Shown: positions 1 through 64,000 of the stretch, piece by piece
Numbering within the stretch: the stretch's first letter is position 1
Layout: every line of letters begins with the position of its first letter
From: Prochlorococcus sp. AG-355-J09
Lineage (GTDB): Bacteria; Cyanobacteriota; Cyanobacteriia; PCC-6307; Cyanobiaceae
DNA: 64,000 bases
Assembly: GCA_003278735.1 (NCBI GenBank)
Contig: QCDO01000004.1
Span: 1-64,000, forward strand
Reading direction: 5' to 3'
Position numbers and translations under genes: made by a program
The notes under the pieces: generated by a model
Told to the model about the DNA's origin: nothing
Database searches by the model: none
The model's input: the letters and a program-made list of their open reading frames with translations, nothing else

Positions 1-636
1 TGGAATACTTTGAATTTTTTGTATTGATAAAGAGTTGTTTGATACTTCCTGAATGAAAGAATTATTTTCAAGTAATCCACCAAATATTAATCCTATCGAA
101 AGAAAGGTAACACTCCAACCCAGAGAACTTATAAATCTTTTTCCCGATTTAATTTGAGTATAGGTAAGTACTAATGTTGAGATAGAGAGTAAAAGTCTAT
201 TATTAGAGTCTGGACTGATAAATAACAAAATTAAAAATAATAGCCCGACAGATATTTTTATTGAAAGATTATCAAATGAGGGGGTAGTTATTTTTGGCAG
301 ACTATACTGACTTGAATTGTTAGCATTATTATTTAAATTTTTTATCTTAGAAAGAAGTGGGAAATTATTATTGGGAAATTGATTAATTTGTTTTTCTTTT
401 TTTGAGGCACTCACAGCTTCATAGCTTACATTTCCTGATTGCCTGGCTTTCAAACTCCCCATGAGTAATTGATCAAAGGAAGATTCTATTTTTGCTTTTA
501 AAATTAAATCTTCACCAGCCTCTTTAACTTTAATATCTCTAGCCTTCTGAATATCCTCAAATGCAGCACCTTCTTTTACACCTAAAATTTCATAAGGTGA
601 TTTTTCATTATTATTTTTATTACTGTTTGAATCCAA
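1..636 (-). CDS. CPP1-like / J-domain-like chaperone-type membrane protein, partial (runs off the left edge), TTG start
   Basis: Own reverse-strand translation: LDSNSNKNNNEKSPYEILGVKEGAAFEDIQKARD..., then a hydrophobic C-terminal half; 'SPYEILGV..GA..EDIQKAR' is J-domain-like. Confidence 0.65.
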   Translation of the reverse strand, partial: MDSNSNKNNNEKSPYEILGVKEGAAFEDIQKARDIKVKEAGEDLILKAKIESSFDQLLMGSLKARQSGNVSYEAVSASKKEKQINQFPNNNFPLLSKIKNLNNNANNSSQYSLPKITTPSFDNLSIKISVGLLFLILLFISPDSNNRLLLSISTLVLTYTQIKSGKRFISSLGWSVTFLSIGLIFGGLLENNSFIQEVSNNSLSIQKIQSIP

Positions 637-687
637 AATTTTTTACCAATACTAACAGATTAACTAATTTTATAATCCATTAAGACT

Positions 688-2325
688 TTATAAAACAATT
701 GGTTCGACTCCACTAACAACGGGTGCAACTTTATTTAAATTTAATTGATTATTGTCTTCAACAAATTGATTTAGATTCCATTCATTTTTGAAAAGAATAA
801 CTGGCCTATTCCAACAATCTTTAACTATTTTACAGTTGAATATTCTGCCTAGTTTTTCAATGGCTGGCCATCCATCAGAAATCCATCTAGCCAATTGATA
901 TGGCATTGTTTCAAGATTTGCATCTACGCCATATTCACTTTTTAATCTATGCGTTACTACCTCCAACTGCAATTGACCAACGGCTGCGAGTATAGGGTCT
1001 CTTTTGCTCTCATCAAAATCATAAAGAATCTGAACAGCACCTTCTTCTCGAAGTTCATTAACACCCTTTCTAAAGTTTTTAAATGCTGAGGGATTTGGAT
1101 TTCTTAGCCAGCTGAATATTTCAGGACTAAAGGATGGTATGCCCTCATATTCAAGATGAGCACCAGTATAAAGAGTATCTCCAATAGAAAACATCCCTGG
1201 ATTATTTAAACCAATAACATCTCCAGGATAGGCATCATCAACTACTTCTCTATCTTGCCCAAATATTTTTTGTGGTCTTGATAATCTAATTGTTTTCCCT
1301 GTTCTGGAATGTTTGACTGACATATCCTTTTCAAATTTGCCACTACAAACTCTTATAAAAGCAACCCTATCTCTGTGCTTTGGATCCATATTTGCCTGAA
1401 GCTTAAAAACAAACCCACTAAATTCATCGCTTGCAGGTTCAATGCCCCCTTTATTACTATTTCTTGAAGTTGGTTTTTGTGCCATTTTTAAAAAACTATC
1501 TAAAAATGGCCTTACGCCAAAATTAGTCATGGCAGATCCAAAGAAAACTGGGGTTAATGAGCCATTAAAAACTTTTTCTTTTTCAAATTTAGATCCTGCT
1601 TCATCAAGAACCTCCAATTCTTCAAGTGAGTTTTCCAGTAAATCTCTCTCTACATATTTTGATAGTTCTTTATCTTCAAGACTTAATCTTTTCTCATTCG
1701 ATTGTTTCCCTCTCACTGCTTTATCAAATAAAATCACCTCTCTCGAAAATCTATCAATAACCCCTCTAAATTCCTCGCCACTCCCAATTGGCCAGTTTAT
1801 GGGTAGAGTATTTAATCCAAGTTCTGATTCAATTTCATCAAGTAAAGAAAATGGCTCTCTTCCTGGTCTATCCATTTTATTTATGAAAGTAAATATTGGT
1901 ATTTTTCGCATCTTGCAAACTTCAAACAATTTTCTAGTTTGAGGTTCTAATCCTTTAGCAGCATCTTCCAACATAACTGCATTATCAGCAGCAGCTAATG
2001 TTCTATAAGTATCTTCGGAGAAATCTTGGTGTCCTGGTGTATCTAATAGATTAATTACTGATCTTTCATATTCAAATTGCAATACAGTTGATGTAATAGA
2101 AATACCTCTTTGTTTCTCTAGTTCCATCCAGTCTGAGGTGGCTTTTCTCTGATTACCCCTAGCTTTTACTGCTCCTGCCTGTTGAATGGCACCTCCATAC
2201 AAAAGAAGCTTCTCGGTAAGAGTCGTTTTCCCAGCGTCTGGATGTGAAATAATAGCAAAATTTCTTCTTTTATTTACCGCATCCAGTATTTCTTTATTAT
2301 TTAGAATTTTTGTACCTAAGTTCAT
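688..2325 (-). CDS. prfC: Peptide chain release factor 3
   Basis: [56 protein letters not shown]3 GTPase signature. Confidence 0.96.
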
Positions 2326-2356
2326 TTATATAATATAAGGGCCTTTCACTTAGTTC

Positions 2357-3052
2357 TTAAACATTACCATAGACTATTAAATAATTATCACCTTCTTCAA
2401 ACACATCTAAAGAGGATAGATCATTCTCTAAGGTGAAATTTTTTAACTCTTTAAAAGTATAAGAAGCTCTTAAAGATGCATAATAATCGTTAGTTAAAAT
2501 CTCATTATATTTATTTGAACATTGTGCTTTGAGTTTTAAAGCAGACTTTTCATCTAATGGCCTTTTTAAGTCCTTGTGAAAATTTACAGTGCTATTGCTA
2601 GACAAACTTCTTATTGTGTTGAAGAAATCTTCAAGATTGGTAATGTGATGAATCAAACTGTTGCTAACAAGTAAACTAATTCTTTTTTTAAATAAAAAAT
2701 TATTTGATTTAATGTCTTTGATGTCAGAACAAATATAACGTAAATTTTTTAATTTTTTTTGATTATTAGAAATACTTTTATTATATTCTGCTCTCAAAAT
2801 CATCTCTTTAGAACCATCTATTCCTAAGACTGCAGTATTAGGCCATTTTATTGCTAACTTCTCAGAAATATTTCCTGGGCCGCATCCTAAATCAACAATT
2901 AAATCTTTTTCACCTAAAGAAATATTTTTTTTCAAAAGATATTGACTTATTTGATTAATTAGATTAACTTCCCCTTCTGAAAAATCAGCTTCGTCATAAG
3001 AAATGACCTGCTCTTTTTCTTCCATTAATTCAGGTTCGGGGACTCTTTCCAT
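2357..3052 (-). CDS. Class I SAM-dependent methyltransferase
   Basis: LIVDLGCGPGNISEKLA motif I. Confidence 0.8.
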   Translation of the reverse strand: MERVPEPELMEEKEQVISYDEADFSEGEVNLINQISQYLLKKNISLGEKDLIVDLGCGPGNISEKLAIKWPNTAVLGIDGSKEMILRAEYNKSISNNQKKLKNLRYICSDIKDIKSNNFLFKKRISLLVSNSLIHHITNLEDFFNTIRSLSSNSTVNFHKDLKRPLDEKSALKLKAQCSNKYNEILTNDYYASLRASYTFKELKNFTLENDLSSLDVFEEGDNYLIVYGNV

Positions 3053-3186
3053 ATCCTTTTTTGAAACAAAGATTTCATATTAAACATAATTCTACACAAA
3101 CCGTTAAATAGTGGTAAGAATAGTTGCAGACGCCACAGGTAGAGTTATTCTTCCAGTACGGGTTATTTACATACGTTTTTTTTATC

Positions 3187-5520
3187 GTGACTGTTGCACC
3201 AAATAAAGCTTCTTCAGAGAGCAATTCCAATAATCTTAAAAAAGATGATTTTCCAAAGACTGCACCAGCTGCTTATCCAGTTTTTTTCAGATCTTATAGT
3301 AGAAAAACTTCATCTGGCAAAAGGGAGAACTGGAGCGAAGTGGGCGAAAGGAATTTATTGGGATTAAAAGAATTAGGAAAACTTTCTGAAGAAGAATTAA
3401 TCCTAATGAAAGAGATGCAAAGTAACCAAAAAGCTCAACCTTCAGGAAGATGGTTATGGATAGGCGGAACCCCTTGGATTAATAAGAACCAAAATTTCTC
3501 AGGAGCATACAACTGCACCTCAACAAACTTAATTGATTGGGAAGCCTTTGCATTAATGATGGACTTAGCAATGATGGGATGTGGAACAGGTGCAATAATT
3601 GAGCCTCATTTTATAAATAATCTACCTACGGTAATTAACAAAATAAATATTAAATCAGTCAGTGAAGTTGGAATAACTCCTAAAGATCAAAGAGAAGAAA
3701 AGTCATCAATAGAAATCAAAGGAAAAGATCTTCATATCAAAGTTGGAGATAGCAGAAGAGGCTGGGTAGATAGCTATAAATATCTTCTTGAGGCATCAAG
3801 TAATGAAAATCTTCAAAGAGAAATTGATGTTTATATAAATTTGGAAGATATTAGACCTGCTGGGGAATCATTAAAAGGTTTTGGTGGGATGGCAAATCCT
3901 ATTAAATTGAAAGATCTCTACTCCAGAGTCGCGTCACTTCTTGGAAAGGCAATAGGCAGGAAATTAAGTACAGTAGAGTGTTGTTTATTAATTGATGAAG
4001 CTGCAGTAACTATAGTTGCTGGAAATATAAGAAGAAGTGCTGGAATGAGACAATTTGCTTCAAATGATAGAGAAGCAGCATCGGCAAAAGAAAATTTATG
4101 GAGTCAAGATGAGAATGGTAATTGGAGAATAGATCCTGAAAAAGATGCTCTCAGGATGGCTAATCATACTAGGGTTTACCATACAAAACCCACTTACCAA
4201 ACTGTTTTGGATGCTGTAACAAAACAATTTCACTCGGGTGAGGGAGCTATTCAATTTGCTCCAGAAGCAATCGCAAGGTCAAATGCAGATATTCTCAAAG
4301 ATGACGAATTGAGAAAGGAATTTATTGAAATCTACTCAGAGCAAGGTAAGGATGAAGCGAGAAATTGGATAAATAGTAGTTATGGTCCATTCTCTAAAGA
4401 AGAGCTAGACCACAGGATGAGCCGATATGGACTTAATCCTTGTGGTGAGATCCTGGGAAATGATTTCCACTGCAATTTAGCTGAAGTTCATTTAAATCAG
4501 ATAGATCCTGAAAATTTTGAAGAGCAAAAAAAAGCTTTTAAGGCAGCTGCTCTTTCTGTAGCATGCTTACTTAATCATGAATTTGAAGTTGAGCGTTACA
4601 GAAAAAGTAGGGAATATGATCCTATTGTAGGAGTAAGTTTCACTGGATTATTTGATTTTTGTGTCCATGCCTTTGGGACGCCATGGTTGAAATGGTGGGA
4701 AGCAGGAAGGCCAAATAGCGAAGAAGGGAGGGCCTTCAAAGAAAAGGAAGCTAAATTCTTAGATTCTTGGAGAAAGATAGTAAAAGAAACTGTATGGGAA
4801 TATTGTGACAAGCACAATCTAAGGAGACCAAATAGATGCACAACAGTTCAGCCAGCTGGAACTAAAAGTCTTCTTACAGGAGCAGCGCCAGGATGGCATC
4901 CTCCAAAGGCTCAAAGATTCATAAGAAGAATAACTTTCAGAAAAAATGATCCAATCGCTTTAGCTTGCATGGATTATGGTTACTCAGTTGTTCCATCTCA
5001 ATCTGACAAAGATGAAAATGGTTGCTTGCTCGATAATCCATTTGATCCAAGATGTACAGAATGGCTAGTTGAAATCCCTACAGAAGTTAGTTGGGCAAAT
5101 ATAGATGGTGCAGACCAAATAGACATAAATAATTTCTCGGCACTAGCTCAATTTGATTTTTACATGCAAGTCCAGAAATTTTACACAGAGCATAATACCT
5201 CAGCAACAGTAGAATTTAGAGAAAATGAAATCGAGGATCTAGCTAAGGCTATTCATAATGCAATAGAAAATAATGAGGGATATATTTCAGCTGCACTGCT
5301 AGCTAGATTTAGTGCTAACGCTACTTTCCCTAGATTACCCTTTGAACCAATAAGTAAAGATAAATATATATCATTGCAAAATAAAGTAATAGAAAGGAAA
5401 GTTAATAACGATTTCTTTGATGCTCTTAATAAATATGATGTTGGAGAACTATCTGAAGCAGGACCAGCAGGTTGTGATTCAGATAAGTGTTTGCTTCCTC
5501 TTGCTAAACCAAAAGATTAA
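3187..5520 (+). CDS. nrdJ: Adenosylcobalamin-dependent ribonucleoside-triphosphate reductase (class II RNR); probable GTG start inside the longer ORF 3124..5520
   Basis: GRWLWIGGTPW, NCTSTNLIDW, NPCGEI, TVQPAGTKSLLTG motifs. Confidence 0.92.
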   Translation: MTVAPNKASSESNSNNLKKDDFPKTAPAAYPVFFRSYSRKTSSGKRENWSEVGERNLLGLKELGKLSEEELILMKEMQSNQKAQPSGRWLWIGGTPWINKNQNFSGAYNCTSTNLIDWEAFALMMDLAMMGCGTGAIIEPHFINNLPTVINKINIKSVSEVGITPKDQREEKSSIEIKGKDLHIKVGDSRRGWVDSYKYLLEASSNENLQREIDVYINLEDIRPAGESLKGFGGMANPIKLKDLYSRVASLLGKAIGRKLSTVECCLLIDEAAVTIVAGNIRRSAGMRQFASNDREAASAKENLWSQDENGNWRIDPEKDALRMANHTRVYHTKPTYQTVLDAVTKQFHSGEGAIQFAPEAIARSNADILKDDELRKEFIEIYSEQGKDEARNWINSSYGPFSKEELDHRMSRYGLNPCGEILGNDFHCNLAEVHLNQIDPENFEEQKKAFKAAALSVACLLNHEFEVERYRKSREYDPIVGVSFTGLFDFCVHAFGTPWLKWWEAGRPNSEEGRAFKEKEAKFLDSWRKIVKETVWEYCDKHNLRRPNRCTTVQPAGTKSLLTGAAPGWHPPKAQRFIRRITFRKNDPIALACMDYGYSVVPSQSDKDENGCLLDNPFDPRCTEWLVEIPTEVSWANIDGADQIDINNFSALAQFDFYMQVQKFYTEHNTSATVEFRENEIEDLAKAIHNAIENNEGYISAALLARFSANATFPRLPFEPISKDKYISLQNKVIERKVNNDFFDALNKYDVGELSEAGPAGCDSDKCLLPLAKPKD

Positions 5521-5608
5521 ATTTTGAACTATTTGTAAATAAAAAATATATATTAGTTTTTAAAAATTTAATTTATGGCTACCTCTTAAATAAGTACATA
5601 AATTATTT

Positions 5609-5875
5609 ATGACATTAAGCTTAAATATTGGGAACTTTTTTAATGATTCCTCTAGCAATGCATTAGTGGATGAGCTAAGAAAAAGAACATCAGAAGAGGA
5701 TATCTTAGATTTTGAGGAAAAATTTAACTCCAAAAACGAAAAAAATCTACACGTATACATATGTAGATTTCTAAAAAATAGATCGATATCCAGAGGGCTA
5801 GCCTCTAGATGGTTAATTACCATAATTGAAAACAAAGAATCAAAAATTGATGCTTTGCAAAAATTAAATAATTAG
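5609..5875 (+). CDS. Small hypothetical protein
   Basis: 88-aa ORF between nrdJ and a convergent small membrane ORF. Confidence 0.55.
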   Translation: MTLSLNIGNFFNDSSSNALVDELRKRTSEEDILDFEEKFNSKNEKNLHVYICRFLKNRSISRGLASRWLITIIENKESKIDALQKLNN

Positions 5876-6066
5876 GTCAGCCCTGATAGTTTCCATAGAG
5901 CAATTCCAAAAATTGAGAATCCCATAATAAAAGTAAAAGCCAAAGCATTTACCAATTGAACCTTATCATTCATTCTGTTTGCGAATGGTAATAATTGAGC
6001 AAATAATGGAGTCTCTTCAACTATTGCAGATTTTTTTACTGTAGGTTTTTTGCTTCTAGAAAACAT
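5872..6066 (-). CDS. Small single-TM protein
   Basis: 64-aa ORF with C-terminal TM segment LVNALAFTFIMGFSIFGIALWKL. Confidence 0.6.
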   Translation of the reverse strand: MFSRSKKPTVKKSAIVEETPLFAQLLPFANRMNDKVQLVNALAFTFIMGFSIFGIALWKLSGLT

Positions 6067-6285
6067 AAAACAAATTTTATAATCTTAAGAATTTTACATT
6101 TAAAAGTTCATTAAATAAAAAATACTTATGAAAAACGAACAAAATGTAACCTGTAAGCAATTACTCTGGGATTCTGATAAAAATATTTATCAGAATCCTA
6201 ATCTATCATTAAAATATTAAGTTTATTTATTAAAAACCTAGACAAATAATTTTAATGAATGGTATTGTAAATTTGTAGCAACCGC

Positions 6286-6371
6286 TACCAAAACGTTCAA
6301 CTTGCGTATAGCAAGCCGCAAATCGACTTAAGCCATGGAACGGGGACTTAAGCGAAACCGGAGCTAAAAAA
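6286..6371 (+). promoter_or_regulatory. Structured leader resembling the glutamine riboswitch (glnA / Downstream-peptide class)
   Basis: CGTTCA...CTTGC-GTATA-GCAAG hairpin...CGCAAATCG...GGAACG; CGTTC can pair with GAACG; immediately upstream of a 33-aa ORF. Confidence 0.55.
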
Positions 6372-6473
6372 ATGACTCTAATTTACAGAGGACAAAAGTA
6401 CGTCCAGAACAAAGAAGCAGCTAAAAAGCAGCACAATGAGCTAACTTATAGAGGAAAAACTTACACAAGCTAG
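6372..6473 (+). CDS. 33-aa peptide, DUF4278-like (MTLIYRGQKYVQNKEAAKKQHNELTYRGKTYTS)
   Basis: ATG to TAG read directly; two YRG(Q/K)xY repeats typical of DUF4278; downstream of the structured leader and before a terminator. Confidence 0.75.
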   Translation: MTLIYRGQKYVQNKEAAKKQHNELTYRGKTYTS

Positions 6474-6496
6474 TTTATTTAACTATTAAATAGAAC

Positions 6497-6520
6497 AAGC
6501 CACTTTTAGTGGCTTTTTTA
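6497..6520 (+). terminator. Rho-independent terminator
   Basis: AAGCCAC-TTTTA-GTGGCTT followed by TTTTA. Confidence 0.8.
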
Positions 6521-6608
6521 TTGTTCATCCTTAGACTAAAAAATAACTTAATACTTTTCACAAGCATTAAAATAATATGATTCAATTGCATTCATATATT
6601 AGATAACC

Positions 6609-6758
6609 ATGGCTGACCAAAAACCTTTATTTAAAGCACCTTATGACATAAAAGATGTAAGTGCTCTTTTCGCTATAGTTGCCTTCGTTTTAATAATCGC
6701 TGCCATAGTTGGGAATAACTTATTTGGTTTATTTCAACAAAATGTCAACTTTGGGTGA
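6609..6758 (+). CDS. Small membrane protein, 49 aa
   Basis: MADQKPLFKAPYDIKDVSALFAIVAFVLIIAAIVGNNLFGLFQQNVNFG; one TM helix. Confidence 0.6.
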   Translation: MADQKPLFKAPYDIKDVSALFAIVAFVLIIAAIVGNNLFGLFQQNVNFG

Positions 6759-6967
6759 TTTTTTGAAAGCAGACTACATTTTTTGTGAACTCATTTTGTG
6801 GACTAAATTTGACTAATGATAGATTGTTATAACGATTCAACTCATCATTATTAATAAAAATTCCTATCTCAAACTAGTTTCTTGAAATAATTTTTAAATC
6901 TTTGAATTTATAGACTGTGACTAATTTCTTATGTTATAGTTTTAAGTTCAATAAAACTGAAGAAACC

Positions 6968-7012
6968 TTTGGAGGGGTGGTCGAGTGGTTTAAGGCTCTA
7001 GTCTTGAAAACT
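6968..7012 (+). repeat. Left attachment-type repeat: 5' half of tRNA-Ser(UGA), exact 45-bp copy of 16110..16154
   Basis: tttggaggggtggtcgagtggtttaaggctctagtcttgaaaact present at both sites, diverging right after. Confidence 0.95.
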
Positions 7013-7306
7013 TAAACAGCCTATAGTATTTGCAAGTAAAGTGAGATAATTTTAAAAAAGGGGACTATATCAGGAGGACTATCATTACAATTATTTGGCT
7101 CTAGTTTACATAACTAGCTGATTACTAATATTTACCAGTTGATTTATATAAAAATGGAAGTAAGATTTTAAATAACTGATGAAGCACTACGGGAGACTCT
7201 GATCTTCAAATAGGTTTCTAATAATTACTTGTATAAACCCTTAAGCAAGGTGGATAGACGAGGTCAGGGTTGCTGTTATTCCTAACAACAATTCTCCAGA
7301 ATTAAT

Positions 7307-7495
7307 ATGGCTAAAAGTCGCTTTAATAGAAAATACAATGTTTCTGTAAGGAAGCGTTCCAATGATGATGCTAAATCAACTGCGGATTTTATTGAAGCTG
7401 CTGACCATGTTAATGAAGGCTCTGATTTATCTACGGCTACGCCAATGTTGAAGCATAGTTTTGAGAATCGTTTTAGGAAAGACAGCGACAGCTAA
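7307..7495 (+). CDS. Hypothetical protein, element left arm
   Basis: 62-aa ORF, basic N-terminus; first gene of a + strand cluster. Confidence 0.55.
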   Translation: MAKSRFNRKYNVSVRKRSNDDAKSTADFIEAADHVNEGSDLSTATPMLKHSFENRFRKDSDS

Positions 7496-7516
7496 GCAAT
7501 ATATCTTTTTAAACAA

Positions 7517-7726
7517 ATGAATACTTTTAGTCGAGAGGAACTTGCGTCTAAAAAAGACGTCAAAGAACTTAGAGAAACAGTACAAGAGTTAATCCAAAGT
7601 TTTTCTTTTACAAGAGAAACTGTTGACCAATTAAGAATGGATTTTGATCTGGCAAGAGAAGAGAATCCATTTAATGTGAATGTCTGGTTAAAGCCATCTG
7701 AATTTGGTGGAATTTTAAAAATTTGA
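7517..7726 (+). CDS. Hypothetical coiled-coil-like protein
   Basis: 69-aa ORF overlapping the next gene by 4 nt. Confidence 0.55.
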   Translation: MNTFSREELASKKDVKELRETVQELIQSFSFTRETVDQLRMDFDLAREENPFNVNVWLKPSEFGGILKI

Positions 7727-8604
7727 AAGAATTTACCAATTCAGGACAGTTTAAATATGGACAGAACGTCAAAGATTTGACAGGTAAAAAATATGGCAAG
7801 TTAACTGTTTTGAGAAGAGCCACTCAAAGTGAAATAAGTGCAAGAGGAGTAAAAAATACGAGACAAAATGTATATTGGTTGGTTCAATGTGCCTGCGGTA
7901 TTGAACCCTTTATAGTTCTTGGATTTGCATTAACAGGTAAAGATAAGAGAAGAAAAACTCAATCTGCCTTGGCTTGCAAAAAATGTGCAAGAAGAGATGC
8001 GGCAATAAGAGAAAAAAAAGAATTTATTGATTCAATTATTGGTCAACAATCTGGAAGATTAACAATACTTAGATATTGGGGAACTAAAAAAGACAGAAGG
8101 ACTAAAATTTTATGTTCATGTAGTTGTGATGATATAAAAACTCCCATTTATTTATATAGTTCTTTTAAAGCAGGCAAAGCTATTTCTTGCGGATGCGTAG
8201 TTGGAGGAGATGATTCATATAAATTCTTCAAGGAAAACGAAGATTGGGCAAATCGAAAATGCTATTACTATATAGCTGATAAAGATGATGAATTTTATAA
8301 ACTTGGGATTTCAGAAAAGAAATCAACTAGAGCAAGAGATGAAGGTTATAGAAAATATCTTTTTGAACCTGATCCACTTACAAGGTGTGAAGTATGGACA
8401 ATAGAACAATTAATCTTAAATGATTCTGTAAGAGCAAAACCAAGAGTAATTCCTGAAAGATTGGAGAAAATGGAGGGCAAATGGGAATTGAGATACAAAG
8501 ATACTTTAAATTTAAATTTTTATAGGGAAAAATATTATGAGTATCTTGAAAAACTGCAATCGCTGGGATGGGAGGAATTATATTTAACTAGATTTGATTA
8601 TTAA
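7723..8604 (+). CDS. Double zinc-ribbon protein with C-terminal GIY-YIG/T5orf172-like domain
   Basis: Two G.kyGkLTVL...CaCG...C..C / G..sGrLTIL...CSCSC...SCGC units, as in phage AP2/HNH-associated proteins, then CYYYIADKDDEFYKLGISEK...VWTIEQLIL. Confidence 0.65.
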   Translation: MKEFTNSGQFKYGQNVKDLTGKKYGKLTVLRRATQSEISARGVKNTRQNVYWLVQCACGIEPFIVLGFALTGKDKRRKTQSALACKKCARRDAAIREKKEFIDSIIGQQSGRLTILRYWGTKKDRRTKILCSCSCDDIKTPIYLYSSFKAGKAISCGCVVGGDDSYKFFKENEDWANRKCYYYIADKDDEFYKLGISEKKSTRARDEGYRKYLFEPDPLTRCEVWTIEQLILNDSVRAKPRVIPERLEKMEGKWELRYKDTLNLNFYREKYYEYLEKLQSLGWEELYLTRFDY

Positions 8605-8630
8605 AGGTAGTAAGCGTTTCATTCAAAAAT

Positions 8631-9194
8631 TTAAATTGAGGTTCCTCTTCTTTTATTTGGTGAAAGTTCATTTTCTGGGAAAATTTCCTTTAAATTTTCT
8701 GGAAAGAAAAACTCCAATTGTCTCCTTAAATTACCTTCATAAAATTTGTTTGGAACTTTAAAAGTATCTCTTACTAATTGAACATTTATTTTTTCCTTTT
8801 TACCTGCCTCATTTACTCTTAATAAGACTAACTTAATTGGCTTATCTTTTGGTCCTTTTATGAGAGAAACTGCTTCTGTTATACCCATTCCTCTCGTAGA
8901 TTTCCCATCTATTTTGATAATTACATCATTTGGTTGAATGTCAGCGGAGGCAGCAGGAGAATCATTTATTACAGATTGAATAGTTAATTCAGCAGTATCA
9001 CTATTAAGAAAGAGCCTTATTCCAATCCCTATTATCTCCTTATCTTTTTTGTGAGATAGATTTTTATTGGTTGTCACACAACCTGCATAATCTCGTGCTT
9101 CTAAACATTTTTTATGTAATTCATCAGATATTCCAGCATTAACAGCAGTAGGTAAAGAGAGGGCTGCTAGTAGTGGGAGTAGTAAGCGTTTCAT
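8631..9194 (-). CDS. Secreted/periplasmic PDZ-domain protein
   Basis: Signal peptide MKRLLLPLLAALSLPTAVNA; PDZ core SVINDSPAASADIQPNDVIIKIDGKSTRGM. Confidence 0.78.
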   Translation of the reverse strand: MKRLLLPLLAALSLPTAVNAGISDELHKKCLEARDYAGCVTTNKNLSHKKDKEIIGIGIRLFLNSDTAELTIQSVINDSPAASADIQPNDVIIKIDGKSTRGMGITEAVSLIKGPKDKPIKLVLLRVNEAGKKEKINVQLVRDTFKVPNKFYEGNLRRQLEFFFPENLKEIFPENELSPNKRRGTSI

Positions 9195-9407
9195 TTATTT
9201 ACCAATTATGCAACTATAATCTCTGCCCATTTTATTAATTGCTCTCCACTTTTCCCCTTCGCTCTCGCAAGCTTTTATATTTGGCATTTCAATTTTTTCT
9301 AACGCCCCAACTTTTCCTTTTTTGACTATTATCAACCAATAAGATTCTGCATTAACAGCAGTAGGTAAAGCGAGGGCTGCTAATAGTGGAAGTAGTAAGC
9401 GGTTCAT
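9195..9407 (-). CDS. Small secreted protein sharing the array signal peptide
   Basis: MNRLLLPLLAALALPTAVNA; TAA stop directly followed by ATG of the next gene. Confidence 0.7.
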   Translation of the reverse strand: MNRLLLPLLAALALPTAVNAESYWLIIVKKGKVGALEKIEMPNIKACESEGEKWRAINKMGRDYSCIIGK

Positions 9408-9424
9408 TTATTATTTTATAGAAA

Positions 9425-9718
9425 TTAATACCTCATTCTTAAATCACAATTTCTTGTAATTCTTATTTGATCTCTATAACCATATGCCATTTGATTCATT
9501 TCTGCTTCTGTAAAAGTACTGTTTTCAATTCTCTCAACGAATCTAGAAATTAATCTCTCAACCTTATATTTTGGATAACCTTCCCAAAGTAAAGTACAAG
9601 CGAAAGCTGCGGTACCTTCTCCAAAACTAGTTCTGTCGTAATGTGATTTAGCGGGACTTATTAATGATCCACTAATGGCAATTAAGCTAAAAAAAGAAAT
9701 TAGATTCTTTGCAAACAT
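9425..9718 (-). CDS. Small secreted protein
   Basis: 97 aa, N-terminal signal-like segment, Cys-containing mature part. Confidence 0.65.
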   Translation of the reverse strand: MFAKNLISFFSLIAISGSLISPAKSHYDRTSFGEGTAAFACTLLWEGYPKYKVERLISRFVERIENSTFTEAEMNQMAYGYRDQIRITRNCDLRMRY

Positions 9719-9784
9719 AAATAAATGGGGATTACCTCTCTAATTTAGATTATCTGTCAACAAGCGGAGTAGTAAGCGTTTCAT

Positions 9785-10071
9785 TTAACAACGAATATAT
9801 TGTCCCGATACACTTCCATATGAAGTCCCAGATATTTCTCCATAAACTTCTCCATATTCAACGTAAGCATTTTCTAATTTTCCTGATACAGATCCATAAA
9901 CAGAACCACCTCTAATATCACAACTTTCTATTATTTCCTCAACATCTTCTTCATCAAGAGAACCATATAAGCATATGCCTTTTCAGATAATGAAAATCCT
10001 AATTCTCTGCAAATATCATTAAACATATACCCACAGGAAAAGATTGATAAAATAATTAGAAATTTCTTCAT
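9785..10071 (-). pseudogene. Frameshifted small secreted-protein gene
   Basis: N-terminal frame MKKFLIILSIFSCGYMFNDICRELGFSLSEKAYAY; continuation ...YGSLDEEDVEEIIESCDIRGGSVYGSVSGKLENAYVEYGEVYGEISGTSYGSVSGQYIRC* is in another frame; 287 nt total. Confidence 0.6.
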
Positions 10072-10076
10072 TAAAA

Positions 10077-10115
10077 AAGGAGCTAATTGCCCCTTATTTT
10101 AGATCGACTGTCAAT
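10077..10115 (-). repeat. Array promoter/5'UTR module, copy
   Basis: aaggagctaattgccccttattttagatcgactgtcaat (minus: ATTGACAGTCGATCTAAAATAAGGGGCAATTAGCTCCTT). Confidence 0.9.
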
Positions 10116-10188
10116 ATTAGTCTTTAGGCCATTGATGAGAAACTAAACCACTTAGAGCAGATTTATTTCTTAGTTTATCTTTAAAAAA

Positions 10189-10509
10189 TCAATTAAATTT
10201 GATTTTACAATTTTCAAATTCTTCAGCAATATCATTAAACCCTTGAGCTAAAGCGTCTAAATCATAAGCATCTGCGGTTTCTGGATCCTCCATACTTTCT
10301 TCGAAATTAGAGGTAAAGATCTTTGCCTCAATGTTAGTTATCATCTCCGCATCTACTTGATCACAAAGCGTCCCACTTATTCCTGCTCCAAAACCATAGG
10401 AAAACCAGAAGGTAGAGTCCAATTTTTCTGCTTTAGAGTCAAGAGGAGCAAAAAATATTATAGGAACTACTAGTAATCTACAAAATTTATCTAAAAATTT
10501 AACGTTCAT
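10189..10509 (-). CDS. Small secreted protein
   Basis: 106 aa with signal peptide; downstream of a promoter module. Confidence 0.68.
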   Translation of the reverse strand: MNVKFLDKFCRLLVVPIIFFAPLDSKAEKLDSTFWFSYGFGAGISGTLCDQVDAEMITNIEAKIFTSNFEESMEDPETADAYDLDALAQGFNDIAEEFENCKIKFN

Positions 10510-10519
10510 GGATTAAAAC

Positions 10520-10558
10520 AAGGAGCTAATTGCCCCTTATTTTAGATCGACTGTCAAT
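10520..10558 (-). repeat. Array promoter/5'UTR module, copy
   Basis: Identical 39-nt copy of 10077..10115. Confidence 0.9.
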
Positions 10559-10600
10559 CGTATTTAATATAGCGGTGCAAGTAGTAAGCGTTTCATTTAT

Positions 10601-10921
10601 TTATATATTTTCTAATCTTTTTTGGCCTTCTTTTCTAGCCTTTTCGATTCCTTTTTTTGCAAGTATTGGCGTAGTCACTAATCCAATTAATGTTCCAGAG
10701 CTTTCTAACTTTTTCTCATCATAATTTGGATTTATTATTGCAACAATAGCTCCATAGGTAAATCCAATCGCGATATTACCCAAAAAAGCGAACAATAATG
10801 GTGTAATAGTTCTGCGGGTAATGGCATAATATATCCCTACAAAAGGTACTATGTGAGCTATTGCATAACCCCATGCAACATCTTTTTGCCTATTTTGAAA
10901 TCCTTCTAATTTAGTTGTCAT
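10601..10921 (-). CDS. Small membrane protein
   Basis: 106 aa with two to three TM segments. Confidence 0.68.
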   Translation of the reverse strand: MTTKLEGFQNRQKDVAWGYAIAHIVPFVGIYYAITRRTITPLLFAFLGNIAIGFTYGAIVAIINPNYDEKKLESSGTLIGLVTTPILAKKGIEKARKEGQKRLENI

Positions 10922-10955
10922 AAGTATTTAATTGATTGTCAGAGTTTAACTAAAT

Positions 10956-10990
10956 AGCTAATTGCCCCTTATTTTATATCGACTGTCAAT
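10956..10990 (-). repeat. Array promoter/5'UTR module, copy
   Basis: agctaattgccccttattttatatcgactgtcaat; one mismatch to the module. Confidence 0.88.
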
Positions 10991-11087
10991 CACTACTCAT
11001 TATTTATAGAGTAATTATTTTCTAATTAAATATTAATTATTCTAGAAGGTTCTCCCTCTGGTTCTTCGAGAGCTCTCCTGATTTATT

Positions 11088-11237
11088 TTATCTATCAAAA
11101 ATTCCAATCTGAATAATTGCAAATGCTGTTTGGATAGCTGATACAGAAGTATAACCTCTAGTTTTATCATCTAATGCTATTGTAATTAGTCTATTAGCTA
11201 ATGCAGCATAATCTAGTACTAATGATCCATTTAATAA
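11088..11237 (-). pseudogene. 5'-truncated ORF remnant downstream of the beta-barrel gene
   Basis: Frame reads LLNGSLVLDYAALANRLITIALDDKTRGYTSVSAIQTAFAIIQIGIFDR* with no start codon. Confidence 0.4.
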
Positions 11238-11241
11238 CTAA

Positions 11242-13017
11242 TTAGAAATGCCATCTTAAGCTACCACCGTAAGAATGCTGGCGCCCTTCATTGGTCACTC
11301 CAATTGTGGCATTAAGACTAAACATTAAATCTTTGGTACAAACAATATCTGCTCCTAATTTAGCAACTGCATTTACTACTCCAAAGTTTTTAGCATTCAC
11401 ATGAGTTGTGGTAGTGGTGCTGTTAGTTAATTTACCTTTAACGCCTTTTGTATTTTCTCCATCTGCTGCAGGGTCATAGGCTAGATCAATACCAAAAGAA
11501 GGAATTAAAATCCATTTACCTTTTTCCATTTGTATTTGCCTGTCAACAGTTATTCCTGTTTTTAGAAGTAATGATTCTGACTGGTTCTTATCTATAGAAA
11601 TGAGATCACCAGTACCTGTCTCAGATAATTCATCTTGATTATGTATTGCATAGGCAATTCCAGCAGTGGGTCTCAGACGGATTGGATTGTTTGAATTGTC
11701 TAGATATTTCTTGTAATTCCAGATGCCATTTATTTCTCCAGAAAAAGCATCTGCATCGTAATAGGAAGTTGCAACCGTAGAAGAATATGTTCCATAATTT
11801 CTATATCCGTAGTAGTCGAAATCAGAGCCACCAAAAGTAGCTTTTAAAGTAAATTTATCACTGGCTTTTTTAACACCGTATAAATAATAATGACTGTTAT
11901 ATGAATTAAAATTAGCCCTTGTATCAGAGAAATTAAAGTTATCTAGATTAGCGGAACCATAACCGTAAGATATACCAGCTTTCCATTTATCATTGATAGT
12001 TTTTTCAATATTTAGGGCGGTATTAAAAGCAGCAGTGTCATAACCACCTTTTGTAGAACTGCTGTTTACATAAGAGATGGTATTTTTTGCATTTGTATAG
12101 ACGCAGTAATCAGTATCACCAACTTGCCAACCGATGTTATTACATTCTCCAGCTTTTTCTAGAACTAAATCTCTATGATTTTTTATAGAAGCTAAGCCAA
12201 TATTCTGCATTGCTGCGTATGATTGTACCCACTCTGTGTGGAGCTGACTAATAGAAACTGAACTAGCAGTAACTGATTCTGAGGTGCTAGAACCATCTGT
12301 ATAAGCAACAGTAACTCTTATGGATTTTCCTTCTTCTGAGGGTGTAATCGTATAGGTTGAACTTGTAGCACCACTGATATCTGACCATGTGGAACCATCT
12401 GATGAAGATTGCCAAGTGTAAGAAGTAACTGTTCCATTACCATCAGGGTCATCTGTAGATATAACAGCAGTTAAGGAAGAACCTGCATATGTATCTCCAC
12501 TTATGGAGTAAGAAGCGTCTCCGGTATCGGTTACTGTAGGCGAACTTGACACTACAAAAGCAACATAACGATTATTCCAAATATTTATGGAGCTTGCATC
12601 ATTAGCCATAGTATTGTCGTAACCATTACTACTATGAGTAGAAGCATTACCATGATTTCTGACCCATCCCATAGTATTAAAACTTCCGTCCCCATTAGTA
12701 TCTGTCAAATGATATACAAAATGGGGGCCATATATTCCTGGTCCAGGACTTATGAAACCACTAATCGCACCTCCCGCTGCCATTGCGAATTCATAAGCTG
12801 ATGTGAATCCATTACTAACTCCTGAATACCAAGGATTACTCTGTACATCAGAAACGAAAGAATTGTAATCAGAATACTTTCGGCTTTTTATAACATAAGT
12901 GGTTTCGTTTATATCTACAGTCGCAGAACCAGTACTTAAGCTTGCATCTAAAGGTAAAAAATTAAAAAGAATAGTTACTGGAAGTAAAACTTTAGTAATT
13001 TTCATACTTATTTTCAT
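11242..13017 (-). CDS. Autotransporter-like outer-membrane protein with Ig-like repeat and C-terminal beta-barrel
   Basis: Signal peptide; Ig-like GTVTSYTWQSSSDGSTWSDISGATSSTYTITPSEEGKSIRVTVAYTD; alternating aromatic C-terminus ending ...GGSLRWHF. Confidence 0.78.
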   Translation of the reverse strand: MKISMKITKVLLPVTILFNFLPLDASLSTGSATVDINETTYVIKSRKYSDYNSFVSDVQSNPWYSGVSNGFTSAYEFAMAAGGAISGFISPGPGIYGPHFVYHLTDTNGDGSFNTMGWVRNHGNASTHSSNGYDNTMANDASSINIWNNRYVAFVVSSSPTVTDTGDASYSISGDTYAGSSLTAVISTDDPDGNGTVTSYTWQSSSDGSTWSDISGATSSTYTITPSEEGKSIRVTVAYTDGSSTSESVTASSVSISQLHTEWVQSYAAMQNIGLASIKNHRDLVLEKAGECNNIGWQVGDTDYCVYTNAKNTISYVNSSSTKGGYDTAAFNTALNIEKTINDKWKAGISYGYGSANLDNFNFSDTRANFNSYNSHYYLYGVKKASDKFTLKATFGGSDFDYYGYRNYGTYSSTVATSYYDADAFSGEINGIWNYKKYLDNSNNPIRLRPTAGIAYAIHNQDELSETGTGDLISIDKNQSESLLLKTGITVDRQIQMEKGKWILIPSFGIDLAYDPAADGENTKGVKGKLTNSTTTTTHVNAKNFGVVNAVAKLGADIVCTKDLMFSLNATIGVTNEGRQHSYGGSLRWHF

Positions 13018-13021
13018 ATGA

Positions 13022-13186
13022 TTAAAAATAGCTAATTGATTTCAATAAATTGATTTTTGTGCGGTTTTCGGAATCCAGAAAGTCGACTGCCTGCATGCAC
13101 ATTTCAGCTACTATAGGATCAACATCTGCTTTAACAGCAGTAGGAAAATCGATAGCTGCTAGCAATGGAATTAGTAAGCTTCTCAT
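13022..13186 (-). CDS. Small secreted protein, diverged member of the array signal-peptide family
   Basis: Own translation MRSLLIPLLAAIDFPTAVKADVDPIVAEMCMQAVDFLDSENRTKINLLKSISYF*; not in the ORF track. Confidence 0.55.
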   Translation of the reverse strand: MRSLLIPLLAAIDFPTAVKADVDPIVAEMCMQAVDFLDSENRTKINLLKSISYF

Positions 13187-13300
13187 TTATTTGGTATTTA
13201 TTTTTTTCGTAATTCTGAGATAAATATATAAACCAACACCAAGAAGAAATACATCTAAATAAATATGCCATGGGAAAATATCTGGTAAAACAGTTTCAAT
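13187..13300 (-). CDS. Possible small membrane protein with non-canonical ATT start or a lost start
   Basis: IETVLPDIFPWHIYLDVFLLGVGLYIYLRITKKINTK*; placed as in the other modules (after the promoter module; TAA abuts ATG of 13186). Confidence 0.35.
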   Translation of the reverse strand: METVLPDIFPWHIYLDVFLLGVGLYIYLRITKKINTK

Positions 13301-13306
13301 GAAAAG

Positions 13307-13342
13307 TGGCTAATGGCCCCTTATTGTAGATCGACTGTCAAT
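13307..13342 (-). repeat. Array promoter/5'UTR module, variant copy
   Basis: ggctaatggccccttattgtagatcgactgtcaat. Confidence 0.85.
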
Positions 13343-13389
13343 TATTAAAAACTTTCTACTCGACTTAATAAATATTCCCAATCAACAGT

Positions 13390-13530
13390 TCATCCATCTT
13401 TCTTGGCTTCCATATCATCTTCTCTTAATGCCTTACGAGCTTTTTGTAATTTTATATCATATTTAAAATCATTTGCCTCGTCTGGATCAGAGGTGTAATT
13501 AATAATATTTTGTTTGGTGTAAATTTCCAT
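13390..13530 (-). CDS. Small hypothetical protein, 46 aa
   Basis: MEIYTKQNIINYTSDPDEANDFKYDIKLQKARKALREDDMEAKKDG*. Confidence 0.5.
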   Translation of the reverse strand: MEIYTKQNIINYTSDPDEANDFKYDIKLQKARKALREDDMEAKKDG

Positions 13531-13732
13531 ACGTTAATTTTAACCAATTTCGCATTTTTTTTCGCAATAAAATTAGCTTCGCGTACATAAATCTTGTTAT
13601 ATCATTGGATCATAAGATTTGAGTTCCTTCGTAGCTAGAAGGTAATTATATAATTAAGGACTTTCAGGACTAATAGGACTCTTCTATTTGAATCAGTAAT
13701 AAAGCTAGTAGTGGGAGTAGTAAGCGTTTCAT

Positions 13733-13966
13733 TTATTTAGCTCTTACACAGTTAAAAGTAATCTGATACTTAGCAACGTATTTAGGAGTCCAATTTTTAT
13801 TATTAACAAAATCTTGACCAGCTTCTTCGCATATTTCTAAGGTTTTCATTGGAACAACAAAAGTATGTCTATCTGCTGATCCCAAAAGATAATAATTAGC
13901 AACTTCTGCATTAACAGAAGTAGGTAAAGATAGTGCAGCTAGTAGTGGGAGTAGTAAGCGTTTCAT
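13733..13966 (-). CDS. Small secreted protein sharing the array signal peptide
   Basis: MKRLLLPLLAALSLPTSVNA N-terminus. Confidence 0.7.
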   Translation of the reverse strand: MKRLLLPLLAALSLPTSVNAEVANYYLLGSADRHTFVVPMKTLEICEEAGQDFVNNKNWTPKYVAKYQITFNCVRAK

Positions 13967-13970
13967 TTAT

Positions 13971-14273
13971 TTAGTCTCCACAATCTCCACCATCTCCACC
14001 TCCACAACCTCCACCATCTCCACTACTTCCATTACCACCATCACCACTTTCCCCGAATTTACTTCTTGATGTATTTATTACTTCTTTAAATTTAAAATCG
14101 CCGCTAATTATATTAAGACTAAACTGAGCTATAGCTATGAAAAATATGAGTAGACCATTTAATAGACCCTTAAATGCAAGAACAAATAAAATAGCCCAAA
14201 GACTATAATTTATATATTTTTTGTATTTCCTAAGAAATTCCAAATTAAAAATTTCAAGTAGTAAGCGTTTCAT
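13971..14273 (-). CDS. Membrane protein with Gly/Asp/Cys-rich C-terminal tail
   Basis: MKRLLLEIFN start, two TM segments, tail GDGGNGSSGDGGGCGGGDGGDCGD. Confidence 0.65.
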   Translation of the reverse strand: MKRLLLEIFNLEFLRKYKKYINYSLWAILFVLAFKGLLNGLLIFFIAIAQFSLNIISGDFKFKEVINTSRSKFGESGDGGNGSSGDGGGCGGGDGGDCGD

Positions 14274-14674
14274 CTAGGTAGTATTCTATTTAATTCTGGA
14301 TATTCAATTCTTAATTCTTCTATAAATGCATCAACAGCCTTTGATATCTCGTCAGTAGTATCCAAAATAGAATTTTTATATTTTAGATATTCGGAAACTT
14401 GAAATAATTTCATAGTTGATTTTGTTAAAAGTAATGTTGCGAGAGGAGATTTATCTGCCAATTTAGTTGAAGGAAAATATTTTATAGTTTCTGGATAAGT
14501 TACTTCCATATCCTCAATATAGTCTTCTATCTTTTCATTTAATTCATCATATTTTGTTGATAAAAACTTTTTGGTATTTAAATATTCAAACCCTGCGAAT
14601 AAAAAACCAATAGGAAAACTTAAAAATAATATTGAAAGAGAAATCCTAAGAAGATTCTGGGAAAATTTTTCCAT
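14270..14674 (-). CDS. Membrane-anchored hypothetical protein
   Basis: N-terminal TM; 4-nt overlap with the downstream gene; promoter module just upstream. Confidence 0.68.
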   Translation of the reverse strand: MEKFSQNLLRISLSILFLSFPIGFLFAGFEYLNTKKFLSTKYDELNEKIEDYIEDMEVTYPETIKYFPSTKLADKSPLATLLLTKSTMKLFQVSEYLKYKNSILDTTDEISKAVDAFIEELRIEYPELNRILPR

Positions 14675-14678
14675 AAAA

Positions 14679-14717
14679 AAGGAACTAATTGCCCCTTATT
14701 GTAGATCGACTGTCAAT
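14679..14717 (-). repeat. Array promoter/5'UTR module, copy; overlaps the recombinase stop codon
   Basis: aaggaactaattgccccttattgtagatcgactgtcaat. Confidence 0.88.
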
Positions 14718-15684
14718 TATTAAGTTTCCTTGATGCTTTTATAGCATCAATTTGTTCGTAAGTAGAGTTATAAATCTCATAGTGAGTATTAATTGAGTGA
14801 CCAAGACTTTTACTCGCAACTCTCGCATCTAACCCTGCGTGAATACTTCTAACTCCCCAATTATGTCTAATATCCGTAAGTTGTAAGAATCCAATACCCA
14901 ACTCTTTAGCCCTGGGCGTTAGATACCTTAACCATTGATTGCCAAGATATTTAGTTCTCGTTGGGTCATAGTCGTTTAGATCGAAAGTATATTCTCGTTG
15001 AATGTTATCCAGTTCCCATTTGATAGCCAGTTCCTTAGTAAGTGCTATTGGATATTTCATATACATAGACTTCTTACCTTTAGGAATACAGACACTTGTG
15101 GCAGTACCACTATCTAAGTCGGGTATGAGTGAGAAAGTTTCACCGCTACGAGTGCCGTAACAGAAAGCACTAGCTGTAAGCCAGCCCCATTTCTCGTTAT
15201 CTCTAACCATTTCGACCAACTCTATTAACTTTGCTGGGTCAATGTTTACTCTTTGCTTGGCTTTGTATCTACCGACAAACTCATCAATAAGTTCTACATT
15301 ATTTAGTCCGTTAGCTTCCGCAAGTCGTTTGTAGTATTGGCAAAGTTTTCTTCTTTTATCAGACTCAGGTTCACTTTGTTTTATCTCATCAATTAAGACT
15401 CCCATATTTAGAGTTGCATTTTGTGGGAGTTTATTTAAGTGGCCTAGTATTCCTTTCCAGGTCTGTTGCTTTGGTAATTTATTTCTATCCTTATCTTTCC
15501 AGTAATCAAGTTCAAATATTTTTATAGCTTCATTAACAGTTATTCCTTTCGATACTCCTTTTAACTCAACCTTTGGCGTGTCCCACATTAGTTGGTCTGG
15601 TATGAATCCGTTTTTATTTACATATTCAACTAGGGTTAATATTCTGGCTTCTGCTGAGACTAGGTTGTTTTTATCAGCACTCAA
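14713..15684 (-). CDS. Tyrosine recombinase / phage-type integrase (coding frame continues upstream without ATG to about 15898)
   Basis: Catalytic-core signatures: YGTRSGETFSL, LTDIRHNWGVRSIHAGLDARVASKSLGHSINTHYEIYNSTYEQI (R..H..R..LGH..Y). Confidence 0.9.
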   Translation of the reverse strand: MSADKNNLVSAEARILTLVEYVNKNGFIPDQLMWDTPKVELKGVSKGITVNEAIKIFELDYWKDKDRNKLPKQQTWKGILGHLNKLPQNATLNMGVLIDEIKQSEPESDKRRKLCQYYKRLAEANGLNNVELIDEFVGRYKAKQRVNIDPAKLIELVEMVRDNEKWGWLTASAFCYGTRSGETFSLIPDLDSGTATSVCIPKGKKSMYMKYPIALTKELAIKWELDNIQREYTFDLNDYDPTRTKYLGNQWLRYLTPRAKELGIGFLQLTDIRHNWGVRSIHAGLDARVASKSLGHSINTHYEIYNSTYEQIDAIKASRKLNN

Positions 15685-15828
15685 TCTAGTTGGAATCTTA
15701 CGTTCCTTTTTTATTCCGTCCGAATCTGCAAAAGTTCCACGAATAAATAAATGATTACGTCCTACAACCAGCTTTGCTTTGATGTTTCTTGTCTTAAGTC
15801 TCTTATTTAAGTCCGATATTGCAGAAAG

Positions 15829-15851
15829 TGTTTCCGAATCTGTTTCCGAAT
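15829..15851. repeat. Pair of direct repeats tgtttccgaat (15829-15839, 15841-15851)
   Basis: Read directly; same 11-mer recurs at 15942-15952 and 15953-15963. Confidence 0.85.
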
Positions 15852-15941
15852 TTGTTGCACCCAGCCCCCTACCTTGTACACTACCGCCAGACCCTTTTTT
15901 GTTACCAATTCCAAAAATCCCGCCATTTGGTTAGGTTAATC

Positions 15942-15963
15942 TGTTTCCGAATTGTTTCCGAAT
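15942..15963. repeat. Second pair of direct repeats tgtttccgaat
   Basis: ctgtttccgaattgtttccgaat. Confidence 0.85.
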
Positions 15964-15965
15964 AT

Positions 15966-16101
15966 ATGTCCTAAAATGTCGCAAAATGTCAAGTATATGT
16001 CAAGATTTAGGAAATACTTTATAAGCAATATGAAACAGGCAAAAACTCATATTGTAGGCTGTCACTTCCCTTTGCTATACTACTTAGGTGGTTAAAACTG
16101 A
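15966..16101. other. Recombinase-tRNA intergenic segment starting with four atgtc repeats at 10, 10 and 11 bp spacing (15966-16101 includes an element-borne tRNA promoter)
   Basis: atgtcctaaaatgtcgcaaaatgtcaagtatatgtcaag; TATACT at 16076-16081. Confidence 0.6.
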
Positions 16102-16112
16102 ATAACCCTTTT

Positions 16113-16199
16113 GGAGGGGTGGTCGAGTGGTTTAAGGCTCTAGTCTTGAAAACTAGCGTGTCTGCAAGGGCACCGTGGGTTCGAATCCCACCCCCTCCG
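16113..16199 (+). tRNA. tRNA-Ser (anticodon TGA)
   Basis: GGAGGGG acceptor pairs with CCCCTCC; anticodon stem ctagt-cttgaaa-actag; long variable arm; GGTTCGAATCC T-loop; 87 nt. Confidence 0.97.
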
Positions 16200-16271
16200 T
16201 TCAAATAAAAAAACCGAATAATAAAAACGCCTTTTTGAAACGTTCTTGTTAAGATAAATTTTATTTAGATT

Positions 16272-16472
16272 ATGAGTAAAGGATTCGCCACAGATAATTT
16301 AATATCCAAAAAATCGAAAAAAAAAGTTATTTCAAATGAAACGCAAGGAAGATTAATATCTTGGTCTCCTTGGCCACCTGCTAATTTTCAAACACAATAT
16401 CCTGCTTTCCCTTTTGTTCTTACAATATTGATTATAGTAATCGGACAATGGTACCTTTCTCTACTCCGGTGA
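16272..16472 (+). CDS. Small membrane protein
   Basis: 66 aa with C-terminal TM. Confidence 0.6.
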   Translation: MSKGFATDNLISKKSKKKVISNETQGRLISWSPWPPANFQTQYPAFPFVLTILIIVIGQWYLSLLR

Positions 16473-16525
16473 ACCGAAACTGTTCTTTTATTTTAATTAG
16501 GATGAATTAAGTTTTAGAATTTATT

Positions 16526-17110
16526 TTGTTTTTTTCAATTTTATTATTGGCCCACTTTCAAGCGGCAATCATCCCAATATTATTAGGTATTAGATCGATC
16601 AAAAAATTCAAACATATAAGCAAGAACAAATTGATACCTTTCGGATTTATTTTTTTAGGGTTGGCATCGATTTCTGAAATGATAGATCATACAAAAACAT
16701 CTTGGATTTATGTAGATCACTCCTCTTTATATAATTGGTTATTTTATTCTTTCCTATCTTTAGGTCTAACATGTTTATCAATATCAGTTATAAAAAATAA
16801 ATTTATTCAAAAAACTAATTTCTGCATTTCTTTATGTTCAATAATCTCATATTTTTTATTTGATAAAACTATCGGTCTCCTTTTTCAAGTAATAACAAGT
16901 ATCCTTTTAATTATTTATTGGCAAAGAGTTTTTAAAGATTGGCTTTTGATTCTTTACCCAATATTTGGTATTATTTTTACGACTTTCTTTGGCACAAAGC
17001 TTTCAATTAGTGGTGATCAATTTTGGCATGTTTTCATAGGCCCGTCTGGAACAATTAGCGTTCTCACCTTTTATTTAGTATTAAAGAGATCAGACAAAAA
17101 ATTTATTTGA
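16526..17110 (+). CDS. Multi-pass membrane protein, hypothetical
   Basis: 194 aa, several TM segments. Confidence 0.65.
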   Translation: MFFSILLLAHFQAAIIPILLGIRSIKKFKHISKNKLIPFGFIFLGLASISEMIDHTKTSWIYVDHSSLYNWLFYSFLSLGLTCLSISVIKNKFIQKTNFCISLCSIISYFLFDKTIGLLFQVITSILLIIYWQRVFKDWLLILYPIFGIIFTTFFGTKLSISGDQFWHVFIGPSGTISVLTFYLVLKRSDKKFI

Positions 17111-17111
17111 G

Positions 17112-17447
17112 ATGCTGATGAAAATATTTGTATTTACAAGTTTTATAGTGTGCTTTGTCATAATAATCTCTCCAGTAGAGATCTTTGCTGATACGGCACT
17201 TGATGTTTACATGAATGATTTTTATTCTAAATCGAATGAAGCTAGCCAGATTCTTAAAGAAATCGAAAATAGTCTAAAAGAGGGATCAAGAAAAAAAGTA
17301 TGCTCTAGACAAAGAGAGGCAGCAAGATTAGGTCTATTAGCCAATAAATCATTAATTAAAGCCTTTGAAATAGAGGGGGCTAATCCGCCAATGCAAGCCA
17401 TAAAATCAAGTCAGCAAAGATGGGAATCTATTCTGAATGAGTGCTGA
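17112..17447 (+). CDS. Secreted hypothetical protein
   Basis: 111 aa with signal peptide, start next to the preceding stop. Confidence 0.65.
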   Translation: MLMKIFVFTSFIVCFVIIISPVEIFADTALDVYMNDFYSKSNEASQILKEIENSLKEGSRKKVCSRQREAARLGLLANKSLIKAFEIEGANPPMQAIKSSQQRWESILNEC

Positions 17448-17474
17448 AGAAAGTCAGTAAATCTATAAATCTAT

Positions 17475-17909
17475 TTAAATTTGCATTCTTACAGATTTAC
17501 TAATTAAAGGGATTTCAGGTTCAACACCACAAATACATTGAGAAATCGAATAAATAAAAATGCATAGTGTAAATATAAAAATTATTGATCCTAATTCAAC
17601 TATGGGAAATATTCTCAAGAGATATGAAATTATTATCAAGGCAATATCAATAAGTAATGCTTGGGATGCGTTATATCTAACGAAATAGGGAACATTTGGA
17701 TTTCTTGCTAATCCAGCAAACAAAATTATAAATAATAAAAAACTACCAAAAGGCAAAGATTTTTCAATTATTGCTATCGGGAAAGTTAGTAATAATAGTA
17801 ATTTTAAAAATGAATATTTATAGAACAAATAATATCCAAAAGGTATTGATGCCTTTAATGGAAAAGTATACAAAAATACTGATGTGAGTCTCTGAAATAT
17901 CTGATTCAA
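17475..17909 (-). CDS. Tic20 family protein
   Basis: NPNVPYFVRYNASQALLIDIAL motif. Confidence 0.88.
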   Translation of the reverse strand: MNQIFQRLTSVFLYTFPLKASIPFGYYLFYKYSFLKLLLLLTFPIAIIEKSLPFGSFLLFIILFAGLARNPNVPYFVRYNASQALLIDIALIIISYLLRIFPIVELGSIIFIFTLCIFIYSISQCICGVEPEIPLISKSVRMQI

Positions 17910-18041
17910 TAGATTATTAAAATTTCGTATTCATATTTTAACCTGATTTTTTGAACTTAATAAAAAAACTTACTTTCAAAAAATCAACTTTGGCAGATGG
18001 TTATTAAATATTAGATAATTGATTCAGGTTCATAATTCAAA

Positions 18042-18431
18042 ATGCGTATCCTACATACAATGTTGAGGGTTGGGGATTTAGATAAATCCATTGACTTCTA
18101 CGTCAATAGATTAGGAATGAATTTATTGCGAAAAAAGGATTACCCTCATGGAAAATTCACTTTGGCATTTGTTGGTTATGGCTCAGAAAAAGAAAATACA
18201 GTAATTGAATTAACTTATAACTGGGACAAAAAGTCTGAAGACTATGAGCTAGGAGATAAATATGGTCATATAGCTATTGGAGTAAAAGATATTCATCTAA
18301 TTTGCCGAGGATTAGAAAATAATGGTTGTAAAATAACAACCAAACCTAAAACAATGAAAAACAGTACTACTGTTTTAGCTTTTGTTGAGGATCCTGATGG
18401 TTATAAAATTGAACTTATTGAAAGAGATTAA
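18042..18431 (+). CDS. gloA: Lactoylglutathione lyase (glyoxalase I)
   Basis: [29 protein letters not shown]...[14 protein letters not shown]. Confidence 0.93.
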
Positions 18432-18622
18432 AAGTTCAGAAGTTTTTAATTAAATAAACACATAACTAAATTTTTAGAAGATTGAATTATCAAATATATC
18501 ATTTTCAATTAGCGAAAAAATGCCTCTAAGATCACATTGGACAGATTCTGCAGTTTTCAATTATTTTAAAAGATTATTTCTAAGATGAGGAATTATTAAA
18601 AATAAAATTTAAAACTTTTAAC

Positions 18623-18669
18623 AATCTATATAAAGTCTATTTAGAATACATAGACATTCTATATAGATT
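18623..18669. repeat. 47-bp imperfect inverted repeat, candidate operator/hairpin
   Basis: AATCTATATA-aa-GTCTAT-ttagaatac-ATAGAC-attc-TATATAGATT. Confidence 0.75.
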
Positions 18670-18699
18670 TATATATCATAGTATTATCGCCTAAAGCTT

Positions 18700-19197
18700 A
18701 TGTCTAGTAATTGGTCAAAAATAAGAGATGAATGGCTTGATAGAACCGCGGTTGCGAAAGATGATGCTAAATGGGCATTAGAAGCTTTAATTAATTCTGA
18801 AGAAGAGTTATTTGAAATAGAAAAAAAAATAAAGAATAAAGAGGACGCTATAAGCCAAGTAAAATTTTTGAAGAAAAAGGTTAAAGAAACTATTTCCTCT
18901 AAAGAAATTAGTCTCGATGATATTGCATTAAATACTTCAAATTCAAACAAAGTACAGATCTCAGTACCATCAAATCTTACTTATCTTTTGAAAGTTTGGG
19001 CCGCTGCAGAAGGAAGAGATCTATCAAGTGTTGCTTTTCAATGTTTAGAAACTGGGATAAGGGAAATGAAAAGCAAAGGTTCAATACCTTCAATAGCAGT
19101 AAATAGATATGACTCCGCCTGCCAAAAGAGGATTGCACTAGCAGAAGTAAACAATCTATTGGAGAAATACGAATTAGCTCAGGATGAAATCAAATAA
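18700..19197 (+). CDS. Coiled-coil plus ribbon-helix-helix (CopG-like) protein
   Basis: VQISVPSNLTYLLKVWAAAEGRDLSSVAFQCLETGIREM resembles RHH; coiled N-terminal half. Confidence 0.5.
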   Translation: MSSNWSKIRDEWLDRTAVAKDDAKWALEALINSEEELFEIEKKIKNKEDAISQVKFLKKKVKETISSKEISLDDIALNTSNSNKVQISVPSNLTYLLKVWAAAEGRDLSSVAFQCLETGIREMKSKGSIPSIAVNRYDSACQKRIALAEVNNLLEKYELAQDEIK

Positions 19198-19199
19198 TT

Positions 19200-19592
19200 A
19201 TGAACACCAGAAAAATCATTAAAGGATACAAAACATTAATATTATCAAGATTTAATGTAAATACTTCTGTGGATAAATTCAAAGATGGAATAATTTATAC
19301 TCTTTATTCTGATGAATTTAATTCACTTAAAGTGGGTTTTGCTGAAAATGATAAGGTTCTAGAAAAAAAATTATCAAGTGAAGCATTGATATTATTGGAT
19401 ATGAAAAAAGGCAAAGAGAAAGATCTATTTTTATTAATAATCACTCTAAAAGAAATTGGCATCAAATATTCAGACAATTTTTATTTCAAATACTCAGGTT
19501 CTTTAATGAAACATTTATCTACTTTAGGTTGGCCTGTTGGAAATTCACTTTATAAACAAAGAAAGATTAAAAAAGAACTTGTATGTGCATAA
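19200..19592 (+). CDS. Hypothetical protein, possible GIY-YIG/T5orf172-like fold
   Basis: GIIYTLYSDEFNSLKVGFAENDKVLEKKL...; start 2 nt after the preceding stop. Confidence 0.45.
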   Translation: MNTRKIIKGYKTLILSRFNVNTSVDKFKDGIIYTLYSDEFNSLKVGFAENDKVLEKKLSSEALILLDMKKGKEKDLFLLIITLKEIGIKYSDNFYFKYSGSLMKHLSTLGWPVGNSLYKQRKIKKELVCA

Positions 19593-19594
19593 AT

Positions 19595-20068
19595 TTAAAT
19601 GTAATCGCACTCTAAAGTTTCTCTTGTATCTCTATTTGTGATTGGATTAGTTCCAGTGGCACTTTCACAAAATTTCCTAACAATATCTTTTGGCAAAAAA
19701 ACATTTGTGAAGTCTGCGCCTTGTATTTTTACATTTTCAAACTGGGTACTATAAGCAAAAGAATCTTCCAAGTTAGTATTTGATAAATCTGTTCCATCTA
19801 AAACAGCTGAGTCTAAAGTTACTTCTCTTAAGTTGGAGTTACTTAAATTAGTATCTTTCAATTTTGCTCCATAAAGAGTCGCATTTTGGAGCTCACAACC
19901 TGACAAATTTGCGTCTTGTAAATCAGTTAAATAGAAAGTAGCTCCTTTTAAATCAGATCCAGAAAAATCAGCCCCAACCAAAGATTGTTTACCATAATCC
20001 AACGCTGCGAAGCTTCTAGAGGGGAGGGTTAAAAAAACTATTAAAAAAGTTAAAATTATAAATCTCAT
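19595..20068 (-). CDS. Secreted pentapeptide-repeat protein
   Basis: Signal peptide, then A(D/N)LxG/TxLxxAxL-type repeats. Confidence 0.9.
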   Translation of the reverse strand: MRFIILTFLIVFLTLPSRSFAALDYGKQSLVGADFSGSDLKGATFYLTDLQDANLSGCELQNATLYGAKLKDTNLSNSNLREVTLDSAVLDGTDLSNTNLEDSFAYSTQFENVKIQGADFTNVFLPKDIVRKFCESATGTNPITNRDTRETLECDYI

Positions 20069-20175
20069 TTGTTTGATTAGTATTTCAATAAATTCTAACT
20101 TCTTAAGCTGAAATCTAAAAATTAATTATTTACTGAATGCTATATTTATTGAAATAGCAAATCACGAACTAGGTT

Positions 20176-21816
20176 TTGGATATAAGTCCTTATGATGCGA
20201 TTGTTGTTGGTTCTGGAGCTACAGGAGGAATAGCAGCACTTACATTGGCAGAACAAGGGATCAAAGTTTTAGTAATAGAAGCAGGGCCTCAAGTTAAAAG
20301 GGATGAAGCTAGTAATCACGAGCCAAAGAGTACATTAAAAAGATTATCGGGAGTTTTAACAAAAAAACATGCCAATCAATGCCAACATCCTGGTTATTGG
20401 AAAAATAATCCTGACTTATATTCAAATGAATTGAAGCATCCTTATGACTTCCCCAAAAAAAAGCCATTTCTTTGGACCCAAGGAAAACAATATGGGGGGA
20501 GATCATTAACTTGGGGAGGTATAACATTAAGACTTTCCTCAGGTGACTTTCATCCGGCTAAAAAAGACGGATTCGGACCAAACTGGCCTATTTCATACGA
20601 TGAACTATCCCCACACTATGATTTTATTGAAAATTTCTGCGGCATCTATGGACGAAAAGATGACATTAAAGAAGTCCCAAACGGTAATTATATTGGTGAA
20701 ATACCTCTTACAGAAAACGAAAATGTTTTTGGAAGCAAAGTAAAATCAAAATTAAATTATCCATTTATCCAATCAAGAGGATTTGACCGTAATTCATCAG
20801 TAAAAGAAAAAAAATGGCCCAAATCCTCTAGCTTAGGAAGCTCCTTAAAAAAAGCTTTAGATACTGGAAATGTACAAATAATCTCTAATTACCTAGTGGA
20901 GTCTTTTGAGATTAACAAGGCAACAGAGCTTGCCTCAAAACTAACTATCGTAAACCTAGAAAATGGACAAAAAGAAGTATTGAATTGTGATTTAATTCTT
21001 CTCTGCGCATCAACAATTTCAACGCTGAGAATACTCCTTAACTCAGAATACAAATCAAATTCCTCAGGGTTTAAAGATATTTCCGGGAAATTAGGCAAAT
21101 GCCTCATGGATCATGTATCTATCTGTAGATTTTTTTCAGTCCCAAAAACAAAAAACTCAGATAAACCATTAGATAATCCTCCCGATCTTTCTGGAGCAGG
21201 CAGCTTCTTTATTCCATTTGGTTCAAATTTACCTGAAATTGACGACATGAATTTCCATAGAGGTTATGGAATCTGGGGGGCAATTGATAGATTAGGAATA
21301 CCTAAATTTTTGCAAAAAGACAAAAACAAATCCATTGGTTTTCTTATCGCTCATGGCGAGGTCCTTCCTAGAGAAAAAAACTCAGTTTCTCTCTCAAAAA
21401 AAACAGATGAATGGGGTATCCCAATTCCCTACATTGAATTCGAATGGAGTGAGAATGAGTTAAATATGGCAAAACATATGGAAAACACAATCCGAAAATC
21501 AATAAAAGCTGCAAATGGAGAAATGAAAAATATTGATGAACTAATAAATATCCCATTAGGGAGTTTATTTACAAAAAATTTGATTGCACTCTCTAATGGT
21601 CCTCCTCCTCCTGGATATTACATTCATGAAGTAGGGGGAGCACCAATGGGGATAAATGAAGAAAATAGCGTAGTTGATAAATTAAATAGATTATGGAGAT
21701 GCAAGAATGTGCTTGTACTAGATGGAGCATGCTGGCCCACATCATCTTGGCAAAGCCCCACACTTACAATGATGGCTTTAAGTAGAAGAGCTTGTTTAAA
21801 TATTAAAAAGACTTAG
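20176..21816 (+). CDS. GMC family (FAD-dependent) oxidoreductase
   Basis: YDAIVVGSGATGGIAALTLAEQGIKVLVIEAG; C-terminal HEVGGAPMG...WPTSSWQSPTLTMMAL. Confidence 0.9.
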   Translation: MDISPYDAIVVGSGATGGIAALTLAEQGIKVLVIEAGPQVKRDEASNHEPKSTLKRLSGVLTKKHANQCQHPGYWKNNPDLYSNELKHPYDFPKKKPFLWTQGKQYGGRSLTWGGITLRLSSGDFHPAKKDGFGPNWPISYDELSPHYDFIENFCGIYGRKDDIKEVPNGNYIGEIPLTENENVFGSKVKSKLNYPFIQSRGFDRNSSVKEKKWPKSSSLGSSLKKALDTGNVQIISNYLVESFEINKATELASKLTIVNLENGQKEVLNCDLILLCASTISTLRILLNSEYKSNSSGFKDISGKLGKCLMDHVSICRFFSVPKTKNSDKPLDNPPDLSGAGSFFIPFGSNLPEIDDMNFHRGYGIWGAIDRLGIPKFLQKDKNKSIGFLIAHGEVLPREKNSVSLSKKTDEWGIPIPYIEFEWSENELNMAKHMENTIRKSIKAANGEMKNIDELINIPLGSLFTKNLIALSNGPPPPGYYIHEVGGAPMGINEENSVVDKLNRLWRCKNVLVLDGACWPTSSWQSPTLTMMALSRRACLNIKKT

Positions 21817-22060
21817 AAGGTGTAAATAATTGATTTAAATAAATTTCTGAGACAGAATTATCTGTACATCCGTTTTGAACTAGAAAAGTAGCTAATGCTG
21901 AATTTATAAGCTTATATTGATCCCAAGTTGGGTTACTTAATACGAAATCTTTCATAGTGTTATAAAGAGTTTCTGAAAGTTCAGTCTCTAAAGAGACTTT
22001 ATTTGATGAACATTTGACAAGTTTTTTATCAGTTAAATTTGATTGGCTGATTTGATCCAT
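21803..22060 (-). CDS. DUF2811-like small protein
   Basis: VSLETELSETLYNTMKDFVLSNPTWDQYKLINSALATFLVQNG. Confidence 0.6.
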   Translation of the reverse strand: MDQISQSNLTDKKLVKCSSNKVSLETELSETLYNTMKDFVLSNPTWDQYKLINSALATFLVQNGCTDNSVSEIYLNQLFTPSKSF

Positions 22061-22410
22061 GAATGTGTATTTCTTACATAAATATAATGATACTTTTTCT
22101 AAAAATATCAAAAAAAATCTGTTTATAAACTTTTTAAATTATCAAATGAGACTCATGTTATAAAATGGTTTTTAAGAAATTTACATTTTGAATAAGGAAA
22201 TTGATTAGATCTTAAAGAAAAGTCAACAATAATGTTGAAGTCCTGTTTTTTTAAAAAACTGCTGGGATTTCTAATCCAATGTGGATTTGGACGTGGAAAA
22301 CAACCTGTAAATTGTGGAAAATCTAGCTCAAAATACTTTTAAATTTTTATATTAGGAATACTTATATACACTGAGTCTATTAAGACTTGGTCGAGAAAGA
22401 GACAGGTGAT

Positions 22411-23565
22411 TCAGTTATTTTCAACTGATTTTCTTAAGATTTGATCTTCATTAGGCAAGCGAAGCGTGACAGGTCCTAAAGGGTGTTTTGAATTTGGATA
22501 TATATTATGGTGATGATGATGGTGATTATGTTCATGATGATGAGGCTCAACATGTTCATGTTCTAGGTAATCTCCTTCTCTTAGGTTTGATTTTTCTTGA
22601 TTATGAGTTGGAATTTGATTTTGTATTTCACAAGCACCATTACATTCAGGATCACATAAATCACAGCTGATCCCCAAGCCCTCTACATGGTCATGTTGAC
22701 TTTCTTGTACCATTCCAACTTCTTTTTCAAAGCCAAATAAATTTGATCTATATTTACAAGTTGAGCAATTCATAGAATTCTTTCCTTCGTTATTAAGAAT
22801 CTCTTCAATCCTTTCTACAAAAGTATCGACCACATAAGACTGCGACGAAAGATATTTTGCATGTATAAATGAAATATTTGGATTATTAATCGCAACTAAA
22901 TCACTTTGCCTTTTTATTCTGGTGACAAGGACACCTGAGAAAAGAAAATAAGGGAAAATAATTATATTTTTATAACCAAGTCTCACAACATTTCTCAAGC
23001 CAGGTTCAACGAGAGGGAAAGTTACTCCAGAAAAAACTGTTTCACCCCACCCTAAACCAATACCCTCTACTATCATTCTCGTTATTTTTGAAACATTGGA
23101 ATTCGCATCTGGGTCAGAAGAGCCTCTACCAACAACTACTAATAATGATTCTTCAGGTTTGAGAGTATTATTTTGCTTAAATACATCTTTTACTCTTTCA
23201 CAAGCTGCACTAATCATTAAATTATTAATACCTAATTCTCTTCCATAAATTATTTCAATCCCTGTTTTACTTGAATAATTCATTAGCAAGCTAGGTATAT
23301 CGTTCTTTACATGGCCCGCAGCGAAAAGCATTGCGGGTATCGCAATTATTTTTTTTATTGAAAGATCTTTTAACTTGTCTAGAGCATCAACAATCGAAGG
23401 TTTAGCGAATTCCAAGAAACCATATTCAACTAAAAATTTTGGATATCTTTTTTGGATGAACTTAGTTAATTCTTGAAATTCAGTAATGGCTAATTTATTT
23501 CTACTCCCGTGTCCACAGATAAGTATTGCGACTTGATTATTTAACTTCGAATCTAAATTATCCAA
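22411..23565 (-). CDS. CbiX-type sirohydrochlorin chelatase with Cys/His-rich C-terminal tail
   Basis: VAILICGHGSRNKLA...; two chelatase-like halves; tail HEHVEPHHHEHNHHHHHHN; start (TTG) uncertain. Confidence 0.8.
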   Translation of the reverse strand: MDNLDSKLNNQVAILICGHGSRNKLAITEFQELTKFIQKRYPKFLVEYGFLEFAKPSIVDALDKLKDLSIKKIIAIPAMLFAAGHVKNDIPSLLMNYSSKTGIEIIYGRELGINNLMISAACERVKDVFKQNNTLKPEESLLVVVGRGSSDPDANSNVSKITRMIVEGIGLGWGETVFSGVTFPLVEPGLRNVVRLGYKNIIIFPYFLFSGVLVTRIKRQSDLVAINNPNISFIHAKYLSSQSYVVDTFVERIEEILNNEGKNSMNCSTCKYRSNLFGFEKEVGMVQESQHDHVEGLGISCDLCDPECNGACEIQNQIPTHNQEKSNLREGDYLEHEHVEPHHHEHNHHHHHHNIYPNSKHPLGPVTLRLPNEDQILRKSVENN

Positions 23566-23612
23566 TTTCGAGTGATTACTTATACCATAATAGTAAAGAA
23601 CAATATCACGTA

Positions 23613-24899
23613 GTGAAAAATAATAATAACTTGCTTGAAGTTCCAAATATTAACTCAAAGGATGCAAAATTAAAAAAATTAATTTACGAAGTGAATGATT
23701 ACTTATTTTGTGAGAATTACTATTCTAAGGAAAAATTCGAACACCTATGCGTATGTAGTGGAGGTACAACCTCTAGTTGTGCAAAGAATGGTTTTACAAC
23801 TCTTGATCTAAGAAAAAATCACAGCAAAATTCACCTAGATAGAAAAACCAATTTAGTAACAATTGGAGGGGGAGTAATAATGGGGGATCTAATAAATTAT
23901 CTACAAAAACATAATCGAAGTTTTCCAATCGGACTTTCTAAACTTCCTGGAGCAGGCTATATACTTACTGGTGGAGTAAGCCCGCTCAGTAGAGCCTACG
24001 GATTAGCCATTGATAATATTGAATCAATTAAAGGTTTCTTGGGTAATGGCACATTTATCTCTTTAAAAAAAAATCAAATAACTCCAGAAGAACAATTGAT
24101 TTGGGAAGCAATTAAAGGCGCAGCACCCTTTTTCTCAATTATTACCGAAATAGAACTTAAAACTATCCAATCTAATCCAATTAAGGTTATTGAAGGATTT
24201 GTAAATCTAAATGAACTTTCAGAAATAATAAAACTATCAGAGGAATTTCCAGAAAATATTAGTCTTCAATGGATTTATGCCCAAAAAATTTACATATATA
24301 TTTTTGCTGAACTCAAAAATAATTTAGAGGATAAAAGAACAGTAGAATACCTAATGCTTCTAGACAAATTTCCTGCTCTAGAAAAACATTTTTATGAGAA
24401 CTTTAACAAGATAAATTTCTTCCCAAAGGAATTGAATTTGTATGAGCTGAATGCAAATAACCATTCTGAGGTAATTAGTCTTCTTGGAGAAGATTTAAAA
24501 AATGATATCCCAATTTTCATAAAATGTTTGGATGAAATAATGGATAATAAACCTAATAATTCCTGTTATATTGCTTCTCAACAATTAGGTTGCAAAACTA
24601 AAAAGTTAAATCATGGTCATGGCTCAAGCTTTTTTGTTCATAGAAAAAGTACTTGGAAACCATGGATATATGCATCGTGGAAAAAAAATGATCTTCAAGA
24701 AAAAGAAGTCGCTCTGGAATGGATTTATAAATCGTGGAGCAAGCTAAAAAAGTTCTATCCAAATATTCACTTAGCCCAATTGCATAATCATTTGGATTCA
24801 CATGAGGAAGAAGTTACATTAGCCTTTGGAAATAGAATAAATCAATTAAAAACTTTAAAGAATATTTTTGACCCACAAGGTATTTTGCCTCCTTTATAA
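23613..24899 (+). CDS. FAD-binding oxidoreductase (FAD_binding_4/BBE-like)
   Basis: CVCSGGTTSSCAKNGFTTLDLRK...NLVTIGGGVIMGDLINYL; GTG start proposed. Confidence 0.78.
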   Translation: MKNNNNLLEVPNINSKDAKLKKLIYEVNDYLFCENYYSKEKFEHLCVCSGGTTSSCAKNGFTTLDLRKNHSKIHLDRKTNLVTIGGGVIMGDLINYLQKHNRSFPIGLSKLPGAGYILTGGVSPLSRAYGLAIDNIESIKGFLGNGTFISLKKNQITPEEQLIWEAIKGAAPFFSIITEIELKTIQSNPIKVIEGFVNLNELSEIIKLSEEFPENISLQWIYAQKIYIYIFAELKNNLEDKRTVEYLMLLDKFPALEKHFYENFNKINFFPKELNLYELNANNHSEVISLLGEDLKNDIPIFIKCLDEIMDNKPNNSCYIASQQLGCKTKKLNHGHGSSFFVHRKSTWKPWIYASWKKNDLQEKEVALEWIYKSWSKLKKFYPNIHLAQLHNHLDSHEEEVTLAFGNRINQLKTLKNIFDPQGILPPL

Positions 24900-24929
24900 G
24901 GTAACTTCATAATTATAAAGAAAATTAAA

Positions 24930-26495
24930 ATGTCAAATTCCTCAAGATATTTATCTAAAAATTGGTTAGATGATCCAAAGTCAAATATTCTCTCTGGCTT
25001 AGTTGTTGCTTTCGCAATGATTCCAGAAGCAATTGCTTTTTCAGGTATAGCTGGTGTAGATCCTAAAGTTGGCCTTTTTGGTGCATTTTGCTTATCTATA
25101 ACAATTGCGATTGTTGGAGGAAGAAGGGGCATGATCACTTCTGCCACAGGTTCAACAGCTCTTTTGATGACTGGACTTGTTGCCTATGGAGAATCACAAG
25201 CCCCAGGATTAGGGGTCCCATATCTTATTGCAGCTGGAATATTAACTGGAATTTTCCAAATTCTTTGGGGATATTTAAGACTTGCCTACCAAATGCGCTT
25301 CGTGCCAACAGGAGTATTAAGTGGATTTGTAAATGCACTCGCACTTTTAATATTTCAAGCACAACTTCCTCAGTTAGGAATAGGTATTAAAGAATCAAAA
25401 GAATTAGTTGAACAAACTTTAAGTCAATATCCAGTTAACTCTCAGATTCCAGTAGTTTGGATCCTTGTAATCCTAGGATTAGTAATTATCTATGGGCTTC
25501 CAAAAATCACAAAAGTAATCCCATCTCAACTTATCGCAATAGTAGTAATAACTCTTATAAGCATATTCTTTAATCTAGATGTCCCAACAGTTAGCGATTT
25601 AGGTAAATTACCTGATGGATTACCAAGTATTTCTCTTCCTTTTGGATCAATAGAAAATGGAAAAGTACCTTTTAGTCTTGAAACATTAGGGATAATTTTG
25701 CCAACCTCACTTGCGATATCTCTCGTGGGTTTAATGGAAACCTTTTTAACTCAAGACATTTTAGACGATGTAACTGATACAAGTTCTAATAAAAATAAAG
25801 AGGCAAGAGGACAGGGGATCGCAAATATTGTGGCATCTTTATTTGGTGGAATGGCTGGATGTGCCTTAGTTGGGCAATCTGTAATGAATACTGAGAATGG
25901 AGGTAAATCAAGATTATCAACCCTCTCCTCAGGTATATCACTCTTAATTATGATCATCCTATTGAAGTCTTGGATTGGAGCAATACCTATGGCTGCTTTA
26001 GTGGCAATAATGATAACGATCGCAATAAGTACGGCAGATATAAATGGATTAAAAAATATCAGAAAGATACCTAAAAGCGATACCGCAGTCATGCTTATGA
26101 CTTTTGCAGTTACTATGCTTACGAAACCTCATAATCTTGCACTTGGAGTTATTGCCGGAGTTGCACTAGCTGCAATTCTTTTCAGCAGAAAAGTTGCAAA
26201 AGTCATAACTGTCTCAAGAGCAAAAGAAAATAATTTAACTACCTACAAAGTAAAAGGACAATTATTTTTTGTAAGTAAAATTTATTTTTTACAAGGATTT
26301 GATATTTATGAACATCCAGAAAATATAGTAATTGACATGTCTTTAGCTCATATTTGGGATCAAAGTGGCGTTGTTGCTCTTGAGCAAATTATTAGAAAAT
26401 TCCAGAATGGTGGTTCCAAAGTTGAAATTTTAGGATTAAATAAAGAAAGTCTTAACTTATTTGAAAGACTTGGTGGCGTAAATAGCTCTCATTAA
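24930..26495 (+). CDS. SulP family anion permease with STAS domain
   Basis: ILSGLVVAFAMIPEAIAFSGIAGVDPKVGLF; C-terminal STAS-like VIDMSLAHIWDQSGVVALEQI. Confidence 0.9.
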   Translation: MSNSSRYLSKNWLDDPKSNILSGLVVAFAMIPEAIAFSGIAGVDPKVGLFGAFCLSITIAIVGGRRGMITSATGSTALLMTGLVAYGESQAPGLGVPYLIAAGILTGIFQILWGYLRLAYQMRFVPTGVLSGFVNALALLIFQAQLPQLGIGIKESKELVEQTLSQYPVNSQIPVVWILVILGLVIIYGLPKITKVIPSQLIAIVVITLISIFFNLDVPTVSDLGKLPDGLPSISLPFGSIENGKVPFSLETLGIILPTSLAISLVGLMETFLTQDILDDVTDTSSNKNKEARGQGIANIVASLFGGMAGCALVGQSVMNTENGGKSRLSTLSSGISLLIMIILLKSWIGAIPMAALVAIMITIAISTADINGLKNIRKIPKSDTAVMLMTFAVTMLTKPHNLALGVIAGVALAAILFSRKVAKVITVSRAKENNLTTYKVKGQLFFVSKIYFLQGFDIYEHPENIVIDMSLAHIWDQSGVVALEQIIRKFQNGGSKVEILGLNKESLNLFERLGGVNSSH

Positions 26496-26500
26496 AAAAG

Positions 26501-27391
26501 TTAATTAAGACTAACTTGTTGATAACAAAACCAAAGCCATTGCTGAAAAAGCAAATTCCTATGAGATCTCCAAGCGGTTTTTGAGCTATTAAGATCAAAA
26601 TTTTCAGGAGGAGGAACATCTCCCTTTTCTTTGTCTCTTTCAATTTCACTAATAATTCTATGCACCGTATATTCAGGATGACCTAAATGCATAAGTTGTT
26701 TTTGATCATTAGATTCAAATATTGTGTATCCAACGTTTTCTCCATAAGCCAACAAATTCAATTTCCCTTCTTTTTGGGCCTTCTCCATTTCCAAATCTGG
26801 TAATCCAGCAAATCTACTTTGAGGACAAATAAATTCATCATCTTGTGTACCCATCAAAGGGTGTCCAGGAACAAGACTTTTTAAAGGGAATACTCCAAAT
26901 AATTTCCTATCAAAAACTTTCTTATCAACCCCTGCCAAATAAGCCAGCGCAAAGCCAGCCCAACATAATCCAAGAGTACTCGCACAAGAACTTCTGGCTT
27001 CATTTACAATTTTCACAAATTCCTCCCAATACTTGACCTGCTCAAAGGCTAGGTGCTCAATAGGTGCTCCAGTAATAATGATTCCATCTAACGGTTCTGG
27101 ATTATTTGCTTCTTCCCAAGTAATGTATAGATTATTCAGATGATTAAGATCCCATGTTTTATAAGAGTGAGTTTTAAGCTTTATCCAAACTGGTTCAATT
27201 TGAAGAGGAGATAAACCAAGTGGGTGTAGTAAGTTAAATTCATACTGCTTGCCAAGAGGCATGATATTTAAAATACCAATCCTAAGAGGACGTATATCCT
27301 GTCTTTTTGCCAATTCTGGTTCGATCCAAGATATATGATTTTTCTCAACATCACTAATCTTGTGATAGTTACTAGGAATTATTAAAGCCAA
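26501..27391 (-). CDS. metA: Homoserine O-succinyl/acetyltransferase
   Basis: RPLRIGILNIMPLGKQYEFNLL...GIIITGAPIE...LGLCWAG. Confidence 0.93.
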   Translation of the reverse strand: MALIIPSNYHKISDVEKNHISWIEPELAKRQDIRPLRIGILNIMPLGKQYEFNLLHPLGLSPLQIEPVWIKLKTHSYKTWDLNHLNNLYITWEEANNPEPLDGIIITGAPIEHLAFEQVKYWEEFVKIVNEARSSCASTLGLCWAGFALAYLAGVDKKVFDRKLFGVFPLKSLVPGHPLMGTQDDEFICPQSRFAGLPDLEMEKAQKEGKLNLLAYGENVGYTIFESNDQKQLMHLGHPEYTVHRIISEIERDKEKGDVPPPENFDLNSSKTAWRSHRNLLFQQWLWFCYQQVSLN

Positions 27392-27404
27392 TAAATCTCC
27401 TTTC

Positions 27405-28748
<1,344 letters not shown>

Positions 28749-28804
28749 CTATTATCTATTTAACTTAAAAAAGTCCCAAAAAAAAACAAAAAAAAGATAA
28801 ATAT

Positions 28805-29464
28805 TTATAAATCCTTTTTTAATGAAGGGTAATTATCCATCATATATAAACTCAAATCCTCTTTTATCGCAGATCTGAGTTTCTCAATATTTGCAGAATC
28901 TATTATTGGAAAAGTTTTATTAGCTTCAGGATCTTTTTCAGTAATTGATTTCCAATTCTTACTAACATTTTTTTCAGAGTTGTTTAGAACATCATCAAAA
29001 TTGAAAACCTTATCGTTGTTTTTAGCTTCAAATTCACTAAAAGCTTTGTTAATGAGCTCCTTTCTATTTTCAAATAGATTTTTGGCTTTTATAGTATCTG
29101 TAAGACCCATATCTGGTTTTAATTCTTTTAGAAGTTTTATTTCCTCTTCAATTAAGATTTTCCAAACACCATGTTTATTTTTTGGAAGATTAGAATTACT
29201 AAAAATATTAATTTCATCGAGGTAAAAATTTAACCATAAATAATATGATTTTTCCTCAATAGTTTTTTTAATTGATATCTTTTTATTTTGTATCTTTGGG
29301 AGTAACTTTTCTGCCTTCTTTAAAAACTGTCTGTCTTCTCTTTCTAAATTTATTAAACCCCATCTTTGACTGTAGTCCCATAAATCTTCGTATCTTGTTA
29401 AGTCTTCTTGATTCCAACCAAGAGCTTTCAGTTCATGAGAACGATGTGATAATTCCTTTTTCAA
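28805..29464 (-). CDS. Hypothetical protein
   Basis: 219-aa ORF. Confidence 0.6.
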   Translation of the reverse strand: MKKELSHRSHELKALGWNQEDLTRYEDLWDYSQRWGLINLEREDRQFLKKAEKLLPKIQNKKISIKKTIEEKSYYLWLNFYLDEINIFSNSNLPKNKHGVWKILIEEEIKLLKELKPDMGLTDTIKAKNLFENRKELINKAFSEFEAKNNDKVFNFDDVLNNSEKNVSKNWKSITEKDPEANKTFPIIDSANIEKLRSAIKEDLSLYMMDNYPSLKKDL

Positions 29465-29555
29465 AAAAACCTTTTAAAACCATAATAATTCTAACCCCGC
29501 GATCAAGATTAGTAAATAAATGAAGAACTTAGCTTTTTAAAAATTAAATAAATTA

Positions 29556-31064
29556 TCAATTATTAAAATAACTATTGATAATTTTCAATACATTGATGTA
29601 GCTTGGATAATTTTTATAAATTTGATCACTACATTCATTTTTTATTAGATCGTTTTTATCTTTTTCAATGAACAATTTCTTATAAAGTTTTTCTATATCA
29701 TTAAAAAGATAATCTCCTTTTAATTTTTCATTAAGTTCTAAAGATAATTCAGATTTCACAGATTCTTGACAAAAATTAGTGATCTCTTCAGAACTAATTA
29801 AAACCTTATAAATTTCTTTTTTTTCTTCTGAATTAGCATTAAAGCATAAATAAATAAGATTAATCATTGAACAATTATTATTTTTGATTTTGAATTCTTT
29901 ATAAATATCTGGCCAAAATTTTAGAGATTTTAAACCTTCTAAACCTCCTTGACTGAGAGAGCATTTATTACACCAATTTACAAATTCTGAGACATCTTTT
30001 GGACATCTATTGAGTTGCAAAAGCATATCTGATAAAACTTGTCCTGCTTGAAAATTACGTGTTGGTTTTCCTTCAGTTGGTAGAGTCATACTCCCTAAGA
30101 CATCAGCCTTAACAGCATTTAATTGAGAAAAAGTATAATCTCCTTTTTCACAAAATTTATCATTAATTATTTCCTTTGCACTAATTATTTCTTCACCATA
30201 ACCAAGCTCTTTTAATGAAAGATGTTTATTTTCTAATTTATATTCTTTTCTAACTTGTAATGATACTGATGCGGCCTGATCTAAACATTGAGTTAACAAA
30301 ATTGTATTAATGCTAGGTAGCATTCCTGGCTTATCGGAATGAAAGTTATTTACAAAACCTGCAAATATGGATGAGATATTTTTTATTGATTTTATATATT
30401 GACATTCAATATTATGAACTCCAGGAGAAACTTGAATTTTCGGGGACAATTGATTCAAAATGCGAGCTCCTATTAAAGCAGTAAGGGCATTAGGATGGCA
30501 GAAATTTGCGGTAAAACTATCATGAGGATTTCGTAAAGCTCCGTGACGATGAAATCCTGTAAAAAAAGCTAAATTGGGATATTTATTACATAGAATAAAA
30601 GGGTTTTTACTTTTATTGTCAACGCAAAAAGAACCGACGAGACAGCCAAGAACCACATTTTCTCTTTTTAAAGTTTTTCTAAGTTCTAAAGCATTTTTAA
30701 CATCATTTTTTATGTGATTACTGTTTGAAGCAAGAATAACTATCTCGCATTCCACGAGAAGATCTTTTAAATCAAAAGGCTTTCTTTTCCCCTCTGAAAA
30801 ATAATGTCCCATTCTCTTAATCTTTTCAATAATCTCATTATCCATATCTGAAAGAACATCATTTGAGAAAGCACCTAACAAATCTCTATCTTCTCTAGGA
30901 GCTAAGAGAATATTATTTGATTTTCCATGCATAGCACAGTTGTATGCTAATGAAGCAGGATATAAACCAACACTGTAGAATCCAACTTTGCTGTTCTCTA
31001 TATTTTCAATCAATGAATAAAAATATTTTTCATCATTTATGTTTTCTATGAAATTATTCTTCAT
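29556..31064 (-). CDS. NAD(P)-dependent glycerol-3-phosphate dehydrogenase-like protein (tentative), divergent from stpA
   Basis: VGFYSVGLYPASLAYNCAMHGKSNNILLAPR...EIVILASNSNHI...; Rossmann-like layout with weak GxGxxG. Confidence 0.45.
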   Translation of the reverse strand: MKNNFIENINDEKYFYSLIENIENSKVGFYSVGLYPASLAYNCAMHGKSNNILLAPREDRDLLGAFSNDVLSDMDNEIIEKIKRMGHYFSEGKRKPFDLKDLLVECEIVILASNSNHIKNDVKNALELRKTLKRENVVLGCLVGSFCVDNKSKNPFILCNKYPNLAFFTGFHRHGALRNPHDSFTANFCHPNALTALIGARILNQLSPKIQVSPGVHNIECQYIKSIKNISSIFAGFVNNFHSDKPGMLPSINTILLTQCLDQAASVSLQVRKEYKLENKHLSLKELGYGEEIISAKEIINDKFCEKGDYTFSQLNAVKADVLGSMTLPTEGKPTRNFQAGQVLSDMLLQLNRCPKDVSEFVNWCNKCSLSQGGLEGLKSLKFWPDIYKEFKIKNNNCSMINLIYLCFNANSEEKKEIYKVLISSEEITNFCQESVKSELSLELNEKLKGDYLFNDIEKLYKKLFIEKDKNDLIKNECSDQIYKNYPSYINVLKIINSYFNN

Positions 31065-31228
31065 TTTTGGAAATTCTTGATAATTTTTTTTAATTTCTTA
31101 CCCTTAACAACATTTTTCTACATTAAAGCAATTTTTGACCATAGCAAATTATTTATTGTAAATATTGAATTTTTTAATTTATAATTTCACATAAAAGAAG
31201 TTTAATAAAAAAAGAAATAATTACAAAT

Positions 31229-32449
31229 ATGAAATATATGGCAAATAATTTAAAGGTACAAAAACAATTAATTTATTCACAAAATATCTTATTTATTCAA
31301 GACATTGACGGAGTTTGTATCCCTCTTGTTAAAGATCCAATGACTAGAGAGTTAGAATCAAAATATATTTATGCAGTAAAAGAATTTGCCGAGGAATTCT
31401 TTGTATTAACTTGCGGTGAACATGAAGGCCCAAGAGGAGTTAACAGAATAATAGAAAGAAGTATAGGTAGCACTACTGAGCCTAAAAACAAAGAGCTATA
31501 TTTAAGAGGTTTAGCTGCCTGTGGAGTAGAGTATCAAGACAACAATGGTCAAATAAGTTTTGAAGGAGTCTCAGAAAAAGAACTAAATTTTCTATCAAAA
31601 GTACCTAGTTTAATAAGACCAAAATTTAATTTCATAGTTAAGAATATTTTTCCTGAACTTAGCCAAGAAGATATCAATTTTCACGCAGTAAAATCAATAT
31701 GTGAAACACGCTTCTCGCCAACGATTAATTTCAATAGTCTATTTGATTTAGTTCATACAGATTCAGATAAAAGAAAGCTTATTCAAGTTAGTTTTGAAAA
31801 AATGATGAATGAAATCATTTTAAAAGCTGAATCCGAAGGCTTCAAAAACTCATTTTTCCTTCATATTTCACCAAATTTAGGTAATAAAAATGGTAGAGAA
31901 ACAATTAAACTTTCTTCTCAAGATGATATTGGATCAACAGACATACAACTTCTTATTAAAGGAGCAGTAAAAGATTCTGGAGTTTTATTTCTTTTAAATA
32001 AATTTATTGCGGATAAAACTGGTAAAGCTCCTTTTGGAAGAAATTTTAATTTTAGAAACTCTCCAAACTCTATCACGGAAAAAATTGATTTATGCAAAAG
32101 AACTATTCAAAAAAAAGATATGCCCATGATTGTAGGAGTTGGTGACACAGTCACATCAAAAAAAAATAATGATCAAAAAAGTTATTTAAGAGGAGGAAGT
32201 GATAGATCTTTTCTAGAATTAATACAAATATTAGGTAATGAATTTGGGATTAAAAATAAAATAATTTTTGTAGATAGTAGTTCTGGTGAAGTTGAAAGAC
32301 CCTCTACAAAAAAAACTGGTTTAATAGGGATCAGTGATGTTTATGACAACTTAAAGTTTGACATAGTTTTTAAAAATGGTCCTAAAGAATACATAAGTTG
32401 GTTTATTGAACTTGCTAGCAAGAGATCAAACTTTAAAAAAAATAGTTGA
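31229..32449 (+). CDS. stpA: Glucosylglycerol 3-phosphatase (StpA/GGPP) family
   Basis: LFIQDIDGVCIPLVKDPMTR, FVLTCGEHEGPRGVNRI, MPMIVGVGDTVTS...RGGSDRSFLELIQ. Confidence 0.82.
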   Translation: MKYMANNLKVQKQLIYSQNILFIQDIDGVCIPLVKDPMTRELESKYIYAVKEFAEEFFVLTCGEHEGPRGVNRIIERSIGSTTEPKNKELYLRGLAACGVEYQDNNGQISFEGVSEKELNFLSKVPSLIRPKFNFIVKNIFPELSQEDINFHAVKSICETRFSPTINFNSLFDLVHTDSDKRKLIQVSFEKMMNEIILKAESEGFKNSFFLHISPNLGNKNGRETIKLSSQDDIGSTDIQLLIKGAVKDSGVLFLLNKFIADKTGKAPFGRNFNFRNSPNSITEKIDLCKRTIQKKDMPMIVGVGDTVTSKKNNDQKSYLRGGSDRSFLELIQILGNEFGIKNKIIFVDSSSGEVERPSTKKTGLIGISDVYDNLKFDIVFKNGPKEYISWFIELASKRSNFKKNS

Positions 32450-32489
32450 CTTTTTAAGTTTCGAATGACAGTTTATAAATAATAGATTC

Positions 32490-33422
32490 ATGAAAGAAAA
32501 ATTCCCCTCAATATATAAAGAAACTATAGAAACATTGCAAATTAACATAGGTTATAAATGCAATCAGGCTTGTAAGCATTGTCATGTCAATTCGAGTCCC
32601 CTAAGGACTGAAAAGATGTCCAATGAAATGATATCTCTTATCCCAAAGATAATTGAAAAATACAAAATCAAGACTTTAGATATTACAGGTGGTGCACCAG
32701 AACTCCACCCAGAATTTAAAAACCTAATAACCAGTTTGAGCACAAAACAAATTGATATTATTGATAGGTGCAATTTGACAATTTTTTTTGAAAAAGGTTA
32801 TGAAGATCTTCCACAATTTCTAGCAAAAAATAAAGTGATAGTAACTGCTTCTCTACCGTGTTATGAAAAAAATAATGTTGATTATCAGAGGGGTTTTGGA
32901 GTTTTTGAAAAAAGTATTAATGCCATAAAAATTCTTAATGATTTAGGCTATGGAAAGAAAGAAAATGAATTACAATTAAATCTTGTTTATAATCCTGTAA
33001 GCCCAATTCTTCCACCTTCTCAGGAAATATTAGAGAAGGATTATAAAAAAATACTATTTGAAAAATACAATATCGTTTTTAATAATTTATACACAATAAC
33101 TAATATGCCAATAAATAGATATGAAGAATCTCTTAGAAGAGAAGGGAAACTAAATGCTTATTGCAAATTACTAAAAGAAAATTTTAATGAAAAAAATTTA
33201 GAAAATCTTATGTGTAAAAAGACAATTAGCGTAAATTGGCTTGGAGAAATTTATGATTGTGACTTTAACCAACAGATAAATTTCCGAGAGAATAAAGGAC
33301 CAAAGACACTTTTTGATCTATTGGATAAATCATTTAATTTTAACTACGAGGTAGCTGTAAAAGAACATTGTTTTGCCTGTACTGCGGGTGCAGGGTCAAG
33401 TTGTGGAGGGACTTTAAGTTAA
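32490..33422 (+). CDS. arsS: ArsS-like radical SAM protein (arsenosugar biosynthesis type)
   Basis: GYKCNQACKHCHVNSSP; TLDITGGAPELHPEF; C-terminal HCFACTAGAGSSCGGTL. Confidence 0.86.
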   Translation: MKEKFPSIYKETIETLQINIGYKCNQACKHCHVNSSPLRTEKMSNEMISLIPKIIEKYKIKTLDITGGAPELHPEFKNLITSLSTKQIDIIDRCNLTIFFEKGYEDLPQFLAKNKVIVTASLPCYEKNNVDYQRGFGVFEKSINAIKILNDLGYGKKENELQLNLVYNPVSPILPPSQEILEKDYKKILFEKYNIVFNNLYTITNMPINRYEESLRREGKLNAYCKLLKENFNEKNLENLMCKKTISVNWLGEIYDCDFNQQINFRENKGPKTLFDLLDKSFNFNYEVAVKEHCFACTAGAGSSCGGTLS

Positions 33423-33429
33423 AAACCTG

Positions 33430-33882
33430 CTAAATGCAATTAGGACAAATTGCTCTTACATTTAAAGAGGATTCAATTAATTTAAAACCATTAATTTTTG
33501 CAGCAACTTTGCCTGCTTCTAAAACTTCGTCATTTTCGAATTCTTCTGTTCTTCCACACCTAATACAAATCAAATGATGATGGTCTGGTGTGTCGTTACT
33601 AAGCAATTCATATCTGTGTCCACCTTCACTGAGTTCTAATTCATGAAGCAACCCCATTTGTACTAAAAGTCTTAAAGTTCTATAAATTGTTGCTAATGAA
33701 ACTTTGGAGCTTGTTTTAACTAACTCTTCATGAACCTCTTCAGCACTAAGATGGTTTCCCGAACCAATATTTTCAAATAAATTAAGAACCTTTAGCCTTT
33801 GCGGAGTAAGTCTCTTCCCATCTTTATGTAAACCATCACCAAGAGGAGATGTAATGACATTGTATTGCGAGGATAATGACAA
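33430..33882 (-). CDS. Fur family transcriptional regulator
   Basis: LTPQRLKVLNLFE...LATIYRTLRLL...HHHLICIRCGRTEEF. Confidence 0.94.
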   Translation of the reverse strand: MSLSSQYNVITSPLGDGLHKDGKRLTPQRLKVLNLFENIGSGNHLSAEEVHEELVKTSSKVSLATIYRTLRLLVQMGLLHELELSEGGHRYELLSNDTPDHHHLICIRCGRTEEFENDEVLEAGKVAAKINGFKLIESSLNVRAICPNCI

Positions 33883-33992
33883 AATTAACCAATGGCTATT
33901 CTCAATAATAACTCTAGATGAGAGTAAAACAACTTTTTAATTTAAAAAGTTTACTAAAGTTCTTCAAAATATTATGTTAAATGTAACTTTAA

Positions 33993-34568
33993 ATGCAAAT
34001 GATGAATGATCAAGAAATCTATTCTGATAAATTATCATCGAAAGTAAACGCCTTGCTAATTATTGATATTCAGGAAAAAATAATAAGACCAATTTTTAAT
34101 AGAGATTCAATAATCAAAAACATCAAGAAGCTATTAAATGCTTACCAAATTTTAGAAGAAAACATATTTATATCTGAACAGAATCCACTAAAATTGGGGG
34201 TAACGATGCCTGAATTATTGCCCATAGCAGGATTTAGAAAATTTGAAAAAATGGATTTCAGCCTAGCTAAATTAGAAGAATTTTTAAAAGAACTTAAAAA
34301 TAAAAAAATTAATAATTTGATAGTTTGTGGGATCGAAACGCATATTTGTATTCAACAAACAGTCTTAGATTGTTTACAAAAAGGATTTAAAGTTATTCTC
34401 ATAACAGATGCCATGGGAAGTCGAAATAGGATAGATCATGAAATAGCTTTGCAAAGAATGACTCAGAATGGGGGTATCTTAACAACGACTGAATCAATGA
34501 TTTTTGAATTATGCAAAACTGCGGATAGAAAAGAATTTAAAGAAATTAGAAATATAATAAGTAGTTAA
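33993..34568 (+). CDS. Isochorismatase-like hydrolase
   Basis: ALLIIDIQEKI...NLIVCGIETHICIQQTVLD. Confidence 0.9.
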   Translation: MQMMNDQEIYSDKLSSKVNALLIIDIQEKIIRPIFNRDSIIKNIKKLLNAYQILEENIFISEQNPLKLGVTMPELLPIAGFRKFEKMDFSLAKLEEFLKELKNKKINNLIVCGIETHICIQQTVLDCLQKGFKVILITDAMGSRNRIDHEIALQRMTQNGGILTTTESMIFELCKTADRKEFKEIRNIISS

Positions 34569-34639
34569 AGAAACTAAAGACTGGTTTGTTGTTTAGAGAT
34601 AATTTAAAATTTTATTAGAGATAAATTTTTAAGGTTTAT

Positions 34640-35677
34640 TTGAATATGAAATTAGTTACTGAAAACTTCCTTCTGGCAATATCTATTTTTTTTATTGGAA
34701 CTTTATTCTCAATAATAATTTCTAAAGTTTCAAAAATATTTTTTAAAAAGATTTCCAAAAGAACAAAAACAAATTTCGATGATTTTATTTTTGAGGTAAT
34801 CTCTGGAATTATAAAACCTATAGGTTTACTCCTCTCATTTTATTTTTCAATTGACTATTTTTTTGCTGATGAAATAACTTTTATCTCTGTCTTATTGAAT
34901 ATTTTCAAATTATTTATATTAATAATCATCATAAAAGCTCTCAACAAAGTTTTAATAAGATCTTTAACAGAATCGACATCGAAAATTAATGATTCCTCAA
35001 TTATTTCGATGGTATCTTCACTAACTCCATTGATAAAAGCATTAACATGGACTATTGGCTCAATATTTTTCTTACAAAATATAGGTGTTCAAATGACTGC
35101 TATTTGGGCTTTATTAAGTGCAGGGGGAATTGGAGCAGGATTAGCTTTGAAAGATCCAGTTCAGGAGTTTTTTGAATATATAACAATTTTGCTTGATAAA
35201 CCTTTTCAAAAAGGTGAGTTTATAAAATCTGATGGAGTCCTCGGAATGGTTGAGAGAGTGGGAGTAAGATCCTCAAGGATAAGAAGTATTAATGGAGAAG
35301 TAATAGTAATGAGCAACAGCGCTCTAACAAATGGAATAATTTCAAATTACGCACAAATGGAAAAAAGGAGATTAGTGCATAAATTGGGAGTTGTTTATGA
35401 AACCTCTCCAAAACTTATGAAATTAATTCCAATAATAATTAAAAAAATAGTTGAAGAGACAAAAGATGCGTCTTTTGATAGATGTCATTTCACAGATTTC
35501 GGCGACTTCAGTCTTAATTTCGAACTTGTTTATTACATCCCAACAAATAATTATCTCGCTGCAATGGAAGCTCAACAATCTATAAATTTAAGAATTATTG
35601 AGGAATTTGCGGTTAATAATATAGAGTTTGCATTCCCAACACAAACCTTAAATATTGAAAGTAACAAAGCCAAATGA
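34640..35677 (+). CDS. MscS-family mechanosensitive channel
   Basis: LLSAGGIGAGLALKDPVQEFFEYITILLDKPFQKGEFI. Confidence 0.92.
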   Translation: MNMKLVTENFLLAISIFFIGTLFSIIISKVSKIFFKKISKRTKTNFDDFIFEVISGIIKPIGLLLSFYFSIDYFFADEITFISVLLNIFKLFILIIIIKALNKVLIRSLTESTSKINDSSIISMVSSLTPLIKALTWTIGSIFFLQNIGVQMTAIWALLSAGGIGAGLALKDPVQEFFEYITILLDKPFQKGEFIKSDGVLGMVERVGVRSSRIRSINGEVIVMSNSALTNGIISNYAQMEKRRLVHKLGVVYETSPKLMKLIPIIIKKIVEETKDASFDRCHFTDFGDFSLNFELVYYIPTNNYLAAMEAQQSINLRIIEEFAVNNIEFAFPTQTLNIESNKAK

Positions 35678-36649
35678 TCTACAAATCTCTTCACTTAAAA
35701 TCCAGAGTTTTGAAGCCAACTCAGAATTATTTGCCTCATCACTAACCTTACTTTCAACTAATTTATGTTTTTTAAAAGATATAAGTTTATTACTTAAATG
35801 AACGTAGCCAATATTATTAAAATTTGAATCAAAAACAATTTCAGAAAGAATCTTACCAGCATTTTCTACACTTTCAGAAATTCCTAAAATATTTTTTGCA
35901 ACTTTAGAAAAAATAAAATATCCAGAGAGATTAAAACGTTTGCTATATCTAAAGAAACCAGAATCATCACTTGGTATTACGAGACCAGGAGCCCAAGTAA
36001 TTACAGAAATTTTACTAGAGGATATTTTTAATTTTTTTTCAAGTTCTTTAGCAAATAAAATATTGCATAACTTACTATTTTTATAAGATTCATCAGCATT
36101 AAAATTTAAAAATTTACCAGTTACTTTCTTTCTAAAGTCAATTAGATTATTAAGCCCTGCTTTCTTTCCTATATTTCCTCCTGAGCTTTTAGGGTCGTGA
36201 ACATCTGATGATGTAATAATGATTCTTGATTCTTGATTATCTCTAACAAAATCTTTTAAGACATTAACCAAGTAAAAATGTGCAAGATGATTGACCGCAA
36301 AAGTTAGCTCTAAACCTTGTTTTGATACTTTAGGATAAAAAGAACCTGTATATTGCAATCCTGCATTTAAAACAATTACATCTAAAAAAATCTTTTTAGT
36401 ATTCAAGTAATCTTTAATTTTTTTAATATTCTCTAAATCTGAAAGATCACAATTTTCAATAATATTTAAAAATTTACTAAGGTAATTTTTATCAAAATAT
36501 TTCTCAATTGTTTTACGAAATTGATTCTTTCTAAATTCGTTTTTTAGAACAATATATAAATTATTTTTCGTCTTTAGTAAATTAATTATTGCAAAAAAAC
36601 CTATACCCGAATTACCTCCAGTTATTAAAATATTTTTATTTTTAATCAT
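35648..36649 (-). CDS. Protochlorophyllide-reductase-like short-chain dehydrogenase
   Basis: ILITGGNSGIGFFAIINL; NAGLQY; LTFAVNHLAHFYLVN; YKNSKLCN. Confidence 0.78.
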   Translation of the reverse strand: MIKNKNILITGGNSGIGFFAIINLLKTKNNLYIVLKNEFRKNQFRKTIEKYFDKNYLSKFLNIIENCDLSDLENIKKIKDYLNTKKIFLDVIVLNAGLQYTGSFYPKVSKQGLELTFAVNHLAHFYLVNVLKDFVRDNQESRIIITSSDVHDPKSSGGNIGKKAGLNNLIDFRKKVTGKFLNFNADESYKNSKLCNILFAKELEKKLKISSSKISVITWAPGLVIPSDDSGFFRYSKRFNLSGYFIFSKVAKNILGISESVENAGKILSEIVFDSNFNNIGYVHLSNKLISFKKHKLVESKVSDEANNSELASKLWILSEEICRSFGFVTFNI

Positions 36650-36875
36650 TTAAATTTCTATATATTTTTTTATAATAAAAAAAAATTCACAAGTTTTATT
36701 TGTTTTGTAATCTTATAAATTATTGTTAAAACACTGAAAACTTAGTCCCTAGTAATTGAGTAATTTGATTAGTATTAATCTACTCTTATTACAAGTATTG
36801 GATGAAATATATTAAACCAATCGCAGAAATATTATTTTATTCCCTAAATTTCTTTAATTATAAGATTTATATTTA

Positions 36876-38159
36876 ATGTCAAAAGAAAGCATGCCAGATG
36901 TTCTTGTTTTGGGTGCAGGGCCTGCAGGCATGGCAATTGCATCAGCTTTAGGAAAGGAAAAATTAGATGTTGAAGTTCTCTCTCCAAATGGACCAGATGA
37001 ACCTTGGCCAAACACATATGGTATTTGGGGGGAAGAAGTTGATCAACTTGGGCTTCAGCATTTACTTGAATATAGATGGAAGAATACTGTAAGTTTTTTT
37101 GGGCATGGTGCTTTAGAAGAACAGGACGACGAGAACAAAGCCACAGAGCATTCTCTAGATTATGGACTATTTGATAAGAAGAAACTCCACAATTTTTGGT
37201 TTAATGAATGCAATAAGTCTTTTATTAAATGGCATCAAGGCTTTGCAAACAAAATACATTATGAAAAATATAAAAGTACAGTAACTACAAAAGATGGCAA
37301 TACTTACTCTGCAAGATTAGTAGTAGATGCAACAGGATATGATCCTGTTTTTCTTAAATTAAAATCTTGTGGTCCTTTAGCAGTACAAACTTGTTATGGA
37401 ATAGTGGGTAATTTTAGTAAACCTCCGCTGAAAAAAGGACAGTTTGTATTAATGGATTATAGAAATGACCATCTTAATGAAGAGCAAAGAAAAGAACCTC
37501 CCACTTTTCTCTATGCAATGGATATGGGAAATGGAAAATATTTTCTTGAAGAAACATCTCTTGGTTTAGTAAATCCTCTAACAATGGAAAATTTAAAAGA
37601 GAGACTAGAGAAGAGGCTATCTTATCGAAATATCTCTATTACAAGCATGCAACACGAAGAGCTTGGTTTGTTTCTTCCAATGAATATGCCAATACCAGAT
37701 TTCAGGCAACAAATACTTGGATATGGTGGTGCTGCTTCAATGGTACATCCTGCATCCGGATACTTAATTGGTAATGTTTTAAGAAGAGCTCCACTTGTTG
37801 CAAAAGCGGTAGCAGAAGCAATTAAAAACAAAAATCTTAGTACTTATCATATTGCAAGAAAAGGTTGGGAAACTTTATGGTCAAAAGAATTAATTAGAAA
37901 GAAATCACTTTACCAATTTGGATTAGAAAAACTCATGAGGTTTGACGAAAAACTATTGAGAGAATTTTTTGGCAGTTTTTTCCAACTACCTAAAAATCAA
38001 TGGTATGGTTTTCTAACTGATACTCTCTCCTTAAGAGAGATTGTATATGCTATGTGCATAATGTTTATAAAGGCTCCATGGAGTGTAAAGAAAGGTCTAA
38101 TGATTATGCATGGTAGAGAGTTTAAAATGTTGCTTAGGATAATATTTCCAAATATATAG
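36876..38159 (+). CDS. crtL: Lycopene cyclase (CrtL type)
   Basis: DVLVLGAGPAGMAIASALG; WPNTYGIWGEEVDQLGL; GGAASMVHPASGYLIGNVLRRAP. Confidence 0.92.
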   Translation: MSKESMPDVLVLGAGPAGMAIASALGKEKLDVEVLSPNGPDEPWPNTYGIWGEEVDQLGLQHLLEYRWKNTVSFFGHGALEEQDDENKATEHSLDYGLFDKKKLHNFWFNECNKSFIKWHQGFANKIHYEKYKSTVTTKDGNTYSARLVVDATGYDPVFLKLKSCGPLAVQTCYGIVGNFSKPPLKKGQFVLMDYRNDHLNEEQRKEPPTFLYAMDMGNGKYFLEETSLGLVNPLTMENLKERLEKRLSYRNISITSMQHEELGLFLPMNMPIPDFRQQILGYGGAASMVHPASGYLIGNVLRRAPLVAKAVAEAIKNKNLSTYHIARKGWETLWSKELIRKKSLYQFGLEKLMRFDEKLLREFFGSFFQLPKNQWYGFLTDTLSLREIVYAMCIMFIKAPWSVKKGLMIMHGREFKMLLRIIFPNI

Positions 38160-38166
38160 TTTCAAA

Positions 38167-38874
38167 ATGAGGACAATACTTATAAGCGGAGCTAGTAGAG
38201 GTATTGGATTAAATATTGCTCATAAAGAATTAAAAGAAGGCAACAGAATTAGTGTTGGCATAAGAAATCTAGAATCATTAAAGGGGAGTATTATTGATCC
38301 AAATAAATGGCCAGAAGGGAGAATTATAATTAACGAATATGATGCATTAAACAAAATATCAGCCAAAAATTGGATAAAAAATACCGTAGATAAATTTGGA
38401 GGATTTGATTCATTAATAAATTGTTCTGGAGTATTATCGAAAGTTCCTTTTTTATTCAAAGATGGCGATGAAGAAGATATTTTAAATACACTAAATATCA
38501 ACTTTTTGGCAATTTGGAATTTATGTAGGCTTTCTTGGGATCACTTATGCGCCTCAGGCAGAGGAAGAATTATTGTTTTAGTTTCAATGAGTGGAAAAAG
38601 ATCTAAAGGGGATTTAGCCGCTTATTCTTCATCAAAGTTTGCTTTGATGGGATTATGCCAAACAATGAAAAATAAAGGTTGGGAGAAAAATATAAGGGTT
38701 TCAGCAATTTGCCCAAGTTGGGTAAATACAGAAATGGCTCAAAATATCTCTTCCCTAGAAAAATCAAAGATGACACAACCTGAAGATATTGCTGAAATAT
38801 GCTCAACGATTCTGAAATTACCTACCCAATCAGTTCCATTTGAAATTGCATTAAATTGTAATTATGAAATTTAA
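38167..38874 (+). CDS. Short-chain dehydrogenase/reductase
   Basis: ILISGASRGIGLNIA; YSSSKFALMGL. Confidence 0.9.
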   Translation: MRTILISGASRGIGLNIAHKELKEGNRISVGIRNLESLKGSIIDPNKWPEGRIIINEYDALNKISAKNWIKNTVDKFGGFDSLINCSGVLSKVPFLFKDGDEEDILNTLNINFLAIWNLCRLSWDHLCASGRGRIIVLVSMSGKRSKGDLAAYSSSKFALMGLCQTMKNKGWEKNIRVSAICPSWVNTEMAQNISSLEKSKMTQPEDIAEICSTILKLPTQSVPFEIALNCNYEI

Positions 38875-39413
38875 CCTAAATTCAAAATTAAGTAAGCTAT
38901 TGAGAGCATTGCGATTGCAATAAATAAACCTTTTATTCGATTAGTTAACAATGAAAAAAGGGATAAATCTTCAGAAAAGTATCCGCCAAAACTACCTGTA
39001 ATGAATAATATTACCATCGGTATAGATGCCATTCCGAAGGAATAAGATATAGATTTTACAAATCCAAAATTTAAATAATTAAAAATAAAGGAACTTAATG
39101 AAAACAATAAAAAAGATGCAAATAGAGTTATGGAAACTTCAGCATCTAAAGTGTGAGGTAAGTTACCCTTTAATTCAAATTGCTTTTTACATTCTCTAAT
39201 TTGTCTTTTAGAAAGCTTTAAATAACCAGTTTCAGGAATTCTTTGAGATTTAAATTTTCTTAGTAATCTTGCTTCGAGAGTTTCTGGCTCCTTCGTCATA
39301 ATTGATGTTAATAATTCATCTGGCTTTAATTTCTTAATTTTCTTTTCAAGATTATCCGTTTTCCCAATCCTATAAAGGTCTCCTAATCTAATGAGGTAAA
39401 CATATCCCGACAT
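38871..39413 (-). CDS. GIY-YIG/T5orf172-like N-terminal domain fused to TM segments
   Basis: GYVYLIRLGDLYRIGKTDNLEKKIKKLKP...ARLLRKFKSQRI...GYLKLS, then hydrophobic helices. Confidence 0.7.
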   Translation of the reverse strand: MSGYVYLIRLGDLYRIGKTDNLEKKIKKLKPDELLTSIMTKEPETLEARLLRKFKSQRIPETGYLKLSKRQIRECKKQFELKGNLPHTLDAEVSITLFASFLLFSLSSFIFNYLNFGFVKSISYSFGMASIPMVILFITGSFGGYFSEDLSLFSLLTNRIKGLFIAIAMLSIAYLILNLG

Positions 39414-39487
39414 TTGCGTTGTAAAATAAATTCTGTTCTTTCTTAAATAATACTAAAAGAATCAAGGAAATTTAAAGTTTTTACAAT

Positions 39488-40147
39488 ATGAAAAACGATA
39501 TTTTATATTCATTTCGAAGATGTCCATATGCAATTCGTGCAAGATGGGCCCTGTTAATTTGTGAAATAAAAGTAGAGATAAGAGAAATTGATTTAAAAAA
39601 TAAACCTCTAGATTTTTTAAATAATTCAAAGACGAAAACCGTTCCAATACTTATTAAAAAAAATAGTGAAGTTATTGAAGAAAGTCTTGAAATCATCCTG
39701 TGGGCTCTCTCAGAGTCAAAAAAGGAAAACATCAAATTAATTTATTTTCCTGAAAACAAAAAGGAAGATATTTTTAAATTAATTAATGAAAACGATAACG
39801 AATTCAAATATCATTTAGATCGATTTAAATATGCCACAAGATATAAGAATAGTGATGAAGAATTTCATTTCACAAATGCGATTAAATTTATAAAGAGATG
39901 GAACGAACTTCTTGCAGAAAATAAATACTTTTTTGGAGATAGCCCCACAATAGCTGATTGGTCTATTTGGCCTTTTGTAAGACAATTTAGAATCGCTTGT
40001 GAAAGTCAAAAAAGAACAAATTATTTTGAATCCTCAATAAAAAAATGGTTAGATTCATTTGAGAAAAATAGAGAATTTCAATCCTTAATGTATAAATACG
40101 AATTATGGACACCAAATTTTGGGGAAAATTATTTTCCTTCTTATTAA
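39488..40147 (+). CDS. Glutathione S-transferase-like protein
   Basis: LYSFRRCPYAIRARWALL; C-terminal DSPTIADWSIWPFVRQF. Confidence 0.88.
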   Translation: MKNDILYSFRRCPYAIRARWALLICEIKVEIREIDLKNKPLDFLNNSKTKTVPILIKKNSEVIEESLEIILWALSESKKENIKLIYFPENKKEDIFKLINENDNEFKYHLDRFKYATRYKNSDEEFHFTNAIKFIKRWNELLAENKYFFGDSPTIADWSIWPFVRQFRIACESQKRTNYFESSIKKWLDSFEKNREFQSLMYKYELWTPNFGENYFPSY

Positions 40148-40401
40148 CTTTCTAATAACTTCCTTTTCTCAATTATTCTTGCTAACTCCAAAAAATATCC
40201 TGCAGTCCTAAATTTACCTATATTTTTTTCCTTAAACTCAAGATCGCTTCTTATTTCTGCAGTCTCCGCCATAAGCAAATCTAAATCATTTGATCCAAGA
40301 CTATACAATTCACCAAGTTCGATTTCCCTGCCGAGTAAATGACTCCTAAACCACTTCCCTTTATTTTCTTGAGGTGGAATATCGTAGGGAGAAAATGACA
40401 T
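40144..40401 (-). CDS. Hypothetical protein
   Basis: 85-aa ORF. Confidence 0.55.
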   Translation of the reverse strand: MSFSPYDIPPQENKGKWFRSHLLGREIELGELYSLGSNDLDLLMAETAEIRSDLEFKEKNIGKFRTAGYFLELARIIEKRKLLES

Positions 40402-40436
40402 TAAATAAAATTAAAACTAGAAGTATTTTAGGGTTA

Positions 40437-41822
40437 TTATTGCAACTTTTTCATCTCTACTTTATTAAAAATCAATGCAATAGAAAGAATTGCGAATGTA
40501 ATTAAAGCACAAATTTCTGTCCAATAGTCCAACCCAATTTTAGAAATCATTAATGGTGCAAGAACTGTGAATAATCCCCCAGAAAGAATCAACTGAGCGA
40601 ATAGCTGTTTTGAGGTAAAAATAGGTAAGGTCTTAGAAATATTTTTAGGATCCGCAAGCCTTAAAAGAAGCAAGCCAGAAGCTACTACACCTGTAGAATT
40701 ACCAAACTCTATTAGACTTTTTTCAAACCAATAATCATCAAAAATAAAGTATGCAAAATAAGCAATGCAGATTAAATTCCAAAATAAACCAAAAATAGTA
40801 AACACTAATATAAGTACCCAATTATCAAAAACAACTGCAATATCTAAACTCGCCATAGCTGTAAAAATCAATAAGTCTGTGGATAAAATACCAATCTCCC
40901 GTTGAAGAATATTTGAAATAAATTCTGTATTTTTGGTTTTCTCTAAAATATATCTAATAAGGAGGGAACCTATAAGGATAAAAGGGAATACTGGAAGTGA
41001 AAAAATAATTTCCTTCGAAAAATCACCAAAAGAACTTGAAATAAACCTTAAATATTTAAGTAGTAAAACACCAAAAGAAATTGCCAAGCCGGTGAATCCA
41101 AGATTTATTATAAAAATTCGTAAATCCGCAAGAATTTCTATTTTTTTTTCCTCCATATTTTCTTTTTGTTCAAGAATTTCCTCTTTATCAGATATACCAA
41201 AAGTTCTCCCAAAAAAAATAAATATGCTGCCCAATATTGAAGATGATAAAAGACCCATTGTTGCCATAGCCAAACCAAGATCTAAACCATTTTGGAAACC
41301 AAGTTTATTAAAACTTTCCCCAATTATTGTCGCAGCTCCATGCCCACCCTCAAAACCTACCTCTATTAAACATCCCATTAAAGGATTTGCATCCATAGAT
41401 TGAGGCAAAAAATATTTAACAACTAGACCGCCAACGAAAAATTGTCCGAAACCTAGGGCAAGAGCCAGTAGAAATTGATTAAAAATTGGTTTAACTAAAC
41501 CATTTATATTTGGGATGGGTCTTCCCATCATTAAAGTTGCGAAGACTAACGATAAAAGAGGAGTAGGAAAATTACTCCAAACATTGATGGTTTCTTTTGG
41601 TAAAAAATGTATTACTCCAAATGGACCGATAGATATACCTATAATTCCAGATATAACTGCTATCGGTAATCCAAATCTCTCAAGTTGAACAGCTAGTTTA
41701 AATTTTCTCCCAAAAATCAACAAAAAAAATATAATTAATAATCCAAAAAAACTTATTAATAGAGAATTTGAAAAAATATATTTATTCTGTAGAGAAAAAA
41801 TATTCAATGAGTTCAAAAACAT
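40437..41822 (-). CDS. gltS: Sodium/glutamate symporter GltS family
   Basis: GGHGAATIIGESFNKLGF; multi-TM. Confidence 0.88.
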   Translation of the reverse strand: MFLNSLNIFSLQNKYIFSNSLLISFFGLLIIFFLLIFGRKFKLAVQLERFGLPIAVISGIIGISIGPFGVIHFLPKETINVWSNFPTPLLSLVFATLMMGRPIPNINGLVKPIFNQFLLALALGFGQFFVGGLVVKYFLPQSMDANPLMGCLIEVGFEGGHGAATIIGESFNKLGFQNGLDLGLAMATMGLLSSSILGSIFIFFGRTFGISDKEEILEQKENMEEKKIEILADLRIFIINLGFTGLAISFGVLLLKYLRFISSSFGDFSKEIIFSLPVFPFILIGSLLIRYILEKTKNTEFISNILQREIGILSTDLLIFTAMASLDIAVVFDNWVLILVFTIFGLFWNLICIAYFAYFIFDDYWFEKSLIEFGNSTGVVASGLLLLRLADPKNISKTLPIFTSKQLFAQLILSGGLFTVLAPLMISKIGLDYWTEICALITFAILSIALIFNKVEMKKLQ

Positions 41823-41861
41823 ATTCTCCTAAATCTAAATTAATAAACAAAATTTTTCAAA

Positions 41862-41888
41862 TAAAAAAGGCCCTTTTAGAGGGCCTTT
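41862..41888 (-). terminator. Terminator downstream of pcb
   Basis: Minus strand AAAGGCCCTCTAAAAGGGCCTTTTTT. Confidence 0.85.
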
Positions 41889-41912
41889 AATGTGAATGAT
41901 TAACTTGAGAAT

Positions 41913-42971
41913 TTAATCCTTAAGAGTAATTGTGGCACTATCAATATTACTAATAGCATTAGTAACCCTCTTGAAATCAAAACCTAATGCTCTCAGAGCA
42001 TGCCAAAGATGACCTTGAATAAAGAAGAAACCAAAGTAGTAGTGAACATTTGCTAACCATGCCCTTGATGTAAACTCACCGTCAGGAAGATCAACAGTAT
42101 CAATCCAATATGGAGAAATACTAAATTTCAACTCTAGTGGTTCACCAAAATATTCAACAGGATAAACAGTTGTATTTGCTGCACTCCAGAAAGCTGCAAT
42201 AATAGCCATCCAGCCTATACCGGCTAATGACCATGATAGAACAGCTTCGGCTGATAGAAGACCTTTACCTTTGAACTTAGTAAATTCTCCTACCTGCTTA
42301 GTAGCAATATGCCATGCACCACCTGTAATCTCTACAAAAGCTAAGAATGCATGACCACCCATAACCTCTTCCAGACTATCGATAGTCAAAAAGTCTGTTT
42401 GATGATTCCAAATTTTCGCTAAGTTTAATTCGTATTCAACTTGTCTTACAGCACCAATAGCTGGATCATAAATTCCATGGACTCTGGCCCATTCAACGAA
42501 AGCAATAACTGCAAATCCTAAAAAGAGGAGATGATGACCAAGAATAAATGTCAATTTGTCAGGATTATCCCATTCAATATTGAATTTTCTTGCTCTAGCA
42601 ATATCTGAATCTTCTAAATTTCCTGGAAGAAGTAGAGAGTGTAAAAGTCCACCAGCAGCTAAAACCATAGAAGAAACTAAGTGTACGATTGCAATTGCAA
42701 GTACAGGCTTAGTATCTCCCATCGCAACGCCATTAGCGTCAAACCCTATTCCTAGAGTTGCTAAGTGTGGAAGTACAATTAAAGGTTGATGACCCATAGG
42801 TACACTAGGATCAAATCGTGAAAGTTCAAAAAGGGTGAAAGCACCAGCCCAGAAAACAATTAATCCTGCATGAGCTACATGAGCAGCGATAAATTTTCCT
42901 GAGCGATTAGCTACACCTGAATTTCCAGCCCACCACCCGTAAGTGGTATCTGGATTACCGTAGGTTTGCAT
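41913..42971 (-). CDS. pcb: Chlorophyll a/b-binding antenna protein Pcb
   Basis: [38 protein letters not shown]. Confidence 0.97.
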
Positions 42972-43299
42972 TTAGGAAATGATTAGCTTAAACGTTTTGA
43001 GAATACTTTAATTTTCATCAAACGGTTGAATTCACAACAAAATTGTAAAAATTAGTAATCCTAAGAAAAAAAATTTATTAATTTCTCAAAACGATTAAAT
43101 ATAAAATAAGTTAGATTTCAACAGTAAAGTTATCGTTAGAGAATAGATTACATATCAAATCAGAAGAGTTTTAATTTTAATTTTTTTTTTAATAAATTTC
43201 TTTTTGCTGACATTAAATGATGTTTTGTTTCATTAAACCATTCTATTTATTGCCTCATTATCAAACAATTATTAAATATTAGATAAGACATCTAAAATT

Positions 43300-43476
43300 A
43301 TGACTACTTCTCAAGAGTCTTCTAGAAAATTTTCACTAGAAATGAAATCTGAAGTTCATTACAAAAAGGCTGCAAAATCATACAGAAAATCAAAACAATA
43401 TATAAATATGATTAACTTATATCCAACTTTGCAAAATACTCTACTTGAGTGTAGAGATGAGAATCTAATAGAATAG
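43300..43476 (+). CDS. Small hypothetical protein, 58 aa
   Basis: MTTSQESSRKFSLEMKSEVHYKKAAKSYRKSKQYINMINLYPTLQNTLLECRDENLIE*; below the ORF-track cutoff. Confidence 0.45.
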   Translation: MTTSQESSRKFSLEMKSEVHYKKAAKSYRKSKQYINMINLYPTLQNTLLECRDENLIE

Positions 43477-43516
43477 CGATTCTATATATTCCAAATCAAC
43501 AAAAATCTTATTACTT

Positions 43517-43750
43517 TTAGGCTGCAATATTATAGTTTTCTTCAGAATAAAATTTATTAATTATTTTTCTGCACATTTTTACATTATAGAGCGCTTTGGG
43601 TTTCCAAGGTTTTTTCTGACCTAGTGGAGAGCTTTTCCAATGAATTCCAGGCTTAAGTATTCCATTTTCACGTAAAAATGATAGTTTAACTTCAGTTATT
43701 CCTAATTTTTCGGCGGTCAACTGAGATGAGCTCCATATTTCACCTAACAT
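43517..43750 (-). CDS. Excisionase/HTH-like DNA-binding protein
   Basis: LTAEKLGITEVKLSFLRENGILKPGIHWKSSPLGQKKPWKPKALYNVKMCRKII. Confidence 0.5.
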   Translation of the reverse strand: MLGEIWSSSQLTAEKLGITEVKLSFLRENGILKPGIHWKSSPLGQKKPWKPKALYNVKMCRKIINKFYSEENYNIAA

Positions 43751-43885
43751 TTAATTAAGTTAATATAATTAATCCTTGATAGCGTTAATTTTATTTTTTT
43801 GAAAGGGGTAAAACTTTTAAATAATTATTAAGTAACAAAAACCGTTTATTTTTAGAGAAAAGAGATTTGAAAGATTTATGTCAAA

Positions 43886-44185
43886 TTAAGAAATATTAAA
43901 AAAAGAATCTTCATTAATAAATATCTCTTCAATATCTTTTCCTTTATTCATGGATTTATATTTGACGTATTCCTCCGTAATCGATTGAATCTTTGGAAGA
44001 TTGATCCAACCCTCGTGCCAATTTCCACTATTTATTAAATCTTCATAAGTAGTTTTGAAGTTAATTTCAGAATCAAGGACAGAAACCATTAAAAAACTAA
44101 TATTTCCTTTTTCTTTAGTCTCATTTACTAAAACAAAATGTCTTAATCCATTTATAGGTTTATTAGAAGTCCAATAATTTTCCAT
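43886..44185 (-). CDS. Small hypothetical protein
   Basis: 99-aa ORF clustered with 44188..44481 and hisS. Confidence 0.6.
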   Translation of the reverse strand: MENYWTSNKPINGLRHFVLVNETKEKGNISFLMVSVLDSEINFKTTYEDLINSGNWHEGWINLPKIQSITEEYVKYKSMNKGKDIEEIFINEDSFFNIS

Positions 44186-44187
44186 AA

Positions 44188-44481
44188 TTATTTTTTATTA
44201 ATGTTCCCCTCAGAATTTTTTCTAGATATTTTCTTATATTCATTTCTAATTTCGTCTAATAAAAGTTTTCTTTTTTCCATGTAGTTAAGAGAATCTTGTT
44301 TTGTTAAGTTATATCTTTCTTTTTTAGTTAAATTCATCCAATTATTAAGATTCTTTTTATTGAAAGTTGTTATTTTTTTAGAATTAAAAACTTTTTGTTT
44401 TCTATTTAATTTAAGAAAATTCCTTAAATTAAAAAAAATAATTATAAAAAGAAAAATTATCACTATTTTCAAGTACATCAC
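44188..44481 (-). CDS. Small membrane-anchored basic protein
   Basis: 97 aa, N-terminal TM, 4-nt overlap with hisS. Confidence 0.6.
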   Translation of the reverse strand: MMYLKIVIIFLFIIIFFNLRNFLKLNRKQKVFNSKKITTFNKKNLNNWMNLTKKERYNLTKQDSLNYMEKRKLLLDEIRNEYKKISRKNSEGNINKK

Positions 44482-45758
44482 TTTACAAGTAAGTTATTGT
44501 TTATCCAATTTTCTAATTTAATATCATTCTCAAAAGATATAACCTCCTCTTGATTCCCATTACCTGATTGATCAAAGAGCCTTATAATAAATTCCCCATT
44601 AACTGCCTCATCATCACCAATAACAATAATACTTTTAGATTTAAGTTTATTTGCCTTTTTAAATTGCTTAGAGAATGAGGCTCCGCTTAAATCTAACTCA
44701 ACTAACAAATTGTAATTTCTTAATTTTCTAGATAAATCCATTGCTAATGATTCAGCAACTAAGCCTTGATTAATGATATAGATATCAGTATTTCTAGGAA
44801 TTTCAAGCTCTTTTCCTGCGAGTAAAATTAATCGTTCTAAACCAATAGCGAAACCAATTGCAGGAGTGTTTGGCCCTCCCATTTGTTTTATTAAATCGTC
44901 GTATCTCCCTCCTCCGCAAACTGTAGCTTGGGAGCCCAAAGCCCCACTAGTAATTTCAAAAGCTGTATGAGTGTAGTAATCTAAACCTCTTACAAGATTA
45001 AAATTTTCTACATAAGGTATTTTTAAAACCTCTAATTGTCTTTTTAAGTCTAAATATCTGTTATGACTTTTTTCAGATAAATAATTGAATAATCTAGGTG
45101 CATTTTCAAGAACTTTTTTAGTTTGAATATTCTTTGAGTCCAAAATCCTCAAAGGGTTTTTAGAAATTCTATTCTGAGAGTCTAAATCTAGAGAATCTTT
45201 ATTTGTTCCTAACCATTCTAAAAAAGATTTTTGAAAATTTGATCTGTCATTAGTATCACCTAACGTATTTATTTCAAGATTGAGTTCTTTTATTCCTAAT
45301 TTGCCTAATATATCCCAAGCTAAAGCAATAATTTCAACATCACTTCTAACTGAATCATGTCCTATAAACTCAACACCTAATTGATGAAACTGTCTTTGCC
45401 TGCCTGCTTGAGGTCTTTCGTATCGAAACATAGGACCCATATACCAAAGTTTTTGAAGAGGATTAGAAGATATTCCGTTTTGTATTAACGCTCGTGCGAC
45501 TGAGGCTGTTCCTTCAGGTCTTAGAGTGCAAGATCTCTCTCCCCTATCAAGAAATGTATACATTTCCTTACTGACAACATCTGTTCCTTCACCAATTCCT
45601 CTTATAAATAATTCGGTCATTTCCAATATTGGTGTTCTTATTTCTTTGATGGATGCTCTAGAAAGCTGCTCTAATAAAATTTTTTCAACGTTTTGCCACT
45701 TTATTAATTGATCAGGAAATAGGTCTACTGTTCCTCTTAGGTTTTTTAAGTTATTCAA
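44478..45758 (-). CDS. hisS: Histidyl-tRNA synthetase
   Basis: LRGTVDLFPDQ; RYERPQAGRQRQFHQLGVEFIG; VRGLDYYTHTAFE. Confidence 0.97.
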   Translation of the reverse strand: MNNLKNLRGTVDLFPDQLIKWQNVEKILLEQLSRASIKEIRTPILEMTELFIRGIGEGTDVVSKEMYTFLDRGERSCTLRPEGTASVARALIQNGISSNPLQKLWYMGPMFRYERPQAGRQRQFHQLGVEFIGHDSVRSDVEIIALAWDILGKLGIKELNLEINTLGDTNDRSNFQKSFLEWLGTNKDSLDLDSQNRISKNPLRILDSKNIQTKKVLENAPRLFNYLSEKSHNRYLDLKRQLEVLKIPYVENFNLVRGLDYYTHTAFEITSGALGSQATVCGGGRYDDLIKQMGGPNTPAIGFAIGLERLILLAGKELEIPRNTDIYIINQGLVAESLAMDLSRKLRNYNLLVELDLSGASFSKQFKKANKLKSKSIIVIGDDEAVNGEFIIRLFDQSGNGNQEEVISFENDIKLENWINNNLLVK

Positions 45759-45856
45759 AGTTCTAAAAAATAATTCAAAATTTTTAATTCATCTAGAAAT
45801 TAATCTTTGATTGGTTATTTTGTGAGACAATTTTAATTTAACATTTAGAAAAACTA

Positions 45857-46279
45857 TTGGGAATTAATAAAAGTAAAGAGAATCAACATTGCGGTACAAA
45901 ACCAAAAAAAATTGCTTTTGGAATAGCACCCCTTGGTATAGTTTCAATAGGAATAGTGCCAATGGGAGTAATAAGTATAGGGGTAGTCCCAATGGGTGTA
46001 TTTTCTTTTGGTGCAGTCGCAATGGGAATAGTCAATTTATCAGTAGTCGGGATGGGAATTATCTCTGCCGGTGTTACTACTATGGGAATATGGGAGTATT
46101 CACCTAATTCTCATAAAAATCATCATAATCATTCCAAACAAGTTTCAAATTCAAATAAGGAAAATATGATGTCAGATCTATTTAACACTAAACAAGAAGC
46201 TGAAAAGGCTGCTTCAAAATACGGATGTATTGGAGCACATAAAATGGGTAATAAATGGATGCCTTGTAAGATGCACTAA
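45857..46279 (+). CDS. Glycine/hydrophobic repeat protein with C-terminal DUF3721-like domain
   Basis: FGIAPLGIVSIGIVPMGVISIGVVPMGVFSFGAVAMGIV repeats, then FNTKQEAEKAASKYGCIGAHKMGNKWMPCKMH. Confidence 0.72.
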   Translation: MGINKSKENQHCGTKPKKIAFGIAPLGIVSIGIVPMGVISIGVVPMGVFSFGAVAMGIVNLSVVGMGIISAGVTTMGIWEYSPNSHKNHHNHSKQVSNSNKENMMSDLFNTKQEAEKAASKYGCIGAHKMGNKWMPCKMH

Positions 46280-46309
46280 ATATTTTCTTAGTCAAAAATT
46301 AAATAAATA

Positions 46310-47089
46310 TTAATTCAAAATCTCAACTCTAAAATCAAGATTTTTTGCCTCATCAATAGTTAATTTTCTTGACCAAGCTCCTTGCACAGGACTATTCCAT
46401 CTGAACCCAGCATTTTTAGCTAAAGACCTGTCTTCATAACTAACCAAAGCCTTGTATAAAAACCTCGGTTCAGTAGCTTTAAGTAAAAGTTCCTCTAAGT
46501 TGTCACATTTTTTGAAGACCTCAGATATATAAAAGCAATCAGATAAAGCTCTATGTAAATTCCAAACTGGTATTGAAAAAGATAAGGCTAGATCAGTTAC
46601 TGAAGGTCTTGTTTTTAGTGATTTTTGAAAAGACCAATTAATATCCTCTAAACTACATATCCATTTCTTATTAAGCTTAGGCAATCTTCCTTTTCCAAAC
46701 CATTTCTTATCAAACTCCACATTATGAGCAACGATGAAATCTGAAGAATCAACAAGTTTTAGAAAGAAATTCAATCCATCTTCCCATGGTTGAGAGATAT
46801 TAGTTACTTCTGCAGATATACCATTTACATGTTCGGCTTCATTATTATTAACTGGAAATAAAAAAGAAACTTGTGAAAGTACACATTTAAAAGATACATC
46901 AAATAAGATGCAACCTATTTCTATCACTTCATCTTTATTTTCGTCTAAACCTGTTGTTTCAGTATCAAGAATTAAAATTTTTTCAATTTTTTTATTTTTA
47001 TTCGTTACTCTCTCTTCAGAGGGATTGGTGTTAATTTGATCATGAAGAAAATCCAATTGATTTAATTCTTTTTTGTTAAATAGTTCCAA
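46310..47089 (-). CDS. DnaQ-like 3'-5' exonuclease
   Basis: ILILDTETTGLDENKDEVIEIGCILFD; VAHNVEFDKKW. Confidence 0.88.
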   Translation of the reverse strand: MELFNKKELNQLDFLHDQINTNPSEERVTNKNKKIEKILILDTETTGLDENKDEVIEIGCILFDVSFKCVLSQVSFLFPVNNNEAEHVNGISAEVTNISQPWEDGLNFFLKLVDSSDFIVAHNVEFDKKWFGKGRLPKLNKKWICSLEDINWSFQKSLKTRPSVTDLALSFSIPVWNLHRALSDCFYISEVFKKCDNLEELLLKATEPRFLYKALVSYEDRSLAKNAGFRWNSPVQGAWSRKLTIDEAKNLDFRVEILN

Positions 47090-47205
47090 TTAACTCAAAA
47101 TACTTTAATTTATCTTGACGCATTTAATAAATATTTCTTTTAAATTAATATAAATTAAAAAACAGTCTAGAAAATATTTTTTGAAACATTATTAGCTTAT
47201 GAAAG

Positions 47206-47928
47206 ATGACTTTTACAAAATTTCAATATAACAATTTCTGTTATTGGCCTTCAAATCCAAAAAAAATTGTTGAATTTATTGGTGGAAGTTATTTAGCTTC
47301 TAAGCCAGATTTAACTTATAGAAGATTCATAGAGAGTTTAATTAATAAAAATTATGCAGTACATGCATATAAATACACACCACAATTTGATCACCAACAA
47401 CTTGCTATCAAAGCATGGAAAGATTTTAAGAATTGCCGAATATCTTTAGCCAAGAGAATAGGGGCATCAATTCCTTCAATAAGAATTGGTCATAGCCTAG
47501 GCTGTAAACTTCATTTAATTTCTCCTGATGGCGGAAGAAATTGCGAAAAATTCATATCAATTAGTTTTAATAATTTTAGTGCTAACAAATCAATTCCATT
47601 ATTGAAACAAATTTCTCAAAAATTAGAATTCAACAGTGAATTTAGCCCAAGTCCTGAAAGAACTTTGCGATTAATTGAAAAAACATATAATCAAAAAAAT
47701 AACTTCCTAATAAAATTCAACCAAGACGAATTAGATCAAACAGATAAATTATTTTCTTGTCTGAAAGCAAGAAAAGAAGATAATTCTAAGGGGGTAATGC
47801 TAAAAGGTACGCATACTATAATTGCAAGCGCAGGATTAAGAGAAAATTTTTTGGGAGACTGGGCAGATGATGAATTCAAAAGAAATACTATAAAAAAAAT
47901 TTCCAATTTAATTGATGAATCTGATTAA
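47206..47928 (+). CDS. DUF1350 alpha/beta-hydrolase-like protein
   Basis: [37 protein letters not shown]. Confidence 0.8.
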
Positions 47929-49907
47929 GATAATTCTTTCAGCTTTTCTAAAACAGAACTATCTTCAAGAGTGCTTATATCACCGCTAATTTTTTCTCCA
48001 GCAGCCAAAGATCTTAAAATTCGCCTCATAATTTTTCCACTGCGTGTTTTCGGAAGAGAGTCGGATATTATAATTTTTTCAGGCTTTGCGATAATTCCAA
48101 TTTCATTAACAACATGTTTCTTTAGTTTCTCTACTAATTCTGAAGAAACGTGCACGTCTTTCTCTAAAGATACAAAAGCAACTATAACTTCGCCTTTTAA
48201 ATCATCTTTTTTACCAACTACTGCAGACTCTGCAACTGATTTATGACTTACCAAAGCAGATTCTATTTCCATTGTTCCTAACCGATGTCCTGAAACACTT
48301 ATGACATCATCAACTCTTCCCATAATCCATATATATCCATCTTCATCAATGCGTGCTCCATCTCCAGCAAAATAAACATTTTTTTCTCCCTTAAAGGAAA
48401 TATATTCCCAATAACTCTCCAAATATCTCTCTGAATTTCCATGAATTGTTCTCATCATTCCTGGCCAAGGTTTCTTAATAATTAAATAGCCACCTTCGTT
48501 CTCCTTAACCTTATCTCCATTCTTATCGACAACTTCAACTTCTATTCCGGGCAGAGGGAAAGTAGCTGAACCTGGCTTTGTAGCAACAACTCCAGGTAAG
48601 GGACTTATCATCACACCACCAGTCTCAGTTTGCCACCAAGTATCAACAATAGGGCATTTATCTTTACCAATAACATTCTTGTACCACATCCAGGCTTCAG
48701 GATTAATTGGTTCTCCAACTGTGCCCAAAAGTCTAAGACTCTCCAAATTATATTCATCAGGTATTTCACGCCCAGACTTCATAAATGCTCTTATTGCAGT
48801 TGGTGCAGTATAAAAAATAGAAACCTTATATTTTTGAACAATTTCCCAAAAAGCCCCTAAATTTGAGGGTCTTGGCACTCCCTCATACATTAAGGTTGTA
48901 GCACCATTAGATAAAGGCCCGTAAACTATGTAACTATGACCTGTAATCCAACCAACATCAGCAGTACACCAGTAAATATCGTCATCTTTTAAGTCAAAAA
49001 TCCATTTAAATGTCAAATGGCTCCAAAGATTGTAACCACCTGTAGTGTGAACTACACCTTTGGGCTTTCCAGTAGAGCCTGAAGTATAAAGAATAAAAAG
49101 TCTATCTTCGCTATTCATTATTTCTGGTTCACAATGATCTTTTTGATCTTTTAATAATTCGTGCCACCAAAAATCTCTATCATCAACCATCGAAATATTT
49201 TTTTGGGTTCGTTGAACAACTACTACTTTTTCAACAACTTTATCTGCCCCACTTTCAATGGCCGCATCAACTGCATTCTTAAGTTCAATCACCTTATCTT
49301 TTCTAAATCCACCATCAGCAGTAATAACAAATCTGGCGTTCCCATCAATTAACCTATCTTTTAAAGCTTCTGAAGAAAATCCTCCGAAGACGACTGAATG
49401 AGGCGCGCCAATTCTTGCACAAGCTAACATCGCAAACATCGCCTCAGGAATCATCGGCATATAAATACATACCAAATCTCCTTTTTTTACACCAATTGCT
49501 TTTAATGCATTAGCCGCTTTACATACCTCTTTAAGAAGTTCTTCGTAAGTATATTTTTTACTATCTCCGGGTTCGCCTTCCCAAATAAGTGCAGTTTTTC
49601 CTCCAAGCCCTCTCTTGATGTGTCTATCTAAGCAGTTATATGTAATATTAAGTTTTCCTTCTTTGAACCATTTAAAAAAGGGCGCATTCTCGTTATCTAA
49701 TACAGTTTGAAAAGGCTCAAACCAATCTAATTCAGATTTTGCAAAAGATTTCCAAAATTGAATAGGATTATCTGATGCTTGTTTTTTTAGACTTAGTAAT
49801 TCTTCTTGAGTACTAATATTTGAGTTTTCTGCAAATTTTTTTGATGGAGGGAAAATTCTCTTTTCTTCAAGTATGTTATTGATTGAATTTTTTTTATCTA
49901 ATGACAT
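47925..49907 (-). CDS. acs: Acetyl-CoA synthetase
   Basis: [38 protein letters not shown]. Confidence 0.97.
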
Positions 49908-50000
49908 TCAATAAATCTATGTTTTATAAATTTAGTCGAAAAAATTAAGGTTTTCAAAAATTTTAATATTAATTTAGCTCATATATTTATTTCTAAAAGA

Positions 50001-50972
50001 CTAATAAATACGGCTTAGAACAAATTCTGGAAGAGCCATTAAAGCTCTTTTATATTCTGAATCAGGAAGCCAGACTATAGCTTCTTTAGAAAGCATTGCA
50101 AAATCCTCAGCTAGTTTCCTTGAATTTTCAATAGCTTTAGAGTTCATGATAATATTAAGAGCATCATCTAAATCATCTTTTTCAGCAAGTTCTCTATTTA
50201 TAAGAACTGACAATTGTTTATTTTCTTCTAAGGCATATAAAACTGGGGCGGTAAGATAACCACTAGCAAGATCGCTTACAGCAGGTTTTCCAAGTTGTTT
50301 ATCATTTCCAGTAAAGTCAAGAATGTCATCTACAACTTGGAATGCTAAACCAATATTTTTACCAAAATCGTACAATGAGGTTAGGTTATCTGCATTAATT
50401 CCACTCAAAACTCCAGCTGCTTTACAACTATTGGCTATTAATGATGCTGTTTTACAATAGCTTTTGTTGATGTATTTGGAAAAAGATTGAGCCGAATCAA
50501 ATCTATTTAAATTTTGTTTAATTTCACCCTCTGCTAAATCCATTATTACTCTACTAAGTAATTTAACTACATTTACATTGTCAAGATTTGCTAGGTGCCA
50601 ACTTGCTTGAGCGAATAAAAAGTCACCCGCCAAAACAGCTACTCTGGTATTAAATCTACTATGAACTGTATCTACTCCTCTTCTTGTAGACGCCTCATCA
50701 ACAACATCATCGTGAACTAATGATGCTGTATGAATCATCTCAGTTATTTCAGCAAGCCTTTTATGTTTGCTTGTCAAGCAAAATTCAGGAGATATAGCTT
50801 TTGAAATCAATAAAACTATACCAGGTCTTAACCTTTTCCCCCCAGCACTAAAAAGATGTTCTGCTGCGGCTTGAAGAATTGGGTGACCAGCTCCTATTAG
50901 ATTTTTCAGTTCTAAAATAAGATCATCAAGATCATTTTCAACTGGTTGTAGTAGCTCTGTTACTGTGTTCAT
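50001..50972 (-). CDS. sds: Solanesyl/polyprenyl diphosphate synthase
   Basis: LVHDDVVDEASTRRG; QVVDDILDF. Confidence 0.94.
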   Translation of the reverse strand: MNTVTELLQPVENDLDDLILELKNLIGAGHPILQAAAEHLFSAGGKRLRPGIVLLISKAISPEFCLTSKHKRLAEITEMIHTASLVHDDVVDEASTRRGVDTVHSRFNTRVAVLAGDFLFAQASWHLANLDNVNVVKLLSRVIMDLAEGEIKQNLNRFDSAQSFSKYINKSYCKTASLIANSCKAAGVLSGINADNLTSLYDFGKNIGLAFQVVDDILDFTGNDKQLGKPAVSDLASGYLTAPVLYALEENKQLSVLINRELAEKDDLDDALNIIMNSKAIENSRKLAEDFAMLSKEAIVWLPDSEYKRALMALPEFVLSRIY

Positions 50973-50999
50973 GATTGACCTCTTTTATATCTTAAGGAA

Positions 51000-51794
51000 T
51001 CAAACATTACTTCGGAGGTTAACCAACCTAATTTCTTTATTAATTCCAAGCCAAAATTTTACTTTATTGGAAAACTCATCTCTTTCTGAAGTAACAAAAA
51101 ATTTTACATTTTCGAAAGAAATACTCTCATAGCGGTCAGTTTTTGGAATAGCAAAAGATGCATTAAATTTTTTTATTAATGCTACCGATGGATCAATAAT
51201 TTTTATATTAGGATCTAATTTTTTTCTTAAAAAGTCATAAATTAAAGGATAGTGACTACATCCAAGTATTAATTCTTCAATATTTTTGTTAATCAGTGGT
51301 CTTAAGTATAATTCTGAAAGACTATTTAACTTTTCAAGATTTAATTTTTCTTTTTCAATTTCTGAGACAAAATCTGGACATTCTTGCTGAAATATTATCT
51401 TATTCTCTTTTTTAGAATTTATAGCTTTTTTATAATACGATGATCGAACAGTTGTTTGTGTTGCTAGGACACCAATTATTTGTTTATCAACTATTTCCGA
51501 TACTGAGTTTATAAGGTCAAAACAAGGAGCCTTTAAATTATCTTCCAGAATATCAAGCGCACACGCATTTGTAGTGTTACAAGCAACTAAAAGTGCATCT
51601 AAATTCTTATCAACAAAAAAAGTAGCAATCTCCTTTGCAATTAATCTTATCTCTTTAGAATTTTTACTCCCAAAAGGTATTCTTTTTGTATCAGCCAAAT
51701 AAAAAACTTCTACATCTTTACGTGTTTTTAGTAAAGAGTTAAGGATAGAAAAACCACCTATTCCGCTATCAAATATACCTATTTTAAGTTTCAC
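51000..51794 (-). CDS. murI: Glutamate racemase
   Basis: IGIFDSGIGGFSIL; VACNTTNACAL; LGCSHYP. Confidence 0.96.
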   Translation of the reverse strand: MKLKIGIFDSGIGGFSILNSLLKTRKDVEVFYLADTKRIPFGSKNSKEIRLIAKEIATFFVDKNLDALLVACNTTNACALDILEDNLKAPCFDLINSVSEIVDKQIIGVLATQTTVRSSYYKKAINSKKENKIIFQQECPDFVSEIEKEKLNLEKLNSLSELYLRPLINKNIEELILGCSHYPLIYDFLRKKLDPNIKIIDPSVALIKKFNASFAIPKTDRYESISFENVKFFVTSERDEFSNKVKFWLGINKEIRLVNLRSNV

Positions 51795-52876
51795 CCTACT
51801 TTATCTAGATATTCGAGGATGCCTTTTGCGATTGCATAGGCTAATCTTTTTCGATGGGTTATTTTTTCTAATCTTCTCGCATCTAATCTTCCCGTTAAAA
51901 ATCCAATTTCTACAAGAACTGCAGGCATCCTAGTATTTTTAATTACATAAAATCTACCTTGTTTAACTCCTCGATCAGGACTCCCAGGAGAAACTCTTAA
52001 AATTTGTTTTTGAATTCTTTTCGCGAGTAATCTTCCTCTCCACCCTCTGTAATAAAAGGTTTCCAATCCATTTATGTCCCTTCTTTTACCTCTTGAGGCA
52101 TTGGCATGAATACTTACAAAGATATCTGCATCAGTATTATTAGCAATGGAAACTCTTGGAGGTAAATCCAAATCAACGTCATTTGTTCTAGTCAACCTTA
52201 CTTGGACACCTTTCTCAGAAAGTAATTTTTTAACTATTTTTGAAACCTCTAGAACAACATCTGTTTCTCTAATGCCACCAATACCTATTGCTCCTGGATC
52301 AGGTCCTCCATGCCCCGGATCGATTACAACCTCAAACTTGTTTCGTTTTACAACTGGTAGTTTCAAGTAACCATAATTATTTTTCTTCTTTTGAATAAAA
52401 TTTTGATTCGCTTTGATATTCCCTTTTTTCTTTTCAACTAAACCTTCACCAATCTTTTTAAATGAATATTTTGGGTTAAATAGTTTAATTCTCCATCTAT
52501 TTTGATCTAAGCCAACCATTTGCCAAGTCAAAGGTTGCAAATAAGTCTCTTCCTTAAATTCAATTACTAGTCTTGTTTTGCCCTTATCTGGTTTTCCTAA
52601 TCTAATTTCTTTTATTGGGCCATTACCTTTTATTGTTCTGGTTTTTTTTAATTCTCCTGGAAAATCTATCCAGAATCTATCTCCCGATATTTGGTTAGCC
52701 TTTTGAAAGTATGCTTTTAAATTTGTATTTGATTTAGTTCTTAATTCTAAAACCCCATTAGTGTTTATAGCCCATGCCGCAAGAGCACTTGAAGATTTAA
52801 CTGGGAGGATTAAAGAATTTAAAAATAAAAAAACAGATAAATAACGAAAAAGTTTTTTATCTAAAAACTCTATCAT
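51791..52876 (-). CDS. N-acetylmuramoyl-L-alanine amidase with AMIN-like domain
   Basis: VVIDPGHGGPDPGAIG; VSIHANAS; AVLVEIGFLTG. Confidence 0.95.
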   Translation of the reverse strand: MIEFLDKKLFRYLSVFLFLNSLILPVKSSSALAAWAINTNGVLELRTKSNTNLKAYFQKANQISGDRFWIDFPGELKKTRTIKGNGPIKEIRLGKPDKGKTRLVIEFKEETYLQPLTWQMVGLDQNRWRIKLFNPKYSFKKIGEGLVEKKKGNIKANQNFIQKKKNNYGYLKLPVVKRNKFEVVIDPGHGGPDPGAIGIGGIRETDVVLEVSKIVKKLLSEKGVQVRLTRTNDVDLDLPPRVSIANNTDADIFVSIHANASRGKRRDINGLETFYYRGWRGRLLAKRIQKQILRVSPGSPDRGVKQGRFYVIKNTRMPAVLVEIGFLTGRLDARRLEKITHRKRLAYAIAKGILEYLDKVG

Positions 52877-53724
52877 TAATTTGAAAACAATTTGTTTTTT
52901 CTATGTTTAAGGCTTGGCATCTGCTCCCTAATTTTCTTTACTCTTTCTTTATCAGCTGGGGCTATTGCAGCCCCCTGAGTCTTTCCGGCATCAGATAAAA
53001 CTGTACCCCAAGGGTCAATTACCATTGCATGTCCATGACTTTGCCTTCTTCCATAATGAATTCCAGTTTGAGCTGGAGCGACTACATATGCTGTATTTTC
53101 AATTGCTCTTGCTTGTAATAGGATTTGCCAATGATCCTTTCCGGTAAATGCTGTAAAAGCTGCGGGAATCATAATTAGCTCTGCACCATTGGAAGACAAA
53201 TATCTATAGAGCTCAGGGAATCTAACATCGTAACAAATCGATAATCCTATTCTGCATAAACCTGGGACTTCTACAACAGGTGGATATTCTGCTCCAGATA
53301 AAATAGTGGATGATTCCTTGTATAAATTTCCATCTGGCAAATCAACATCAAACAAATGAATCTTGTCGTATTTTGCCAAAATCTGTCCATCTTTCCCAAA
53401 TAAGGCTGATCTATTATAAGTATGACTGTCATCACCAGCAGGGACAGGATATCCTCCTCCCAAAAGAAATACTTGATATCTTTGTGACATAGTTTTTAGA
53501 AAATTTGTACACTTCTCAGACAATTCAGAAGCTAATCTAAGTTTTTCATCATCTCCTCCTAAAAAAGCAAAATTTTCAGGCAAACCTATTAACTCAGCAC
53601 CTCTTCTAGCAGCTAATTCAATCTGTTCTTCTGCTTCAATAAAATTTGCTTCAACATTTGAAGTACTCGTAATTTGCAATGCAGCTACCAAAAAATCAGT
53701 CAAGACTTTACTCCTAGTGAACAA
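52876..53724 (-). CDS. Nitrilase-family carbon-nitrogen hydrolase
   Basis: LPENFAFLG; GLSICYDVRFPELYR. Confidence 0.94.
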   Translation of the reverse strand: MFTRSKVLTDFLVAALQITSTSNVEANFIEAEEQIELAARRGAELIGLPENFAFLGGDDEKLRLASELSEKCTNFLKTMSQRYQVFLLGGGYPVPAGDDSHTYNRSALFGKDGQILAKYDKIHLFDVDLPDGNLYKESSTILSGAEYPPVVEVPGLCRIGLSICYDVRFPELYRYLSSNGAELIMIPAAFTAFTGKDHWQILLQARAIENTAYVVAPAQTGIHYGRRQSHGHAMVIDPWGTVLSDAGKTQGAAIAPADKERVKKIREQMPSLKHRKNKLFSN

Positions 53725-53733
53725 ATTCGTAAA

Positions 53734-54468
53734 TCATGAGGCACGAATCACACCTCTTTCAACTTGAGCTGGAACAATATCTAAGCAATCAAGTTCAGAG
53801 CAACATTTAAAATCATCCTCATAATCTCCAAGACTTGTCAATCTTTTGCCATGGGTTGCTGTTTTTAAACATTTCAAAATATCATTTTTCCAAAAACCCC
53901 AAAGTGCCAAAGCAGCTTGTAATTCGTCATTCAGAATATTAATTTCGAAATCACAGTTCTGTTTTAGATATGAAGCCAAAGCACCCGCAGCTAAGGAATC
54001 CTCAAGTGAATAAGAGCCTTCCCAACCACTACCAAGTATTAAAAGATTTTCTGTCTTTAATGAAATGATTTTTTCTGCAACTGCTTTCCTATTTGGGAGA
54101 CCCATAGCAAATAAATGCTTAGCATTTTGAACTTTTTGCAATGATTTAGTCCCATTAGTCGTACTCATAAATAGTCTTTTACCATTAACAACTTTTTTTG
54201 TAACTGATAAAGGTGAATTTCCTAAATCAAAGCCCTCAATCTTCTTTCCGCCTCTCTCTCCAAGCAATAGTCTCTTTTCAGGTTGCCATTTAATTGCTGA
54301 TTCTTTCAATAAATCCAAATCTGCAAAAACTTGTATTGAATCAGCTCCATTTTTTAAAGCCCAAGAAATTGTGGTTGTAGCTCTTAAAACATCAATGACT
54401 ACTGCAATGTCTAGACTTGTTTCCGGAACGTCCTTTGCAACGTGATAATAAGTAAGATTAATAATCAA
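53734..54468 (-). CDS. comB: 2-phosphosulfolactate phosphatase
   Basis: AVVIDVLRATTTISWALKNGA; LLLGERGGKKIEGFDLGNSP; STTNGTKSL. Confidence 0.93.
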   Translation of the reverse strand: MIINLTYYHVAKDVPETSLDIAVVIDVLRATTTISWALKNGADSIQVFADLDLLKESAIKWQPEKRLLLGERGGKKIEGFDLGNSPLSVTKKVVNGKRLFMSTTNGTKSLQKVQNAKHLFAMGLPNRKAVAEKIISLKTENLLILGSGWEGSYSLEDSLAAGALASYLKQNCDFEINILNDELQAALALWGFWKNDILKCLKTATHGKRLTSLGDYEDDFKCCSELDCLDIVPAQVERGVIRAS

Positions 54469-54556
54469 ATCCTTTTTCTAAAATTATTATAGAAAACAGT
54501 TACTTAATTTGATAAATTTTTTTTTAAAACAAACTTATTGATAATATATAACTAAT

Positions 54557-55906
54557 TTGTTTTTACAGAAAAATTATCAAGTATCTAATTTGAAAATGAA
54601 TAATATCCGCACAATAAAAGGTGGAGTTAATTTAAAAGGAAATGTAAAAGTACCTGGAGATAAATCTATTTCTCATAGAGCTCTAATAATTGGAAGTATT
54701 GCTAAGGGTGAGACGACTATTGAGGGTTTTTTACATTCTGAAGATCCACTTTCAACTGCTGATTGTCTTAGGAAATTAGGTGTAAAGATACCAGAAATAA
54801 AAAAAAATGAGCCTTTTACGATTTCAGGATTGGGTCTTGATGGATTAAAAGAACCCAAAGAAATTCTTGATTGTGGGAATTCGGGAACCACCATGAGATT
54901 ATTAATGGGGTTACTTGCCGGTCAAGAAGGCAAAAATTTTATTTTAACAGGTGATATTTCTCTCAATGAAAGGCCAATGGGGCGAGTGGGTAAACCATTA
55001 TCGTTAATGGGTGGCAAAATTTTTGGCAGAGAGAAAGGAAACAAAGCTCCAATCTCAATTAATGGAAACAAACTAAAAGGATGTGTTATTGGAACCCCTG
55101 TAGCGAGCGCTCAAGTAAAATCCGCAATTTTATTGGCAGGCCTCAAAGCTTCTGGAACCACTTCTGTTATTGAACCAGCATCTTCAAGAGATCATACTGA
55201 GAGAATGTTAAAAGCATTTGGAGCAGACATCAATGTCAGAGGAGAATTAGGAAGAAATGTAGTTATCAAGTCAGGGGGGAACTTAATTGGCCAGAGAATA
55301 TTGATTCCTGGGGACATAAGCTCTGCTTCTTTTTGGATGATAGCTGCATCTATTGTTCCAAATTCAGAGGTTTTAATTCAGAATGTCGGATTAAATCCCA
55401 CTAGAACAGGGATTTTAAATGTAATGGATTCAATGGGATGCAATTATGAGATATTAGATAAATCGACTATTGCAGGTGAACCTATTGGATCAATTAAAGT
55501 AAAGACTTCAAATAATTTAAGATCATTCACTATTGAAGGAGATATTCTCCCAAAACTTATAGATGAAATTCCTATACTTACTGTGGCTGCCTGTTTTTGT
55601 AATGGAGTCTCTAAAATTAAAGATGCACAAGAATTAAGAGTAAAGGAGACAGATCGATTAAAAGTTATGGCAAGACAGTTACAAAAATTCGGTGCTGAAA
55701 TAATAGAAAAAGAGGATGGGTTAATTATTAATGGTCAATCAAAATTTCATTCTGCGGAGGTAGATAGTGAGACAGATCATCGAGTAGCGATGAGTCTTGC
55801 TATTGCTTCACTTCTTGCCAAAGGTACTTCAAAAATCATGAGGGCAGATGCAGCTAGCGTCTCGTATCCGACTTTTTGGGAAGAGCTGGCCAAACTAACT
55901 AATTAA
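54557..55906 (+). CDS. aroA: 3-phosphoshikimate 1-carboxyvinyltransferase
   Basis: [39 protein letters not shown]. Confidence 0.97.
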
Positions 55907-55922
55907 CTAAATTAAAAAGTTT

Positions 55923-56828
55923 TTGTCTGAATTAATAGAAGTTTTAACTAAAGATGGCAGTTACTCTTTAAGAAGTGCGTTTTTTCAAGAGAACTTCCAT
56001 AGTTTAATGGGCGCATTGGAGGAAACAAAGTTAAAGTTTACAGCTACTTCTAATTTGCAAAGATTTAAGGGTAAATCTCTAAATGTTTTGGATATATGTT
56101 TTGGTTTAGGATACAATTCGGCTTCCCTATTAGATGAATTAATTAAACAAAAATCGTATTTAAATTTGTATGCTTTAGAGATTGATAAAAAGCCTCTTCA
56201 ATATTCGCTTAAAAATGAATCTTTCTTTAAATTATGGGCTCCAAAAGTCAGAACAATATTTGAATCACTGTATCGCAAAGATTACTTTGAGGATCAATTT
56301 TTTAAATGCAGTGTTTTATGGGGTGATGCTAGAGAAAAAATCAAAATTATTCCTTCATCAATTAAGTTCGATCTAATTTATTTAGATGGTTTTTCACCTC
56401 AAAAATGCCCACAACTATGGACAATTGAATTTTTATCTAAAGTCAAAGAGAAACTTAATTCTCAAGGTTATTTAATAACTTATTCTTCTTCAGCGGCAGT
56501 AAGAAAAGCTTTAAGAAATCTTGGATTAGAAATTTTTACTATTAAGCCAATTTTTAAAAACAGAACTTTTTGGAGTCAGGGAACTGTCGCAATATCCAAA
56601 TTTGATAAGAATAAATTGAAACCTAATTTCAATTTTGAAAAGTTATCTTTAATGGAGGAGGAACATCTCTTGACTAAAGCTAGTATTCCATATAGAGATC
56701 AAGATTTAAACTCAAGTAAAGACGATATAATAAAAAGAAGATTAGATGAGCAATTGTTATCGAATCTATTATCTACAAAAAAATGGAGAGAGAAGTGGGG
56801 AATGACGAAGTTATCCGTTAAGAGTTAG
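55923..56828 (+). CDS. MnmC-like methyltransferase
   Basis: DGSYSLRSAFFQENFHS; LDICFGLGYNSASLL; FDLIYLDGFSPQKCPQLWT. Confidence 0.86.
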   Translation: MSELIEVLTKDGSYSLRSAFFQENFHSLMGALEETKLKFTATSNLQRFKGKSLNVLDICFGLGYNSASLLDELIKQKSYLNLYALEIDKKPLQYSLKNESFFKLWAPKVRTIFESLYRKDYFEDQFFKCSVLWGDAREKIKIIPSSIKFDLIYLDGFSPQKCPQLWTIEFLSKVKEKLNSQGYLITYSSSAAVRKALRNLGLEIFTIKPIFKNRTFWSQGTVAISKFDKNKLKPNFNFEKLSLMEEEHLLTKASIPYRDQDLNSSKDDIIKRRLDEQLLSNLLSTKKWREKWGMTKLSVKS

Positions 56829-56853
56829 ATTTAAATAAGGATTTCAAATAAAC

Positions 56854-58203
56854 ATGTTAAGTGTTGCGATATTAGCGGCAGGCAAGGGTACTAGGATGGA
56901 AAGCTCATTGCCTAAAGTTTTACATAAAATTTCTGGCAAAAGTCTTTTACAAAGAGTAATTGATTCATGTGTAGAATTAAAACCTGATCAAATTTTCGTA
57001 ATTACTGGACACAAATCAAAAGAAGTACAAAATTCGATCCCAAAAGATAAAAAAATCCATTTTGTTATTCAAGAACCTCAATCAGGAACGGGTCATGCTA
57101 TCCAGGTCCTTTGTAGAGAAGTAAAAAAACATGAAGGGAACCTCTTGGTACTTAACGGCGATGTGCCACTCATTAGGCCTATTACTCTAAAAAGACTTTT
57201 ATATTTACACGATTCAAAAAAAGCTGATGTTTCTTTAATTACTACAAAGAAAACAAATCCTCATGGATATGGCAGAGTTTTTTTGAAGGGGGAATTTATA
57301 GAGAGAATTGTTGAAGAAAAAGATTGCGATGATCTAGAAAGAGGAAATGCATTAATAAATGCAGGTGTTTACTGTTTTAACTGGGGTAACTTGTCAGAAA
57401 TAATTTATACCTTGCAAAGCAATAATAATCAAAAAGAGATTTACTTAACAGATACAGTATCTTTACTAAAAAATTCCTTAAGCCTCGAGATAGAGGATAA
57501 TGGAGAGCTTCAAGGAATTAATAACAGAATTCAACTATCAGAATGCGAGGATAGTATTCAGAATTCAATTAAAGAAAAGCATATGCTTAATGGTGTAACT
57601 TTTATTAACAAAGCAAGTTGTTCAATTAGTGAAGAAGCTGAAATTGGTAAGGATGTAATTATTGAGGCTAATACACATATAAGAGGAGATACCAAAATAA
57701 ATAGTCATTGCATTATCGGACCCAATACTTTTATTGAAAATTCTAATGTGGGATTAAATTGCGAAATTTCAAACTCTACTGTTTATGCTTCTCAGATAAT
57801 GGATTATATAAAAATTGGCCCTTATAGTCATATAAGACCTAATTCCAAAATATCTTCTTTTAGTAAAATAGGTAATTTTGTAGAAATCAAAAATAGTCAA
57901 TTAGAGGAAGAATCTAAAGTAAACCATTTAAGTTATATTGGCGATTCTATTATTGGGAGATCTACAAATATTGGAGCTGGTACTATTACTGCAAATTTTG
58001 ATGGTAAGAAGAAACACCAAACAAAAATTGGTAAAAATTCCAGTATTGGTGCAAATACAGTTTTTGTAGCGCCAATAAATCTCGGGGAATCAGTTACAAC
58101 AGGAGCTGGTTCAGTGATCACAAAAGACTCAAAAGATAATTCATTAGCAATCTCAAGAACTAAGCAAGTAAACATAGAAAATTGGGAAAGAAAGAAATCC
58201 TGA
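56854..58203 (+). CDS. glmU: Bifunctional GlcNAc-1-P uridyltransferase/acetyltransferase
   Basis: [25 protein letters not shown]-terminal left-handed beta-helix. Confidence 0.97.
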
Positions 58204-58204
58204 T

Positions 58205-59578
58205 CTAATTTATTAATTCAATAATTTTTTCAAGTTGCCAACATCTGCTTCCTTTTATAAGAATAGAATCACCTTTTTTTGTAGATTTGTTTATCTCATT
58301 AGGTACATCTTTAATGTTATTTAAAACTAAAAATTTTTTCTTATCTTTTAAGTAATTGCTGTAAATTTTTTCATTTTTTTTATCGCAAATAAATAAACAC
58401 TTTTCTATGTCTGAATTATTTATTAAGTTGAATATTTCTTTATGATATTTTTCAGATTCTTCTCCCAATTCTTGCATGCTTCCAAATATGAAAAATTTAT
58501 TTCTCGGTTTTTCAAGCAAGTTTTTAATACATGCTTTTACTGACTCTGGCGAAGCATTATATGATTCATCATATATTGTTGTTTTTACTGATTTCAGAAC
58601 TTTATTCCTTCCACCTAATATTGCAAATTCAAATTTATTAAAACTTGCAAAATCAATGCCTAGCTCTTTGGCAACTGCATAAGCAAATAAGAAATTCGAA
58701 GCATTGTGAAATCCTTCAAGTGAAATTTCGAAGATATTTTCTTCAATTACAATTGTTTTATTCGAAGGATTATAAAATCCTTGCAAATTATTATCTTTCT
58801 TGAAATACTCCTTTTTATTTCCTATATTTAATAGTCTTACTTTTATAACTCTACCTTTCCAAACTTCTTTCAAAGTTTTTTCTAGGAATGGATCATTTGC
58901 TGGAATTATTACAACTCCTTCAGGATTTAAGTACTTACTAATTTCACACTTTGCATAAGTAATATTTTTTTTTGAACCTAACAATCCAATATGAGCTGTA
59001 CCAATGTTAGTAATAACTGCAATATCGGGTTCACTATATTTAGATAAATTCTCGATCTGTCCAAGACCTCTCATCCCCATCTCAAGAACTAAAGCTTTAT
59101 CCTCTATATCCGTAGCAAGAATAGTAAGACCAACTCCAATCTCATTATTGAAATTTGCATAAGATAATTTAATTCTTCCTAGTTTATTTAAAACTCCACC
59201 AATCATTTCTTTTGTTGTTGTTTTACCCACAGAACCAGTTATTGCGACAATAGGGATATTTAATTTTTTTCTTTTTAGCAATGCTAGTTTTTGAAATGCC
59301 TCTAATGTGTCATTTACAACCCAATAAGGAAAATTACTAGGAAGTAATCTCTGCATACCTTGTTTTATTACTACTGATTTAACTCCTTTATCTAAAACAT
59401 TTGGAAGAAAACTATGTCCATCAAAATTTTTGCCCTTGATAGCTATAAAAAGATCATTTTTTAATAAAGTTCTACTATCAATACTTATATTTTTAAAATT
59501 TAAAAAATCTCTTTTCCCCTCGCTCAGATTTTTAATATCCCCCAAAACGTTGTTTAATTCTGATAAAGAGAATTCCAT
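58205..59578 (-). CDS. murF: UDP-MurNAc-tripeptide--D-Ala-D-Ala ligase
   Basis: VAITGSVGKTTTKEMIGGVL; IYDESYNASPESV. Confidence 0.96.
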   Translation of the reverse strand: MEFSLSELNNVLGDIKNLSEGKRDFLNFKNISIDSRTLLKNDLFIAIKGKNFDGHSFLPNVLDKGVKSVVIKQGMQRLLPSNFPYWVVNDTLEAFQKLALLKRKKLNIPIVAITGSVGKTTTKEMIGGVLNKLGRIKLSYANFNNEIGVGLTILATDIEDKALVLEMGMRGLGQIENLSKYSEPDIAVITNIGTAHIGLLGSKKNITYAKCEISKYLNPEGVVIIPANDPFLEKTLKEVWKGRVIKVRLLNIGNKKEYFKKDNNLQGFYNPSNKTIVIEENIFEISLEGFHNASNFLFAYAVAKELGIDFASFNKFEFAILGGRNKVLKSVKTTIYDESYNASPESVKACIKNLLEKPRNKFFIFGSMQELGEESEKYHKEIFNLINNSDIEKCLFICDKKNEKIYSNYLKDKKKFLVLNNIKDVPNEINKSTKKGDSILIKGSRCWQLEKIIELIN

Positions 59579-59590
59579 TAAAAAATTAAG

Positions 59591-61042
59591 TCATACTTTT
59601 TTTAAAGATGGATCAGCCGATTGTCCATAAGAGAATTTTTCAACTTCAGCAAAATCTGGAGATGGTTCTTTTATTCCACAAACATCTTTATACATAATTT
59701 CGTATTCGAGAGCGGATCTTTGCCAACTAAACTCTTGGCTCATTGCTCTTTTTTGCAATAATTCCCAACTATCTTTATGCCTAAAGGCCTCCCAAGACCT
59801 TACTAAAGATGTATAGAAATCTATAGGTTCAAAGCGATCAAAGCAAAAACCAGTGCCACTATTATTTTCTGGATCATGAGGTAAAACTGTGTCAACTAAA
59901 CCTCCTACCCGCCTTACTATTGGAATAGAGCCATATCTCATAGCAAGTAGTTGACTAATGCCACAAGGTTCGAACCTACTTGGCATTAAAAATGCATCAG
60001 AACCACCATATATAAGTCTTGATAAAGAATCATCATAGGTAAGAAATACAGAAAATCTTCCTGGGTAATCTAATGCAAGTTGCCATAATCCTGACTCTAA
60101 ATATCTATCCCCAGTCCCTAAAACAACTATTTGCGAATCTGTATATGCCAAAAGTCTTCTTGAAACTTGTAGAAGTAAGTCAACCCCTTTTTGATCAACT
60201 AACCTACTGACCATACCTAAAAGATATTTTTTAGGATTAACTTCGAGACCCATTTCTCTCTGCAGAATTTTTTTATTTTCTAGCCTATTCTCTAAATTCT
60301 TAATACTAAATTTTGCGGGTAAAACTGGGTCCTTGGCTGGATTCCATTCATCAAGATCTATGCCATTAAGAATTCCCCTTAATTTACCTGAAATGTAATT
60401 AAGTAATCCTTCAAGGCTTTCCCCATATTCATGGGTTTTAATTTCATCTGCATAAGTCGGAGAAACAGCATTGACCCTATCTGCATACAACATTGCCGCA
60501 GCCATTGTGTGGTCTCCATGCATATACCAAGGACACCACGTCATTTTTTCAAGTTTCCATCTCCAAGGGCCTTGATATTTTAAATTATGAATTGTGAAGA
60601 CAGTACTAATTTCGGGGTCTTGATGCATCCATACAGGAATCATTCCAGTGTGCCAATCATGGCAATGGAGAACTTGAGGTTTCCAACAATTCCAGGCAAA
60701 TTCTGCAGTGGCACTAGCAAAAAATGTAAAACGCCAATCCTCATTTTCGCCTCCGTATATTTGGTCAGAGTCAAATGTTGGATGACCCACTAGGTAAATC
60801 ACATAATTATGAATGGGATGTTTTGCTTCATATACGGCAAAATCAGTGCCCATTGTATTTGCTCTAAAGACTGGTTCATTCGATACCTCTAAAAGACTCC
60901 ACAATTTTCCATATCCTGGAATTATTACCCTTACATCGTGACCAAGTTTTATCAAAGATGGAGGCAACGAACCAACCACATCTCCCATACCTCCAACTTT
61001 GATCATTGGAGCACATTCGGCAGCGGCAAGAAGAATTCTCAT
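59591..61042 (-). CDS. glgA: Glycogen synthase
   Basis: [27 protein letters not shown]. Confidence 0.97.
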
Positions 61043-61078
61043 TGATAATTATTTAAAAAAGTTCTTTTGAAAAATAAA

Positions 61079-61936
61079 CTAGGGTGTCCACTTATATTCA
61101 GAGAAGTCTGGTGGACGCTTTTCAAGAAAGGCATCTCTACCTTCTTGTGCTTCTTCAGTCGAATAAAATAATTGAGTTGCATATCCAGATAATTCCTGAA
61201 TACCCGCAATCCCATCATTCTCCGCATTGAATGAAGCTTTAAGAATACGAATAGCAGTTGGACTATTTCGTAAAATCTCTCTTGCCCAGATTACACCCTC
61301 AGCTTCTAATTCTTCAATCTTTGTAATTGCATTTATCAAGCCCATCTCAAGAGCTTCCTTGGAATTATATTTTCTACATAAAAACCAAATTTCTTTTGCT
61401 TTTCTTTGACCAACAAGCCTCGCTAAATAACTAGATCCAAAACCAGCATCAAAACTACCAACTCTTGGGCCTGTTTGACCAAATATTGCATTTTCAGAGG
61501 CGATACTGAGATCACAAATTAAATGAAGTACCTGTCCTCCTCCAATTGCAAAACCGGGGACTAAGGCAATAACCACTTTAGGCAAACTTCTTATTAATCT
61601 TTGAAGTTCAAGTACATTTAATCTCTGCTTCCCTTCATCATTTTTATACCCATTTTTACCCCTTACACTCTGATCACCTCCAGAGCAAAAAGAATAAATG
61701 CCTTTCTTATCAGGTCCCGCACCTGTAAAGAGAACTACGCCAATAGTTTCATCATTTCTTACGATATCAAATGCGTCAATGAGTTCATCTACAGTTTGTG
61801 GCCTAAATGCATTCCTTTTTTCAGGCCGATTAATTGCAATTCTCGCAATTCCCTCATCTGATTTGTGAAACAATATATCTTCATAAGATTTGTACTCTGA
61901 CCAATTTAAAGTTGTTTTACCAGGTAATACTTTCAT
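61079..61936 (-). CDS. menB: 1,4-dihydroxy-2-naphthoyl-CoA synthase
   Basis: [64 protein letters not shown]. Confidence 0.97.
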
Positions 61937-61971
61937 GAAATCTAATTATTCAAAAATAGAAAATGATAAAT

Positions 61972-63735
61972 TTAACTGCCAAATATTTTTTCTAGCAGGG
62001 TATTTTTTTCACAAATTTCATTTTCTGGGTCAACATCAACTTTAATTATTACAGATTTCTCGATAGAAATGCTCCAATCGAATGCCTCTCGTAATTTTTT
62101 AAAATTTGCCACGCTTTTAAAGTCTACCTGATAGCCCTCTGCGAGTTTTGGCCAGTTTATTTCTTTTGGCATAAGAAACAGTTTTTTTAAATCATCTTCT
62201 TTTAAATTTTTTTTATAAATACGATTAAATATATTTCCACCATTATTATTAATTAGAAGAATTGTTAAATTCATGTCGATTGAATTTTCAATCAGCCAAC
62301 CGTTTATATCATGAATAAAAGCCAAATCTCCAGTCACAAGAAGTAGAGGATTTTTAATTCTAGAAATACCTAATGCAAGAGATAAAGTACCGTCTATGCC
62401 AGAAGCGCCCCTAAAGCTGAAACAGTTTCTTGTTAAAGTACTATTCTCAGAAAATGTGAGCCAATCTCTAATTGGGCTACTTGCGGAGAGCATTATAGGA
62501 TTTTCAGCTGGCCAAAGTTTTGGGACAAGGTTTGCAAGCATATACTCAGTAATTTGATTTTCTTGAGTAATTTTCTCTTTTAAAATTTCTTTAATTTGCT
62601 CACCTTCCTCTATAAGATCTTGGGCTAACGGCGTAAGAGACTTTTTGTTTTTTTCGTTAATTGATAATTCTTCTATCAATAGAGTAGTAAAATTTGAAAG
62701 CCCAAAATCATATTCAAATGATTTTTTTATTGGGTCCAATTTTCTATAGTTTTTTTCTTTTATAAGAATTTGTATACCTTCGAAAGTTGTTAAAAATTTC
62801 TCCAAATCAATTGAAGATGACATGGGGCCAAGCCTCAAAAGTTGATGACAATTTATTGAATTTTTATTTTTTCTTAAGACTAATTCCCAATTCACAACTA
62901 ATCCTCTCAAATCAGAATTAACTCCTGAAACAGGATCAGCAAATACTGGCCAACCTGTAATTTCCTGCAATCTTTCTAAAGATTTATTGAATGAAATTAA
63001 ATCATTTATGGAACCTTGATAGGGACCTACTAAAATAATGCCGGATTCATCTAAATTTAAACTTTTTGTAATTTCTAAGAATTTGTTTTTATCAGATCTG
63101 ATTTCAACTTCCTGAAATATATATTTTTTCTTTAAATAAATTCTTTTAAAAACCTCTAGAACATTTTTTTTATTTAAAAGTGAAATACCTAAAGGCTTAT
63201 CAATAGAAATATTTAAATGAATAGGCCCAGGGAAAGTTGATATTTGTTTTTCAGTAATTCGAACTAAATTCAGGATTTCGTTTTCTTGTGTTTCATGAAG
63301 TCCATTTAGATTTGTACTTAAAACCCTTCTGCAGACTGAAGTCAAAAAATCTTCTTGATTTACTGTTTGATTAGCGCCACAATCTTTTAATCTTAAGGGT
63401 CTATCAGCAGTAAGAAATATAATACCTTTACAAGATCGATCTGCCTCAACTGCTGCTGGCAATAAGTTACTTACGGCAGTCCCAGAAGTCGTAATAACTA
63501 AAGAAAGATTACCTGATGCAGCAGAAATCCCAAGAGAGTGGAATCCTGCAGATCTCTCATCTATTGAATTAAAAATATTTACCAGCCCTAATTTATTTAA
63601 TTCTCCAGCAGCTATAGCTAGGGGTGCTGATCTACTACCTGGACATAGTATTAAATTTTGAACTCCTATTTTTATTAAGAGATTCAAAAGTTGTAAACTT
63701 CTAAGAAAATTTTTGCATTCAATAGATGATGTCAT
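61972..63735 (-). CDS. menD: SEPHCHC synthase
   Basis: [31 protein letters not shown]. Confidence 0.96.
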
Positions 63736-63785
63736 AATTTATATAAATGCTTTGGGATTTTACCTATAACTGAATTAAATAAAAC

Positions 63786-64000
63786 ATGTCTACAACTCAA
63801 GAAAAAAGAAATTCAATATTAAAGGATTTAAAAAATCTTTTAATCTGGATATCTATAGCTTTAATTATACGATGGCAGGTTATAGAGCCAAGATGGATAC
63901 CATCCGGTTCAATGCTTCCAACTCTTCAAATACAAGATAAAATTCTTGTTGAGAAGGTAACCCCCAAAATCACTTCCAAATCAAATCTTTCAAAATTAAA
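63786..64000 (+). CDS. lepB: Signal peptidase I, partial (runs off the right edge)
   Basis: MSTTQEKRNSILKDLKNLLIWISIALIIRWQVIEPRWIPSGSMLPTLQIQDKILVEKV. Confidence 0.93.
   Translation, partial: MSTTQEKRNSILKDLKNLLIWISIALIIRWQVIEPRWIPSGSMLPTLQIQDKILVEKVTPKITSKSNLSKL

Follow-up and report, generated by a model that had tools for sequence, protein, structure and literature searches.

An island in the 5' half of a Prochlorococcus tRNA-Ser(UGA) gene appears to have supplied the gene with a new promoter

Introduction

Among the tRNA-gene islands collected by Islander, 159 carry a 5' fragment of the target gene and 3760 a 3' fragment (PMC4383910), so that integration into the 5' half is the minority mode. 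According to a review of archaeal tyrosine recombinases, bacterial tRNA genes keep their original promoter after integration with very few exceptions, and archaeal pTN3-like integrases use the 5' half of the tRNA gene, which results in expression of the tRNA from the integrase promoter (PMC8371274). In pTN3 the rebuilt tRNA-Leu gene is separated from its original promoter (PMC5495485); attP lies inside the integrase gene, integration splits that gene, and the rebuilt tRNA gene has the integrase promoter. Thus, islands with a 5' fragment and the separation of a tRNA gene from its promoter are already known in kind. For Prochlorococcus, the summary description of the tycheposons gives them as cargo elements of 4-200 kb with a tyrosine recombinase at tRNA genes (PMC10872708).

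Here, we analyze a stretch of 64,000 nucleotides (the window; positions 1 to 64,000 of contig QCDO01000004.1 of Prochlorococcus sp. AG-355-J09) in which an island adjoins the gene for tRNA-Ser(UGA). With the Islander 5'-fragment islands it has in common an intact tRNA gene, a displaced 5' fragment upstream in the same orientation, a tyrosine integrase at the island end, a crossover in the anticodon loop and relatives with an empty site. It differs from that class in that several element families have used a single tRNA gene of a single genus in this way, which allows a comparison of the replacement promoters. With pTN3-like elements it shares a crossover region that extends over the 5' half of the tRNA (41 bp in pTN3) and a rebuilt tRNA gene parted from its original promoter. 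In contrast to pTN3, however, the integrase frame lies unsplit and wholly inside the island and points away from the tRNA gene, which has a dedicated promoter-like sequence. The length of 9.1 kb, the site at a tRNA-Ser gene and the tyrosine recombinase agree with the tycheposons as summarily described.

Results

The coordinates of the locus are collected in Table 1. In the source genome (1.58 Mb in 46 contigs) one tRNA-Ser(UGA) gene was found, to which ARAGORN assigns the bounds 16112-16200; the other tRNA-Ser genes found have the anticodons CGA, GCU and GGA. By the decoding rules, UCA codons should therefore depend on this one gene, which would make tRNA-Ser(UGA) essential and the loss of its promoter lethal. 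Elements integrating in its 5' half would then have to bring a promoter. A preliminary description of the window had taken the duplicated segment to be tRNA positions 1-42 and had assigned the 5' half and upstream region of the intact gene to the element. Both statements hold, since the displaced fragment, which lies upstream of the intact gene in the same orientation, is identical to it letter for letter, and the only intact copy is found at the far end of the island.

Table 1. Features of the tRNA-Ser(UGA) locus and its island in the window
Feature	Position	Strand	Remarks
Left chromosomal flank marker, short conserved ORF (49 aa)	6609..6758	+	at left border in most relatives
Native (displaced) tRNA-Ser promoter, putative; TAGACT-18 nt-TATAGT, TG one base before -10	6911..6940	+	pattern scan
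Native leader	6941..6970	+	
Displaced 5' fragment of tRNA-Ser(UGA), positions 1-42	6971..7012	+	exact copy (42/42)
Left end of island, type common to G044 and G050	7013..7070	+	homology through junction to 7070/7068
Island body, 9.1 kb	7013..16112	.	missing from empty-site relatives
Island ORF with autotransporter beta-domain	11242-13017		Pfam PF03797, E 1.3e-21
Tyrosine recombinase (integrase), predicted	14713..15684	-	directed away from tRNA; open frame runs on to about 15920
Direct repeat pair TTCCGAA, possible arm-type site	15832..15850	.	kept in sisters
Second TTCCGAA pair, possible arm-type site	15945..15962	.	kept in sisters
32-nt block, candidate element-borne promoter	16050..16081	+	invariant in eight sister elements, ends exactly at -10
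Extended -10, TGC TATACT, element side	16073..16081	+	
Element-borne leader, homologous to native leader	16082..16112	+	
Intact tRNA-Ser(UGA)	16113..16199	+	Rfam bounds; 5' part from element, 3' part chromosomal
Right chromosomal flank marker, conserved short ORF (66 aa)	16272..16472	+	flank search of relatives

The product of 14713..15684 is, as judged from its predicted model (mean pLDDT 73.6), a tyrosine recombinase. In a fold search the best PDB matches were XerA, Tn1549 Int and lambda Int, and the R...HxxR...LGH...Y residues are present in the alignment of integrase relatives. Profile matches are weak (PHROG integrase, E 0.009), and Pfam and NCBIfam profiles gave no match to the protein. 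A weak profile match fits the tycheposon recombinase, which Hackl et al. in 2023 are said to have called 'deep-branching'. The ATG used by the integrase relatives of G150 and G102 is present at 15920-15930 of the window, but in a different frame from the remainder of the integrase; a sequencing error, use of another start codon or early decay may account for this. The tRNA-Ser genes in phage records were of the ordinary kind, and the integrase had no relative there.

The island may have moved as one unit. Alternatively, it may be composite: an older element would have left the end at 7013-7070, a second element would have integrated beside the tRNA gene, and the fragment between the two would have been lost. 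In favor of this, the first 58 bp of the island match the left ends at the outermost fragment in G044 and G050, whereas the three sisters with the same integrase whose left end could be read have a different one with arm repeats; in relatives, moreover, two or three 5' fragments occur in tandem. Against it, a second tRNA fragment was not found inside 7013-16112, and recombination can exchange element ends. We regard a composite origin as an even chance. In that case the present promoter of the tRNA gene would be that of the second element, which is compatible with the explanation of the promoter that we prefer.

The two copies of the 5' half have -10-like boxes where the preliminary description placed them, TATAGT at 6935-6940, 30 nt before the fragment, and TATACT at 16076-16081, 31 nt before the tRNA gene. 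On both sides, a single base separates the hexamer from a preceding TG (TGTTATAGT, TGCTATACT), which gives an extended -10. The leader had also been called partly conserved, and indeed the native and element sequences are 67% identical from -60 to -1, a value reached by 0 of 2000 shuffles. By part, no shuffle out of 2000 was as good over the last 20 nt, and 4 out of 2000 were over -60 to -21. An alignment that beats all shuffles argues that the element upstream is a diverged relative of the host promoter and leader, not an unrelated sequence, which suggests that the promoter cassette of the window element was probably captured from a host.

The native promoter was located by a pattern scan whose score is on its own not above the shuffle mean. 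On the element side, a sigma-70 scan requiring a -35 over 15680-16300 returned no canonical -35/-10 promoter. As no -35 is recognisable, the assignment of the element promoter is based on position, conservation, recurrence and the extended -10. By these features the region 16050-16112 would drive tRNA-Ser transcription, with 16076-16081 as the putative active -10. Other tRNA genes of the same genome, read by eye from their loci, have no fixed -10 distance.

The sequence 15940-16112 is present in 12 of the 151 genomes of the genus that were searched with the left and right flanks. Relatives whose downstream gene is 95-97% identical to that of the window have other promoters before tRNA-Ser; in G100 the downstream gene is 90.5% identical, the integrase is the same (97%), and the -60 region is 98% identical to the window. 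As far as these sequences tell, the element-side upstream follows the element, not the host lineage. Within eight sister elements the block 16050-16081 (TATTGTAGGCTGTCACTTCCCTTTGCTATACT) is invariant, and the 30 nt just upstream have diverged. None of 5000 column permutations gave an equal run for the 32 nt, the longest run obtained being 19. Such a run points to visible constraint on the element-side upstream, and the conserved block may serve recombination, too.

A profile built from an alignment served to search for relatives of the integrase. In all 22 distinct cases beside an intact tRNA-Ser(UGA) gene, the integrase is found on the 5' side at a distance of 359-433 nt and on the minus strand; each of the 22 also has a -10-like hexamer (5/6 match to TATAAT or better) that ends 28-32 nt before the tRNA gene. 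The hexamer is kept before 54 of 56 intact genes (shuffle expectation 0.28) as compared to 19 of 33 displaced fragments (expectation 0.33). The extended form TGnTATnnT occurs in 58 of 75 intact upstreams, a set that includes two other tRNA-Ser genes (0.7% expected), and before 16 of 37 fragments (<1% expected); all these sets are phylogenetically non-independent and the counts are descriptive.

At 70% identity, the upstreams of intact genes fall into six groups: native and native-like (26), the 122-bp unit (19), class E (5), the window type (4) and two singletons. The native-like group includes integrase-borne cassettes (G009, G069, G070, G071, G144), which seem to resemble the native promoter no further than about 60 nt upstream.

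The 122-bp unit is represented by 19 distinct sequences (e.g. L006:1336-1589) with about 122 bp between a 5' fragment (1-44) and the next tRNA start. It contains a left-end motif, two GTTTCCGAA-type repeats and a TGnTATAAT of its own, and comes in two sequence subtypes; its promoter has no significant similarity to the native one. In its left part the unit is similar to the left ends seen in G150, G102 and G050 on elements with an integrase, and this likeness suggests an element reduced to its two ends. In G050 and G102, a 122-bp unit is located upstream of a full element, which indicates that a later element integrated at the tRNA gene and moved the earlier promoter, with its 5' fragment, away from it.

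Three further loci were noted. In G088 (L176:6224-6281), which counts against the explanation of the promoter that we prefer, a member of the integrase family stands beside a 3' fragment of tRNA-Ser (31-88) with neither promoter nor 5' half, and an intact tRNA-Ser(UGA) gene was not found in this incomplete assembly. One contig, G096:C15, contains two intact tRNA-Ser(UGA) genes in inverted orientation (2436-2523 and 15894-15981), each with an integrase, possibly as an assembly artefact. Contig G070:C43 (L181), with integrase, promoter, tRNA positions 1-42 and then element DNA, was considered as a free attP and rejected; it is read as a tandem array because its left end resembles that of the integrase-bearing element in G009. 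The two ends of this contig do not overlap each other.

The conserved block 16050-16081 could also be explained mainly as a site for the recombinase or an excision factor in attP, in which case the -10 would be incidental and the tRNA would be transcribed by read-through or from another start. Its position in the P-arm region by the integrase, its conservation among sister elements and the missing -35-like hexamer agree with such a role. However, the hexamer also stands at this distance in cassettes unrelated in sequence (122-bp units, class E, L019), displaced fragments lose the hexamer more often, and the nearest upstream gene, that of the integrase, is directed away from the tRNA gene. We thus consider this explanation unlikely and read the block as part of a promoter brought by the element.

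Such an origin of the promoter predicts that relatives with an empty site have the native type of sequence before tRNA-Ser, as the preliminary description had pointed out. Among the loci fetched, the left-flank gene lies within 420 nt of an intact tRNA-Ser gene in 20; 16 of these are uninterrupted upstream and the remaining four hold the 122-bp unit. In all 16 uninterrupted relatives the predicted 6900-6970 type was found: their upstreams reach 85-95% identity with 6911-6970, as against 59-67% with 16053-16112, the sequence 6911..6940 directly precedes the intact gene, and none of them has the 16050-16112 sequence at this place. Eight of the 16 (G109, G034, G085, G003, G014, G140, G047, G099) are empty on both sides, with the right flank directly following. 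Together with the 42/42 identity, these empty sites rule out a chance duplication of 6971-7012. The converse idea, that the element-side sequence is the ancestral upstream and 6900-6970 that of the newcomer, found no supporting point and is contradicted by these same 16 relatives, whose 6900-6970 type upstreams are continuous with the left-flank gene, so that we give it practically no weight.

Discussion

In the tRNA-Ser(UGA) gene, the anticodon stem comprises positions 28-32 and 40-44 and the loop positions 33-39 (CTTGAAA). Displaced 5' fragments match the tRNA up to positions 38-51, mostly 40-44, and 3' fragments found in relatives on the other side of the gene start at 27-33. In most 122-bp units, tRNA position 40 is already element-derived (GAAAGCTAG for GAAAACTAG). 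The fragment ends and the element-derived position 40 indicate that the exchange takes place in the anticodon loop, like that of the classical type. From these sequences we infer that the crossover is located at position ~39 or before it, within the loop.

We propose that a tyrosine recombinase would have directed site-specific integration into the single-copy tRNA-Ser(UGA) gene at its anticodon loop, with an attP that carried promoter, leader and tRNA 5' half as one cassette next to the integrase gene. Through strand exchange the promoter and 5' half of the chromosome would have ended up as a dead fragment at the other end of the island (6911-7012), and the gene would have come under element DNA. 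The working gene (16050-16199) would then be chimeric, its promoter, leader and 5' half coming from the element and its 3' half from the chromosome, and the extended -10 promoter of the element would keep the essential tRNA transcribed and so make the 5' mode of integration survivable. We assign a probability of roughly 0.86 to this reading. That the element carries a promoter, as claimed in the preliminary description, is supported by the upstreams at empty sites, the co-travel of promoter and integrase and the constraint on 16050-16081; like the anatomy and the recurrence with other cassettes, these are direct observations.

What appears to be new at this locus, relative to Islander, pTN3 and the summary description of the tycheposons, is a hotspot in bacteria at which promoter cassettes of several non-native kinds have replaced each other before a single-copy tRNA gene. 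Also new, at the level of sequence, is a measurable conserved promoter block within the replacement promoter. A promoter-like cassette stands at nearly the same distance in every examined integrase-bearing 5'-side element with an intact tRNA gene, and about 150 genomes thus offer a natural series for how integration into the 5' half is made tolerable. It is plausible that this mode is rare because it cuts the gene from its promoter. More tentatively, and with the odds rather against it, the tRNA-Ser(UGA) promoter itself might be regarded as mobile DNA that successive elements overwrite, the last arrival setting expression; the host would have become dependent on the element end, since any deletion except precise excision would remove the promoter. 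Promoter replacement at a presumably essential RNA gene can be tested directly here, by mapping the RNA of strains that have the element and of strains that lack it. Vertical inheritance of tRNA upstream regions should not be assumed in this genus.

The tRNA-Ser gene is hit by elements from both sides. Insertions on the 3' side, with 3' fragments from positions 27-33, were observed at L065:13945-14006 and 15228-15288, at L076:5015-5075 and in G128 (L085), and several 3' fragments are preceded by a common TTCGGTCATAT...TTCCTTAA-like motif. Several elements (L065, L067, L064) have, about 80-130 nt inward from their left end, a second copy resembling the anticodon stem-loop; it reads CTCTAGTCTTGAAGACTAGCG in G150 and G050, is similar in G102 and is degraded in the window (7097-7118).

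Finally, several ORFs of the island begin with a near-identical signal-peptide-like start (MKRLLLPLLAALSLPTAVNA) that is repeated together with adjoining DNA (9131-9205, 9345-9412, 13703-13747, 13900-13974). The repeat looks like an exchangeable leader for secreted cargo and recurs in the islands of G150 and G044.
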